Source: Spirulina subsalsa FACHB-351 (lineage in GTDB: Bacteria; Cyanobacteriota; Cyanobacteriia; Cyanobacteriales; Spirulinaceae). From it: a DNA stretch of 49,166 nucleotides. A program made the translations under genes and the position numbers. Positions 1 to 49,166 of the stretch are shown here, piece after piece. Numbering within the stretch: position 1 is the first letter of the stretch; each line of letters starts with the position of its first letter. A model generated the notes under the pieces. It ran no database searches. It saw only the letters and a program-made list of their open reading frames with translations, and was not told where the DNA came from. The stretch lies in the NCBI RefSeq assembly GCF_026130165.1, contig NZ_JAIHOM010000022.1, forward strand, positions 4,050-53,215. The letters are read 5' to 3'.

Positions 1-839
1 TTCTCCAGTTGTTGCTGTTGAGTGGTGAACTCACTTTGGATGTTATCTACTGTCGTCACCAGTTGTTGCTGAGATGTAGTGACTTCTTCCATTTGTGTAA
101 CAAGAGGATTGATTTCTTGTTGGATGTTCTCCAGTTGTTGCTGTTGAGTGGTGAACTCACTTTGGATGTTATCCACTGTCGTCACCAGTTGTTGCTGAGA
201 TGTAGTGACTTCTCCTATTTGTGTAACAAGAGGATTGATTTCTTGTTGGATGTTCTCCAGTTGTTGCTGTTGAGTGGTGAACTCACTTTGGATGTTATCT
301 ACTGTCGTCACCAGTTGTTGCTGAGATGTAGTGACTTCTTCCATTTGTGTAACAAGAGGATTGATTTCTTGTTGGATGTTATCCAGTTGTTGCTGTTGAG
401 TGGTGAACTCACTTTGGATGTTATCTACTGTCGTCACCAGTTGTTGCTGAGATGTAGTGACTTCTTCCATTTGTGTAACAAGAGGATTGATTTCTTGTTG
501 GATGTTATCCAGTTGTTGCTGTTGAGTGGTGAACTCACTTTGGATGTTATCTACTGTCGTCACCAGTTGTTGCTGAGATGTAGTGACTTCTTCCATTTGT
601 GTAACAAGAGGATTGACTTCTTGTTGGATGTTATCTACTGTCGTCACCAGTTGTCGGTGAGATGTGGTAACTTCTCCTATTTGTGTAACAAGAGGATTGA
701 CTTCTTGTTGGATGTTATCCAGTTGTTGCTGTTGAGTGGTGAACTCACTTTGGATGTTATCTACTGTCGTCACCAGTTGTTGCTGAGATGTAGTGACTTC
801 TTCCATTTGTGTAACAAGGGGGGTGAATTCTTCCCGTAA
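1..839. repeat. Near-identical 126-bp tandem repeats inside the coiled-coil gene
   Basis: Units begin at about 1, 127, 253, 379, 505, 631 and 715, with a period of exactly 126 bp. The exception is the unit at 631, which is 84 bp: it lacks a 42-bp block (14 residues, two heptads) and is also the most diverged. Remaining units differ by a few bases (ttctccag or ttatccag, tcttccat or tctcctat), which points to recent duplication or ongoing homogenisation. All length changes are multiples of 42 bp, so both reading frame and heptad register are kept. The array runs off the left edge. Confidence 0.95.
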
Positions 840-1706
840 CGCAGAAACTTGGGTTTCCCAGTAACTTAAAATAGACGCTTCCTGTGATTTTAACTGACTC
901 TTTACCCATAATTCCGTCGGCGCTTGTATCAACTGATACAGTTCATCGACAGACTCAAGCTGACTTAGAAATAAAGGCACTTGGGGAAGTTGTTCTTGAT
1001 ATTGCTCGACAAGTCCTCGCAGGGAGTGAATCTCATGTTCTTTTTGTTGTATTAAATCCGTCAGATTTAAACGTTCCTGTTTTTCTTGCTGTAATTCCTC
1101 TTCAATGTGCTTCAACTTGACTTGAATTTTTACTCGTTCATCTGACAAGGCATTTAATTCGTGTTCAATAACACTGAAATGTTTTAATTGCTCATTAATG
1201 GTCTGATAATCTTGTCTCGCTTGCCCTAATTGTTCTTTAATAAATTCTTGCTCATTTTGTGTCTTTGTCCACTCATAAAATAACTGAATCAGTTCGTCTT
1301 GTCCCAAAACAGGATGTTCGCCTTCCAGGAAGGGAGGGACTTGTTCTAAGGAGGATTCAGGACTACTAGGGAGTTCTGGGAGACTGTCTAAACTGGGGGC
1401 TAAACTTTGAATATTATGGTAAGCATCCGTTAGTTTTTCAAGTTGATATTTTGTTTGTTCTCGTTCTTGCTTAATCGTTTTAATTTGGGATTTTAATTTA
1501 GAAAGTTCTGATAGATACTTCTGTTGTTCTTTCCAGACATATTTTGCCCAAGCTTTTACTTGAGATTGATAGGGTTCTGGTATTTTTTGGCTAAATAGAA
1601 CCACGCTGGGGGTGGTGGGAACGGAATCCTGTAAATACCATCCACACACATGGCAATGGTTTTGTCCTTCGGTATATTGGGTTTGACATACGGGACAGTC
1701 TGGCAT
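1..1706 (-). CDS. Zinc-ribbon, coiled-coil tandem-repeat protein (C-terminus off the left edge)
   Basis: The minus strand is open from an ATG at 1706 to the window edge, at least 568 codons. It begins MPDCPVCQTQY and has a C-x2-C-x10-13-C-x2-C zinc-ribbon-like motif within the first 25 residues. A long helical, Gln/Glu/Lys-rich coiled-coil region follows (residues ~60-285). From about residue 289 it enters tandem 42-residue units rich in QQQL, VDNIQ and PLVTQ. Forty-two residues is six heptads, so the array suits one continuous coiled coil. There is no signal peptide or membrane segment in the visible part, so it is probably a cytoplasmic structural or scaffold protein. I do not recognise a named family. 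The plus-strand reading frame through the repeats is only a shadow made possible by the repetition. No strong ribosome-binding site is visible before the ATG. The C-terminus and total repeat number cannot be seen. Confidence 0.8.
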   Translation of the reverse strand, partial: MPDCPVCQTQYTEGQNHCHVCGWYLQDSVPTTPSVVLFSQKIPEPYQSQVKAWAKYVWKEQQKYLSELSKLKSQIKTIKQEREQTKYQLEKLTDAYHNIQSLAPSLDSLPELPSSPESSLEQVPPFLEGEHPVLGQDELIQLFYEWTKTQNEQEFIKEQLGQARQDYQTINEQLKHFSVIEHELNALSDERVKIQVKLKHIEEELQQEKQERLNLTDLIQQKEHEIHSLRGLVEQYQEQLPQVPLFLSQLESVDELYQLIQAPTELWVKSQLKSQEASILSYWETQVSALREEFTPLVTQMEEVTTSQQQLVTTVDNIQSEFTTQQQQLDNIQQEVNPLVTQIGEVTTSHRQLVTTVDNIQQEVNPLVTQMEEVTTSQQQLVTTVDNIQSEFTTQQQQLDNIQQEINPLVTQMEEVTTSQQQLVTTVDNIQSEFTTQQQQLDNIQQEINPLVTQMEEVTTSQQQLVTTVDNIQSEFTTQQQQLENIQQEINPLVTQIGEVTTSQQQLVTTVDNIQSEFTTQQQQLENIQQEINPLVTQMEEVTTSQQQLVTTVDNIQSEFTTQQQQLE

Positions 1707-1844
1707 TATTTTAAGTCTCCTTGTTAATTAATTTTTATCAAACTCTTAGGTTTTTTTTGGCTTTTATCACGGATAGTTCAGCTGTGTTGAAATCATTATA
1801 TTTTGCTTATATTTCTCAGTTAGTTATTCGTTATTTCATGTTTT

Positions 1845-3032
1845 TTAGGGTTGATTTCTACAGCGTTCTATGTTACCATCGGGTAAGGTTGTACCGCAAA
1901 AGGTAACATTAATTAGTCCGGTTTCGCTTAAATCGGCATCGCGTAAATTAGCCCCATCTAAGATAACATTGCGTAGAACTGCCCCCCTTAAATTGGCGGA
2001 TTGTAAATCTGCTCCGGTGAGGTCTGTATTTTCAAAATAGGCGTTGGTTAAGTTACTCCGTCGTAGATTGGCATGGCGCAAATTGGCATTGATGAATTGC
2101 CGTTCACTGAGGTCTGCTTCACTGAGGTTTACTCCTTCTAAAGAAATACTGGGTAGGGCGGGATTATTGACCCGACTTTCTCGGAAGGGGGTGACAATTA
2201 AATCATCGGTGTTTAGATTGCTATCCAGAATGGTGGTTTCGTTGAAGTTAGCGCGGCGAAATGCTGTATTGGGGCTAAATCTTACGCTGTCGAGGGTTGC
2301 GCCTGTAAATAAACTGTTGGTGAGGTTGGTGCTGGTGAGGTTGGCGCGGCTGAGGTTGGCGTTGCGGAGATCGCTGGCGAAGAAACTGGACTGTTGTAGA
2401 CTGGTGCGGGTGAGGTCGGTGTTTTGGATGTCGGCTAGGGCGAGGTTGGCTTGAGAGAGTCGGGCGAGACGGAGGCTGCTGTTGGTGAGACGGGCGCCTT
2501 GTAGGTCGGCGCCTGCGAGGTTAATGGAGGTGAGTTCGGCGTTGGTGAGGTCAGCGCCTCGGAGGTTGGCGTTGCGGAAGTCTCGACTGTTGAGGTTGAG
2601 GGGTTGGGGTGGGGGGGCGGAGGGGTCGGGGATGGGACGGTTGACGACTTCCCAGACTTCTAACCATTTGGGGGCGATGAGGGTGTGACGGTCGAGTTTT
2701 ACGCCTCGGAGGTCTACGCGGTCGAGGTTGGCGTTGCGGAGGTCGGCTCCTCGAAGGTCGGCGTGTCGGAGGTCGGTGTTTTGGAGGTTGGCGTTGCGGA
2801 GGATGGCGTTGCGGAGGTCGGTGCCTCGGAGGTCGGCGTTGCTTAGGTTTACGTCTCGGAGGTCGGCGCTTTGGAGATAGCGATCGCGCAATTCCACCCC
2901 TTCTAGATTACACCCTCGACAATCCCGGGTTTCGTTGAGTTGGGTGAGGTGGTTTCGATTGTAGCCAAAAGCAGGATAGACTCCACAGAGAAAGCTGCAT
3001 AGAGTGAGAAGAGGAAGAAAACGGAGCATCAT
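1845..3032 (-). CDS. Exported pentapeptide-repeat protein
   Basis: This is a 395-residue protein made almost entirely of A(D/N)LXX pentapeptide repeats, for example ADLRDVNLSNADLRGTDLRN. Such repeats fold into a right-handed quadrilateral beta helix. The first ~23 residues (MMLRFLPLLTLCSFLCGVYPAFG) are a signal peptide ending near an AFG site, so it is probably periplasmic, luminal or extracellular. Two repeat blocks (residues ~35-125 and ~150-390) are separated by a proline-rich stretch near 130-145 (PDPSAPPPQP). A C-terminal pair of cysteines near FCGTTLPDGNIERC may form a disulphide. Function is unknown, as for most cyanobacterial members. The start is the first of two adjacent ATGs. It lies on the same strand as the coiled-coil gene, 138 bp away, with no shared pathway evident. 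Confidence 0.93.
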   Translation of the reverse strand: MMLRFLPLLTLCSFLCGVYPAFGYNRNHLTQLNETRDCRGCNLEGVELRDRYLQSADLRDVNLSNADLRGTDLRNAILRNANLQNTDLRHADLRGADLRNANLDRVDLRGVKLDRHTLIAPKWLEVWEVVNRPIPDPSAPPPQPLNLNSRDFRNANLRGADLTNAELTSINLAGADLQGARLTNSSLRLARLSQANLALADIQNTDLTRTSLQQSSFFASDLRNANLSRANLTSTNLTNSLFTGATLDSVRFSPNTAFRRANFNETTILDSNLNTDDLIVTPFRESRVNNPALPSISLEGVNLSEADLSERQFINANLRHANLRRSNLTNAYFENTDLTGADLQSANLRGAVLRNVILDGANLRDADLSETGLINVTFCGTTLPDGNIERCRNQP

Positions 3033-3166
3033 AGGGAAGTTTTAGGGTTTAATTTGGATGGGTGTGTCAGTTGCATCGTATTCTAATGCTATTTTTCCGG
3101 GGCAAACATTAGACAATGGCATAAATTAACAGCAAATGGTGTGTAGTGGAGGAGTTGGTGATAAAA

Positions 3167-4759
3167 ATGCGTTCGCGTAGCGTCTCGAAGAGATCGCCTT
3201 TAACCCAATTTATTTTAACCGTCATGGTCTGGTGTGCGGCCTCACAAGCGGTTCTAGCTTTACCCCCCAGAATCAGATTACAACAGCCTTTTCGGGAATT
3301 AGAAGATTTTGACTACTGGGCGAACTTATGCCGCCTCCAGACTAAAGCAGAAGCCTTTACCGAAGCCCTAGAAGCTTGTGATGAGGCCATTTTAATTGAA
3401 CCTAAAGACCCTGATATCTGGTCAGATCGGAGTTATGTCTTGTTGCGTCTGAACCGTTACGCTGAAGGGGTGGCCTCGGCGGAAAATGCTATCCGGTTTC
3501 GGGCGAACTATTCCGAGGCGCAAACTTGGCGCTGTCTGGGTTTTGCCGGGCTAAATCGGGATGAGGAGGCTGTAGACGCTTGTGAGGATGCCCTGCTGGC
3601 TGATGCCCATTGGCGCAATACTAACCCTGCTGAGGCTTGGTTTTTCCGGGGGGAGAGTCTCACCCGCTTAGGTCGTCATGAGGATGCTGTGGTGTCCTAT
3701 GAACGGGCGCTGGTCATTGAACCGGAATATTCCCTCGCCCTTGCCCGTCAGTGTGAAGCCCTCTCTCAACTCCAACGCCCTCTAGAAGCCCTAACCTCCT
3801 GTGATGCGGCCTTAGCCCGAAATGAAAACTGGGGAACCCTCAACGAAAGTCTAGCTTGGGGCAATCGCGCTCTGGCCTTTGAGCAACTCCAAGGGGATGT
3901 ACAGGCGATCGCATCCCTAGACCAAGCGCTCAAACGGAGTCCCCGCAATCCCATCCTCTGGGCGCAACAGGGGATGTTATTAGCCCAGCAAAAAAACTAC
4001 CCCGAAGCCCTGCTTTCCTTCACCCAGGCCGTTAATATTAAGCCAGATTACACCCTAGCCCTAGTCAAACAATGCACGGCCCTCAATAAGTTACAACGCT
4101 ATGAGGCCGCTCTCAAGGCCTGTGAACAAGCCTTGGCCGGGGATGGCAGTTGGGATAAATTGGGGGTAGCCGAAGCTTGGGATCAACTGACCATCACCCT
4201 AACTCAACTGGGACGTTATGAAGATGCGATCGCCACAGCCAACCGGGCCGTCGGGTTTCAGCCCGACTTTGCCGAAGCTTGGAACAACCGAGGCGTTCCC
4301 TACTGGTACCTCGGACGCTACAATGAGAGCCTCGCCTCCTACGACCGCGCCATAGCCCTCAACCCTCGTTACGTCCAAGCTTGGCTCAATCGCGGTCGCG
4401 TCTTCCTTTCCCTCCAACGCTACAACGAAGCCTTGATAGCCTACGATCAAGCCCTGAGTATTGACCCCCAGAGTGATGTCGCTTGGGCGAATCGGAGTGT
4501 GATCCTCTGGCATCTGAGGGACTATGCCGGAGCCATTCGCGCCGCCGATCAAGCCCTTGCCCTTAACCCCCAATCTACCCTAGCCTGGTTTGCCAAAGGG
4601 GAGGCGCTCGCCGCCCTCAGACGCTATGAGGCCGCCCTAGTTGCCTATCGGGAAGCCCTTTCTATTAGTCCGGAACGGGCCGATTTACAAGCGGCTGTTG
4701 AGCGGGTGTTATTGCAATTAACCCCCCCAGAGCAAGACCTACCCTTTGATCAGTTTTGA
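3167..4759 (+). CDS. Exported tetratricopeptide-repeat (TPR) protein
   Basis: This is a 530-residue protein from the ATG at 3167. The frame extends upstream to GTG codons at 3158 and 3146, but the ATG directly precedes a good signal peptide (basic MRSRSVSKRS, then a hydrophobic stretch ending AVLA before LPPRIRL). A GGAGGAG sequence lies 12 bases before it. About 12 TPR helical hairpins follow, with the usual W-LG-Y-A-Y-A-P pattern (for example AWNNRGVPYWYLGRYNESLA). TPR arrays bind partner proteins, and this one should act outside the cytoplasm. Some repeats are longer and carry extra Cys residues (QCEAL, QCTAL, SCDAAL, ACEQAL), a pattern typical of cyanobacterial TPR proteins. The first signal-like region has no lipobox. 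The partner is unknown. Confidence 0.9.
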   Translation: MRSRSVSKRSPLTQFILTVMVWCAASQAVLALPPRIRLQQPFRELEDFDYWANLCRLQTKAEAFTEALEACDEAILIEPKDPDIWSDRSYVLLRLNRYAEGVASAENAIRFRANYSEAQTWRCLGFAGLNRDEEAVDACEDALLADAHWRNTNPAEAWFFRGESLTRLGRHEDAVVSYERALVIEPEYSLALARQCEALSQLQRPLEALTSCDAALARNENWGTLNESLAWGNRALAFEQLQGDVQAIASLDQALKRSPRNPILWAQQGMLLAQQKNYPEALLSFTQAVNIKPDYTLALVKQCTALNKLQRYEAALKACEQALAGDGSWDKLGVAEAWDQLTITLTQLGRYEDAIATANRAVGFQPDFAEAWNNRGVPYWYLGRYNESLASYDRAIALNPRYVQAWLNRGRVFLSLQRYNEALIAYDQALSIDPQSDVAWANRSVILWHLRDYAGAIRAADQALALNPQSTLAWFAKGEALAALRRYEAALVAYREALSISPERADLQAAVERVLLQLTPPEQDLPFDQF

Positions 4760-4805
4760 GGTGGCAAGGGGCAAGAGGCAATAATTCTTAATTCCCCGAC
4801 TCCCC

Positions 4806-4888
4806 CGCGAATAGAGAAGTGAGAATTGATAATTGACAATTGACAATTATTCCCGGCTCCCCCTCTCCCCTGCTCCCGATTCCCCAAG
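4806..4888. repeat. Dispersed intergenic spacer repeat (ATTGATAATT / CTCCCCTG type)
   Basis: This is a short A/T-rich run of AATTGATAATTGACAATT followed by a pyrimidine-rich run (CTCCCCCTCTCCCCTGCTCCC). The same pairing recurs at about 8941-9055, 12897-13042 and 13985-14134. It sits between the convergent TPR and MCE genes and encodes nothing. Confidence 0.75.
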
Positions 4889-4898
4889 CAGACCCTTC

Positions 4899-6302
4899 CT
4901 AGGGGTTAGCCCGTCGCCCTTGAATTACCGGACCAACTGGGAGAGGCCTAGGAGCGTCAGGAGAAGGCTGGGCTGAGGGAGTCGGGCGGGAGAGGCGGGG
5001 CGTGACTAACGTAGGTTCTGGGGGTTGAGAAGACTGCACAGGAGGCGATTTTGGGGCGGTCATCAATTGGGCTTGTTCTAAGGCCTCCTTCACTGGTTCT
5101 AATTCTTGGGCCGTGCGGATTTGCTGCTCTAACTGTTCCGTCGAAGACACCAAACCACTTAACCCATTGACCAAGCGTAACAAATTCTGGCGAAACTCAG
5201 GATTTCCCGTTAACTCATCCAAATCAGAGGTAATTTTTTGGGCATTTTCAAAAGTAGCCCGGGCTGAATCTAAGGTGCGTTGCAGTGCCAGAATATTGGC
5301 GGGATCATTAAACGCCTGAGTCATATCCCGTAAATTGGCCGAAGCTTCCGCCGAATTAGCCGTTAACTGCTCTAAATTTTGAACCAGTTGTTCAATCTGC
5401 ACATTATCAAAGCGTCCTTGCACCGTAGCTACAGTAGTATTGAGTGTTCCAGCCAACTCACTGAGGCGATCGCTCGTTTGGCTAATACTACTCAAAGTTT
5501 GCGACACACTCGCCCGATTATCCACCACCGCCCCATTCAGACTCTCCACTAAACGATTGAGTTGAACCGCCGTTAATTGATACTCCCGCATAGTACGATT
5601 CACTTGGTCTGTGGTAGACTCCGCCACATTAGCCACACTCTGGGCCGCCCCCGAAAACCCCCGGATTTCCCCCCGCACTGCCCGAGAAAGCAACGTTAAC
5701 TCATTCCCCAACTTAGCCACCTCTTCCGCCGCTTTACTGGCATTTGCCGTTAATTCCGTCACATTGCCCAATAGTTCAGGATTAGTCAAACTATCGCCAA
5801 TTTGTATCATACTGCGCATAGCATCATCCAAACTCACCCCAATCACCCCCTCCATCTCGTCATCATGACAAATAATCAGCGCCGCATTGCAACGACGACT
5901 GAGGGGCTTCTCCAACTCCTCGGCATTGACCAAAACGGACCGAGGGGAAATATCAATAATGGTTTCACTAATTAAACCCGATTGATTGGCTTCAATTAAC
6001 ACATCCTTGGGAATGCGTAAATCCGTGGGCGCAATTTCCAGCGTGACAGAAATGCCGTTTGTCGTTGGCACAATCCTAGTAATACTACCCACCTTCACCC
6101 CCCGATAACGCACCGCCCCCCCAATATTCATCCCATTGGAATTATCAAACCGCACATTCACCCGGTAACTCTCTTGACCAATGGTGAGACGACGCAACCA
6201 TAGGGAAAACCCCCCAAAGGCAATTAAACCCAGTAGGATAAATAGTCCCAAAGCCCCTTCCCGCATTAGTCGGGTGGGTGCAATGTTTCGGATGAATCTC
6301 AT
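4899..6302 (-). CDS. MCE-domain lipid-transport substrate-binding protein (MlaD/TGD2-like)
   Basis: The 467-residue protein has an N-terminal transmembrane helix (residues ~15-38), then an MCE domain (~42-125) with the family pattern of a leading VNVRFDNSNGMNIGGAVRYR and KVGSI. A long helical coiled-coil region (~150-410) and a Pro/Ser-rich tail follow. MCE proteins anchor in the cytoplasmic membrane and carry lipids across the periplasm. In cyanobacteria and chloroplasts the complex is TGD1-2-3, where this corresponds to TGD2. The ATG at 6302 has a strong AGGAGG four to five bases upstream. The ATPase gene lies 21 bp upstream on the same strand, so the two form an operon. The permease (MlaE/TGD1) is not in this window. 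Confidence 0.9.
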   Translation of the reverse strand: MRFIRNIAPTRLMREGALGLFILLGLIAFGGFSLWLRRLTIGQESYRVNVRFDNSNGMNIGGAVRYRGVKVGSITRIVPTTNGISVTLEIAPTDLRIPKDVLIEANQSGLISETIIDISPRSVLVNAEELEKPLSRRCNAALIICHDDEMEGVIGVSLDDAMRSMIQIGDSLTNPELLGNVTELTANASKAAEEVAKLGNELTLLSRAVRGEIRGFSGAAQSVANVAESTTDQVNRTMREYQLTAVQLNRLVESLNGAVVDNRASVSQTLSSISQTSDRLSELAGTLNTTVATVQGRFDNVQIEQLVQNLEQLTANSAEASANLRDMTQAFNDPANILALQRTLDSARATFENAQKITSDLDELTGNPEFRQNLLRLVNGLSGLVSSTEQLEQQIRTAQELEPVKEALEQAQLMTAPKSPPVQSSQPPEPTLVTPRLSRPTPSAQPSPDAPRPLPVGPVIQGRRANP

Positions 6303-6323
6303 AAAACCTCCTGCACAGCCTAA

Positions 6324-7112
6324 TTAGTTGATAACACGGATGGGGCCTTGGGTACTGGCGCTAAAAAATTGGCGGACGAGGGGGTTCTCTGTCCGGTCGA
6401 TGTCTTCTACTCGTCCTTCCCACTGCACCTTTCCACCATACAAAAACACCACCCGATCAGCCGTGCGGCGAATTGTGCTTTCTTGGTGTGTCACCATGAC
6501 GTAACTCCCACACTTTCCATCCACACACTGAAGTTGACGCACCAAGTCTTCAATCACGGTTGAGGCAATGGGATCTAAGCCTGCCGTGGGTTCATCATAA
6601 AGGATAATTTCCGGATTTGTGGTGGGATCGGCTGGATTGGACATAATAGCCCGGGCAAAACTAACTCGTTTGCGCATCCCCCCGGATAATTGGGCGGGAT
6701 AACGATCGGCAATACCTTCTAATCCCACGGTTTTTAGTTTTTCCTCTACCAGATGGCGGATGGTCTGGCGGTCTAAGTTGGAATGTTGAAACAAACTGAA
6801 CCCCACATTTTCCTCAACGGTCAGAGAATCAAATAGGGCGGCTTGTTGGAAGACCATACTAATGGTAATAGGATCGTTGCCATCTTCGGCTAATCCTTCC
6901 CGACGTTGCCCTTTGATATAGACTTCTCCAGCGTCGGGGGCTAACAATCCGGCAATGATCCGTAAAATGGTGGATTTGCCTGTACCCGATGGGCCAATAA
7001 TCACAAGGGCCTCACCATTATAGATTGAAAGGTCTACGGCATCTAAGATCAAAGCCTGACCGAAGGCTTTGCTGACCTGTTTGAGTTCAATTAAGGGCGC
7101 TACATCAGTCAT
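6324..7112 (-). CDS. ABC transporter ATP-binding protein for the MCE system (MlaF/TGD3-like)
   Basis: The 262-residue ATPase has all nucleotide-binding motifs: Walker A GPSGTGKST (residues ~39-47), Q-loop VFQQAALFDSLTV, signature LSGGMRKRVSFARA, Walker B IILYDEPTAGLDP and H-loop VTHQ. LSGGMRKR and the AALFDSLTV Q-loop are characteristic of Mla/TGD-type ATPases. It should energise lipid movement with the downstream MCE protein. I use the ATG at 7112; a TTG two codons upstream is also in frame. It is first in the two-gene operon, 21 bp before the MCE gene. Confidence 0.93.
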   Translation of the reverse strand: MTDVAPLIELKQVSKAFGQALILDAVDLSIYNGEALVIIGPSGTGKSTILRIIAGLLAPDAGEVYIKGQRREGLAEDGNDPITISMVFQQAALFDSLTVEENVGFSLFQHSNLDRQTIRHLVEEKLKTVGLEGIADRYPAQLSGGMRKRVSFARAIMSNPADPTTNPEIILYDEPTAGLDPIASTVIEDLVRQLQCVDGKCGSYVMVTHQESTIRRTADRVVFLYGGKVQWEGRVEDIDRTENPLVRQFFSASTQGPIRVIN

Positions 7113-7217
7113 TGACAAGACCAGGAATGGGTTTTGTGGGGGAAGGGGGATCTAAAGTTCTCCAGAAACTATGCTACTTGATCGACTTGGATCTTGACGA
7201 GATTCCGCAAGCCCTCA

Positions 7218-8891
7218 TTAACGATTAATGGATTCCCGTGTGAACCAATGAAGTAGGGGTAAAAAGATGTAGTGACTTAGACCCAATGCGAAACCGATGG
7301 ACATTCCGATGAGGGAGAAAAAGGCGACGGTTTGAATGAGGTCTGAAAACTCTAGAATTGTGATAAAGAATTCAATTTGATTGAGGTAGGTTAGACTGCC
7401 AAAGATGCCCCCAGTGGCTAAAAGAACGATGGTTAAATGTAGCCAGTGGTGACGGGTTAAGCCTAAACTAAGGGTGAGGATGGTGGCGGAAACGCCAATT
7501 AATGTTAGGAAACGGTAGAGGTCGGAGACGGTTAGGGACTGATAGAGAATCCAAGCGAGGCCATAGCCTAAAAATCCGGCGATCGCACAAAACAAAGCAT
7601 AACCCCGTTGTCCAAAACGACCGGCTTTGGCTAATCCCCATCCTGTCCCCAATCCGGCGATCGCACAAACCAAAATCCCGGCCTCTACTTTTAACTCTAA
7701 GCCCTGCAAACGGCCTAAGAATTCGTCGTTAATCTGATACAGCAGCCAATCCCTCAAGCTAGGGACTTGGAGAATCATAAAACCGATAGAAGAGCCAAAA
7801 ACCGCCCCAATCCCCCCAGACACCATTTCCGTGAGTGTATGGAAACTCGCCTGCCCCAGATATTTTACAAACTCCCAACTCCAATGACCCATCTGGGCAA
7901 GGGTATCCTGTCCCCAGTGTAAGCCCCACACAAGGTTATTCTGGACTGATTCCAACCAACGGGCGATCGCCTCACTCCGGGCCTGTTGTTTCACCTCCGA
8001 CAACTTCCGCCAGCGTTTTTTCACCCGTCGCACATTTTGGGGGCGTAATTTAGGGTCTAAACGCACCATATCATCCAATAAATCGGCAAAAGCTGGAGAA
8101 ACCCGGGCAAAAGGTCGCCAATTCAACTCCCCCGTATTAATATCTTCCATATTTGTTGGATATTTCCCAGTTAACAAATGGATCATCGTGCGTCCAAGGG
8201 CATAAATATCCGCCGTCGATTCCACCCCACCCCCGATCACCTGTTCTGGGGGACTATACCCCGAGGAAAATAAGCGGGTGGAACTTGGGGCCGAGTCCAT
8301 TTGTTTCGCCCCCCCAAAGTCAATTAACACCAAAGGAATTCCCCCACCCACACCACTCCCGGCTGTTTGTAACATTAAATTAGAGGGTTTAATATCCCGG
8401 TGGACAATGTGGCGTTTGTGCAACTCCTCCAAAATAGACAGAGCTTGCCCTAACCAATGATAAACTAACGTTTCAGGACAACCTCCGGGATAATATTCTT
8501 GGAGAAACTCCTCCAAATTTTTCCCCTTGATTTTTTCCATCACCAAGCAGTAAATCCCCCGCTTTGGGGTGCGGATTTCAAAAAAACTATTGTGAGTTTC
8601 CACTAAGGGAACCCCCGGATGTCGTAGAGTTCGTAAAACTAACGCTTCCTGAGCAAATAACTGTAGAGCTTTGTCAGAAACAACTGTCAAGACCTTTAAG
8701 ACCTTTTCTTCTTGTTGTTCGAGATCCCAAACGGTATAAATGGCCGAAAACCCCCCTGCTCCCAAGCGTTCTAGGGGGATATAACGATTTTGTAAGCATA
8801 AGGAAGTACCACAACGTTGACAAAACTTGTGATGTTGAGGTTGGGGATAGGGGGCAGGACAATCTGGGTTAATACAGTGAATAAACGACAT
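7218..8891 (-). CDS. Serine/threonine protein kinase with N-terminal zinc ribbon and C-terminal membrane domain
   Basis: The 557-residue protein starts with a zinc-ribbon-like segment (C-x4-C ... C-x2-C in the first 30 residues). A Hanks-type kinase domain follows (~38-300): glycine loop LGAGGFSAIY, lysine in VLKVL, catalytic HRDIKPSN, LIDFGGAK for the DFG motif, and YSPPEQ for the APE region. All catalytic residues are present, so it should be active. After a linker the C-terminus holds about five to six hydrophobic segments (residues ~365-545), a membrane domain common in cyanobacterial kinases. The kinase side should be cytoplasmic. The ATG at 8891 is the only sensible start. It is monocistronic, with repetitive spacer sequence on its upstream side. 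Substrates are unknown. Confidence 0.94.
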   Translation of the reverse strand: MSFIHCINPDCPAPYPQPQHHKFCQRCGTSLCLQNRYIPLERLGAGGFSAIYTVWDLEQQEEKVLKVLTVVSDKALQLFAQEALVLRTLRHPGVPLVETHNSFFEIRTPKRGIYCLVMEKIKGKNLEEFLQEYYPGGCPETLVYHWLGQALSILEELHKRHIVHRDIKPSNLMLQTAGSGVGGGIPLVLIDFGGAKQMDSAPSSTRLFSSGYSPPEQVIGGGVESTADIYALGRTMIHLLTGKYPTNMEDINTGELNWRPFARVSPAFADLLDDMVRLDPKLRPQNVRRVKKRWRKLSEVKQQARSEAIARWLESVQNNLVWGLHWGQDTLAQMGHWSWEFVKYLGQASFHTLTEMVSGGIGAVFGSSIGFMILQVPSLRDWLLYQINDEFLGRLQGLELKVEAGILVCAIAGLGTGWGLAKAGRFGQRGYALFCAIAGFLGYGLAWILYQSLTVSDLYRFLTLIGVSATILTLSLGLTRHHWLHLTIVLLATGGIFGSLTYLNQIEFFITILEFSDLIQTVAFFSLIGMSIGFALGLSHYIFLPLLHWFTRESINR

Positions 8892-8940
8892 TGCTAGTTT
8901 TTGAACTGCCCCTTATTAGTCAGTAAACAGTAACATATGG

Positions 8941-9055
8941 AAATTAATAATTGATAATTAATTATTAATAATTGTTAATTGATAATTGCTCCCTATTCCC
9001 CATTACCTATTACCTATTACCTATTCCCCATTACCTATTACCTATTCCCCACCTC
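8941..9055. repeat. Intergenic A/T-rich and ATTACCT tandem spacer
   Basis: This spacer lies between the kinase start and the end of the HD-type gene. It has overlapping AATTAATAATTGATAATT palindromic units, then several tandem copies of ATTACCT and CCCCATTACCT. It has no coding potential and is the same composite type as the spacers at 4.8, 12.9 and 14.0 kb. Confidence 0.8.
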
Positions 9056-9057
9056 CC

Positions 9058-10425
9058 TCAACTCGCCCGCATTAAAGCCGCTTTGCGATTATCAAATAGC
9101 TTAATCAAGCTATTGGTAATAATTTCCACTACCATCGGGTCACAAACGGCTAAGAAAGACTCTCCATCGAGCTTACCCTCAAAAAACTCTTTGGCGTTAT
9201 CATGTAACTGTTGAATCCGTTCAAACCCCATGATTTTAACCATTAAGGTTGTTAAAGGCGAGTTTTTTAAATCATAGGACGAGGCGCTATAACGCCCTTT
9301 TTCCAACAGTTCAAAAACATCTTCTTCTAAACTATTTTGGGGCGGGTAATTATTGGAAATATCGGGTAAAAAATCCTCCAATTTCCCGACATTTAACCCT
9401 TCCGGGTTTAACTCACCCATGATGGTAGAGAGGGGAATATTGCGTCCAAAGCGTTGGGATAAAGCCTCTAATAGGGCAATGGTGAATAATTTACTCCCTA
9501 AATATAAACGAGCCGTTTCTAAGTTTTTCCCGGCTCTAGTGAGTAGACTTTGATAGGTTTCCGCGTTGGGTTCTCCTGCATAATCTTGGAATACTAAATC
9601 TGGTTTGAGGAAGTTCATAAACCCTTCCATTTTTTGCAGAGCTACCCGATATTGATTCACGGTGTAGGAGTTGGTAAACCGGAGATTGTGATTCGTTTCC
9701 GGTAAGAGGTCCCAAGTGCCATCAAGAAAGATTTTGGGATTTGGATTGGCAAAACTCCCCACGTCTCGATTCGCCATGCGGACAGATTGACGGACAGCCT
9801 CCACCAATTCCTCGGGAGATAGCCCCAGCTGAAAGGACTCGTTGACTGCAATCAGTCGTTCATGAAGACGGGCGGCCGGACTCACTCCATCTTTATGGGG
9901 ACGGAAGGGAATGGTGGCCTCAATACAGGCGATGATTTGTAAAATCAGGGACGGGGGAATAAAAGACTCTAGGACTTTAACGGCGACTAAAGCACTGAGG
10001 AACTCATTTTGTCCGCCAAAGGGGGATAGCTGTTGACTGGGAGTAAACCCAAAGACCTCCATCACTAGGTCAAACATGGGGTCGTTGCCTAGGTCTTCGC
10101 GATCGCGAATATATAGATTTTCTCGAAACTCTCGCACAAAAGGCGTGATATAAAACGTGAGGTTAAAATGAACACTTTGATCCACTTGCACATACACCAG
10201 ATCATGGAACAAAGCCGCCAGTACCTCAATCGGGTTGTCTGACCCCCCCACCTCAAAAATATGATCTGGGGTATGGAAAGAACGCCAGCGTCCAGTCATG
10301 GCCTGAACAATCAACTCGGCGATCTTGGAAAGATCCCGTTCCGTCGTGTTGATGTTAAGCTGGCGAGTTGCCCAGATCAGCTTATCTAAGCAGCGTTGGT
10401 GATCCCGTTCAAAATCAAAGTTCAT
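9058..10425 (-). CDS. Conserved cyanobacterial protein with HD-phosphohydrolase-like motif
   Basis: The frame runs to a TTG at 10491, but the ATG at 10425 (MNFDFERD, 455 residues) looks the more likely start. Near residues 60-90 it has WRSFHTPDHIFEV followed by LAALFHDLVYVQVD. The spaced His and the HD pair suggest a divergent metal-dependent HD domain, which in other proteins hydrolyses phosphate esters or nucleotides. The remaining ~350 residues are helical and I do not recognise them. No signal peptide or membrane span is visible. The DUF362 gene is divergent on the other side of a ~175-bp gap. Activity is unproven. Confidence 0.75.
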   Translation of the reverse strand: MNFDFERDHQRCLDKLIWATRQLNINTTERDLSKIAELIVQAMTGRWRSFHTPDHIFEVGGSDNPIEVLAALFHDLVYVQVDQSVHFNLTFYITPFVREFRENLYIRDREDLGNDPMFDLVMEVFGFTPSQQLSPFGGQNEFLSALVAVKVLESFIPPSLILQIIACIEATIPFRPHKDGVSPAARLHERLIAVNESFQLGLSPEELVEAVRQSVRMANRDVGSFANPNPKIFLDGTWDLLPETNHNLRFTNSYTVNQYRVALQKMEGFMNFLKPDLVFQDYAGEPNAETYQSLLTRAGKNLETARLYLGSKLFTIALLEALSQRFGRNIPLSTIMGELNPEGLNVGKLEDFLPDISNNYPPQNSLEEDVFELLEKGRYSASSYDLKNSPLTTLMVKIMGFERIQQLHDNAKEFFEGKLDGESFLAVCDPMVVEIITNSLIKLFDNRKAALMRAS

Positions 10426-10600
10426 CCAGCCTTCTGCACCTCTAGTTGACTTATTTGTTATTTTAACGAGGTCTGTCGAGAGGGGAACCAAATTTTAGAA
10501 TTTGGTAAGCGAAGTAAGTAGTTATACGGACGGTTCTCCTCCGCTTCTCGAAAAACCGTGATAGCTTAAGAGAAATTTTACAAGCAAAGTATAAAGTTCG

Positions 10601-11575
10601 ATGTCTACTGTTAGTTTAATTCGTGGGGAATCTTACGATCTCGCCGCTCTTCGTCAGTCCATTGAGGAATTGCTAGCCCCTTGGGGTGGGATGGGGGCTT
10701 TTGTGAAATCAGGCGATCGCGTTCTCCTCAAACCCAACCTTCTTACAGGCAGTCAACCCCAACGGGAATGTATCACTCGCCCGGAAATCGTGTTCTGTGT
10801 CGCCCAACTGGTTCAAGAAGCAGGGGGAAAACCCTTTTTAGGGGATAGTCCCGCTTTTGGCAGTGCTAAGGGGGTAGCGGCCAATAATGGCTATTTACCC
10901 TATTTAGAACAACTCGATATTCCGATTGTGGAATTTCATGGCCAACGCTGCACCATTGACAATGACAGTTTTTCCCATTTGCGTCTGTCGAAAGAAGCCC
11001 TAGAGGCCGATGTAGTGATTAATCTGCCCAAAGTAAAATCCCATGTTCAACTCACTTTGACCTTGGGGGTTAAAAATCTCTTTGGTTGTGTGCCGGGGAA
11101 AATGAAAGCCTGGTGGCACATGGAAGCGGGAAAAGATGCCAACCGCTTTGGGGAAATGCTGGTAGAAACCGCCCGAGCGATCCAACCTCAGTTAACGATT
11201 ATGGATGGCATTATCGGCCATGAAGGAAACGGCCCGAGTGGGGGAGATCCGCGCTTTCTAGGCATTTTAGGGGCATCCGATGATGTTTTTGCCCTTGACC
11301 GCACTTGGGTGGCTTTGTTGCAGGCCGATCCCCAACAGATTCCCACGGTGGCGGCCTCCCAACGGTTAGGGGTTTGTCCGGATCTCTCGGAAATTGAGTT
11401 TCCCCTGCTACAACCGGAGGATCTGGTGGTGACGGATTGGAAGTTACCGAAAAACCTTGTTCCCATTGATTTTGGTCTGCCTCGGGTGGTGCGCTCTACC
11501 TTTAAGCATCTCTATATCCGCTTGACCGAAACTCTTAGTTTTAAAAGCTTACGGGGAAACTTGGGTTTAGAGTGA
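10601..11575 (+). CDS. DUF362 domain-containing protein
   Basis: The 324-residue protein matches DUF362 along its length: VLLKPNLLTG (~48-57), the GDSPAFGSA loop (~88), ADVVINLPKVKSH (~134), LGVKNLFGCVPG (~154) and a TIMDGIIGHEGNGPSGG loop (~203). DUF362 proteins often resemble or join iron-sulphur proteins, but this version has no ferredoxin-like CxxCxxC cluster. A role in metal or redox-linked maturation is inference only. The ATG at 10601 starts the conserved N-terminus. The gene appears monocistronic with a hairpin terminator about 95 bp downstream. Confidence 0.9.
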   Translation: MSTVSLIRGESYDLAALRQSIEELLAPWGGMGAFVKSGDRVLLKPNLLTGSQPQRECITRPEIVFCVAQLVQEAGGKPFLGDSPAFGSAKGVAANNGYLPYLEQLDIPIVEFHGQRCTIDNDSFSHLRLSKEALEADVVINLPKVKSHVQLTLTLGVKNLFGCVPGKMKAWWHMEAGKDANRFGEMLVETARAIQPQLTIMDGIIGHEGNGPSGGDPRFLGILGASDDVFALDRTWVALLQADPQQIPTVAASQRLGVCPDLSEIEFPLLQPEDLVVTDWKLPKNLVPIDFGLPRVVRSTFKHLYIRLTETLSFKSLRGNLGLE

Positions 11576-11669
11576 CGACTCCCGAGATCGACCCTACGGG
11601 TACGATGCGGGGCTTCTCTGCGGTCAGCTAAAAGGGAAAGAAAGCCGATTTCAGGGAGGCTGTCAAGAC

Positions 11670-11707
11670 ACCCGGTTTCAAGCTTGAGGTCAGAAACCGG
11701 GTTTTTG
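11670..11707 (+). terminator. Hairpin terminator with the CCGGGTTTC dispersed motif
   Basis: ACCCGGTTTC (11670-11679) pairs perfectly with GAAACCGGGT (11693-11702) over a 13-base loop and is followed by a T-run. It is the likely terminator for the DUF362 gene. A similar hairpin sits downstream of UDP-glucose dehydrogenase near 23.88 kb. Confidence 0.75.
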
Positions 11708-11723
11708 AGAGGGTTTGGAGGCA

Positions 11724-11813
11724 CTCAGGAGAGGATGAACGCAACCCCGTTTCTTTTTGTCGCTCAGGAGAGCATGAAGTCAACCCCGTTTCTTTTTGTC
11801 GTTAGTCAGGAGG
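11724..11813 (+). repeat. 39-bp tandem duplication carrying AGGAG sites upstream of uraD
   Basis: Units starting at 11724 and 11763 are nearly identical (CTCAGGAG...ACCCCGTTTCTTTTTGTCG). A third TCAGGAGG follows at 11806 and is the uraD ribosome-binding site. Each full unit pairs AGGAG with an ATG 4-5 bases later (ATGs at 11735 and 11774), giving a short leader frame that overlaps the uraD start out of frame. It could be a duplicated relic or a translational leader. Confidence 0.6.
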
Positions 11814-11820
11814 AATCACC

Positions 11821-12318
11821 TTGCTTTCAATTGCTGAACTCAACTCAATGGAGCATGAGGCGTTTATGGCTACAGTGGGGCATATTTTTGAAAATACACC
11901 GGAATTGATGGAGCAGGTGGCTCAAGAACGCCCTTTTCTCGACTTTGCCGATCTTTACGCCAAAATGACCCAAGGGGTGGCTAATCTCAACACTGAGGCG
12001 CAACTGGCACTGATTCGCGCTCATCCCGACTTAGGCACGAAAGCTAAAATCGGGCAATTCTCAACGCTGGAACAAAAATCGGCAGGACTGGATCAACTGA
12101 CAGTGACTGAGTTTGAGGAGTTTCATCGTCTCAATGGGGCCTATAAACAACGGTTTGGTTTCCCGTTTGTCATGGCTGTTAAGGGGAAAACGGCGGGGGA
12201 AATTCGGGATCAGTTGCGCTTGCGTCTGGGGTGTTCTCTGGAGGAGGAGCGGCAGGAGGCGATCGCACAAATCCTCAAAATCGCCCAATTCCGCTTACAG
12301 GATCTTATTCAGCCGTAA
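11821..12318 (+). CDS. uraD: 2-oxo-4-hydroxy-4-carboxy-5-ureidoimidazoline (OHCU) decarboxylase
   Basis: The 165-residue protein matches the OHCU decarboxylase family, which performs the last stereospecific step of urate oxidation to S-allantoin. Key signatures are IRAHPDLG with the catalytic His (~residue 67), then KSAGLDQLT, FHRLNGAYKQRFGFPFVMAV and a Lys-rich GKTAGEI. The length is normal. The start is a TTG at 11821 with AGGAGG seven bases upstream; the next in-frame ATG (MEHEAF) would remove a conserved helix. No other purine-catabolism gene (urate oxidase, HIU hydrolase, allantoinase) lies in the window. A convergent VOC gene ends 13 bp away. Confidence 0.9.
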   Translation: MLSIAELNSMEHEAFMATVGHIFENTPELMEQVAQERPFLDFADLYAKMTQGVANLNTEAQLALIRAHPDLGTKAKIGQFSTLEQKSAGLDQLTVTEFEEFHRLNGAYKQRFGFPFVMAVKGKTAGEIRDQLRLRLGCSLEEERQEAIAQILKIAQFRLQDLIQP

Positions 12319-12330
12319 ACTGAGATGGGT

Positions 12331-12777
12331 TTAGCGATCGCCCACAGCCGCTAATTCCCGACCGCCAAAGATGGCCTCATAATGGCAATAATACTTAAAT
12401 TCGAGGTAATTATAAAAGGGGTCTTCTAAAAAGAACGTGCGATGTTCTGTTAACTCCCCCGGAAACCGCCGTTTCGGTTCTTGATAAAAGGTCAGGTGTT
12501 TCTCTTGCACTCGACTTAACAAATTTTCCCAATCCTGTTCTTGGGTAAAAATTAAGCCAAAATGGCGGGGATAAATACCCTTTTGTCGTGTTAAAGGCTC
12601 TTTAGTCATGTGGGCAACTACTTGATGGCCGTGGAAGTTTAAAATCATCGCTTGAGGGGATTCTCTACCCACTTCACAGCCTAAACCTTCCACATAAAAA
12701 GTTTTGGCCTGTTCAATATTATTAATGGGAATGGCGAGATGAAATAAAATGTTAGCCTGAGATAAACTGTTAGTCAT
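12331..12777 (-). CDS. VOC-superfamily (glyoxalase/dioxygenase-like) protein
   Basis: This 148-residue protein has the paired beta-alpha-beta-beta-beta modules of the vicinal-oxygen-chelate fold: FHLAIPINNIEQAKTFYVEG at the start and FGLIFTQEQDWENL near the middle. Candidate metal ligands are His near residue 13, His near 73 (RHFGLIF) and Glu in YLEFKYY near 127. VOC proteins include glyoxalases, extradiol dioxygenases and resistance proteins, and the substrate cannot be told. The ATG at 12777 gives the complete fold. The gene is convergent with uraD with only 12 bases between stops. Confidence 0.88.
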   Translation of the reverse strand: MTNSLSQANILFHLAIPINNIEQAKTFYVEGLGCEVGRESPQAMILNFHGHQVVAHMTKEPLTRQKGIYPRHFGLIFTQEQDWENLLSRVQEKHLTFYQEPKRRFPGELTEHRTFFLEDPFYNYLEFKYYCHYEAIFGGRELAAVGDR

Positions 12778-12870
12778 AGTCAGAAGTCCAATAAATTTTA
12801 GGTCAAAAATGTTGGGCGAAAATAATCGGGAATTTGCCGCCCCAAATCTGGAGTAAACCTATTCTATACT

Positions 12871-12906
12871 ATAGCGTTTCCATTTGAGTTTTGTAATCCA
12901 CAAGGG
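12871..12906 (+). repeat. Solo end of a MITE-like element
   Basis: These 36 bases match the reverse complement of 40431-40466 at 33 of 36 positions by eye (ATAGCGTT.CCATTTGAG core). The first 15 bases with flank (ACTATAGCGTTTCCA, 12868-12882) also equal 40321-40335 exactly. I see no matching second terminus nearby, so this is probably a partial copy. Confidence 0.7.
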
Positions 12907-13042
12907 AATAGGGAATAGGGAATGGGGAATAGGTAATTGATAATTGTTCCCCCTCTCCCCTGCTCCCCTGCTCCCCTGCTCCCCTGCTCCCCTGCCCCCC
13001 TGCTCCCCTGCTCCCCCTCTCCCCGACTCCCGACTCCCGAAG
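12907..13042. repeat. Intergenic spacer of GGGAATA and 8-bp CTCCCCTG tandem repeats
   Basis: After a run of GGGAATAGGGAATGGGG and one TAATTGATAATT unit there are about nine tandem copies of the octamer CTCCCCTG with slight variation. An antisense open frame through it (Gly/Ala/Glu-rich) is low-complexity and not a gene. The 12778-13081 interval otherwise holds only the solo MITE-like end. Confidence 0.85.
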
Positions 13043-13081
13043 TTATTCAGCAAGCCCTAATTAACCCCCACTGAGCAAATC

Positions 13082-13984
13082 TTAGCTATCCCAAAAGGCT
13101 TTAATTTCAGTAACTAAACCCTCTAAATTATCTACTAATGGCGAATGTCCTGCCTTTTTCAGGATCACTAACTTAGGCTGATTTTCTAGCATTTTTACCC
13201 CTTCTAATGCCTTACTTTTAGGGATGACATAATCTCGATCTCCATGTATAATTAAAGTGGGAGATTTTAGCCTTTTAATTGCGCCTGTTCCTGGCACTAC
13301 ACCATTATGGTGAGAGGATAAGTTAAAACAACTGAGCGCGTAAATTACATCTAAATAGTTCCGTTGTTTTAAGGTGGCTCTGAGGTAACGACGATACTGT
13401 TGAGCATCGGGTTTGTTTTGGGTGTAAACGACTTGATTCCAAAGGGATTTAAAAAAGCTTTGGTCTTGGGTTTCAAAAGCCTTTAAAATGGGCAGGATGA
13501 CAAGGGGATCTTGTGCAAGTTCGGTTTTGGTTTGGAAAAATTCTCCGGGAATGGGTCGGCCATAGATATCCCGTTTGGGCAGGGGGAATCCTTGGGGATT
13601 GACAGAAGCGAGTAAGATTAAACGACTGAGGAGTTGAGGGGTATCACAGGCTAATTGTAAGGCGATCGCACCCCCCAAAGACCACCCTAGGATCATCGGC
13701 CGTTTTAGCTGAAGTTGGCGGATAAAAGCTTGTAGATCCTCGGCGAAATCTGAAATAGACTCAATAGGGTGATGGTAGGACGAATTGCCAAAACCGCGCA
13801 AGTCTGGCGCAAAAACATGATAATCCTCCGGTAATTGTTCCATCAGCACATCCCAATACTGAGAGGAGGACAAGTTACCATGAATCAATAATAATACTCG
13901 CTCCCCTTGTCCAGATTCCCGATAGGCTAAGGTTTCACCATTATCTAATGTGATAGATTGCATCTTCTCTATTATTTTAATCAT
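13082..13984 (-). CDS. Alpha/beta-fold hydrolase
   Basis: The 300-residue protein has the complete alpha/beta-hydrolase set: oxyanion loop LLLIHGNLSSSQYW (~31-45), strand VFAPDLRGFGNS, nucleophile elbow GWSLGG (Ser near 104), acid in IIHGDRDYVIP (~249) and catalytic His in KKAGHSPLVDN (~279). It should be an active esterase, peptidase or haloalkane-dehalogenase-like enzyme; the substrate cannot be predicted. Starts are possible at the ATG at 13984 or at 13963 (MQSITLDNG). The latter is close to where homologous folds usually begin. It has no signal peptide. A tandem stem-loop repeat lies immediately upstream. Confidence 0.9.
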   Translation of the reverse strand: MIKIIEKMQSITLDNGETLAYRESGQGERVLLLIHGNLSSSQYWDVLMEQLPEDYHVFAPDLRGFGNSSYHHPIESISDFAEDLQAFIRQLQLKRPMILGWSLGGAIALQLACDTPQLLSRLILLASVNPQGFPLPKRDIYGRPIPGEFFQTKTELAQDPLVILPILKAFETQDQSFFKSLWNQVVYTQNKPDAQQYRRYLRATLKQRNYLDVIYALSCFNLSSHHNGVVPGTGAIKRLKSPTLIIHGDRDYVIPKSKALEGVKMLENQPKLVILKKAGHSPLVDNLEGLVTEIKAFWDS

Positions 13985-13994
13985 CAATAATTAG

Positions 13995-14134
13995 TAATTA
14001 ATCATTGATAATTGTTGAGCGATTTGTAGGTTGGGTGAAGCGACAGCGCAACCCAACAAAAGAATTGATAATTAATCATTGATAATTGTTGAGCAATCTG
14101 TAGGTTGGGTGAAGCGACAGCGCAACCCAACAAG
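13995..14134. repeat. Tandem 74-bp repeat with palindromic TTGGGTTGCGCTGTC-type stem-loop
   Basis: Unit 1 (13995-14068) and unit 2 (14069-14134) are nearly identical. Each consists of TAATTAATCATTGATAATTG and a short linker, then an imperfect palindrome in which GGTTGGGT pairs with ACCCAAC around GAAGCGACAGCGC. Such stem-loops are dispersed in many cyanobacterial genomes. It lies between two minus-strand genes and could act as a transcript-end hairpin. Confidence 0.85.
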
Positions 14135-14144
14135 ATACTACACA

Positions 14145-14846
14145 TTATCTGCTCCCTTCGGGGATTCTCCCACCATAATCTTTAACTGGGTGGGATGAGG
14201 AGATCAACCCCCAAAAACGCCAAAGTTGATGACCACTTTCATAATATTTGCGCTCAAAGGGAGTCAGGGGTGAGGAGGGGGTGAACATTTCCCATTGTCC
14301 GGGAGTCCCAGTGGCCAACTGGAACGCTTGCGCAAATTCAGCGACATAAATCCGCCAGTTACTGCGCAATTCCAACACTCCCCCCAGTTGTAACAGGGTG
14401 GGAAAGACGGGGTGGCCATGCCAGCGCCGCTTAAAATGGACAGGTTTAGGGTAGGGATTGGGATACAAGAGATAATGACGAGTTAGGGGGATGGATGCCT
14501 CGGCCATTAAACGCCAAAAATCCACTAAATCGGCGCGAATCAGACGATAATTCTCCCCTTGGGGGTCACTTTTGCTCAAACGGTGTAAAGATTGATCTAC
14601 CCCTAAAATGAAGCAGTGGGGGAACTGTTGAGCGAGGTGACGGGTACTTTCTCCCACACCACACCCCGAATCCAGAATCAGGGGAGTCTGGGGGGGAATT
14701 TGTGCGATCGCCTGCTGAAAAATCTCCCGTTGATAATCCGGGATAGGTTTGCGAAACCGATGGGCCAGATGCTTCTGCACCACCTTTTCTAAAGCACTGT
14801 AAACCGTCGTTTGTGAACTGGTAACAGGACGACTATTAGCGCGCAT
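14145..14846 (-). CDS. TrmB-like SAM-dependent tRNA (guanine-N7-)-methyltransferase
   Basis: The 233-residue protein has the SAM-binding motif ILDSGCGVGESTRHLA (~56-71), the acidic strand FILGVDQSL, and the TrmB-type block LLYPNPYPKPVHFKRRW followed by HGHPVFPTLLQLGGVLELRSNW. Bacterial TrmB makes m7G46 in tRNA. This copy is divergent, with YPNPYPK in place of the usual FPDPWPK, so the substrate may differ. I start at the ATG at 14846. It overlaps the stop of the upstream membrane-protein gene by 11 bases, so translation is likely coupled. An upstream in-frame start at 14873 would lie deeper inside that gene. Confidence 0.82.
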   Translation of the reverse strand: MRANSRPVTSSQTTVYSALEKVVQKHLAHRFRKPIPDYQREIFQQAIAQIPPQTPLILDSGCGVGESTRHLAQQFPHCFILGVDQSLHRLSKSDPQGENYRLIRADLVDFWRLMAEASIPLTRHYLLYPNPYPKPVHFKRRWHGHPVFPTLLQLGGVLELRSNWRIYVAEFAQAFQLATGTPGQWEMFTPSSPLTPFERKYYESGHQLWRFWGLISSSHPVKDYGGRIPEGSR

Positions 14847-15699
14847 TCCCTTGTTGTTGCTCCAACACTTCACCCCCCGAGATTTCTAGACCACTGAGGG
14901 GACGAGACGCTTTAAACTGTAACGGCATTTGTAGGGGAGAGAGAGGTTGAGCCTTCACCGGGGAAAAGTGCCACTGTTGCAGTCCATCTAAAATCCCTTG
15001 ACGTACTGTGGGATCTTCTTCCCGTAATAACAACAGTTGAAAATATTCCATCAGTTGCCGTTTTTGCGTGTTGTCTAACTGTTCACTCAGTCGGGTTAAT
15101 TGTCGCACCCCGATCAACCGTTTCAGGGGATCGGGCTGGGTCAATTCCTGCAATAATCGCTCATAACGGCCTTCATGACTTTGGGTTTTCTGGTGGGTCA
15201 TCTGCCACCCCAATAAACCCAGGGTGAGTAATGTTCCTAGACCTTGTGCGATCGCACCCGTAGCCAACCAACGATTCTCCGTATCTACCCAAATCGAAGC
15301 CACCAGATAAGTCCCCACCGCCGCCAGTCCTCCACTCCCCACCGCAATCGCTAAAGGACGCTGAGGACTGTTTAAAAACCTTTGCACCCGTAACCAATAC
15401 TTCGACCAATCCCACCCCTGTCCCACAAACACCAACCACATCACACCTCCTCCCGTTCCCGTCGCCAGCGTCAGTTTCCAGTTCCACACCAACAGGAACA
15501 CCAACGCCAAACCGCTCATCATCCACAGCGCCAATAAACGGGACTGACGAGAAGCCAAAGCCTGTAATAGGGAACGTTCAATTTTCAGGAGAGCGGAAGA
15601 ACCCAAGGATTGCCGTTTTTTCCGCCGATTAAACACCTGTGCCACGGGGGGATAGTCGAAAGGGATAACGGAGATTCTACCACTAAATCCGTCCCTCAT
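14836..15699 (-). CDS. Conserved cyanobacterial membrane protein
   Basis: The 287-residue protein from the ATG at 15699 has GAGG just upstream; the frame continues to a TTG at 15741. A basic N-terminal region (NRRKKRQS) precedes about four hydrophobic segments: ~61-78, 81-98 (WKLTLATGTGGGVMWLVFVG), 115-135 and 148-165. A soluble C-terminal domain of short helices (~180-245) resembles an armadillo/HEAT-like pair. I do not recognise a function. It is the first gene of a two-gene unit, and its stop overlaps the start of the TrmB-like gene, suggesting a conserved partnership. Confidence 0.75.
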   Translation of the reverse strand: MRDGFSGRISVIPFDYPPVAQVFNRRKKRQSLGSSALLKIERSLLQALASRQSRLLALWMMSGLALVFLLVWNWKLTLATGTGGGVMWLVFVGQGWDWSKYWLRVQRFLNSPQRPLAIAVGSGGLAAVGTYLVASIWVDTENRWLATGAIAQGLGTLLTLGLLGWQMTHQKTQSHEGRYERLLQELTQPDPLKRLIGVRQLTRLSEQLDNTQKRQLMEYFQLLLLREEDPTVRQGILDGLQQWHFSPVKAQPLSPLQMPLQFKASRPLSGLEISGGEVLEQQQGNAR

Positions 15700-15824
15700 A
15701 GTACCTCGGGCATCAGAAAAAGCGCTGAATTTTCTCCTCAACCAACATCTTGGTAGTTAAAACAACATTTAATTCTACTCCCAATCAATAGCATAGACCT
15801 AGTTTTATTGACTTCAAGTATTCC

Positions 15825-16313
15825 ATGAATAACTATCAGCAATTTTCCCCAAACTTGCACCCCTATCAATGCAGCAGATCCCGTTTTCAGTCCCTTTCTT
15901 GGGTCGCCAGTTTGATCGTCATGCTCATTGGGGGTTTCGTCATTGTTGGCTGGATATTTGGCATTCCCCTCCTAAAAAGTGTTCTCCCCGGTTTAGTCAC
16001 TATGAAAGCCAACACCGCCATTGGTTTTATTTTTGGGGGGGCTTCTTTATTTTTCTGGCATCAACAACAAAAATCATCCCAGTGGAGTCCTAATGCTTTA
16101 ATTTGCGCTGTGATTGTATTATTAATTGGTTTACTCACTCTCAAGCAATATGGTTTTCAGGTCAATTTCGGGATTGATGAACTGTTTTTCAAAGAATCTT
16201 TCGATGCTGTAGCAACAGCTACCCCCGGACGTATGGCTCCTAACAGTGCATTTAACTTTCTTTTATTGGGATCTGCATTGGTCTTATCGGCACATATAAT
16301 CAGGGAATCATGA
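15825..16313 (+). CDS. N-terminal membrane half of a split chemoreceptor-like gene
   Basis: This 162-residue frame has four hydrophobic segments (~27-49, 62-82, 88-107 and 140-158) and conserved-looking [19 protein letters not shown] and [17 protein letters not shown]. These match one half of a repeated membrane sensor module that is normally longer and continues into a cytoplasmic signalling domain. It ends with ATGA, overlapping the next frame's start by four bases. The next frame begins with what looks like the end of the same membrane module ([12 protein letters not shown]). The simplest reading is one ancestral gene that lost an internal segment and shifted frame. Two coupled polypeptides are also possible. 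Confidence 0.65.
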
Positions 16314-17269
16314 CTGTAATTACAGGAGATCATGCCGGAAGTATTATCGCTCAACGCCTCCTACCTACGGCTATTCTTTTTCCCCCTACCCTCTGCTGGC
16401 TGGTTTTAGTTGGCTTTCGTCAAGATGTTTATAGCCCCGAAATGGGAATTTCCATTTTAGGAATTTTAAACATCATTATTTTTGCGGTTTTAATTTGGTG
16501 GAACTCTCTCACAATGAGCCATATTGATTTACGTCGAAGTCAAGCCGAAGCATCCTTAAAACAGACTTTGGATGAGCTTGAACTTAAAGTACAACAACAG
16601 GAAAGTTTAGCCCTTCAACTGCAAAAAACCTTTACTAAAATTACAACCTCTATGAATGAGTTAGCGGCTTCTTCTAATAGTACCGCTCAACAAGCAACCG
16701 CCGCCGATCAGCAAGCACAAAAAGCCTTAAATCTTTGTCAGAAAGGAACTGTAACCGTTGCCCATAGTCAACAGGTGATGACCCAGTTAGAAGAAAACGT
16801 TACAGCAATTGGTTTAGAAATTGTGAATACTCAACAAAAAGCTAGTCAAATTGCAGATATTTCTGGCTTGGTCAAAGACTTGGCGAATCAAACCAATATG
16901 CTCGCGTTAAATGCTGCCATTGAAGCGGTGAATGCTGGAGAATATGGTCGAGGTTTTGGAGTAGTCGCCAGTGAGATTCGCAAACTGGCTGATCAAAGTA
17001 AAACCTATGCTGAAACCATTAATCTTTTAGTGTCCCAAATTCAAAACGCTGTTCAAAAGACTTCAACGGTGACAGAACAAGGAATTCAAACCGTTACGGA
17101 GAATGTGCAGGTTGTGGAACAAACCGCCTCAGCTTTTACCGGAGTTTTGAATTCTATTGAGAAAATTGTTGTCAATAATGAACAAATTTCTCTAACGGCA
17201 AATCAACAGGCGATTGCGATTCAACAAGTCGTGAACATTGTCAATGAAGTTCACATCGATAAGACTTAA
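16310..17269 (+). CDS. Methyl-accepting chemotaxis protein signalling half
   Basis: The 319-residue frame starts at the ATG of the ATGA overlap. Two hydrophobic segments (~18-38 and 44-64) are followed by a coiled coil and a methyl-accepting signalling domain. The hairpin tip is recognisable as [20 protein letters not shown] (~204-223), preceded by [12 protein letters not shown]. That tip binds CheA/CheW, so it should feed a chemotaxis-type or phototaxis system. I see no HAMP domain. The signalling region is short and the protein ends soon after the hairpin. With the upstream frame it forms one transcription unit; if the pair is a broken gene the signalling half may still be made by coupling. 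No che genes lie nearby. Confidence 0.78.
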
Positions 17270-17308
17270 GAAAATATTCAGAGCGTTGCGGCGATTCACC
17301 CTGTAGAG

Positions 17309-17331
17309 CTATCTCCCCACTGGGGAGATAG
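17309..17331 (+). terminator. Stem-loop after the chemoreceptor gene
   Basis: CTATCTCCCC pairs perfectly with GGGGAGATAG around a three-base ACT loop. It lies 40 bp after the stop at 17269. No strong T-run follows, so it may be a weak terminator or an RNA-stability hairpin. Confidence 0.6.
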
Positions 17332-17470
17332 GCGTTAGGTTGTAGTTCACGAGGAGTAATTTGCTCATAGTTCATCGGGGTTATTTTCGGTAAATTAAGT
17401 TTGCCTTCTTCAATTATGATAAAATCATAGCTCGTCACTCCAAAACACCATATCCAACAACCAGAGCAAC

Positions 17471-18196
17471 GTGAAACTTTTCGTTTACCATACCCCTGAA
17501 TTAACCCCCACCGATCACAATCCCGATTGTGCTGTTGTGATTGATGTCTTGCGTGCCACAACCACGATTGCAACTGCCTTGAATGCAGGTGCTGAAGCGG
17601 TACAAGCTTTTAGTGATATTAACCAGTTAATGACAGTGAGTGAGGCCTGGGCGGCAGATCGGCGCATTCGGGCTGGAGAAAGGGGCGGTAAACAGGTGGA
17701 AGGCTGCGATATGGGAAATTCGCCCCTGTTGTGTACCCCGGAACAAGTGCAAGGGAAACGGTTGTTTATTAGTACCACTAATGGCACCCGAACCTTACAA
17801 CGGGTGGAAAATGCGCCTGTTGTGTTAACGGGGGCGCAGGTGAACCGTCAGGCTGTTGTAGACTATTTGAGCCAACATCAGCCGGAGACGGTTTGGTTAG
17901 TGGGATCGGGTTGGGAAGGGGCCTATTCTTTAGAGGATACGGTCTGCGCGGGGGCGATCGCACTGCCTTTTTATGAACAAAACCCCGCCATCGTTGGCAA
18001 TGACGAAGTATTAGGGGCCGTCAGTCTATATCGTCAATGGCAAGATCAGTTAGTGGAGTTATTTTGCCAAGCTAGTCACGGTCAACGGCTGTTACGTTTA
18101 GACCTGCTTGATGATATCAAGTATTGCGCTCAAACCGATTTATTGAATGTCCTACCCCTGCAAGTGGAAAAGGGCCTGTTAACCCTAAAGTCGTGA
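17471..18196 (+). CDS. comB: ComB-family 2-phosphosulfolactate phosphatase
   Basis: The 241-residue protein has ComB-family signatures: [18 protein letters not shown] (~20-37), [19 protein letters not shown] (~65-83), [11 protein letters not shown] (~98-108), [18 protein letters not shown] (~147-164) and [10 protein letters not shown] near the end. In methanogens and some bacteria ComB removes phosphate from 2-phosphosulfolactate on the way to sulfolactate or coenzyme M. Many cyanobacteria carry the gene without the rest of that pathway, and none of it is seen here, so the physiological substrate is uncertain. The start is a GTG at 17471; no nearer ATG keeps the conserved N-terminus. A strong terminator follows. 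Confidence 0.9.
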
Positions 18197-18230
18197 CAGT
18201 CTCCCGGTGCTGATTCTAGAAGTACGCAGA

Positions 18231-18272
18231 ACCCCCAACTCAGCTGAGGCCAAAGTTGGGGGGGGTGTTTTT
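18231..18272 (+). terminator. Rho-independent terminator of comB
   Basis: ACCCCCAACT pairs with AGTTGGGGG(GG)T and is followed by GTTTTT. The stem is G/C-rich with a loop of about 13 bases. It begins 35 bp after the comB stop. Confidence 0.85.
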
Positions 18273-18289
18273 AAGGTGTTTATGAACTA

Positions 18290-18312
18290 CCCCACCGTAT
18301 AGACGGGTGGGG
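18290..18312. repeat. CCCCACC/GGTGGGG stem-loop
   Basis: CCCCACC (18290-18296) pairs with GGTGGGG (18306-18312) around a nine-base loop. It lies between comB and the convergent small membrane gene, so it may terminate the latter. The flank TGAACTACCCCACC resembles ends of IS200/IS605-type elements, but no transposase is present, so that link is weak. Confidence 0.45.
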
Positions 18313-18345
18313 AAACCAATCCCCCCTCAGACTATTGGTTGTAGA

Positions 18346-18552
18346 TTATTGATTTTGATTGGCTTTGGTATCTTGTACCGCTACCCAGAAAAAGAGTCCG
18401 GTTAGGGGAATGCTGGCGATTAAAATGGCGGTGGTGGCGGCCACGCCATAGGTGGGGTGTCCGTAGGCTAGTTCAAAGATAGAACCTACGGCGGCGATCG
18501 CACAAATACAAGACCCCATCAAAAAAACGCCGCTTTTCGGTGTCATGCCCAT
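18346..18552 (-). CDS. Small two-span membrane protein (68 residues)
   Basis: The protein has two clear hydrophobic segments (residues ~9-29, FLMGSCICAIAAVGSIFELA, and ~37-58) joined by a short GHPTYG turn and a polar tail ending TKANQNQ. AAGGGAAA lies about four bases before the ATG at 18552. It resembles conserved small cyanobacterial membrane proteins of unknown role. The peptide deformylase gene is 16 bp upstream on the same strand, so the two are probably co-transcribed. Confidence 0.75.
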   Translation of the reverse strand: MGMTPKSGVFLMGSCICAIAAVGSIFELAYGHPTYGVAATTAILIASIPLTGLFFWVAVQDTKANQNQ

Positions 18553-18568
18553 AAAATTTCCCTTCCCC

Positions 18569-19132
18569 TCACTGAATGGGACGAACAGCTTGCATTGAAA
18601 AATGGTGCTTATTCAATGCTTCTGCTAAGACTAACCCATTTTGAACCCGATCCACGAATAAAACCCCCGTCAGGTGATCCATTTCGTGTTGAATCGCCCG
18701 AGAGAGTAATCCCTTGGCTTTCATCCGTTGGGGGCGACCTTGTTGGTCTTTATAACTCACTTCAATCACTTGGGGCCGCACCACCTCTAAATACACCCCC
18801 GGAATACTCAAACACCCTTCTTCCGCCGTACAGACTTCTGGACTAGCTCCGACAATTTGAGGGTTAATGAGAACGATGGGAGGGGTGGCGGCATTGTCCG
18901 GTTCACAGTCGATGACGATTAACTGTTTGTGGATGGCCACTTGAGGAGCCGCTAAACCAATGCCATCGGAACTATACATAGTTTGCAGCATTTCCCGCGC
19001 CATTTGCCGCACCGTCTCATCCACCCGGCTAATTCGTTTAGCGGGTTGACGTAAGACGCGATCGCCAAGATAGTGAATCTCTAAAGGCGGTTGTTTTAAC
19101 TTTTTCTTTTCAACCAGAACAGCAGAAGTCAT
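18569..19132 (-). CDS. def: Peptide deformylase
   Basis: The 187-residue enzyme removes the formyl group from the N-terminal methionine of new proteins. All three active-site motifs are intact: GIGLAAPQV (~58-66), EEGCLSIPG (~107-115, Cys metal ligand) and QHEMDHLTG (~150-158, HExxH metal ligands). Length and layout fit a type 1B bacterial or chloroplast-like deformylase with an N-terminal extension of about 15 residues. The start is the ATG at 19132. It is followed at 16 bp by the small membrane protein gene. Confidence 0.97.
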   Translation of the reverse strand: MTSAVLVEKKKLKQPPLEIHYLGDRVLRQPAKRISRVDETVRQMAREMLQTMYSSDGIGLAAPQVAIHKQLIVIDCEPDNAATPPIVLINPQIVGASPEVCTAEEGCLSIPGVYLEVVRPQVIEVSYKDQQGRPQRMKAKGLLSRAIQHEMDHLTGVLFVDRVQNGLVLAEALNKHHFSMQAVRPIQ

Positions 19133-19284
19133 AGAATTATCAGACAGGGACAGTGTTTTAAGAACTTCTCCGATCTTAACAGCTACTTCGCGAGAGAGGT
19201 TGGTTCACAGGGAGCAGTTGACCAAAAATTCTGGTCATTTCCCGCCCTTGTCTTGTACGATTAGCCCATTGTGTTCCACCATTC

Positions 19285-20187
19285 ATGTTGCAAATTCTCA
19301 CCAAACTCCGTTATCTGTGCCGCGAAACCCTCTCGGGTTTACAACGAGGGGGATGGATGAATTGGGCGGCCATTAGTACCGTCACCGTCTCGTTATTCCT
19401 GTTTGGTCTTTCTCTCCAAACCAGTTGGCAACTCGATGCACTCCTTGCCCATTTTGGCAGTCAGTTAGAAATTTCTGTCTATCTTCAGCCTGATATATCC
19501 GGTCAAGATGTTATTGATCAAGTACAAGCGTTTCCCACCGTTCAGGAGGTGCGCGTTGTCTCCAAGGAGGAAGCTTGGCAGTCTCTCCTTTATGAATTGC
19601 GCGTGGCCGACCCGGATTATGCCACCCAACAACTGGAAGGCAATCCCCTAGTCGATGAATTGAAAGTAACGGCCTATTCCCCCCAATCAGTCCCTAATCT
19701 AGTCGAACGCTTAACGACCTTGCCTCAAGTGGATTATTGTGTTTATATCAATGAGGCGCGAGAACAGTTTGAACAATTACAAGCGGGTCTAAGCTGGGTC
19801 AGTCTGTCTTTGATTAGTATTTTATCGATTACAGCGATCGCCGTTGTCACCACCACCCTCCACTTAATCGCCGTTGCTCGACGCAATGAACTGGAAATTA
19901 TGCAACTGGTCGGAGCAACCAAAGTCTGGATCATAATTCCCTTCATTTGTCAAGGTATTTTATTTGGATTAGCCGGGGGGATTCTATCCCTCATCCTCAT
20001 CACAACCTTGAGAACCTTAATCGCTCAATTCCTCTTTACAGAACAAGAATTTTTACGGTTTCTCACCGAACAACTCACCCTCACCTCCCTGCAAATGTCC
20101 CTCCTCCCCCTCATTTTATTAAGCGGTGGGGGAGGAATTGGCTTAATCAGTAGTTATCTCGCCCTCCGTCGTCTAGCACTGCGTTAA
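19285..20187 (+). CDS. ftsX: FtsX-like permease (cell-division ABC transporter subunit)
   Basis: The 300-residue protein has the FtsX plan: one N-terminal membrane helix (~25-45), an extracytoplasmic domain (~50-165) with ISVYLQPD and VVSKEEAW, then three membrane helices (~172-195, 215-240 and 265-290). RRNELEIMQLVGAT (~204) is the family hallmark cytoplasmic loop. FtsX works with the ATPase FtsE to control cell-wall hydrolases at division. No ftsE lies alongside it here; in many cyanobacteria the two are unlinked. The start is the ATG at 19285. Confidence 0.93.
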   Translation: MLQILTKLRYLCRETLSGLQRGGWMNWAAISTVTVSLFLFGLSLQTSWQLDALLAHFGSQLEISVYLQPDISGQDVIDQVQAFPTVQEVRVVSKEEAWQSLLYELRVADPDYATQQLEGNPLVDELKVTAYSPQSVPNLVERLTTLPQVDYCVYINEAREQFEQLQAGLSWVSLSLISILSITAIAVVTTTLHLIAVARRNELEIMQLVGATKVWIIIPFICQGILFGLAGGILSLILITTLRTLIAQFLFTEQEFLRFLTEQLTLTSLQMSLLPLILLSGGGGIGLISSYLALRRLALR

Positions 20188-20297
20188 GGGCGCTTCAGGA
20201 ACTGTTTAATCCTCACTCAGGAAAAACTCAGATATTTCTTGTTTGTTAAAATAAGTTGTCATCGCTTCTCCCTCAGAAATTGTTAGCAGAAAACCCC

Positions 20298-21290
20298 ATG
20301 ATTCAATCTCTCACAACCATCACCCCCTTTCAGCAAAAACTCTCCTCTCCCCTCACCAAATCCACCATTACCGTTCTCCAAATTAACCTCGGGAAACGCT
20401 GCAATTTAGCCTGTACCCATTGCCATGTTGAAGCCGGCCCCCAACGCACCGAAGAACTCACCCCAGAAATTTGTCAACAACTCCTAGAAATCATTGCCCG
20501 CTTCCCCCAAATTCAAACCGTTGATTTAACCGGAGGTGCGCCAGAAATGAACTATGGGTTTCGTCCTCTCGTTGAACAGGCAAGGCGATATCATAAAGAA
20601 ATTATTGTGCGGTCGAATTTAACGATTTTCTTTGAACCTGAATTTACAGACCTGCCGGAATATTTTGCGGAACATCAGGTGCGAGTGGTGGCATCTCTGC
20701 CTTGCTACTTAGAAGCGAACGTAGACGGGCAAAGAGGGGCAGGGGTTTATCAAAAATCTATTGAGGCCTTAAAACGCTTGAATGAACAAGGCTATGGTAT
20801 TCATCCCAATCTCATCCTTGATTTAGTCTATAATCCTCCCCTCCCCAAATCAAATAAATTTACATTACCCCCCGAACAGAAAAAGTTAGAACGGGATTAT
20901 AAGGCGTATTTAAAGGAACATTTTGCCATTGACTTTAATCAACTTTTGACCATTACTAATTTACCCATTGGACGAACAAAGCAATATTTAGAACGCCGCC
21001 AACTAACCCAGGGTTATCTGCAATTCCTAGAGGATAATTACAACCCAGAAACCGTGAGTAATTTGATGTGTCGCCATGAATTATCAATCGATTATTTAGG
21101 CAATATTTACGATTGCGATTTTAATCAGATGGAAAATTTACCCGCACGGGATAGTAAGGGGCAAAAATTAACGATTCAAAAGCTCCTCGAATTCAATAAC
21201 TTAGACCAAATTAAAAGGATTCAAACCGCCGCCTATTGTTATGGTTGTACGGCGGGGTCGGGTTCTAGTTGTGGGGGGGCGTTGTTGTAA
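20298..21290 (+). CDS. arsS: ArsS-like radical SAM protein (arsenosugar biosynthesis family)
   Basis: The 330-residue protein from the ATG at 20298 (a TTG lies 14 codons upstream) has radical-SAM cysteines C35-x3-C39-x2-C42 in GKRCNLACTHCHVEAGP and the SAM-binding DLTGGAPEMN. The C-terminal Cys-rich domain shows CRHELSIDYLGNIYDCDFNQ and YCYGCTAGSGSSCGG. This combination is that of ArsS, the enzyme that adds the 5'-deoxyadenosyl group to dimethylarsenite in oxo-arsenosugar synthesis. No arsM (arsenite methyltransferase) or ars operon is visible beside it, so assignment rests on sequence alone. In related proteins a residue near the end can be selenocysteine; here it is read as ordinary Cys. 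Confidence 0.85.
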   Translation: MIQSLTTITPFQQKLSSPLTKSTITVLQINLGKRCNLACTHCHVEAGPQRTEELTPEICQQLLEIIARFPQIQTVDLTGGAPEMNYGFRPLVEQARRYHKEIIVRSNLTIFFEPEFTDLPEYFAEHQVRVVASLPCYLEANVDGQRGAGVYQKSIEALKRLNEQGYGIHPNLILDLVYNPPLPKSNKFTLPPEQKKLERDYKAYLKEHFAIDFNQLLTITNLPIGRTKQYLERRQLTQGYLQFLEDNYNPETVSNLMCRHELSIDYLGNIYDCDFNQMENLPARDSKGQKLTIQKLLEFNNLDQIKRIQTAAYCYGCTAGSGSSCGGALL

Positions 21291-21443
21291 GTTTTGCTGG
21301 GAATCGGTCATGGGGAATGGCGAACAATTATTAATTATCAATGCACATCTTAACAAAAACTTTACATCTGGGAAGCCAATCTAAATAGTAGACCGGGGCA
21401 AAATTGCCTTAAGATTAAACTCAAAGTCCCAAAAATCAACCTT

Positions 21444-22379
21444 ATGAGAATCCTTGTTACAGGTGGTGCTGGCTTTTTAGGATCCCACCTCATCGACCGC
21501 CTGATGGCAGCAGGTCATGAAGTCATTTGCTTGGACAATTTTTACACGGGTCGCAAACGCAATATCTTACACTGGCTGGACAATCCCTATTTTGAGTTAG
21601 TGCGCCATGATATTACGGAACCGATTCGTTTAGAAGTAGATCAGATTTACCATTTAGCTTGTCCGGCCTCTCCGGTCCACTATCAATACAACCCCGTGAA
21701 GACGATTAAAACCAATGTCATGGGGACGTTGAATATGTTGGGACTGGCTAAACGGGTGAAAGCGCGCTTTTTCTTAGCCTCAACTTCGGAAGTGTATGGA
21801 GATCCCACGGTTCACCCCCAAACGGAGGACTATCGGGGGAATGTGAACTGTAATGGTATTCGGGCTTGTTATGATGAGGGGAAACGGGTGGCGGAAACCC
21901 TGACCTATGACTATCATCGGCAAAATGGGGTAGATGTGCGGGTGGTGCGGATTTTCAACACCTATGGACCGCGAATGTTGCCTAATGATGGGCGGGTGGT
22001 GAGTAATTTTATTGTGCAGGCACTACAAGGTAAACCCCTGACGGTGTATGGGGATGGTTCCCAAACTCGTAGTTTTTGTTATGTGTCGGATTTGATTGAG
22101 GGGTTTATCCGACTGATGAATAGTGATTATACGGATCCGGTGAATATCGGCAATCCGGGGGAATACACCATTTTGGAGTTAGCCCAAGCGATTCAGGGCA
22201 TGATTAACCCCAATGCGGAATTAATCTATGAACCTCTGCCCCAAGATGACCCTAAACAACGTCAGCCGGATATTACTCGTGCTAAAAATTTATTGGGCTG
22301 GGAGCCGACGGTGCATCTACAAGAGGGTTTAAAGCAGACGATTGATTATTTTCGCGATCGCCTAAGCCAAGACCTTTAA
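21444..22379 (+). CDS. uxs: UDP-glucuronate decarboxylase (UDP-xylose synthase)
   Basis: The 311-residue extended short-chain dehydrogenase converts UDP-glucuronate to UDP-xylose with bound NAD+. It has the Rossmann motif [12 protein letters not shown] (~5-16), [11 protein letters not shown] (Ser/Thr of the triad, ~115), Y143-x3-K147 in RACYDEGKR, and the UXS-type block [20 protein letters not shown]. The usual GNVNPIG before the catalytic Tyr is GNVNCNG here, a small change next to the active site. UDP-glucose dehydrogenase, which makes its substrate, begins 80 bp downstream on the same strand, so the two probably form an operon for cell-surface glycan precursors. Confidence 0.93.
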
Positions 22380-22459
22380 CCCAAAAACAAGCTTTAGCCC
22401 TAAGCTTCTAGGGGAATCAACCTTGCGAATTCTACCCACTTTTTTTGAGGATTAATCTT

Positions 22460-23845
22460 ATGCGCGTATGTGTCATCGGTACAGGCTATGTCGGTTTAGT
22501 GACGGGTGTCTGTCTTTCTCAAATTGGCCATAATGTGATTTGTATAGACAACAATGAAGATAAGGTCAAACTCATGAAGGCTGGGCAAACCCCCATCTAT
22601 GAACCCGGACTTTCAGAATTGATGCAGTCCTGTATGACCGCCGGACGTTTGGAATTTACAGTAGATTTAGAGTATGGGGTACAAAATAGCGATATTCTCT
22701 TTATCGCTGTGGGAACTCCTGCCCTACCTAACGGAGAAAGTGACACCCGTTATGTCGAAGCCGTAGCGCGAGGCATTGGAACCCATCTTAACGACGGTTA
22801 TAAGGTCATTGTCAACAAGTCTACAGTTCCCATCGGGTCTGGGGATTGGGTGCGGATGATTGTTTTAGATGGGGTCGCGGAACGCCAAAAAACCCTAGTG
22901 GGTGCTGGGGGAGGTGGTGACGAAACCACGGAAATTACAGCCCAGTTTGATGTGGTGAGTAACCCAGAATTCCTGCGGGAAGGTTCGGCGGTTTACGATA
23001 CCTTTAACCCCGACCGCATTGTTTTGGGCAGTAACAGCAAAAAAGCCCTAGAAATGATGCAGCAACTCTATCAGCCTTTGGTAGATCGCACCTTTGCTGA
23101 AGATCAAAACTTACCACCGGTTCCGTTGGTGTTAACGGATTTGAATTCGGCGGAGATGATTAAATACGCAGCCAATTCCTTCCTCGCGACCAAGATTAGT
23201 TTTGTCAATGAGATTGCCAATATTTGCGATCGCGTCGGAGCCGATGTCACCCAAGTGGCCAAAGGCATTGGTTTAGACTCCCGAATTGGGACAAAATTCC
23301 TCCAAGCAGGCTTAGGTTGGGGGGGATCTTGTTTCCCCAAAGACGTTTCCGCCCTCATTCATACAGCCGATGACTACGGTTATGATGCCGAATTACTCAA
23401 AGCAGCCGTTAGTGTCAACCAACGGCAACGGCTGATTATCATTGAGAAACTACAACACGAGTTAAAAATCCTCAAAGGAAAAGTCGTGGGACTGTTAGGG
23501 TTAACCTTTAAACCCGACACCGACGATATGCGTGACGCACCCGCTTTAGACTTAATTGAACAGTTGAACCGTTTAGGGGCTAAAGTCAAGGCCTACGACC
23601 CCATTGTGTCCCAATCCGGCATGAGTAGCGGCCTATCCCATGTCATTGTAGAAACAGACCCAGAACGCTTGGCCGATGGTTGTGATGCGCTGGTGTTAGT
23701 GACCGATTGGAAACAATTCGCCCATCTGGACTATGGCAAATTAGCCACCTTGGTTAATACCAAAATCATCATCGATGGTCGGAATTATTTAGACCGCGAG
23801 GCCGCAGAAGCGGCTGGTTTCCGCTATGTCGGAATTGGTCATTAA
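22460..23845 (+). CDS. ugd: UDP-glucose 6-dehydrogenase
   Basis: The 461-residue enzyme oxidises UDP-glucose to UDP-glucuronate with two NAD+. It has the N-terminal Rossmann motif VCVIGTGYVGLVTG, FNPDRIVLG, the central NEIANICDRVGADV helix, catalytic Cys291 in GWGGSCFPKD and the C-terminal GLTFKPDTDDMRDAP binding motif. The ATG at 22460 is preceded by TTTTTTGAGGA at good spacing; the in-frame TTG at 22445 is less likely. It follows the UXS gene, its metabolic partner, and is closed by a hairpin about 33 bp downstream. Confidence 0.96.
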   Translation: MRVCVIGTGYVGLVTGVCLSQIGHNVICIDNNEDKVKLMKAGQTPIYEPGLSELMQSCMTAGRLEFTVDLEYGVQNSDILFIAVGTPALPNGESDTRYVEAVARGIGTHLNDGYKVIVNKSTVPIGSGDWVRMIVLDGVAERQKTLVGAGGGGDETTEITAQFDVVSNPEFLREGSAVYDTFNPDRIVLGSNSKKALEMMQQLYQPLVDRTFAEDQNLPPVPLVLTDLNSAEMIKYAANSFLATKISFVNEIANICDRVGADVTQVAKGIGLDSRIGTKFLQAGLGWGGSCFPKDVSALIHTADDYGYDAELLKAAVSVNQRQRLIIIEKLQHELKILKGKVVGLLGLTFKPDTDDMRDAPALDLIEQLNRLGAKVKAYDPIVSQSGMSSGLSHVIVETDPERLADGCDALVLVTDWKQFAHLDYGKLATLVNTKIIIDGRNYLDREAAEAAGFRYVGIGH

Positions 23846-23877
23846 GTTCTGAACTTTCTAATGGTTTCGATGTGAAT

Positions 23878-23907
23878 AACCGGGTTTCTGTCGAGGAAAC
23901 CCGGTTT
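23878..23907 (+). terminator. Hairpin after ugd
   Basis: AACCGGGTTTC pairs with GAAACCCGGTT around a short loop (TGTCGAG). It is the same CCGGGTTTC motif as the terminator at 11.67 kb, here without a long T-run. Confidence 0.7.
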
Positions 23908-23916
23908 CAAGTGTAA

Positions 23917-24129
23917 GGTATTCCAGTTCAAGATATTTGGTTAGATTATAAAGATCCTCATAATCAAAATATTAAAATCACAGGCTATCCTACAGAAAAA
24001 AATCCTAATCTGTTAGCAAGAATTATGCAAACATCTTCTAATGATAATGATTTGATTCTTGATTGTTTTGCGGGATCAGGTACAAGTTTAGAGATTGCTT
24101 CTAAGTTAAAAAAAATTAAGTTTAAGTAA
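23917..24129 (+). pseudogene. Relic of a type III/beta-class DNA adenine methyltransferase
   Basis: A 70-codon open frame, preceded directly by a stop and with no good start, contains ITGYPTEKNPNLLARIM followed by NDLILDCFAGSGTSLEIASK. The first is the motif X region (usually YPTEKP) and the second is SAM-binding motif I (usually D-FxGSGT), in the order found at the C-terminus of beta-class N6/N4 methyltransferases. The catalytic DPPY motif and the rest of the enzyme are missing and the end is truncated. It lies between convergent ugd and acnB. This is a dead fragment of a restriction-modification gene. Confidence 0.8.
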
Positions 24130-24175
24130 GATTTACGATCAAGGTGAGCCTAAAAAGACTCACCCTTATACTACA

Positions 24176-26764
24176 CTATACCCCAACCTCCTCTAACTTA
24201 GGCATCTCACTCTCAGGGACAACCCGCCCAAAATTCTCAAAACCTTCAATTTCATTGAAATTGAGATAGCGGTATAAATCCCCCTTAAACGGGTCAACTT
24301 TTTCCGCCACAATAGCCAAATATTCCTCCACCGTTGGCATCTTACCTAACAACGCACAAACGGCCGCCAACTCCGCAGAACCCAAGTAAACCCGCGCTCC
24401 TTTCCCCATACGATTATTGAAGTTGCGAGTCGAAGTAGAAAACACCGTCGCATTATCTTCTACCCGTGCTTGATTCCCCATACACAGAGAACATCCCGGC
24501 ATCTCTGTCCGCGCACCTGCGGCCGCAAAAATGCCATAAACTCCCTCTTCTCGTAACTGTTGTTCATCCATCCGAGTGGGAGGACAAACCCATAACACCG
24601 ACTTAATACGGCCAGCCCCTTCTAAAATCTTCGCCGCAGCGCGATAATGGCCAATATTAGTCATACATGAACCAATAAACACCTCATCTACCTTATCCCC
24701 CGCACATTCACTCATTAACTTGACATTATCCGGGTCATTGGGAGCCGCCACAATGGGTTCTTTAATCTCATTTAAATTCACCTCAATAGTGTCTACATAT
24801 TCCGCATCCGGGTCTGCCGACATTAAGCTAGGATTAGCTAACCATTGTTCCATTTTGGCAATGCGACGTAACAGGGTACGAGCATCTTGATACCCCCGTG
24901 CAATCATGTTTTTCATTAGCACGATATTGGAACGCAAATATTCCGCCACCGTTTCCTCACTCAGCTTGATGGTACTGCCCGAACAAGAGCGTTCTGCGGT
25001 CGCGTCTGTGAGTTCAAAGGCCTGTTCTACCTTCAAATCGGGTAAACCTTCCATTTCCATGATGCGGCCGTTGAAAACGTTGATTTTGTTCTCTTTGCCG
25101 ACGGTGAGTTTCCCTTGCTGCATAGCCACCCAAGGAATGGCGTTTACAATATCGCGTAACGTCACACCGGGCTGTAATTCACCCGTAAACTTCACTAATA
25201 CCGATTCTGGCATATCTAAAGGCATGACCCCTAAAGCCGCCGCAAAGGCCACTAAACCCGAACCGGCGGGGAAGGAAATCCCCAAGGGAAAACGGGTGTG
25301 GGAGTCGCCCCCAGTGCCTACGGTATCGGGGAGTAACATCCGGTTTAACCAGGAGTGGATGATGCCGTCTCCCGGACGCAGAGCCACACCGCCACGGGTG
25401 GAGAAGAAGTCGGGTAATTCTTTGTGGGTTTTGATGTCTACGGGTTTGGGATAAGCCGCCGTGTGACAGAAGGTTTGCAGGGTTAAGTCTGCATTGAACC
25501 CTAAACAGGCTAACTCTTTTAATTCATCCCGTGTCATGGGGCCGGTGGTGTCTTGGGAACCGACGGTGGTCATGATAGGTTCGCAGGATGTACCGGGGCG
25601 CACGCCTTCTAAACCGCAGGCTTTGCCGACCATTTTCTGGGCGAGGGTGAAGCCCTTGCCGGTGTCTTCTGGCAGGGAAGGCCGGACAAAAAGGGAGGTC
25701 GGTTCAAGACCTAATGTTTGTCGGGCTTTATCGGTGAGGGCGCGACCAATGAGGAGGGGAATGCGTCCTCCGGCACGAACTTCATCTAGGATGGTGTCGG
25801 GTTTGAGTTGGAAGGTGGAGATAGTTTCTCCGGCTTCGTTGGTGATTTTGCCTTCGTAGGGGTGAATGGTGATGATATCCCCGGTGTTTAGTTTTGTGAC
25901 ATCACATTCAATGGGTAAGGCGCCGGAGTCTTCGGCGGTGTTGAAGAAGATGGGGGCAATTTTTCCACCCAAGATATAGCCGCCTGCCCGCTTGTTGGGG
26001 ACGAAGGGGATATCATGGCCGATGTGCCAAAGGACGGAGTTGATGGCGGATTTCCGGGAGGAACCGGTGCCTACTACGTCCCCCACATAGGCGACGGGAT
26101 GCCCTTTTGCTTTGAGTTGGGCAATGGTTTGGAGGCCGTCGGGCATTTTCGACTCCAGCATGGCGAGGGCGTGGAGGGGAATGTCTGGCCGGGTGGTGGC
26201 GTGGGGGGCGGGGGAAAGGTCGTCGGTGTTGGTTTCGCCGGGGACTTTAAAGACGGTGACGGTGATGGTTTCGGGGACTTTGGGTTTATTTAAGAACCAA
26301 TCTCCCTCGGCCCAAGCGTCTACGACTTGTTTGGCGTGGGGGTTGATGTCGGAGAGGGCTAAAACCTCGTTGAAGGCATCAAAGACTAAGAGGGTTTTGC
26401 TGAGGGCGTTGGCGGCTTCGGCGGCGAGGTTGCTGTCTCTGGATTTGAGGAGGTCTACTAATGATTGGACATTATAGCCGCCTATCATGGTCCCGAGGAG
26501 GTCTACTGCGCCTTGGTGGGAGATGAGGGAACATTCAATTTCTCCTTTAGCAATGGCGGTGAGGAAGCCTGCTTTGACGTAGGCGGCTTCATCGACTCCG
26601 GGGGGTACGCGGTCCCGTAGGAGCATCAAGAGTTCTTCTTTTTCGGCTTCGGGTGGGTTTTTAAGCAGTTCACAGAGTTGGGCGGTTTGTTGGGCGTTGA
26701 GGGGGAGGGGGGGAATGCCTAGTTGGGCGCGTTCTGCGGCGTGTTGGCGATATTCTTGGAGCAT
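24176..26764 (-). CDS. acnB: Aconitate hydratase B
   Basis: The 862-residue enzyme (E. coli AcnB is 865) interconverts citrate and isocitrate in the TCA cycle through a 4Fe-4S cluster. It has the AcnB order: N-terminal HEAT-like helical domain (~1-155), swivel domain with DDLSPAPHA and GTGSSRKSA (~185-240), then catalytic domains with [48 protein letters not shown] and [13 protein letters not shown] carrying the cluster cysteines. All active-site motifs are intact. The ATG at 26764 is the natural start. Base composition switches inside the gene: the plus strand is C-rich below ~25.1 kb and strongly G-rich above ~25.3 kb. A short GGTGAG/CTCACC hairpin at 24143-24164 may end the transcript. Confidence 0.97.
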
Positions 26765-27041
26765 TGATTCTTATATTCTCCTCTAGTGTGTTCCATTTGC
26801 TATTTTATTGTAAGGGGTGGGCTAGGGGAGTTACTGGGGAACGGTCTTAGTTTTTTAAGGATTAGCTAAATTAGAATTATTCTTGATCTCAGGTTAGTTA
26901 TATGTGATAGGGATGGAAAAATTATAGTTTTCTGCTGTACGGGGTGGGTTGTGCTTAAATTAGTTCAGAAATCCTTGACTATTTCATTGAACAAAACTCT
27001 GAGATGTGTTTGAACTGAAGTTTTGTCGGAGAAAAGTAAGA

Positions 27042-27779
27042 ATGGTTTGGCATATGAAGACGGGAGATCGAGTTCTGGATGAGGTGGAATCCCGATTTTA
27101 TTTAGGTCTTTTGCAAGATTCTTTTAGGTCTACTTTAGTCTACAATGATTGGGAATATAACCTTTCTGATTTTAATCTGTGGGGTTCTACGGGGAATGTT
27201 TTTTTTGATAAAGCCAGTTTTAATCAGCAAATATTTTTGATTAATTTTTGTTTAAATGCGCTGTTAAAGCCTGAAGTTCCAATGCCTGAGTTGAACCATC
27301 TTTTAGAGGCAGCGGCCTACTATCCTTTTGGTTATTTGGAGCAAATGGTTTGGGAAGAGTTGGAGGGTGAAAAGTGTCTAGAAAGCCAAAATCAAATAGA
27401 GGAAGAAGAATATGTTTACCGTTACAGGAGGATGTGTTGGGAGGGATTTGATGCTCTCATATTGCCTGATTTGATGCAATATGAGAAGGATAACCCTCAT
27501 GAAGAACCCTTGGTTGCAATCAATCCTTTTTATGGGGAAAAGTATAAGAGCAAGGATCTGAGATGTTGGGAAGATGCGATCGCCGATTTAGCTGACATCA
27601 TCTTCTGGGATCGAGATTGGTTTTGGGTATCTTCCGAACCCCAACTCCTCGACGGCATGGAGCAGTGGAGAGCCGATTCATTGGGCATCACAGAACAGTA
27701 TTTTACCAATCGGTTGCCCAAGGTGACAGATCAACAGGCGATCGCTGCCTTGCAGGAAATCATGGAATGGGAACTCTAG
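27042..27779 (+). CDS. Hypothetical acidic, Trp-rich protein
   Basis: The frame opens at a GTG at 27006, but the ATG at 27042 (MVWHMKTGDRVLDEVESRFY, 245 residues) has CGGAG about ten bases upstream and is the likely start. The protein is acidic with many Trp, Glu and Asp residues, for example WEDAIADLADIIFWDRDWFW (~178-197). It is probably all-helical and cytoplasmic, with no signal peptide or membrane span. I do not recognise a family. It is divergent from acnB across 277 bp in which I see no other gene, and lies 281 bp before apcE on the same strand. Confidence 0.65.
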   Translation: MVWHMKTGDRVLDEVESRFYLGLLQDSFRSTLVYNDWEYNLSDFNLWGSTGNVFFDKASFNQQIFLINFCLNALLKPEVPMPELNHLLEAAAYYPFGYLEQMVWEELEGEKCLESQNQIEEEEYVYRYRRMCWEGFDALILPDLMQYEKDNPHEEPLVAINPFYGEKYKSKDLRCWEDAIADLADIIFWDRDWFWVSSEPQLLDGMEQWRADSLGITEQYFTNRLPKVTDQQAIAALQEIMEWEL

Positions 27780-27848
27780 CCCTCCCCCCCATCCAACTCC
27801 CGGCCACCAGTTCCCCTCCTTCAGGAGTCACATCCAGTTATAGTTATG

Positions 27849-30766
<2,918 letters not shown>

Positions 30767-30788
30767 TTCAGCCTCTAATTTTTGACGA

Positions 30789-30826
30789 AAAAGAGCATCT
30801 ATCCCCCTAGATAGATGCTCTTTTTT
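30789..30826 (+). terminator. Rho-independent terminator of apcE
   Basis: AAAAGAGCATCTAT pairs with ATAGATGCTCTTTT around CCCCCTAG, and the right arm runs into six T residues. It begins 22 bp after the stop. Confidence 0.95.
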
Positions 30827-30914
30827 GGGTCAAATCAAAAACGGTGTAATTTGTTACTAAATCCCGGTATTGTGCTATATTTTTTCAGGGCTACTGTTCA
30901 AATCATCAGTTTTA

Positions 30915-30930
30915 TGTGATATTGATCACT
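30915..30930. promoter_or_regulatory. Candidate CRP-family (SyCRP1-like) binding site
   Basis: TGTGA-TATTGA-TCACT is a near-perfect TGTGA-N6-TCACA palindrome (nine of ten half-site bases), and ATTGAT-centred symmetry extends as TGTGAT/ATCACT. It lies 252 bp upstream of the histidine kinase. The 415-bp gap after apcE holds this and the apcE terminator; I see no other gene in it. Function is inference. Confidence 0.55.
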
Positions 30931-31181
30931 CCTTTCAATCCGTATTTCTGACTTAATGTCGTTGAGTAAAACAACATTTTTGTTGTAAATTGAAGGGATT
31001 TAACAATAAATTCAAGAGTTGATCTTTAACGGGTTTTTTGACTAAAATTCAATATCAGTAAATATACTGAAAATTAATTTAAGTGTTTCTACGGATAAAA
31101 GTTCCCTAGTTTTTCCGATGTCTCTACACAATTTATTTATGTACATTGGGAATAGACAGGACGTAATCACGGAGAGATTTT

Positions 31182-32699
31182 ATGTTTAGCCCCCAACCAC
31201 TTTGGCAAAACGCCCCCTTCTCCCATGCGCCACAACATGATACGTCATCGAAGGATAGCTTGAAAGAGCGAAAGTCTGTTCAAGAGTCTAATTCTGGCGT
31301 TCCCACTTCCCATCAGAACAACGCTCAAAAACCTAATCTCTCTGCCAAGAAAGTGAATATTCGTGAAATTCTCGCCGCGAAAAAGTTGTTAGAAGAGCAA
31401 GAGACGAAATATCAAAAGCTCTTGCTCGCCATGCCTGATTCCTTAATTCACTTTAATAGAGAGGGTGTTTGTTTAGAATATTTTCCTTCAGAACAAAACG
31501 TTGCAGCATCTTCTAATGGGGATTTAGTCGGCAAAACAGTTGAGGAAATTTGGTCTGTGGATTTGGCGGCCTTAACTCGCTATTTTATTACCCAAGCTTT
31601 AGAAACTCAGCAAGTGCAACATAGTGAGTATGTATTACCTCATCAAGAGGCTTGGCGATATTATGAGGCGCGTTATGTTCCCTGTGGGACTCAAGAAGTG
31701 ATTGTGATTATTCGGGATATTTCTGATCGCAAACAAATTGAGGCTGAATTGAGGTTATCTCAGGCCAGAGAACGGGAGAAAGCGAGTCAATTACAAAATG
31801 CCTTGGCGGAGTTACAGAAGACCCAAGCGCAGTTAATTCAGGTGGAAAAAATGTCGGCTCTGGGGGGAATGGTGGCGGGAATTGCCCATGAAATTAATAA
31901 TCCTGTGTGTTTTATTCATGGCAATTTATCCTACGCGATGGAGTATATTGAGCATCTGTTCAAGTTAATGGACTTGTATAAAGCCAAAGGGTTTGATCAA
32001 GATCCAGAGATTCAAGGGTATTGTGCAGAAATTGAGTTTAATTTTTTGCAGGAAGATTTACCTAAGCTGTTGTCTAGTATGCAAATGGGGACGGAACGGA
32101 TTACGGAGATTGTGAAGTCGCTGCGTAATTTTTCCCGTTTGGATCAGTCGGAAAAGAAACGGGTTGATATTCATGAGGGTTTGGATGGGACTCTGTTGAT
32201 TTTGAACCATCGCTTAAAGTCTAACTATAATCAAGGGACAATTCAGGTCATTAAGAATTATGGCAATTTACCCCATGTTGAATGTTATGCGGGGTTATTA
32301 AATCAAGTGTTTATGAATTTGATGGCTAATGCAATTGACGCCTTGGATGAGTTTGGGGTGGGGGAAAGTTTCACGGTGTTAGATCCTGAGATCATCAGAC
32401 CGACGATCTGGATCTTTACGGAGGATTTAGTTGACCGGGTACAGATTCGGATTATTGATAATGGGGTTGGTATTGATGAAGGCACGCAACAGCATTTGTT
32501 TAACCCATTTTTTACGACGAAGCCACCGGGAAAAGGGACTGGTTTAGGTCTTTCAATTGCTTATTCTATCATAGTAGAAAAACATCAAGGGGCTTTGTTT
32601 TGTCGGTCTAAACCGGGTTATGGGACGGAGTTTGTAGTCGAAATTCCTAAGCTATTTCCTTGCTGTCCTTTAGAGGTGATATCGAATGTCAATTCATGA
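31182..32699 (+). CDS. PAS-domain sensor histidine kinase
   Basis: The 505-residue kinase has a polar N-terminus (~1-65), a PAS domain (~70-185), a coiled-coil linker (~190-225), the phospho-acceptor helix with His236 in GIAHEINNP, and an ATPase domain with N-box NQVFMNLMANAIDAL, G1 IIDNGVGID and G2 GKGTGLGLSIAYSI. It has no membrane helix, so it senses something in the cytoplasm. The long insertion between the His helix and N-box (~250-345) is typical of this PAS-HisKA subgroup. No receiver domain or response-regulator gene is adjacent. GGAGAG precedes the ATG at good spacing. An EAL gene lies 264 bp downstream. Confidence 0.94.
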   Translation: MFSPQPLWQNAPFSHAPQHDTSSKDSLKERKSVQESNSGVPTSHQNNAQKPNLSAKKVNIREILAAKKLLEEQETKYQKLLLAMPDSLIHFNREGVCLEYFPSEQNVAASSNGDLVGKTVEEIWSVDLAALTRYFITQALETQQVQHSEYVLPHQEAWRYYEARYVPCGTQEVIVIIRDISDRKQIEAELRLSQAREREKASQLQNALAELQKTQAQLIQVEKMSALGGMVAGIAHEINNPVCFIHGNLSYAMEYIEHLFKLMDLYKAKGFDQDPEIQGYCAEIEFNFLQEDLPKLLSSMQMGTERITEIVKSLRNFSRLDQSEKKRVDIHEGLDGTLLILNHRLKSNYNQGTIQVIKNYGNLPHVECYAGLLNQVFMNLMANAIDALDEFGVGESFTVLDPEIIRPTIWIFTEDLVDRVQIRIIDNGVGIDEGTQQHLFNPFFTTKPPGKGTGLGLSIAYSIIVEKHQGALFCRSKPGYGTEFVVEIPKLFPCCPLEVISNVNS

Positions 32700-32963
32700 G
32701 GGTTATCAAAGTTTGTTTAGTTTAATGGACGTTTGTTTAATGGACTGTTTTGAGAGTCTCCAGAGGGGAAGATTTTACAACAAAGAAGATTTTACAACAA
32801 AACGGAGGGATAAGGCTACATCTTCTCGCTAGATTTTAAGGCTAAGTTTTTGGGTAAGGTTAAATCTAAATTAAATATGAAATCTTGCTGAAAAAACAAA
32901 ATGATTTGTGTTTGTTGTAACAGAATAAAATAAGCCGTTATGATTTGTCAAGAGGATATTTTT

Positions 32964-33749
32964 ATGTTTTCCCTACAACGCATTGAGCAAGCCATTTTAC
33001 GGGAGGAGTTTGTTCCTTATTATCAGCCACAGGTTAATGTTTTACAACAAAAGATTGTGGGGGTAGAAGCGTTAGTTCGTTGGCAACATCCGGAGTTAGG
33101 GTTACTGGCTCCCTTGTTTTTTCTGCCGTTTGCGGAAACAACTGGGGTCATTTCGGAAATTGATGGTTTGGTACTGAAAAAAGCTTGTCAGGATATCCAT
33201 GAGTTACATCGGCTAGGATTTGGGATGAGTGTGGCGGTGAATCTTTCGGCGAGTCATTTTAATCATAAGTATTTGCCTCGGATGATTGCTGAGGTGTTGG
33301 AAGAGACGGGAATTGATCCATGTTCTTTGGTGTTGGAATTAACGGAAGGGGTGATGATTCATGATGTGCAACAGGCGGTTCGGGTGATGCGGGAGGTGCA
33401 GGAGTTGGGGGTTAAGATTTATTTAGATGATTTTGGGCGGGGTTATTCTAATTTGTTTTGGTTGCTGCATTTCCCGTTTAATGGGGTGAAGGTGGATCGT
33501 TGTTTTATTCAAAGTTCAACGATGGATGCGAAGAATTATGAGGTTTTGCTGTCGATTTTGGATTTAAGCCGTCGTCTGAATTTGGAGGTGATTCTGGAGG
33601 GGGTGGAGACGGAACAGCAACTTCAATTTTGTGGACAACAGGGGTATGGGGTGGCTCAGGGGTATTTGTTTAGCTATCCGTTGACGATTATTGGGTTGGA
33701 GAAACGGTTTTGGTTGGAGCGTTTGCAGGAAGGGCTTTTGGTGGCTTGA
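32964..33749 (+). CDS. Stand-alone EAL-domain cyclic-di-GMP phosphodiesterase
   Basis: The 261-residue protein is just an EAL domain with no GGDEF, PAS or membrane part. The catalytic residues are present: GVEALVRW (the EAL motif), AVNLSASHF, LVLELTEG, YLDDFGRGYSN (loop 6, usually DDFGTGYS), KVDRCFI and EGVETEQQ. It should be an active phosphodiesterase lowering cyclic-di-GMP, a signal that controls motility and surface life. The ATG at 32964 has AAGAGGA seven bases upstream; the ATG at 32940 is also in frame. Upstream is a 17-bp direct duplication (GAAGATTTTACAACAAA). It may work downstream of the adjacent kinase, but that is inference. Confidence 0.94.
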   Translation: MFSLQRIEQAILREEFVPYYQPQVNVLQQKIVGVEALVRWQHPELGLLAPLFFLPFAETTGVISEIDGLVLKKACQDIHELHRLGFGMSVAVNLSASHFNHKYLPRMIAEVLEETGIDPCSLVLELTEGVMIHDVQQAVRVMREVQELGVKIYLDDFGRGYSNLFWLLHFPFNGVKVDRCFIQSSTMDAKNYEVLLSILDLSRRLNLEVILEGVETEQQLQFCGQQGYGVAQGYLFSYPLTIIGLEKRFWLERLQEGLLVA

Positions 33750-33887
33750 GGGGAAGGGGAGGAAATCTCGGATGGGCTCATCTGCACTGAGTGGGGATTC
33801 TAGTGAGTTGTTGTGATGATTTTGTGAAGGTGGGTCATCCCTTAAAATGGGGGTGGTTGAATGTGAGTTGAAGGAGTTTAGGGTTTG

Positions 33888-34313
33888 ATGCTAACGGATG
33901 TGCCTTGGGTGTCGGCTTTGGTGGGGGGCGGTTTAATTGGGTTGAGTGCGACGCTGTTGTTGGGGTTTAATGGGCGGATTGCGGGGATTAGTGGGATGGT
34001 GAATGGGGTGCTGACGGGGGCGGCAGGGGAGCGGTGGCGCTGGTTGTTTTTGTTGGGGATGGTGATTGGGGGGGCTTTGTATGAGTATGGTTGGGCGAGT
34101 GAGGGGACTCCTCGGGGGGAGTTTGCGCCTTGGATGATGATGGTGGGGGGTTTTTTGGTGGGGTTTGGGACTCGTTTGGGGAATGGTTGCACGAGTGGGC
34201 ATGGGGTTTGTGGGTTGGGGCGGTTGTCGTTGCGATCGCTCGTTGCGGTGTTAGTCTTTATGGCGACGGCGATCGCAACGGTTGGGATGATGCGTCATGT
34301 TTTAGGGCTTTGA
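33888..34313 (+). CDS. YeeE/YedE-family transporter, half-size subunit 1
   Basis: The 141-residue protein has about four membrane segments (~8-30, 50-67, 80-100 and 115-137) and the family motif GFGTRLGNGCTSGHGVCGLGRLS with conserved cysteines (~91 and ~97). YeeE/YedE proteins (TsuA-like) move thiosulfate or related sulfur compounds through Cys-lined pores. In full-size members this forms one half of a single chain. AAGGAG is 11 bases before the ATG at 33888. The second half begins eight bases after the stop. The coding strand is extremely G-rich. Confidence 0.9.
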   Translation: MLTDVPWVSALVGGGLIGLSATLLLGFNGRIAGISGMVNGVLTGAAGERWRWLFLLGMVIGGALYEYGWASEGTPRGEFAPWMMMVGGFLVGFGTRLGNGCTSGHGVCGLGRLSLRSLVAVLVFMATAIATVGMMRHVLGL

Positions 34314-34320
34314 GGTTTTG

Positions 34321-34752
34321 ATGAAAGAGAATCTACAGAATGTCATTGTTGTGCTATCGGGAATTTTGTTTGGTTTTGGTTTGGGTTTATCTCAAATGAT
34401 TGACCGCGATCGCGTGTTAGGATTTTTAGACTTGATGGGAGACTGGGATCCTACCCTGGTCTTTGTTTTGGGGGGTGCGGTTGGTGTGACTCTGATTACA
34501 TTTCGCTTTATTTTGCCTCGTCCTCATCCCTTTTTGGCGGAACGGTTTGAACTCCCTACACGGCGAGATATTGACGGACGGTTACTGATGGGGGCGGCGA
34601 TTTTTGGCATTGGTTGGGGCATTGCAGGCTATTGTCCGGGTCCGGGGATTGTGGCATTGGTGTTAGGACTGGCTAACCCAGTCATCTTTATGGGGGCCTT
34701 GATTGGCGGTTCTCTGGCCTGTCGTTGGTATTTAAAACAGGGGAGGAATTGA
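34321..34752 (+). CDS. YeeE/YedE-family transporter, half-size subunit 2
   Basis: The 143-residue protein has four membrane segments and the second-half motif GWGIAGYCPGPGIVALVLG with a conserved Cys near residue 106. It is the partner of the gene just upstream: the two are seven bases apart and certainly co-transcribed. Split two-gene versions of this family are common in proteobacteria and cyanobacteria and presumably form a heterodimeric sulfur-compound channel. GAGG lies four to five bases before the ATG at 34321. No sulfurtransferase or sulfide-oxidation gene lies nearby. Confidence 0.9.
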   Translation: MKENLQNVIVVLSGILFGFGLGLSQMIDRDRVLGFLDLMGDWDPTLVFVLGGAVGVTLITFRFILPRPHPFLAERFELPTRRDIDGRLLMGAAIFGIGWGIAGYCPGPGIVALVLGLANPVIFMGALIGGSLACRWYLKQGRN

Positions 34753-34797
34753 GGATTGAACCATTCCTCTGATTCCCTATTCCAGAACACCTCAAAC

Positions 34798-34823
34798 AAA
34801 AGGGCGAGATTGTCTCGCCCTTT
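34798..34823. terminator. Bidirectional terminator between convergent genes
   Basis: AAAAGGGCGAGA pairs with TCTCGCCCTTT around a TTG loop. With A-rich and T-rich sides it can serve both the YeeE pair (+) and the R3H ATPase gene (-). Confidence 0.9.
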
Positions 34824-34844
34824 GTCTCCTAAATCGCCCTCAAT

Positions 34845-36647
34845 TCAAGCCGGGTAAATCCGTAAACGACGGTTGGGTTCTTCCCCAAAACTGTCGGATT
34901 GTAGCCGATAGTGTTCTACTAATTCGTGCTGCATTTTACGGACTTTGGGGGAGCGGGGTAATAATTCGACAGGTTGCCCTTTGGGAATGACAATCTGCTC
35001 AACAGCTAACCGGGCTTCCTCTAGGGCTTCTAACTCATCATCACTGCCCTGATGGCTAAATAAGCGCAAATCGAGGGCTTCTGAACTGTTGAAATCATCC
35101 ATCCCTAAAGCGCGACGGAGGGCTTTGGTAATTTGGGGGATGGTGCTGGATTTGACGGCATGAATGGGAAGTTGGCGGGCTTTGGCGATTTGGCGCAGTT
35201 TGGAATGGTTTTTGATTTGCGATCGCAGCGCTAACACAATATCTGCACTATTCATATCCTTGGTTAACACCACAGGCAAGTTCAACAACTCCACCACCTG
35301 TTCAAGTTGCGATCGCCCCACCCCATAGGGATAAACATACACCGGCCAATCCTCCCCATTGGGTCCGGGAGTTCGTACCTTATCCTCCACCAGATCCGGC
35401 TGTTGCCAAGCTTGATCTAACATCTGCTCAAACTCCGCATTAACCACCGTTGGTTTCCCACTCGGCACCGGACGCATCCGCCCAGAAGCCCGCCAGCCCC
35501 CCGGTTGTGCCGGAGGTGCTACACTCAACCCCTGACGACCGGGCAAAGGCTGTAACGCTGGTTTTTGGCTAATTTCCACCTCTCCCGAATCGCTTTGGGT
35601 GCGAATTTGGGGCGAGGGTTCCTGACCCCGCAGTAACAAGTCCACCGTATCCGATACATTAGGATGAACCACCCAGCGCTGACGTTCCTGCATTTCCACT
35701 GCAATTTCAAAGGTGGGGGGTGCTTTTCGTTCTAACACCGTCTTCTGAGAACCCCGTCGTCGGGCTTCATCATCCCCCAGTGTTACCGCTTGAATGCCCC
35801 CAATCAGGTCAGCTAAGGTGGGGTTTTTAATCAGGTTTTCAATTTGATTCCCGTGAGCGGTTCCCACCAACTGCACCCCCCGTTCCGCAATGGTTCGAGC
35901 GGCCAGCGCCTCCAATTCCGTCCCGATTTCATCAATGACAATCACTTGGGGGGTATGATTTTCCACCGCTTCAATCATCACCTGATGTTGTAACTCCGGC
36001 CGAGCCACCTGCATCCGACGAGCGCGACCAATGGCCGGATGGGGAATATCCCCATCCCCGGCGATTTCGTTAGAGGTGTCGATGATCACCACTCGTTTAT
36101 GTAACTCATCAGCCAGCACCCGGGCAATCTCCCGCAACACCGTGGTTTTCCCCACCCCCGGACGACCCAAGAGCAAGATAGACTGTCCCGTTTCGACCAA
36201 ATCCCGAATCATGCCAATGGTGCCATAAACCGCACGACCGACCCGGCAGGTCAAGCCGATAATATCCCCGCTTCGGTTACGCATGGCGCTGATGCGGTGC
36301 AAGGTGCGCTCAATGCCAGCGCGATTGTCTCCGCTAAAACTACCCACCCGGTTGATGCTATATTTTAAATCTTCGCGAGTAATGGGCATTTCAGCGAGAT
36401 ACTCGGCCCCGTGGGGAAAACGAACTTCCGGCAAGCGGCCTAAGTCCATCACCACTTCAATCACAATATCGCGGGAGGGATGTTGGGCGAGTTTTTCCCC
36501 AATGCTGGGGGGCAACATCTCTAGGAGTTGGTCTAAGTTATCGGCGATTTCTGTGCGTTTCAAGAGTTTTGAATCGTGAGGTTTAGCAGTAGGCGTTGAT
36601 GTAAAAACAGGTTCAGGAAAGGATTGTATTTTTTGGGGATTTGTCAT
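34845..36647 (-). CDS. Ycf45-type AAA ATPase with C-terminal R3H domain
   Basis: The 600-residue protein has an N-terminal segment (~30-120), an ATPase core with Walker A LLLGRPGVGKTT (~158-169) and Walker B VIVIDEIGTELEA (~213), and an SpoIIIAA-like middle (NEIAGDGDIPHPAIGRARRM, then GTAHGNQIENL). A variable Pro/Gln-rich linker (~345-400) and a C-terminal R3H nucleic-acid-binding domain (~530-590, VELLPRSPKVRKMQHELVEH) follow. The family is conserved in cyanobacteria and as Ycf45 in some plastids; its role is not settled, though RNA or DNA binding is expected. AAGGTGG precedes the ATG. ldpA lies 60 bp upstream on the same strand. Confidence 0.9.
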   Translation of the reverse strand: MTNPQKIQSFPEPVFTSTPTAKPHDSKLLKRTEIADNLDQLLEMLPPSIGEKLAQHPSRDIVIEVVMDLGRLPEVRFPHGAEYLAEMPITREDLKYSINRVGSFSGDNRAGIERTLHRISAMRNRSGDIIGLTCRVGRAVYGTIGMIRDLVETGQSILLLGRPGVGKTTVLREIARVLADELHKRVVIIDTSNEIAGDGDIPHPAIGRARRMQVARPELQHQVMIEAVENHTPQVIVIDEIGTELEALAARTIAERGVQLVGTAHGNQIENLIKNPTLADLIGGIQAVTLGDDEARRRGSQKTVLERKAPPTFEIAVEMQERQRWVVHPNVSDTVDLLLRGQEPSPQIRTQSDSGEVEISQKPALQPLPGRQGLSVAPPAQPGGWRASGRMRPVPSGKPTVVNAEFEQMLDQAWQQPDLVEDKVRTPGPNGEDWPVYVYPYGVGRSQLEQVVELLNLPVVLTKDMNSADIVLALRSQIKNHSKLRQIAKARQLPIHAVKSSTIPQITKALRRALGMDDFNSSEALDLRLFSHQGSDDELEALEEARLAVEQIVIPKGQPVELLPRSPKVRKMQHELVEHYRLQSDSFGEEPNRRLRIYPA

Positions 36648-36707
36648 ACCACCTTGAGGTTAGGAACAGATTTGTGCGTTCAAGTTACAGGGGGGAATGG
36701 GGAAAGG

Positions 36708-37838
36708 TTAGGACAACACGACTCCCGGATTTTCTCCCTCCTGACGGGACACAGGTGGACTCCCTTTGAGGGGAGCAACCAACTGATGAGCAAGGGCGAC
36801 AGCTTGCCAGAGTAAATCAGGATGGTGTTCTAGTTGGGGTTTACCGCAAGGGGACTGACTGCGTTCCTCCAGTTGGTGGAGGAGGGAAGTCAGTTGAGTG
36901 CGGGCATAACTGCCATAGGCGACTCCCGCAATGGTTTGCTCTGAGGATATCAGAGATGGGTTAAAATTGAGGAGTTTTGCCTGTCGCAGTTTTTCCACAG
37001 TTTGCTGATTCGTGCCTCCGGCCAGTTGGACATAACCGGGCAGGTGGGCAGCCAAGACTTTCGCGGCCAATTTCACGGCAGCACGAGTGGTGCCCTTGCC
37101 AATGTCTCCACTCATGGGCCGACCGTCGGTTTGCCAAATCAGGGGACAAGGTAAGGGGGAAACCCAGTGATAAAGGGTTTTGAGGTAGGGGATGAGATCC
37201 TGATGATCGGGGCAACTGATGGCTAATATCTTGAGTTGGTCTTGATAGGGTGCGATCGCCTGCCAAAGTCGTTGGAAGCCCTCAAAATGACCCGTTTGGG
37301 TATGAATTTCTAGGGCATCAATCCCCTGGTCAAACAGGAGCGGCACCACAATTTCTGGGGTAGAAACGTAGGATTGGGCCGTAATTAACTGACTTGGGCA
37401 AACGGGCAAACACCGCCCGCAACCATAACAGAGGGCTTCTATCACCCCCGGATTTTCCCCAAAGGCGATCGCCTCGGCCGGACAAATCCCCTCGCAAGGG
37501 CGAGGACAATGGGGTGGACAGGATTGGGGATCAAACACCGCCTTGCGAAAATGGGGATCTTCCCCATCATTCAAGCTCACCATTAACCATGGTTTAGTTT
37601 TCCACAAAAACCCCCGCGCTTGGGCTTCTTGTTGCAAAGCACAAGCCACCCCTATGGCTTCTTGGGTCGCGGCAATGACGGCCGGATCGGCGGCCACATC
37701 AATACAATCCGCACCACCCAGCGCATAAGCCAAGGTAAGATTTCGGATAGCCGGAAGGTGCTGAAAACTAGCCCCACAAATGAGTTTGAACCAGCAGCCC
37801 GACTGGAGTGAATTTAAGGGAGAGTCTATTTCAATCAC
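36708..37838 (-). CDS. ldpA: Light-dependent period protein LdpA, iron-sulphur
   Basis: The 376-residue protein matches LdpA, an iron-sulphur protein that in Synechococcus couples light and redox state to circadian period. The N-terminus SGCWFKLICGASFQHLPAIR and DCIDVAADPAVIAA are characteristic. Two cluster motifs follow: CPPHCPRPCEGICP (~107-120) and CYGCGRCLPVCP (~136-147), enough for two 4Fe-4S centres. The start is a GTG at 37838 with AGAGGG nearby; no ATG precedes the conserved region. It is the first gene of a unit with the R3H ATPase. Confidence 0.92.
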   Translation of the reverse strand: MIEIDSPLNSLQSGCWFKLICGASFQHLPAIRNLTLAYALGGADCIDVAADPAVIAATQEAIGVACALQQEAQARGFLWKTKPWLMVSLNDGEDPHFRKAVFDPQSCPPHCPRPCEGICPAEAIAFGENPGVIEALCYGCGRCLPVCPSQLITAQSYVSTPEIVVPLLFDQGIDALEIHTQTGHFEGFQRLWQAIAPYQDQLKILAISCPDHQDLIPYLKTLYHWVSPLPCPLIWQTDGRPMSGDIGKGTTRAAVKLAAKVLAAHLPGYVQLAGGTNQQTVEKLRQAKLLNFNPSLISSEQTIAGVAYGSYARTQLTSLLHQLEERSQSPCGKPQLEHHPDLLWQAVALAHQLVAPLKGSPPVSRQEGENPGVVLS

Positions 37839-38154
37839 CCCTCTATGCTAAAACCTTGGCGAAAAAAAAGGTAAAGGAATTTGACCTTTTTGAAACCAGC
37901 CCTATATCTAGTGATCTTGGGAGAAAATAGCTCTGTATCTAGCGTCAGCAGGTTTCCCCTGCCCGTTCATACTGATTCATGACCCTCTTACCTATTGTGT
38001 AACTTGCGTATTACACAATATACTACAAAAAGTTAGAACTGTCCACCCCCTCCCAGAATGGATGTGATTTTAGCCCCGAGGCGGCTAGATCAGAGAGGAA
38101 ACGGTTATTGCAAGCTAGAGAAACCCTGAAATCATTAAACCGGAAGGATTGATC
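37839..38154. promoter_or_regulatory. Divergent intergenic region with a perfect 10-bp-arm palindrome
   Basis: This 316-bp gap holds TATTGTGTAA-N8-TTACACAATA at 37993-38020, a perfect inverted repeat that looks like an operator for a dimeric regulator. A possible plus-strand promoter is TTGACC (37881-37886), 16 bases, TATATC (37903-37908). No gene is seen in the gap. Either ldpA or the 38.15-kb gene could be the target. Confidence 0.5.
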
Positions 38155-38403
38155 ATGCAGCCACAGCCAAACTGTTGCCCAAACCCCCATTTAACCATTG
38201 TCCAGCAACTTTGCTGGATGCCATCCCACGGACAAAATTTACAGCGCTGTCGTCATTGTGGGACGTATTGGCGCTTTGATTGGGAAGAACGGATGAATTT
38301 TGAGGGAGGGGAGGATTATGTCTGGGAATACTATACCTGTCTGACTCCAGAGGAAACAGAGCAGTTGCGGAAAGGGGAGGAGGGCGATTTTCCGAACTCT
38401 TAA
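38155..38403 (+). CDS. Small Cys-rich protein, probable zinc finger (82 residues)
   Basis: The ATG at 38155 has GGAAGGA six bases upstream. The protein has an N-terminal CC pair and a central C-x2-C (RCRHCGTYWRFDWEE, ~31-45) with further cysteines at ~20 and ~62 that could bind zinc. The C-terminal part is acidic. I recognise no named family. It lies 54 bp upstream of the DNA methyltransferase on the same strand, so it may be co-transcribed with it. Confidence 0.7.
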   Translation: MQPQPNCCPNPHLTIVQQLCWMPSHGQNLQRCRHCGTYWRFDWEERMNFEGGEDYVWEYYTCLTPEETEQLRKGEEGDFPNS

Positions 38404-38457
38404 CTCTGGTCAATCCCTGCTAAAAAATCATTAGGTCTATTATTCAAGTATTGCTTC

Positions 38458-39717
38458 ATGAATGCCCCTACTGTTCCCTTGTCTCCTTTCAGACGACCTA
38501 TTGCGGTGGATTTATTTGCCGGAGTGGGGGGATTTTCTTTAGGTATGGAACAAGCGGGGTTTGATGTAGTGGTTGCCGTGGAAAAAGACCCCATTCACGC
38601 CGCCGCTTATACCTATAATTTCCCCCAGACACGGGTTTTATGTGCTGATATCACCACCATTTCCGGGGCAGATATTGTCCATTTAGTGCAGCAACAAGTC
38701 CCCCAGTTCCAACAAATTGATCTCATCTTTGGGGGGCCACCTTGTCAAGGATTTTCCATCATCGGCCCCCGCAATCCCAAGGATAAGCGCAACCAGTTGA
38801 TCTTTGAATTTTGTCGCTTGGTGAGGGAGTTGCAACCGCGTTATTTTGTGTTGGAAAATGTCCCCGGACTGAAACAACCCAAAAACCAGTCCCTGTTACG
38901 ACGGTTAAAACGGGAGTTGAGAGGGGCTGGGTATCAAATTACCGAACGGGTTAGAATCCTCAATGCGGTGGATTTTGGGGTTCCTCAAACTCGGAAACGG
39001 TTGTTTTTGTTGGGCCGTCGAGAGGGGGCGGTTAAATTTTGTTATCCTCCTCCTCAAAAGAATCCCCCTACGGTGCGCGATGCGTTGCAGGATTTACCCA
39101 ATTTAGACGATTTTCCCCATCTCAACCAGAGTGATGAGTTGTGGCTCTCTCAGGAGGAATTAAGGGCGTTAGATGAGACGATAAGCCCCTATGGGGAACG
39201 ATTACGGGGTAAGGGGGATGGGGGAAACTTGGCCTATCCCCGTCGCTGGAATCCCCATTGCTTAACGGGGTTTCGTCGCACTCAACACGAGGCTAGCACG
39301 ATTGAACGCTTCCGCCAAACTCCTGCGGGGCAACGGGAGGAGATTAGTCGTTTGCGCAAGTTGGGCTGGGATGAATACTGTTGTACGCTGCGGGCGGGGA
39401 CTCCTTCGGAACGGGGGAGACATACCTCAGCCCGTCCTTTACATCCGGAGTATGAACGGGTGATTTCGGTGCGGGAAGCAGCGCGTTTACATTCGTTTCC
39501 CGATTGGTTTGGGTTTCATGTGACGAAGTGGCACGGATTCCGACAGGTGGGGAATTCTGTGCCTCCGTTGTTAGGTCGTGCCATTGGACAACAGGCGATC
39601 GCTGCGCTGCAAGTTACGCCCTTTTCCCCTAGTATAGTTCTGGAATTAGGCGATCGCGCATTACTCCAATTCACCCCCAGTCAAGCAGAACAATACTTTA
39701 TCCACCAACACATCTAA
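38458..39717 (+). CDS. DNA (cytosine-5-)-methyltransferase, orphan
   Basis: The 419-residue enzyme has the m5C motifs in order: I AVDLFAGVGGFSLGMEQAGF (~16-35), IV GGPPCQGFS with catalytic Cys96, VI YFVLENVPG, VIII QTRKRLFLLGRR, a target-recognition region (~185-345) and X FRQVGNSVPPLLGRAIG (~375-391). No restriction endonuclease gene is next to it, so it is an orphan. The target-region tail HTSARPLHPEYER and SVREAARLHSFPDWF recalls the cyanobacterial orphan enzymes that methylate CGATCG, the core of the abundant HIP1 octamer. That specificity is inference. The ATG at 38458 has no clear ribosome site. A SAM methyltransferase follows after 15 bp. Confidence 0.93.
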   Translation: MNAPTVPLSPFRRPIAVDLFAGVGGFSLGMEQAGFDVVVAVEKDPIHAAAYTYNFPQTRVLCADITTISGADIVHLVQQQVPQFQQIDLIFGGPPCQGFSIIGPRNPKDKRNQLIFEFCRLVRELQPRYFVLENVPGLKQPKNQSLLRRLKRELRGAGYQITERVRILNAVDFGVPQTRKRLFLLGRREGAVKFCYPPPQKNPPTVRDALQDLPNLDDFPHLNQSDELWLSQEELRALDETISPYGERLRGKGDGGNLAYPRRWNPHCLTGFRRTQHEASTIERFRQTPAGQREEISRLRKLGWDEYCCTLRAGTPSERGRHTSARPLHPEYERVISVREAARLHSFPDWFGFHVTKWHGFRQVGNSVPPLLGRAIGQQAIAALQVTPFSPSIVLELGDRALLQFTPSQAEQYFIHQHI

Positions 39718-39732
39718 ACCTCCCTCTTGCCC

Positions 39733-40344
39733 ATGACAGAACCTCTTCTCGAACCCCTTTTAAGGCAATTTCGCGCTCAACGAGTCCTTCGACATATTCC
39801 TCCCCACTCCACCCTATTAGACATTGGTTGTGGAGTCTCTGGACGTTTTTTACAGTCCATTTCTCATCACATTAAACAAGGGGTTGGAGTGGATTTTAAA
39901 GTTGAACCCCGCAAAACAGGTAATATTGAAACCCTACAACTTAAACTAGATCATCAACTCCCCTTTCCTGACCAAAGCTTTGAAATTGTCACCATGTTAG
40001 CCGTTCTAGAACACATCGAACATGAACAGGCTATTCTGCAAGAAATTTATCGCGTTCTCATCCCTAACGGAAAACTAATACTTACTGTTCCCTCCCTCTG
40101 GTCCCAGCCCATTTTAGAATTTTTAGCCTATCGCTTAAAATTAGTCAGTGAAGCCGAAATTCGTGATCACAAAAGATACTATAATCGACAAAAACTAAAA
40201 CAATCTCTAGTTATTCAAGCTGGATTTCAAGACTTTTATCACCAATACTTTCAACTAGGGATGAATAACTTTTGCACTGTGGTCAAAAAAAGATCCCCTC
40301 CCCCTAAAGCACCACCCCTTACTATAGCGTTTCCAAATCATTGA
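39733..40344 (+). CDS. Class I SAM-dependent methyltransferase; 3' end formed by a MITE-like element
   Basis: The 203-residue protein has SAM motif I LLDIGCGVSGRF (~32-43), an acidic GVGVDFK strand, LPFPDQSFEIVTMLAVLEH (~79-97) and LIPNGKLILTVP (~117-128), the pattern of UbiE/class 11 methyltransferases. The substrate is unknown; the neighbouring glycosyltransferase suggests glycan or lipid modification. The last seven codons (TIAFPNH) and the stop fall inside the repeat element starting at ~40324, so the native C-terminus has probably been replaced. A TTG lies two codons before the ATG. It follows the DNA methyltransferase by 15 bp. Confidence 0.85.
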   Translation: MTEPLLEPLLRQFRAQRVLRHIPPHSTLLDIGCGVSGRFLQSISHHIKQGVGVDFKVEPRKTGNIETLQLKLDHQLPFPDQSFEIVTMLAVLEHIEHEQAILQEIYRVLIPNGKLILTVPSLWSQPILEFLAYRLKLVSEAEIRDHKRYYNRQKLKQSLVIQAGFQDFYHQYFQLGMNNFCTVVKKRSPPPKAPPLTIAFPNH

Positions 40345-40466
40345 TGAACTCTCAGAGAAGTTTCTCATAATACTTCAAGCTCCTTGTAACCCTTGTATAC
40401 TCTTCCCAGATCCGGTGTTCCCTTTGCTTTCCCTTGTAGATTACACAACTCAAATGGGAACGCTAT
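40324..40466. mobile_element. MITE-like element with ~12-bp terminal inverted repeats
   Basis: The left end ATAGCGTTTCCA (40324-40335) and right end TGGGAACGCTAT (40455-40466) are inverted repeats, 11 of 12 identical. They enclose ~119 bp with no coding potential. The right-hand 36 bp recur in inverted orientation at 12871-12906 with 33 of 36 matches. The outermost flanks read ACTATAGCG and CGCTATATA, suggesting a TA-type target. There is no transposase, so it would be a non-autonomous miniature element. Confidence 0.72.
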
Positions 40467-40506
40467 ATAACTTTTGCTATCCTTTACCCTATCACGACTC
40501 TGCCCC

Positions 40507-41193
40507 ATGAAATTATCCGTTATCATCCCTTGTTATAACGAAGTTGGCACAATTTCTCAAGTCATCGAAGCCGTCAAAAAATCCCCCGTTGATTGTGAAA
40601 TTATCATTGTCGATGATTGTTCAACTGATGGCACGAGACAAGTTTTAGAATCTCAAATCGAATCCATCGTTGATCAAGTCATTTATCACCCCAGAAACCG
40701 AGGCAAAGGGGCAGCATTACGCACAGGATTTGCAGCCGCAACAGGGGAAATTGTCATTGTTCAAGATGCCGATTTAGAATATGATCCCCAAGAATATCCC
40801 TTAATGATAGAACCCATTCTTAAAGGCAAAGCAGATGTGGTTTTTGGCTCTCGTTTTCAAGGGGGAAGACCTCATCGAGTTGTTTATTTTTGGCACATGG
40901 TAGGGAATAAATTTTTAACCCTTTTGTCTAATATGTTGACCAATATAAACCTAACGGACATGGAGACTTGTTATAAAGCATTTCGACGGGAAATTATTCA
41001 GTCTCTGAGAATCCAAGAAAATCGCTTTGGCTTTGAACCAGAAATTACCGCCAAAGTAGCTAAACTCAATTGTATAATCTACGAAGTCGGTATTTCCTAT
41101 TATGGGCGTACCTATAAAGAGGGTAAAAAAATTGGCTGGAAAGATGGCTTTTGGGCAATTTTTTGTATATTTAAGTATAATCTTTTACCCTAA
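40507..41193 (+). CDS. Family 2 glycosyltransferase (DPM/DPG-like)
   Basis: The 228-residue protein starts MKLSVIIPCYNEVGTI, then has EIIIVDDCSTDGT (~32-44) and the metal-binding DADLEYDPQEYP (~92-103), the GT-A plan of dolichol-phosphate mannose or polyprenyl-phosphate glucose synthases. FGSRFQGG and RFGFEPEITAKVAK are also typical. It should transfer a sugar from a nucleotide donor to a lipid carrier at the membrane face. It has no C-terminal membrane helices. I chose the ATG at 40507; a TTG upstream lies just past the repeat element. The convergent multispan gene overlaps its end by four bases. Confidence 0.93.
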   Translation: MKLSVIIPCYNEVGTISQVIEAVKKSPVDCEIIIVDDCSTDGTRQVLESQIESIVDQVIYHPRNRGKGAALRTGFAAATGEIVIVQDADLEYDPQEYPLMIEPILKGKADVVFGSRFQGGRPHRVVYFWHMVGNKFLTLLSNMLTNINLTDMETCYKAFRREIIQSLRIQENRFGFEPEITAKVAKLNCIIYEVGISYYGRTYKEGKKIGWKDGFWAIFCIFKYNLLP

Positions 41194-42338
41194 TTATGCA
41201 AAACAAGAAAGGCAATACTCGATAAACTTACCGCCCCCAATATTCCTGTTTTAATTTGATGAGCTTCTAGGGTTAAAAGCAACAAAAAGTAAGCAGGCAT
41301 ATAAACTCGTAAATAGTCCAAATAATATCCTAATATTTTGGCACTACTAATCAGGAATAGCCCCGTTAAGATTGCTGTGCAAATTAAAACAATTTTATTA
41401 AATTTTATTTGCCGAAAACAAAACCAAAATGTTGCGCTTAATACTACTATTAGTAATATGAAATTATACCACTCAAATAGAGTTTTAGCCACTATCTCTT
41501 GTGAGAAAAGTAAGCTGATTTTATTCAAAACTCCCCCCAAAGGATAGGTAAAAACTTGTTCTAAAACCGAGGATTCTGGAAAATCGGAACGACGAGAGAT
41601 AACAAAACTCCACAGGGCAATAGGTAGCCATGACCAACCCAAATGTACCAATTGCCTCCAGCGACGCTCCCAGATACTACATAAAACAAAAGCCAGCCAA
41701 ATAATTAGTAAATTCTCCCGAGTTAAACAAAGGTACGCAATGGAAATTGACGTTAAAATTGGGCTACTTTTGCGGTAAAAATAAATCGATAAAACCAATA
41801 AAAATCCACTTAATAAATCGGCAGTTGATAGAACAAAAGCCATCCAAACACTGGGAATAGATAACACCCATAAGCCATAATGTGGTGAATAATTATAAGC
41901 TTGTAGAGTGACACTGATTAAGAGAACTAATAAAACAATTAAAATCCCATTTAAGATGACCATTGCCCAAGGAATGAGGCGAGATTGTCCTAACCCAAAA
42001 ACATAGCCTAACAGGGGATATAAAATGCGTCGATAGCGATAATGAGGAGCGTCTAATGCGTTAATGCTATCCAAATTTTGTAAGGTTGGATCTAAGGCAA
42101 TGGTTAAGAATTGTTGTCCATCATGCCCTACTTCGTTGGGATAAATAAAAGTGGTTTCTGGGTTGAGATAGGGAGAAAGGGGGAATTCACTACCAATGCG
42201 AAAAAAGCCTGTAATATTGCCATCAAATTTAAACCATAAGTTGAACAGTAGAACAATTATGACTACAAGGGTGGCAATAATCCCATTGCTCAAAATAGGG
42301 CTTTTTCTCAAAAGAGGGAACTGCACAATATTAAACAT
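41190..42338 (-). CDS. Multispan membrane protein, possibly GT-C type
   Basis: The 382-residue protein has about nine to ten hydrophobic segments. An N-terminal helix (~20-36) is followed by a long loop with NEVGHDGQQFLTIALDP and HYRYRRILYPLLGY, conserved-looking acidic/His/Arg motifs. The layout (acidic residues in the first loop after helix 1, then many helices) resembles GT-C glycosyltransferases that use lipid-linked sugars, but I see no decisive motif. Its neighbour makes lipid-linked sugars, which fits. It overlaps the glycosyltransferase stop by four bases in convergent orientation. Confidence 0.72.
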   Translation of the reverse strand: MFNIVQFPLLRKSPILSNGIIATLVVIIVLLFNLWFKFDGNITGFFRIGSEFPLSPYLNPETTFIYPNEVGHDGQQFLTIALDPTLQNLDSINALDAPHYRYRRILYPLLGYVFGLGQSRLIPWAMVILNGILIVLLVLLISVTLQAYNYSPHYGLWVLSIPSVWMAFVLSTADLLSGFLLVLSIYFYRKSSPILTSISIAYLCLTRENLLIIWLAFVLCSIWERRWRQLVHLGWSWLPIALWSFVISRRSDFPESSVLEQVFTYPLGGVLNKISLLFSQEIVAKTLFEWYNFILLIVVLSATFWFCFRQIKFNKIVLICTAILTGLFLISSAKILGYYLDYLRVYMPAYFLLLLTLEAHQIKTGILGAVSLSSIAFLVLHN

Positions 42339-43049
42339 TAATCAAAATTTAGGGTTCAAGAGAACATGAAGTCTGTAGAGTAGATTATCCTATGTTCTGC
42401 GGTCAACATTGGGCAATACCATCCCTTTCCATCTGTGTTAATCAACAGTATAGTTTTGTAGTAGGACAATTTTCCCGCCTATTTCTCAAACTATAGAGTT
42501 CACAAAAGCTTGTCTGTCATCTTTGACACAGTTCTAAGGTATCCCAGAGAATCAGGGATTGGTGGGGTTGTACCAGACTCCTGGGGTAATTATCCCACTG
42601 CTGCTGCGATCGCCCAAAATTTTTGCTGAGTTATCTCCCCAACGCAAAAGCAGTAACTCTATCTAGAAAGCCTTTCTCTCCTTTTCTGGGTTGAGCCTGT
42701 GCGGAGTCACAAAGAACTAAAATTATTCTTGTGTTGCTCCCCATAAAACTAATTAAGGAAATCGGAGCTTTGCTTGGAGTTACTGCTTTTGGACTGACAC
42801 GAGACAGATATAAAATTAAACAGCGTTCTTACCTCTCTTTGTACATGAACTAGCGTTATCCTTCGGGTTTGGCTGTTTTATCTGCCAGGGAAGCTTCAGT
42901 AGCTTCACTTATTAATCTAGCGAGTTTCGCTCAAATAACCAAGGGTTTGATACTAAACTTTACTAAACTTTGAAGCCTTACTTTAACGGGGTAAATTTCT
43001 ATTAAATTGTGTTATTTTTACCCCCTTTTTGTGGTAAGATTCAGTCCCC
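42339..43049. other. 711-bp gene-poor interval with a 14-bp inverted-repeat element
   Basis: No convincing gene is present. It contains AAAAGCAGTAACTC (42646-42659) and its exact reverse complement at 42777-42790. Overlapping the right arm is a ~52-codon plus-strand frame ending at a TAG near 42853, whose last 30 residues look protein-like (KEIGALLGVTAFGLTRDRYK) but have no ribosome site. It also has one HIP1 octamer and A/T-rich stretches. It may be a decayed gene or inserted element. Confidence 0.5.
42646..42790. repeat. 145-bp segment bounded by perfect 14-bp inverted repeats
   Basis: AAAAGCAGTAACTC on the left and GAGTTACTGCTTTT on the right match with no mismatch, enclosing 117 bp. Base pairing does not extend inward. 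Size and structure fit a miniature inverted-repeat element or the remnant of an insertion sequence. The sequence differs from the element at 40.32 kb. Confidence 0.65.
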
Positions 43050-43814
43050 TCAGTTTTGGCGATCGCGCCAATTTGCCACTCTCTCCACAGGCAAGGAAAG
43101 CACTTGAGCCACTTGTTCCACAGTCATTCCCCGGTCTAAAAGTTGGGAAATGGCGTTAAGTTGGGCTTGTTCGGCTTGTTCTGCCCGTAGTCTAGCTTGT
43201 TCGGCCTGTAGTCTAGCTTGTTCAGCTTCCTGTCGGATTTGTTGGTTTTGAGCAACTAATTCCACAAAACTGGTGAAACGTTCTCCTGTCGGGTGATACA
43301 CCACTAACTGTTCCTCAACTACGGTGAAACGGATGCCGAGTCGAGGACTAATCCAGTTGTCCATAGTGGGGATGGGAGCGAGAATTGCTCCGGAGCGCAG
43401 CCATCCCTTTAATTCCCCCTGTTCAGGGTAGAACAGATAATATTCTTCTACCCCGTAGCGTTGATAAAAGTGGTGTTTTGTCACTTCTAATTCTTGACGG
43501 GTATTGCTGGGGGAGGCAATTTCAAAGACGACTTGGGGGGGGATGTTATCCTCCCGCCATTGTAGATAAGATCCGCGATCGCCTTTGGGACGACCAATGG
43601 CTACTAACACATCAGGAGCAACACGAGTCCAAGGTTCTCCTTCTACGGGATACCAGAGTAAGTCCCCCGCGACAAAAACATTGGGATTATCTTGAAATAA
43701 GGCATCGAGTCCCCCTTGTAGGGTGACAATCAGTCGGAATTGTAATGTATTATCAGCCAAGGGTTGTCCGTCGCTTTCTGGATATTCCAGTTGGGAGAGA
43801 GTAGAAACTGTCAT
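43050..43814 (-). CDS. Uma2-family (DUF820) endonuclease-fold protein
   Basis: The 254-residue protein has the Uma2 pattern: FVAGDLLWYP (~47), VAPDVLVAIGRPKGDRGSY (~65-83) with the acidic residue of the PD-(D/E)xK-like core, PPQVVFEIASPSN (~92-104) and HFYQRYGVEEYYLFYPE (~115-131). A Gln/Glu/Ala/Arg coiled coil (~185-220) and a helix-turn-helix-like tail (MTVEQVAQVLSLPVERV) follow. Uma2 proteins are very numerous in filamentous cyanobacteria; the nuclease fold is inferred and their role is unknown. The ATG is at 43814. The gene is monocistronic. Confidence 0.93.
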   Translation of the reverse strand: MTVSTLSQLEYPESDGQPLADNTLQFRLIVTLQGGLDALFQDNPNVFVAGDLLWYPVEGEPWTRVAPDVLVAIGRPKGDRGSYLQWREDNIPPQVVFEIASPSNTRQELEVTKHHFYQRYGVEEYYLFYPEQGELKGWLRSGAILAPIPTMDNWISPRLGIRFTVVEEQLVVYHPTGERFTSFVELVAQNQQIRQEAEQARLQAEQARLRAEQAEQAQLNAISQLLDRGMTVEQVAQVLSLPVERVANWRDRQN

Positions 43815-43865
43815 AATCTTTAGCCTAGGGAATCAACAAGAGGCAGGACGCAGAACTCTTAACCA

Positions 43866-43894
43866 TTAATAGTTATAATTTATACAACTATTAA
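43866..43894. terminator. A/T-rich hairpin between hisA and the Uma2 gene
   Basis: TTAATAGTT (43866-43874) pairs exactly with AACTATTAA (43886-43894) around an 11-base loop. It lies 30 bp after the hisA stop and may end that transcript. Low G/C makes it a weak terminator. Confidence 0.4.
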
Positions 43895-43923
43895 CTGCTC
43901 CCAACATCCTCCTCTCACCCATT

Positions 43924-44691
43924 TTAAGCAAATCGAGGAGGGTCTGGGGGGACATCTTGCCAACGACCTTGACCCACAGCACGCACCGCTTCTGAGAGGG
44001 ACACATCCCCAGTGTATAAGGCACGACCGACAATTGCACCGATGACCCCTAAAGGCTCCAAAGCCAATAAACTCAAGAGGTCTGTTAGTGAACTTACTCC
44101 CCCCGAGGCAATAACGGGAATCTCCACCGCTTGAGCCATTTCTCGCAGTGCTTCCATGTTCGGGCCGATGAGAGTACCATCTCGGTGGATATCGGTGTAA
44201 ATAATCGTACTTGCGCCAAAACCGGCCATTTGTTGGGCGAGGTCGGTGGCGTTGATTTCCGAGGTTTCTAGCCATCCCCGAGTGGCGACTTTGCCGTTGC
44301 GTGCATCAATCCCCACAATAATCTGGTCGGGGAAATCGTGACAGAGTTGTTGGACTAAGGCGGGGTTTTCCACGGCAATAGTACCGACGATCGCATAGCG
44401 CACTCCCACCTCAAATAGGCGCTCAATGGTGGCTTTGTCCCGCAGTCCACCCCCCACTTCCACGGGAATCGAGATGGCTTGGGTGACAGAGGCGATCGCA
44501 TCTAAATTAACCGACTTCCCCTCTTTTGCCCCATCTAAGTCTACCAAATGAAGGCGGGTCGCCCCTTCCTGTTCCCACTGTCGAGCCACTTCAACAGGAT
44601 TTTCATTAAAAACCTCGGACTGGCTATAGTCCCCTTGATAGAGACGCACACAACGACCTTGGAGTAAATCAATGGCTGGGATAACTTCCAT
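43924..44691 (-). CDS. hisA: Phosphoribosylformimino-AICAR-phosphate isomerase (histidine biosynthesis)
   Basis: The 255-residue (beta/alpha)8 enzyme catalyses the fourth step of histidine synthesis, an Amadori rearrangement of ProFAR to PRFAR. Catalytic Asp8 is in [20 protein letters not shown] and the second Asp in [17 protein letters not shown] (~130). Phosphate-binding loops are VGGGLRD (~79) and [10 protein letters not shown] (~195). Length and motifs are standard. The start is the ATG at 44691. No other his gene is adjacent, as is usual in cyanobacteria where his genes are scattered. Confidence 0.97.
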
Positions 44692-44735
44692 GTTCTATTC
44701 TTCGTTTTGCTCTAATCTGGATTCGCTGCAATTAT

Positions 44736-45755
44736 CTACACAGTTTGTAGGGTTTGTTCAGTTTCCCCATGTTCTTTTAACAAGGTTGCAAATCTGCGCC
44801 GAATTAATAGACCGGGTTTATCGGTCATCATATGTTGTTCTCGGCTCATCTCTAAAGGAACATCATAATTCGTGGTTTCTAAAATGCGTTTATCTTCTAA
44901 TGTTACCTGACGGTCAAAGGCGATTACATCAGCAGCAGATGTATCTGCTTCTGTGTCATTTCTTAGGCAAAACTGCACAATTTGGGAGGAAGAATCACTA
45001 ATGGGAGTAGTTGTATTAACAATCACATGAACCAAGCCATTAGGATAGCGAATCCGCAAGCGACAAGTGAAGGGAAGAAACCAATCTAACTCAAAATAAC
45101 GAGTGGTTTTTCCTTCGCCCATTTTTAGGTTTTTTTGTTGTAATTCTGGATTAACTACACCTAGAATGGCTTGACCTGTCAAACCATAGTCTGTTTCCGT
45201 CAGTTCTAATTCTTCAGGAATAGTATGATCAGGACTACCAAACGTGCTAGTGTGAACAAAACTTGGATGAGCTAGGTCTAGTTCGTTCTCCATAACCCTT
45301 ATTCCAGCGACATTCCAAGGTTCGTAAAATTCATGAATTAACCGAAAATTTGGATCTTTAGCTTCTGGTATTTCGGGAATGGGTTGTAGTGGATCGCCTA
45401 AACAAACCCAAAGATAACCATAGCGTTCTTGACAGGAATAAGTAGGAATTTGATACTTAGTGGGGATGGGAGCATCATCAGTTAATTGAGGAACTTTAAC
45501 ACAAGCTCCAGTCCGATTAAACTGCCAACCATGATAGGGACAAGCAATGTTTCCATTCACGACTTTTCCTAGGGAGAGTTGGGCGGAACGATGACAACAT
45601 TGATCGGCAGCAGCGACAGGTTTTCCAACCTCATCTAACCAGAGTACAATTTTTTGACCTAAGAGTTGAAAACTTTGAGGGGTATCCTTGAGTTGATTGA
45701 GGGGTAAAACAGGATACCAAAAGCGTTTAAAAACGGGTTGTTGGGTGACTAACAT
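44736..45755 (-). CDS. Rieske non-haem iron oxygenase (PaO/Tic55-like family)
   Basis: The 339-residue protein has an N-terminal Rieske domain with C53-x-H55 and C72-x2-H75 (DQCCHRSA and ACPYHGWQF) binding the 2Fe-2S cluster. The mononuclear iron motif ENELDLAHPSFVH (D-x2-H-x4-H, ~156-168) follows in the catalytic domain. This is the layout of the plant/cyanobacterial PaO, CAO, PTC52 and Tic55 group, though it lacks the C-terminal membrane helices and CxxC motif of plant proteins. It should hydroxylate an aromatic or tetrapyrrole-like substrate with electrons from ferredoxin; the substrate is unknown. The ATG is at 45755. It is monocistronic, 44 bp before hisA on the same strand. Confidence 0.9.
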   Translation of the reverse strand: MLVTQQPVFKRFWYPVLPLNQLKDTPQSFQLLGQKIVLWLDEVGKPVAAADQCCHRSAQLSLGKVVNGNIACPYHGWQFNRTGACVKVPQLTDDAPIPTKYQIPTYSCQERYGYLWVCLGDPLQPIPEIPEAKDPNFRLIHEFYEPWNVAGIRVMENELDLAHPSFVHTSTFGSPDHTIPEELELTETDYGLTGQAILGVVNPELQQKNLKMGEGKTTRYFELDWFLPFTCRLRIRYPNGLVHVIVNTTTPISDSSSQIVQFCLRNDTEADTSAADVIAFDRQVTLEDKRILETTNYDVPLEMSREQHMMTDKPGLLIRRRFATLLKEHGETEQTLQTV

Positions 45756-46190
45756 AGAGTGTTTTTGAGGTTTTTGTTTAGTGGGATGGATCTGGGTCTA
45801 TTCTATAGCAATCTTTCCGAGGTGATGTATCCTAGGAAGAGGTTTAATGGGTTCAGGGGGGAGGAAAGGCGTTCATCTCTGTATAAAGCTAATATCTTTT
45901 GATATCGCTGGGATTGAGGTGATGTGCTAGTCATTGTGCGATCGCCATGCTCACCCCATCCATAAACTAGCTTGAAGAGTTAAAAGCGTCACCGTCTAGG
46001 AAGAAATCTAACTTGATGCCCTCTAGTTCACCCTCCGATCAAAAATTTTTTCTTGACCCGTCAGCTTAGATGTGTTATCATAAGACCTTGGTTATGCTGG
46101 TTTCATTCCCTCTAATTCGGCAGAACCCAATACGCGGTAACAGATGTATGCGCCTGTATGTGCATTGAATATACTGTGCATTGAATATAC
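45756..46190 (+). promoter_or_regulatory. Upstream region of tRNA-Leu with sigma70-type promoter
   Basis: This 435-bp interval has no gene. At 46053-46081 is TTGACC, 17 bases, TATCAT, about 110 bp before the tRNA. Just before the tRNA is a 16-bp direct repeat, TGTGCATTGAATATAC, in two adjacent copies (~46159-46190). One HIP1 octamer lies near 45.94 kb. Confidence 0.6.
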
Positions 46191-46271
46191 GCGGATGTGG
46201 TGGAATTGGTAGACACGCACGCTTGAGGGGCGTGTGGCTAGCCCGTGCGAGTTCGAGTCTCGCCATCCGCA
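46191..46271 (+). tRNA. tRNA-Leu (anticodon GAG)
   Basis: The acceptor stem GCGGATG pairs with CATCCGC, followed by discriminator A. The D-arm contains GGAATTGGTAGAC. The anticodon arm is CACGC-TTGAGGG-GCGTG, reading GAG for leucine CUC/CUU codons. A short variable arm and GAGTTCGAGTC T-loop (TTCGAGT) complete it. The variable arm and D-arm are of the class II type expected for tRNA-Leu. CCA is not encoded. Confidence 0.96.
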
Positions 46272-46340
46272 TAATACCTAAACGCTTACTGTATCTAGTG
46301 TTTAGGCTTTCACTCAATCCATTTAGCTTATCGTTTCACT

Positions 46341-46395
46341 CATCTTTGACCCATCATCCCCCAGCACAAGGCGTGGGGGAATCGATTAAACTCAG
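46341..46395. repeat. CCCCC/GGGGG stem-loop between tRNA-Leu and the TPP enzyme gene
   Basis: TCCCCC-AGCACAAGGCGT-GGGGGA forms a six-base stem near 46360-46381. It may end the minus-strand TPP enzyme transcript or the tRNA transcript. It occurs once only, so it is not a CRISPR array. Confidence 0.4.
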
Positions 46396-46409
46396 TCGGG
46401 GATGCAGAT

Positions 46410-48608
46410 TTAACGTCCCAATAGCTCAACAGCCCGCTTAACAAAATTCTCAGCCGTTAAACCATTAAACGCCATAATCTGTCCTGCATTGGCCGTTGTT
46501 TCGCCACGTTTCCAAGCAAAAACATCTCGCTTCGAGGTACTGCGCAACATCACAGGTTCTAACATGGCGCTGGTGCCTCCCGTGACTCCCAGTAAGACAT
46601 CCCCACCGAATAACTCAGCAAATCCTTCATCACCGAGGAAATCGCCATCCGATTCTGAACAAGCATCCCAGGCCACATCAGAAGGACGATAAAGACGACG
46701 AGGATTAATAATAGACACCACCTTTGAACCGATGCCTTGTGCTTGCAATTGTTCCACCGCTTCCAGCACCGGAATTAACGTCATATCCCCAATGACAGCA
46801 AACACAACCGTTTGCTCGCCCGGTGTTTCTTGTAAAACAACACCCCCATTCACCAAACCTTCTCGCGTCTGTTCAAACGTCGTCCGAATCGGTAAAGGAG
46901 ACTTAGATGCTGTAATAGTAATCCCTTTATTCTTCGTCTCTAAAGCCCACTCATAGCAGACTTGCACACTATTAGCATCACAAGGGAATAAGGGGAAAAC
47001 ATTGCCATTGCGCATCATCGCCGCAAAATAATTCTCAATCTCCGGTCGTTGGTGCGTCCAACCATTGCGCCCCTGTTCTAACGCCCCGGCGGTAAATAAG
47101 GTAATAGTAGACGGAGTGGGACGGCGCAATTCAGCCATTGCCTGCGTCACCGTCTGCCAAATGGGTAAACCGTTGATAGCAAAGGATTCATAGGAACACC
47201 ACAACGTCCGCGCTCCCATTAACGATAAAGCGACCGCTAAACCTGCACAAGCATCCTCACTCAAGGGTTCATACACCTGACCTTGAGGTTGCTGATAATA
47301 GATTTCATCAGTGGTGGGGTGGACAATATTTAAGCCCACATTAATGTTATTAATCCCCGAGGCCGCATTCCCATCGGCATTAGTCACCACAAAACTGGGA
47401 TCTTTTTGTCCCACATGAACGACTAAAGCCCCCATTGCAGTAGTGGCTACTTTCTTATCACCTCCGACGGCATATTCTTCTAAGGGCAATTGCCCTAAAT
47501 CCGCTAAGGGGCGCACTTGTTCCGTCACCACAGTTTTAGAAGCAGAACCTCCCCCAGCCCGGACACAGTTTGTGCGGACTAATTCCCAAGCTTCGGGAGT
47601 TAAAGCCCGCTCTTTGAGGGCATTGACAATATAATCCCGCTCCACTGTATCCCCGGGGTACAGGTTATGAGACTGGGCGCCTCGTTTGTGAACTCCAGCC
47701 CCTTTGAGTTGTTTAATAATCAGAACTGTTAACTTGCCATTGAGAGCAGATTGAGCCGCTTCCTCCGTCCGTTTCAGGACTTCCTGCACAAAGGCCAAGC
47801 GTTTTTCCAGAGAGAAGTTAGTGCTATCTACATAGTCTCCCGGTTGTTTGGCATCATCAAAATCCTTGGCATCGACTAAAATTACATTTTCAAAGCCGTT
47901 GCCTCCCCAATATTCCAGCATTTGATCATTGGTTTTGGTGGAAACCATGCTGTGATGTTCTTGGGAATAGCCATTCCAGACCAAAATGGGCAGGAAGTTA
48001 GTCACATCGGGATAGGCCGTGTGGAAGTGGCCAAAACTGCTCATAATATAAGGTTCTCCTAAACCCCCATCCCCAATGGTCACGGGAAATAATACTCCGG
48101 GGTTGAGTTTGGCGGCGGCCATCGCAAAATGTTGTCCTTGCCCTAATGGTCCGGCCGGGTTGAGAAGCCCCGGAATCTGCCCGGAGAGGTGGCCTAGAAG
48201 CCCATGAGTCTCTCGGAAGCGATCGCGCAATTCCTGAACCGTCGTAATCCCCATGTCTTCGAGAGAACGATCTAAAAAGACTGTGCTATAAAATCCCGGT
48301 GCATGATGCCCTACTTCAGTCATGATGTTTTTGTGACCCAACATCACTAAAGCTGCAATTCCGTCTGCCACACTGGCAAAGCCCCCGGGGTGTCCCGACT
48401 CTTTACTTGCTGTAATTTGTAACGTTAAATAGCGCAACCCATCGGCCATTAACATCGTCTGATAAGCCGACTCTAAGCGGGTGGGATCGACCTTTGTGGC
48501 TCCCGGTGCGATCGCCCCCTCCTTCCCATACTCATTAAATCCCGGCAGCGTTTCAGCAAAAAACTGAATTCCTTGACAAAACGTAGGAATTGCTGTAGCA
48601 ACAGTCAT
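46410..48608 (-). CDS. Thiamine-diphosphate enzyme, transketolase/phosphoketolase-like
   Basis: The 732-residue protein has transketolase-superfamily features: ESGHPGGFASVADGIAAL (~70-87), the TPP/Mg motif starting GDGGLGEPY (~180) and ending VWNG, and a pyrimidine-domain glutamate in PLSEDACAGLAVALSLMGAR (~453-472). A C-terminal transketolase-like domain (~600-730) is present. It is longer than normal transketolase and does not carry the usual phosphoketolase HGG-type signature, so it looks like a distinct cyanobacterial family. I recall Synechocystis Sll0529 as a member listed as a putative phosphoketolase. The exact reaction is uncertain. The start is the ATG at 48608; a CTTACCC/GGGTAAG hairpin lies 44 bases upstream. 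Confidence 0.8.
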   Translation of the reverse strand: MTVATAIPTFCQGIQFFAETLPGFNEYGKEGAIAPGATKVDPTRLESAYQTMLMADGLRYLTLQITASKESGHPGGFASVADGIAALVMLGHKNIMTEVGHHAPGFYSTVFLDRSLEDMGITTVQELRDRFRETHGLLGHLSGQIPGLLNPAGPLGQGQHFAMAAAKLNPGVLFPVTIGDGGLGEPYIMSSFGHFHTAYPDVTNFLPILVWNGYSQEHHSMVSTKTNDQMLEYWGGNGFENVILVDAKDFDDAKQPGDYVDSTNFSLEKRLAFVQEVLKRTEEAAQSALNGKLTVLIIKQLKGAGVHKRGAQSHNLYPGDTVERDYIVNALKERALTPEAWELVRTNCVRAGGGSASKTVVTEQVRPLADLGQLPLEEYAVGGDKKVATTAMGALVVHVGQKDPSFVVTNADGNAASGINNINVGLNIVHPTTDEIYYQQPQGQVYEPLSEDACAGLAVALSLMGARTLWCSYESFAINGLPIWQTVTQAMAELRRPTPSTITLFTAGALEQGRNGWTHQRPEIENYFAAMMRNGNVFPLFPCDANSVQVCYEWALETKNKGITITASKSPLPIRTTFEQTREGLVNGGVVLQETPGEQTVVFAVIGDMTLIPVLEAVEQLQAQGIGSKVVSIINPRRLYRPSDVAWDACSESDGDFLGDEGFAELFGGDVLLGVTGGTSAMLEPVMLRSTSKRDVFAWKRGETTANAGQIMAFNGLTAENFVKRAVELLGR

Positions 48609-49060
48609 TCTATAAAATCCTCATTCATATTTAAAAGCCTTAAAGATCAATCTTACCCCCCCAAGGGTAAGCCCCCCAGCAATGTACATCCCCAGACAGA
48701 GAAGCCACCCCACACCCCATTCCACCCCCAATTCAAAAAAACTTTGTCAGCTAAAAAGCTTATGCGGAGGGGATTGCAGCCCATGAAGTGAAGGCCGAGA
48801 AAAAAAGTTTAGAAAAAAGGGTTGACAACCTAGGGAGAAGTGGATATATTGGTAAATGCGCGCAACGGAAGGCAACACACCACACCGAGTGCGCTGAACC
48901 TCGAAAAATCAATAGTTTGAAAGAATTTTAGCACCCCCCAAGTCAAAAGACACAAGTCAAAAGACACAAGTCAAAAAGAAACAACAGGAAAAAAACAACT
49001 CCTAGAAGTTTCGGCAAGGGGAAAATAAAACTCAAGCCAAAAAAAACATCTAGAGAGCCA
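48609..49060 (+). promoter_or_regulatory. rRNA operon promoter and leader
   Basis: A consensus sigma70 promoter, TTGACA (48822-48827), 17 bases, TATATT (48845-48850), points to the 16S gene. The leader is ~200 bases, A-rich, and contains a 14-bp tandem repeat (CAAGTCAAAAGACA) starting near 48939, two full copies and a partial third. Between the TPP enzyme start and the promoter I see only the hairpin at 48652-48671. Confidence 0.85.

Positions 49061-49166
<106 letters not shown>

Follow-up and report, generated by a model that had tools for sequence, protein, structure and literature searches.

The window analysed here is a stretch of 49,166 nucleotides from Spirulina subsalsa FACHB-351 (contig NZ_JAIHOM010000022.1), in which a gene encoding a SAM methyltransferase is followed by its partner gene, encoding a family-2 glycosyltransferase (Table 1). 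The methyltransferase frame opens with ATG at 39733, closes with TGA at 40342-40344 and yields a protein ending in KKRSPPPKAPPLTIAFPNH. A short element with inverted ends overlaps the 3′ end of this frame and sits between both genes, separating them as the initial annotation had noted. The extent of ~143 bp proposed there was corrected to 141 bp with one TA on each side, on the basis of matches in the own genome, an alignment of 30 copies, the inverted arms and a check of the coordinates. The arms (40323-40352 and 40438-40467) are 30 nt long and 70% complementary, and the RNA fold of the element contains 13 terminal pairs, in agreement with the inverted ends originally reported. In most copies the first 13 bases of the two ends, designated A and B, are alike and thus constitute terminal inverted repeats.

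Table 1: Features of the window discussed in the text, with positions on the window and supporting evidence.
Feature	Position	Strand	Evidence
SAM methyltransferase gene, 203 aa	39733..40344	+	Pfam Methyltransf_11, E 6e-17; relatives; junction
Left TA target copy	40323..40324	.	Sequence; outer TA in other copies; target preference
MITE copy, 141 bp	40325..40465	+	A end (TAGCGTTTCCAAATCATTGAT...) left, B end (inverted TAGCGTTCCCATTTGAGTTGTG...) right
Right TA target copy	40466..40467	.	As left TA; single TA at two G001 empty sites of other copies
Family-2 glycosyltransferase gene, methyltransferase partner	40507..41193	+	Pfam Glycos_transf_2, E 1.2e-36; spacer lengths
Mosaic element	12870..13059	+	Same B end (12870 on, 33/36) fused with a second repeat family's terminus (TATTCAGCAAGCCCTA, 13044-13059)

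Copies of the element and their distribution

A DNA search of the own genome (5.26 Mb, 279 contigs) yielded 45 rows at E <= 1, four of them weak, and at least 41 matches at E <= 1e-28 including the copy in Table 1; this count is a lower bound, since 40 of 89 first-look candidates were scored. Using the 19-nt B end with up to three mismatches, 70 matches were obtained in the own genome compared to a single match for the reversed control pattern. The element is thus clearly a dispersed MITE as initially suggested, and further copies, which had been looked for as a critical check, are present. The best 30 of the at least 41 copies were aligned and tested for open reading frames. They are 126-170 bp long, with the variation located mostly in an internal GGGAACA-like run, have sharp ends, lie at unrelated loci and are too short to hold a transposase gene. 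Several ORF calls start inside copies (L011, L019, L022, L023, L024, and L029); these represent neighbouring frames extended upstream and were not counted as gene starts, and the possibility that the element encodes a peptide or a promoter was dropped.

None of the 58 relatives searched (59 genomes including the own genome) yielded a full copy, three of them (G001, G003, and G053) giving pieces of 24-68 nt only. Within the order, the 20-nt B end with at most one mismatch was detected in 20 out of 388 genomes, the own genome included, with the control pattern matching in one. One full copy is present in G299, which belongs to another family of the same order. The exact 23-nt A end gave no match in a genome-contig collection in which the own or near genomes may be missing. 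One copy of the own genome (L008) and the G299 copy (L111) have flanks that are 88-93% identical, and the MITE occupies the same position in both, suggesting that this segment may have been transferred between families together with its MITE.

Target site

An outer TA was observed on both sides in 28 of the 30 copies. The target context [AC]TA[GT] was found in 21 of 30, compared to a background of 21% of the TAs in the window and 22% of those in the copy flanks, an excess with a binomial p of about 1e-8. IS630 reportedly prefers CTAG targets, to judge from the title of a paper. Nine copies were queried against G001, a genome of the same genus (L006, L021, L023, L026, L008 in part, L009, L010, L015, and L030). 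At two of them, L023 and L010, G001 possesses the empty site with a single TA and no gap at the junction; at L010 the alignment is interrupted by a gap of 3 nt some 5 nt away from the TA. L023 lies at a gene for a nickel-insertion (LarC-type) protein, and in the own genome its right TA is now GA. The other seven were diverged or unmatched at the site: for L006, L021, L026, L009, and L015, G001 matched on one or both sides and never across the site, L008 gave a partial one-sided match and L030 no row. G001 carries the methyltransferase-glycosyltransferase pair without the element, so that the same-genus orthologue does not share the element DNA; an orthologue sharing it would have spoken against the initial annotation. 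Since the G001 sequence is diverged at the methyltransferase site, the TA duplication is not directly readable there.

The C-terminus of the methyltransferase

The methyltransferase is conserved up to residue 186 (KK), where conservation stops. Residues 187-197 form a non-conserved tail, and the last six residues (IAFPNH) are element-derived together with the TGA: the junction codons are ATA GCG TTT CCA AAT CAT TGA, the A of ATA being contributed by the TA target copy as its second base. The initial annotation was therefore right in assigning the last codons and the stop to the element. Its further proposal that the native C-terminus had been replaced was not confirmed. The position of the C-terminus was compared in 17 cyanobacterial or same-order relatives (a paralogue at C99, G036, L135-L148, and L161, with G036 and L161 read from residue 3). 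Sixteen of these comprise 184-188 residues, one (L148) comprises 169 and was read from query residue 18, and all 17 end within a few residues of 186; none continues past residue ~196, the point that the initial annotation had proposed to check. The G001 orthologue ends at residue 197 with a proline-rich, likewise non-conserved tail of its own (HPIPSPIPPPL).

The insertion point lies within one residue of the stop of the G001 orthologue, indicating that a short non-conserved tail predated the insertion. Counted by hand, AAAAAA is separated by 34 nt from the TAA next to the insertion, compared to 33 nt from the stop in G001; the old stop may thus have come out of frame through a difference of one base in the C-rich tail. 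Judged from this comparison, the insertion altered only the last residues of the methyltransferase and the spacer to the glycosyltransferase gene. A second methyltransferase-glycosyltransferase pair is present in the own genome (L066, C99), its protein being 73% identical to the first and the pair being without element or tail.

Copies at gene ends

As a raw count, five of the 30 full copies end a recognisable gene by the element's own stop codon. Besides the methyltransferase (copy 40325-40465), the genes concerned encode an alpha/beta hydrolase (L006), RuvC (L021), the nickel-insertion protein (L023), and a CobW protein (L026). In these four the stop is TAG, the first three bases of the element, and no residue is added. 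At L023 the TAG stands exactly where the relative has TAA, so the length of the protein is kept; at L026 and L021, the last residues of the relative differ. Over all phases, the copy in the window offers stops at base 1, 18, or 44 of the A end and at base 1, 14, or 99 of the B end. As TAG follows the duplicated TA, a copy that enters a TA in one of the reading phases immediately re-creates a stop without lengthening the protein. It is conceivable, if rather doubtful, that the family is preadapted to gene ends in this way and that stop-supplying ends are selected in IS630-type elements because they render insertion at a stop codon harmless.

A candidate transposase

The initial annotation had pointed to a transposase gene with matching termini as a further check, and none was found intact in the draft of the own genome (279 contigs). 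A related transposase frame of 314 aa on C15 aligns with a gap at query residues 234-280 and differs in its ends; on C26, a C-terminal transposase fragment adjoins a B-like end. The best candidate for a partner is found in another genome of the order, G267, which encodes an IS630-type transposase (Pfam DDE_3, E 3.5e-15, and helix-turn-helix domains) starting about 80 nt inside a B-like end (22/24) and running to the contig end. On another G267 contig, C-terminal transposase codons are followed by an end that agrees with the A end in 17 of 23 positions, including 15 of the first 16. Since they lie on different contigs, we can only infer that the two pieces represent one element. A search with the G267 transposase in 12 genomes did not detect a complete IS630 element bounded by its two ends on a single contig. 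These IS630-like ends outside the MITE make an IS630-type parent probable.

Discussion

The locus is very probably explained by a non-autonomous MITE of the IS630/Tc1-mariner type that inserted by cut-and-paste at the 3′ end of the methyltransferase gene with a presumably close to neutral effect. The MITE would have entered a TA ahead of the glycosyltransferase partner gene, presumably moved by an IS630-type transposase, and the target TA would have been duplicated. Translation now enters the left end and, 20 nt beyond the T/A boundary of the first TA, stops at TGA, adding IAFPNH to the protein. As about 11 residues lie between the end of the conserved methyltransferase fold and the added ones, such an insertion would have been nearly neutral and could have survived.

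An origin as a chance inverted sequence or as a decayed full IS, rather than as a transposed unit, might be considered in view of the decayed IS630 transposase fragment beside a B-like end on C26. It is practically refuted by copy number and alignment, as the own genome holds dozens of uniform, sharp-ended copies (126-170 bp in 30 of them) at unrelated loci, with no room for a transposase. The open frame through the junction of an otherwise intact gene might in turn argue for an adaptive insertion, in which having the IAFPNH tail, or no longer having the earlier one, affects the methyltransferase in its activity, stability, or binding of partners. We consider this very unlikely: the conserved protein stops at residue 186, G000 and G001 have different tails and other cyanobacteria have none, the left end yields the same six residues wherever a frame enters in that phase, and the four other genes ended by copies gained zero residues.

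More weight, while still improbable, can be given to a regulatory part (an RNA hairpin, terminator, or promoter) that lowers or uncouples glycosyltransferase expression. The spacer between the methyltransferase stop and the glycosyltransferase ATG has grown to 162 nt from the 49 nt seen in G001, in a gene pair that is closely packed in relatives: the glycosyltransferase motif, which was not found by pattern in five of 15 named cyanobacterial loci (L135, L140, L141, L147, and L148), lies 6-23 nt from the stop in 11 of the 12 other loci with the motif and 67 nt from it in the remaining one. In addition, the sense strand of the element folds slightly better than shuffled sequences (z -1.9; 8 of 200 as good). 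The opposite strand, however, folds in an ordinary manner (z -0.67), a promoter and terminator scan of 40250-40560 revealed no such pattern, and an Rfam search over 39700-40700 gave no match.

The insertion of a MITE at a gene end represents a known kind of event with an ordinary consequence, caused by a new MITE family. We did not find this family described among the open-access papers listed, and when its end sequences were searched for as text strings in this literature, the matches listed looked unrelated by title. ISY100 of Synechocystis PCC 6803 is reported to insert almost only at TA, which is duplicated; its short terminal inverted repeats (24 bp) reportedly suffice for mini-elements to transpose, those with 30 bp of each end being mobile (PMC2170065). 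It resembles the MITE in its duplicated TA target, short terminal inverted repeats and cyanobacterial host, whereas it encodes its transposase and the 141-bp MITE encodes none; the two were compared by description (PMC2170065).

The pattern at gene ends has a counterpart in an unrelated host, again compared by description. The multicopy QMITE1 and QMITE2 of Coxiella burnetii share 1-50 bp with functional genes, at the 3′ side of these; all affected functional annotated genes are stated to carry the insertion at the 3′ end, one of them (EnhC) with a C-terminal extension, and C-termini are suggested to tolerate change (PMC5896051). Within the cyanobacteria, 147 complete or partial MITE copies of 77-541 bp are described in Anabaena sp. 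90 as mostly intergenic with some inside ORFs (PMC3542288). They too are compared here by description; they are classed there as type II MITEs, without similarity to the inverted repeats of the IS elements of that genome (PMC3542288). Rickettsia palindromic elements, as a review summarizes them, are repeats of about 150 bp that insert into reading frames and change the encoded proteins; they contain an open frame themselves and lie in phase within genes, whereas the MITE described here ends the frame (PMC10969869).

The analysis corrects a tempting reading, as a gene end seemingly rewritten by an element turns out to belong to a conserved enzyme whose tail is trivial. A further result is a MITE family of cyanobacteria, probably of IS630-type parentage; the TAG at the ends of its copies allows them to insert at gene ends without doing much harm. 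Since gene callers will put element-made tails into protein databases, some caution is advisable in annotation.

Mosaic element and other repeat families

The initial annotation had also reported that the right-hand 36 bp of the element recur in the window with 33 of 36 matches. This match is real, but lies at 12870-12905; the interval 12871-12906 given originally yields 13 of 36. The 12870 segment has one end in common with the 40325-40465 element, the other end belonging to a second repeat family. As a mosaic it supports dispersal of the end and does not represent a second copy of the MITE. Six such mosaics were observed among the loci examined (L032, which is the one in the window, L041, L045, L053, L059, and L087), and the joints between the MITE B end and the second family end (TATTCAGCARGCCCTA) lie in short G/C-rich repeat runs.

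The end of the second family is very abundant, with 249 matches in the own genome at up to one mismatch. Its inverted pairs (L190-L219, 30 loci) span 68-184 bp, as seen in 11 pair rows with two sites counted twice, and the family looks like another TA-target MITE family. A 34-nt insert (CCTAATTCAGGTCTGCTGAATCATAGCAGAAAGC) that resembles its end is located at the end of the glycosyltransferase gene of G001 (L061). A third repeat of about 97 bp (TAGCTAGTCCTAATGAGACG...), which accounts for 22 of 27 match rows in G001 and occurs at many sites there, borders three of the 30 MITE copies (flanks of L011, L014, and L021).
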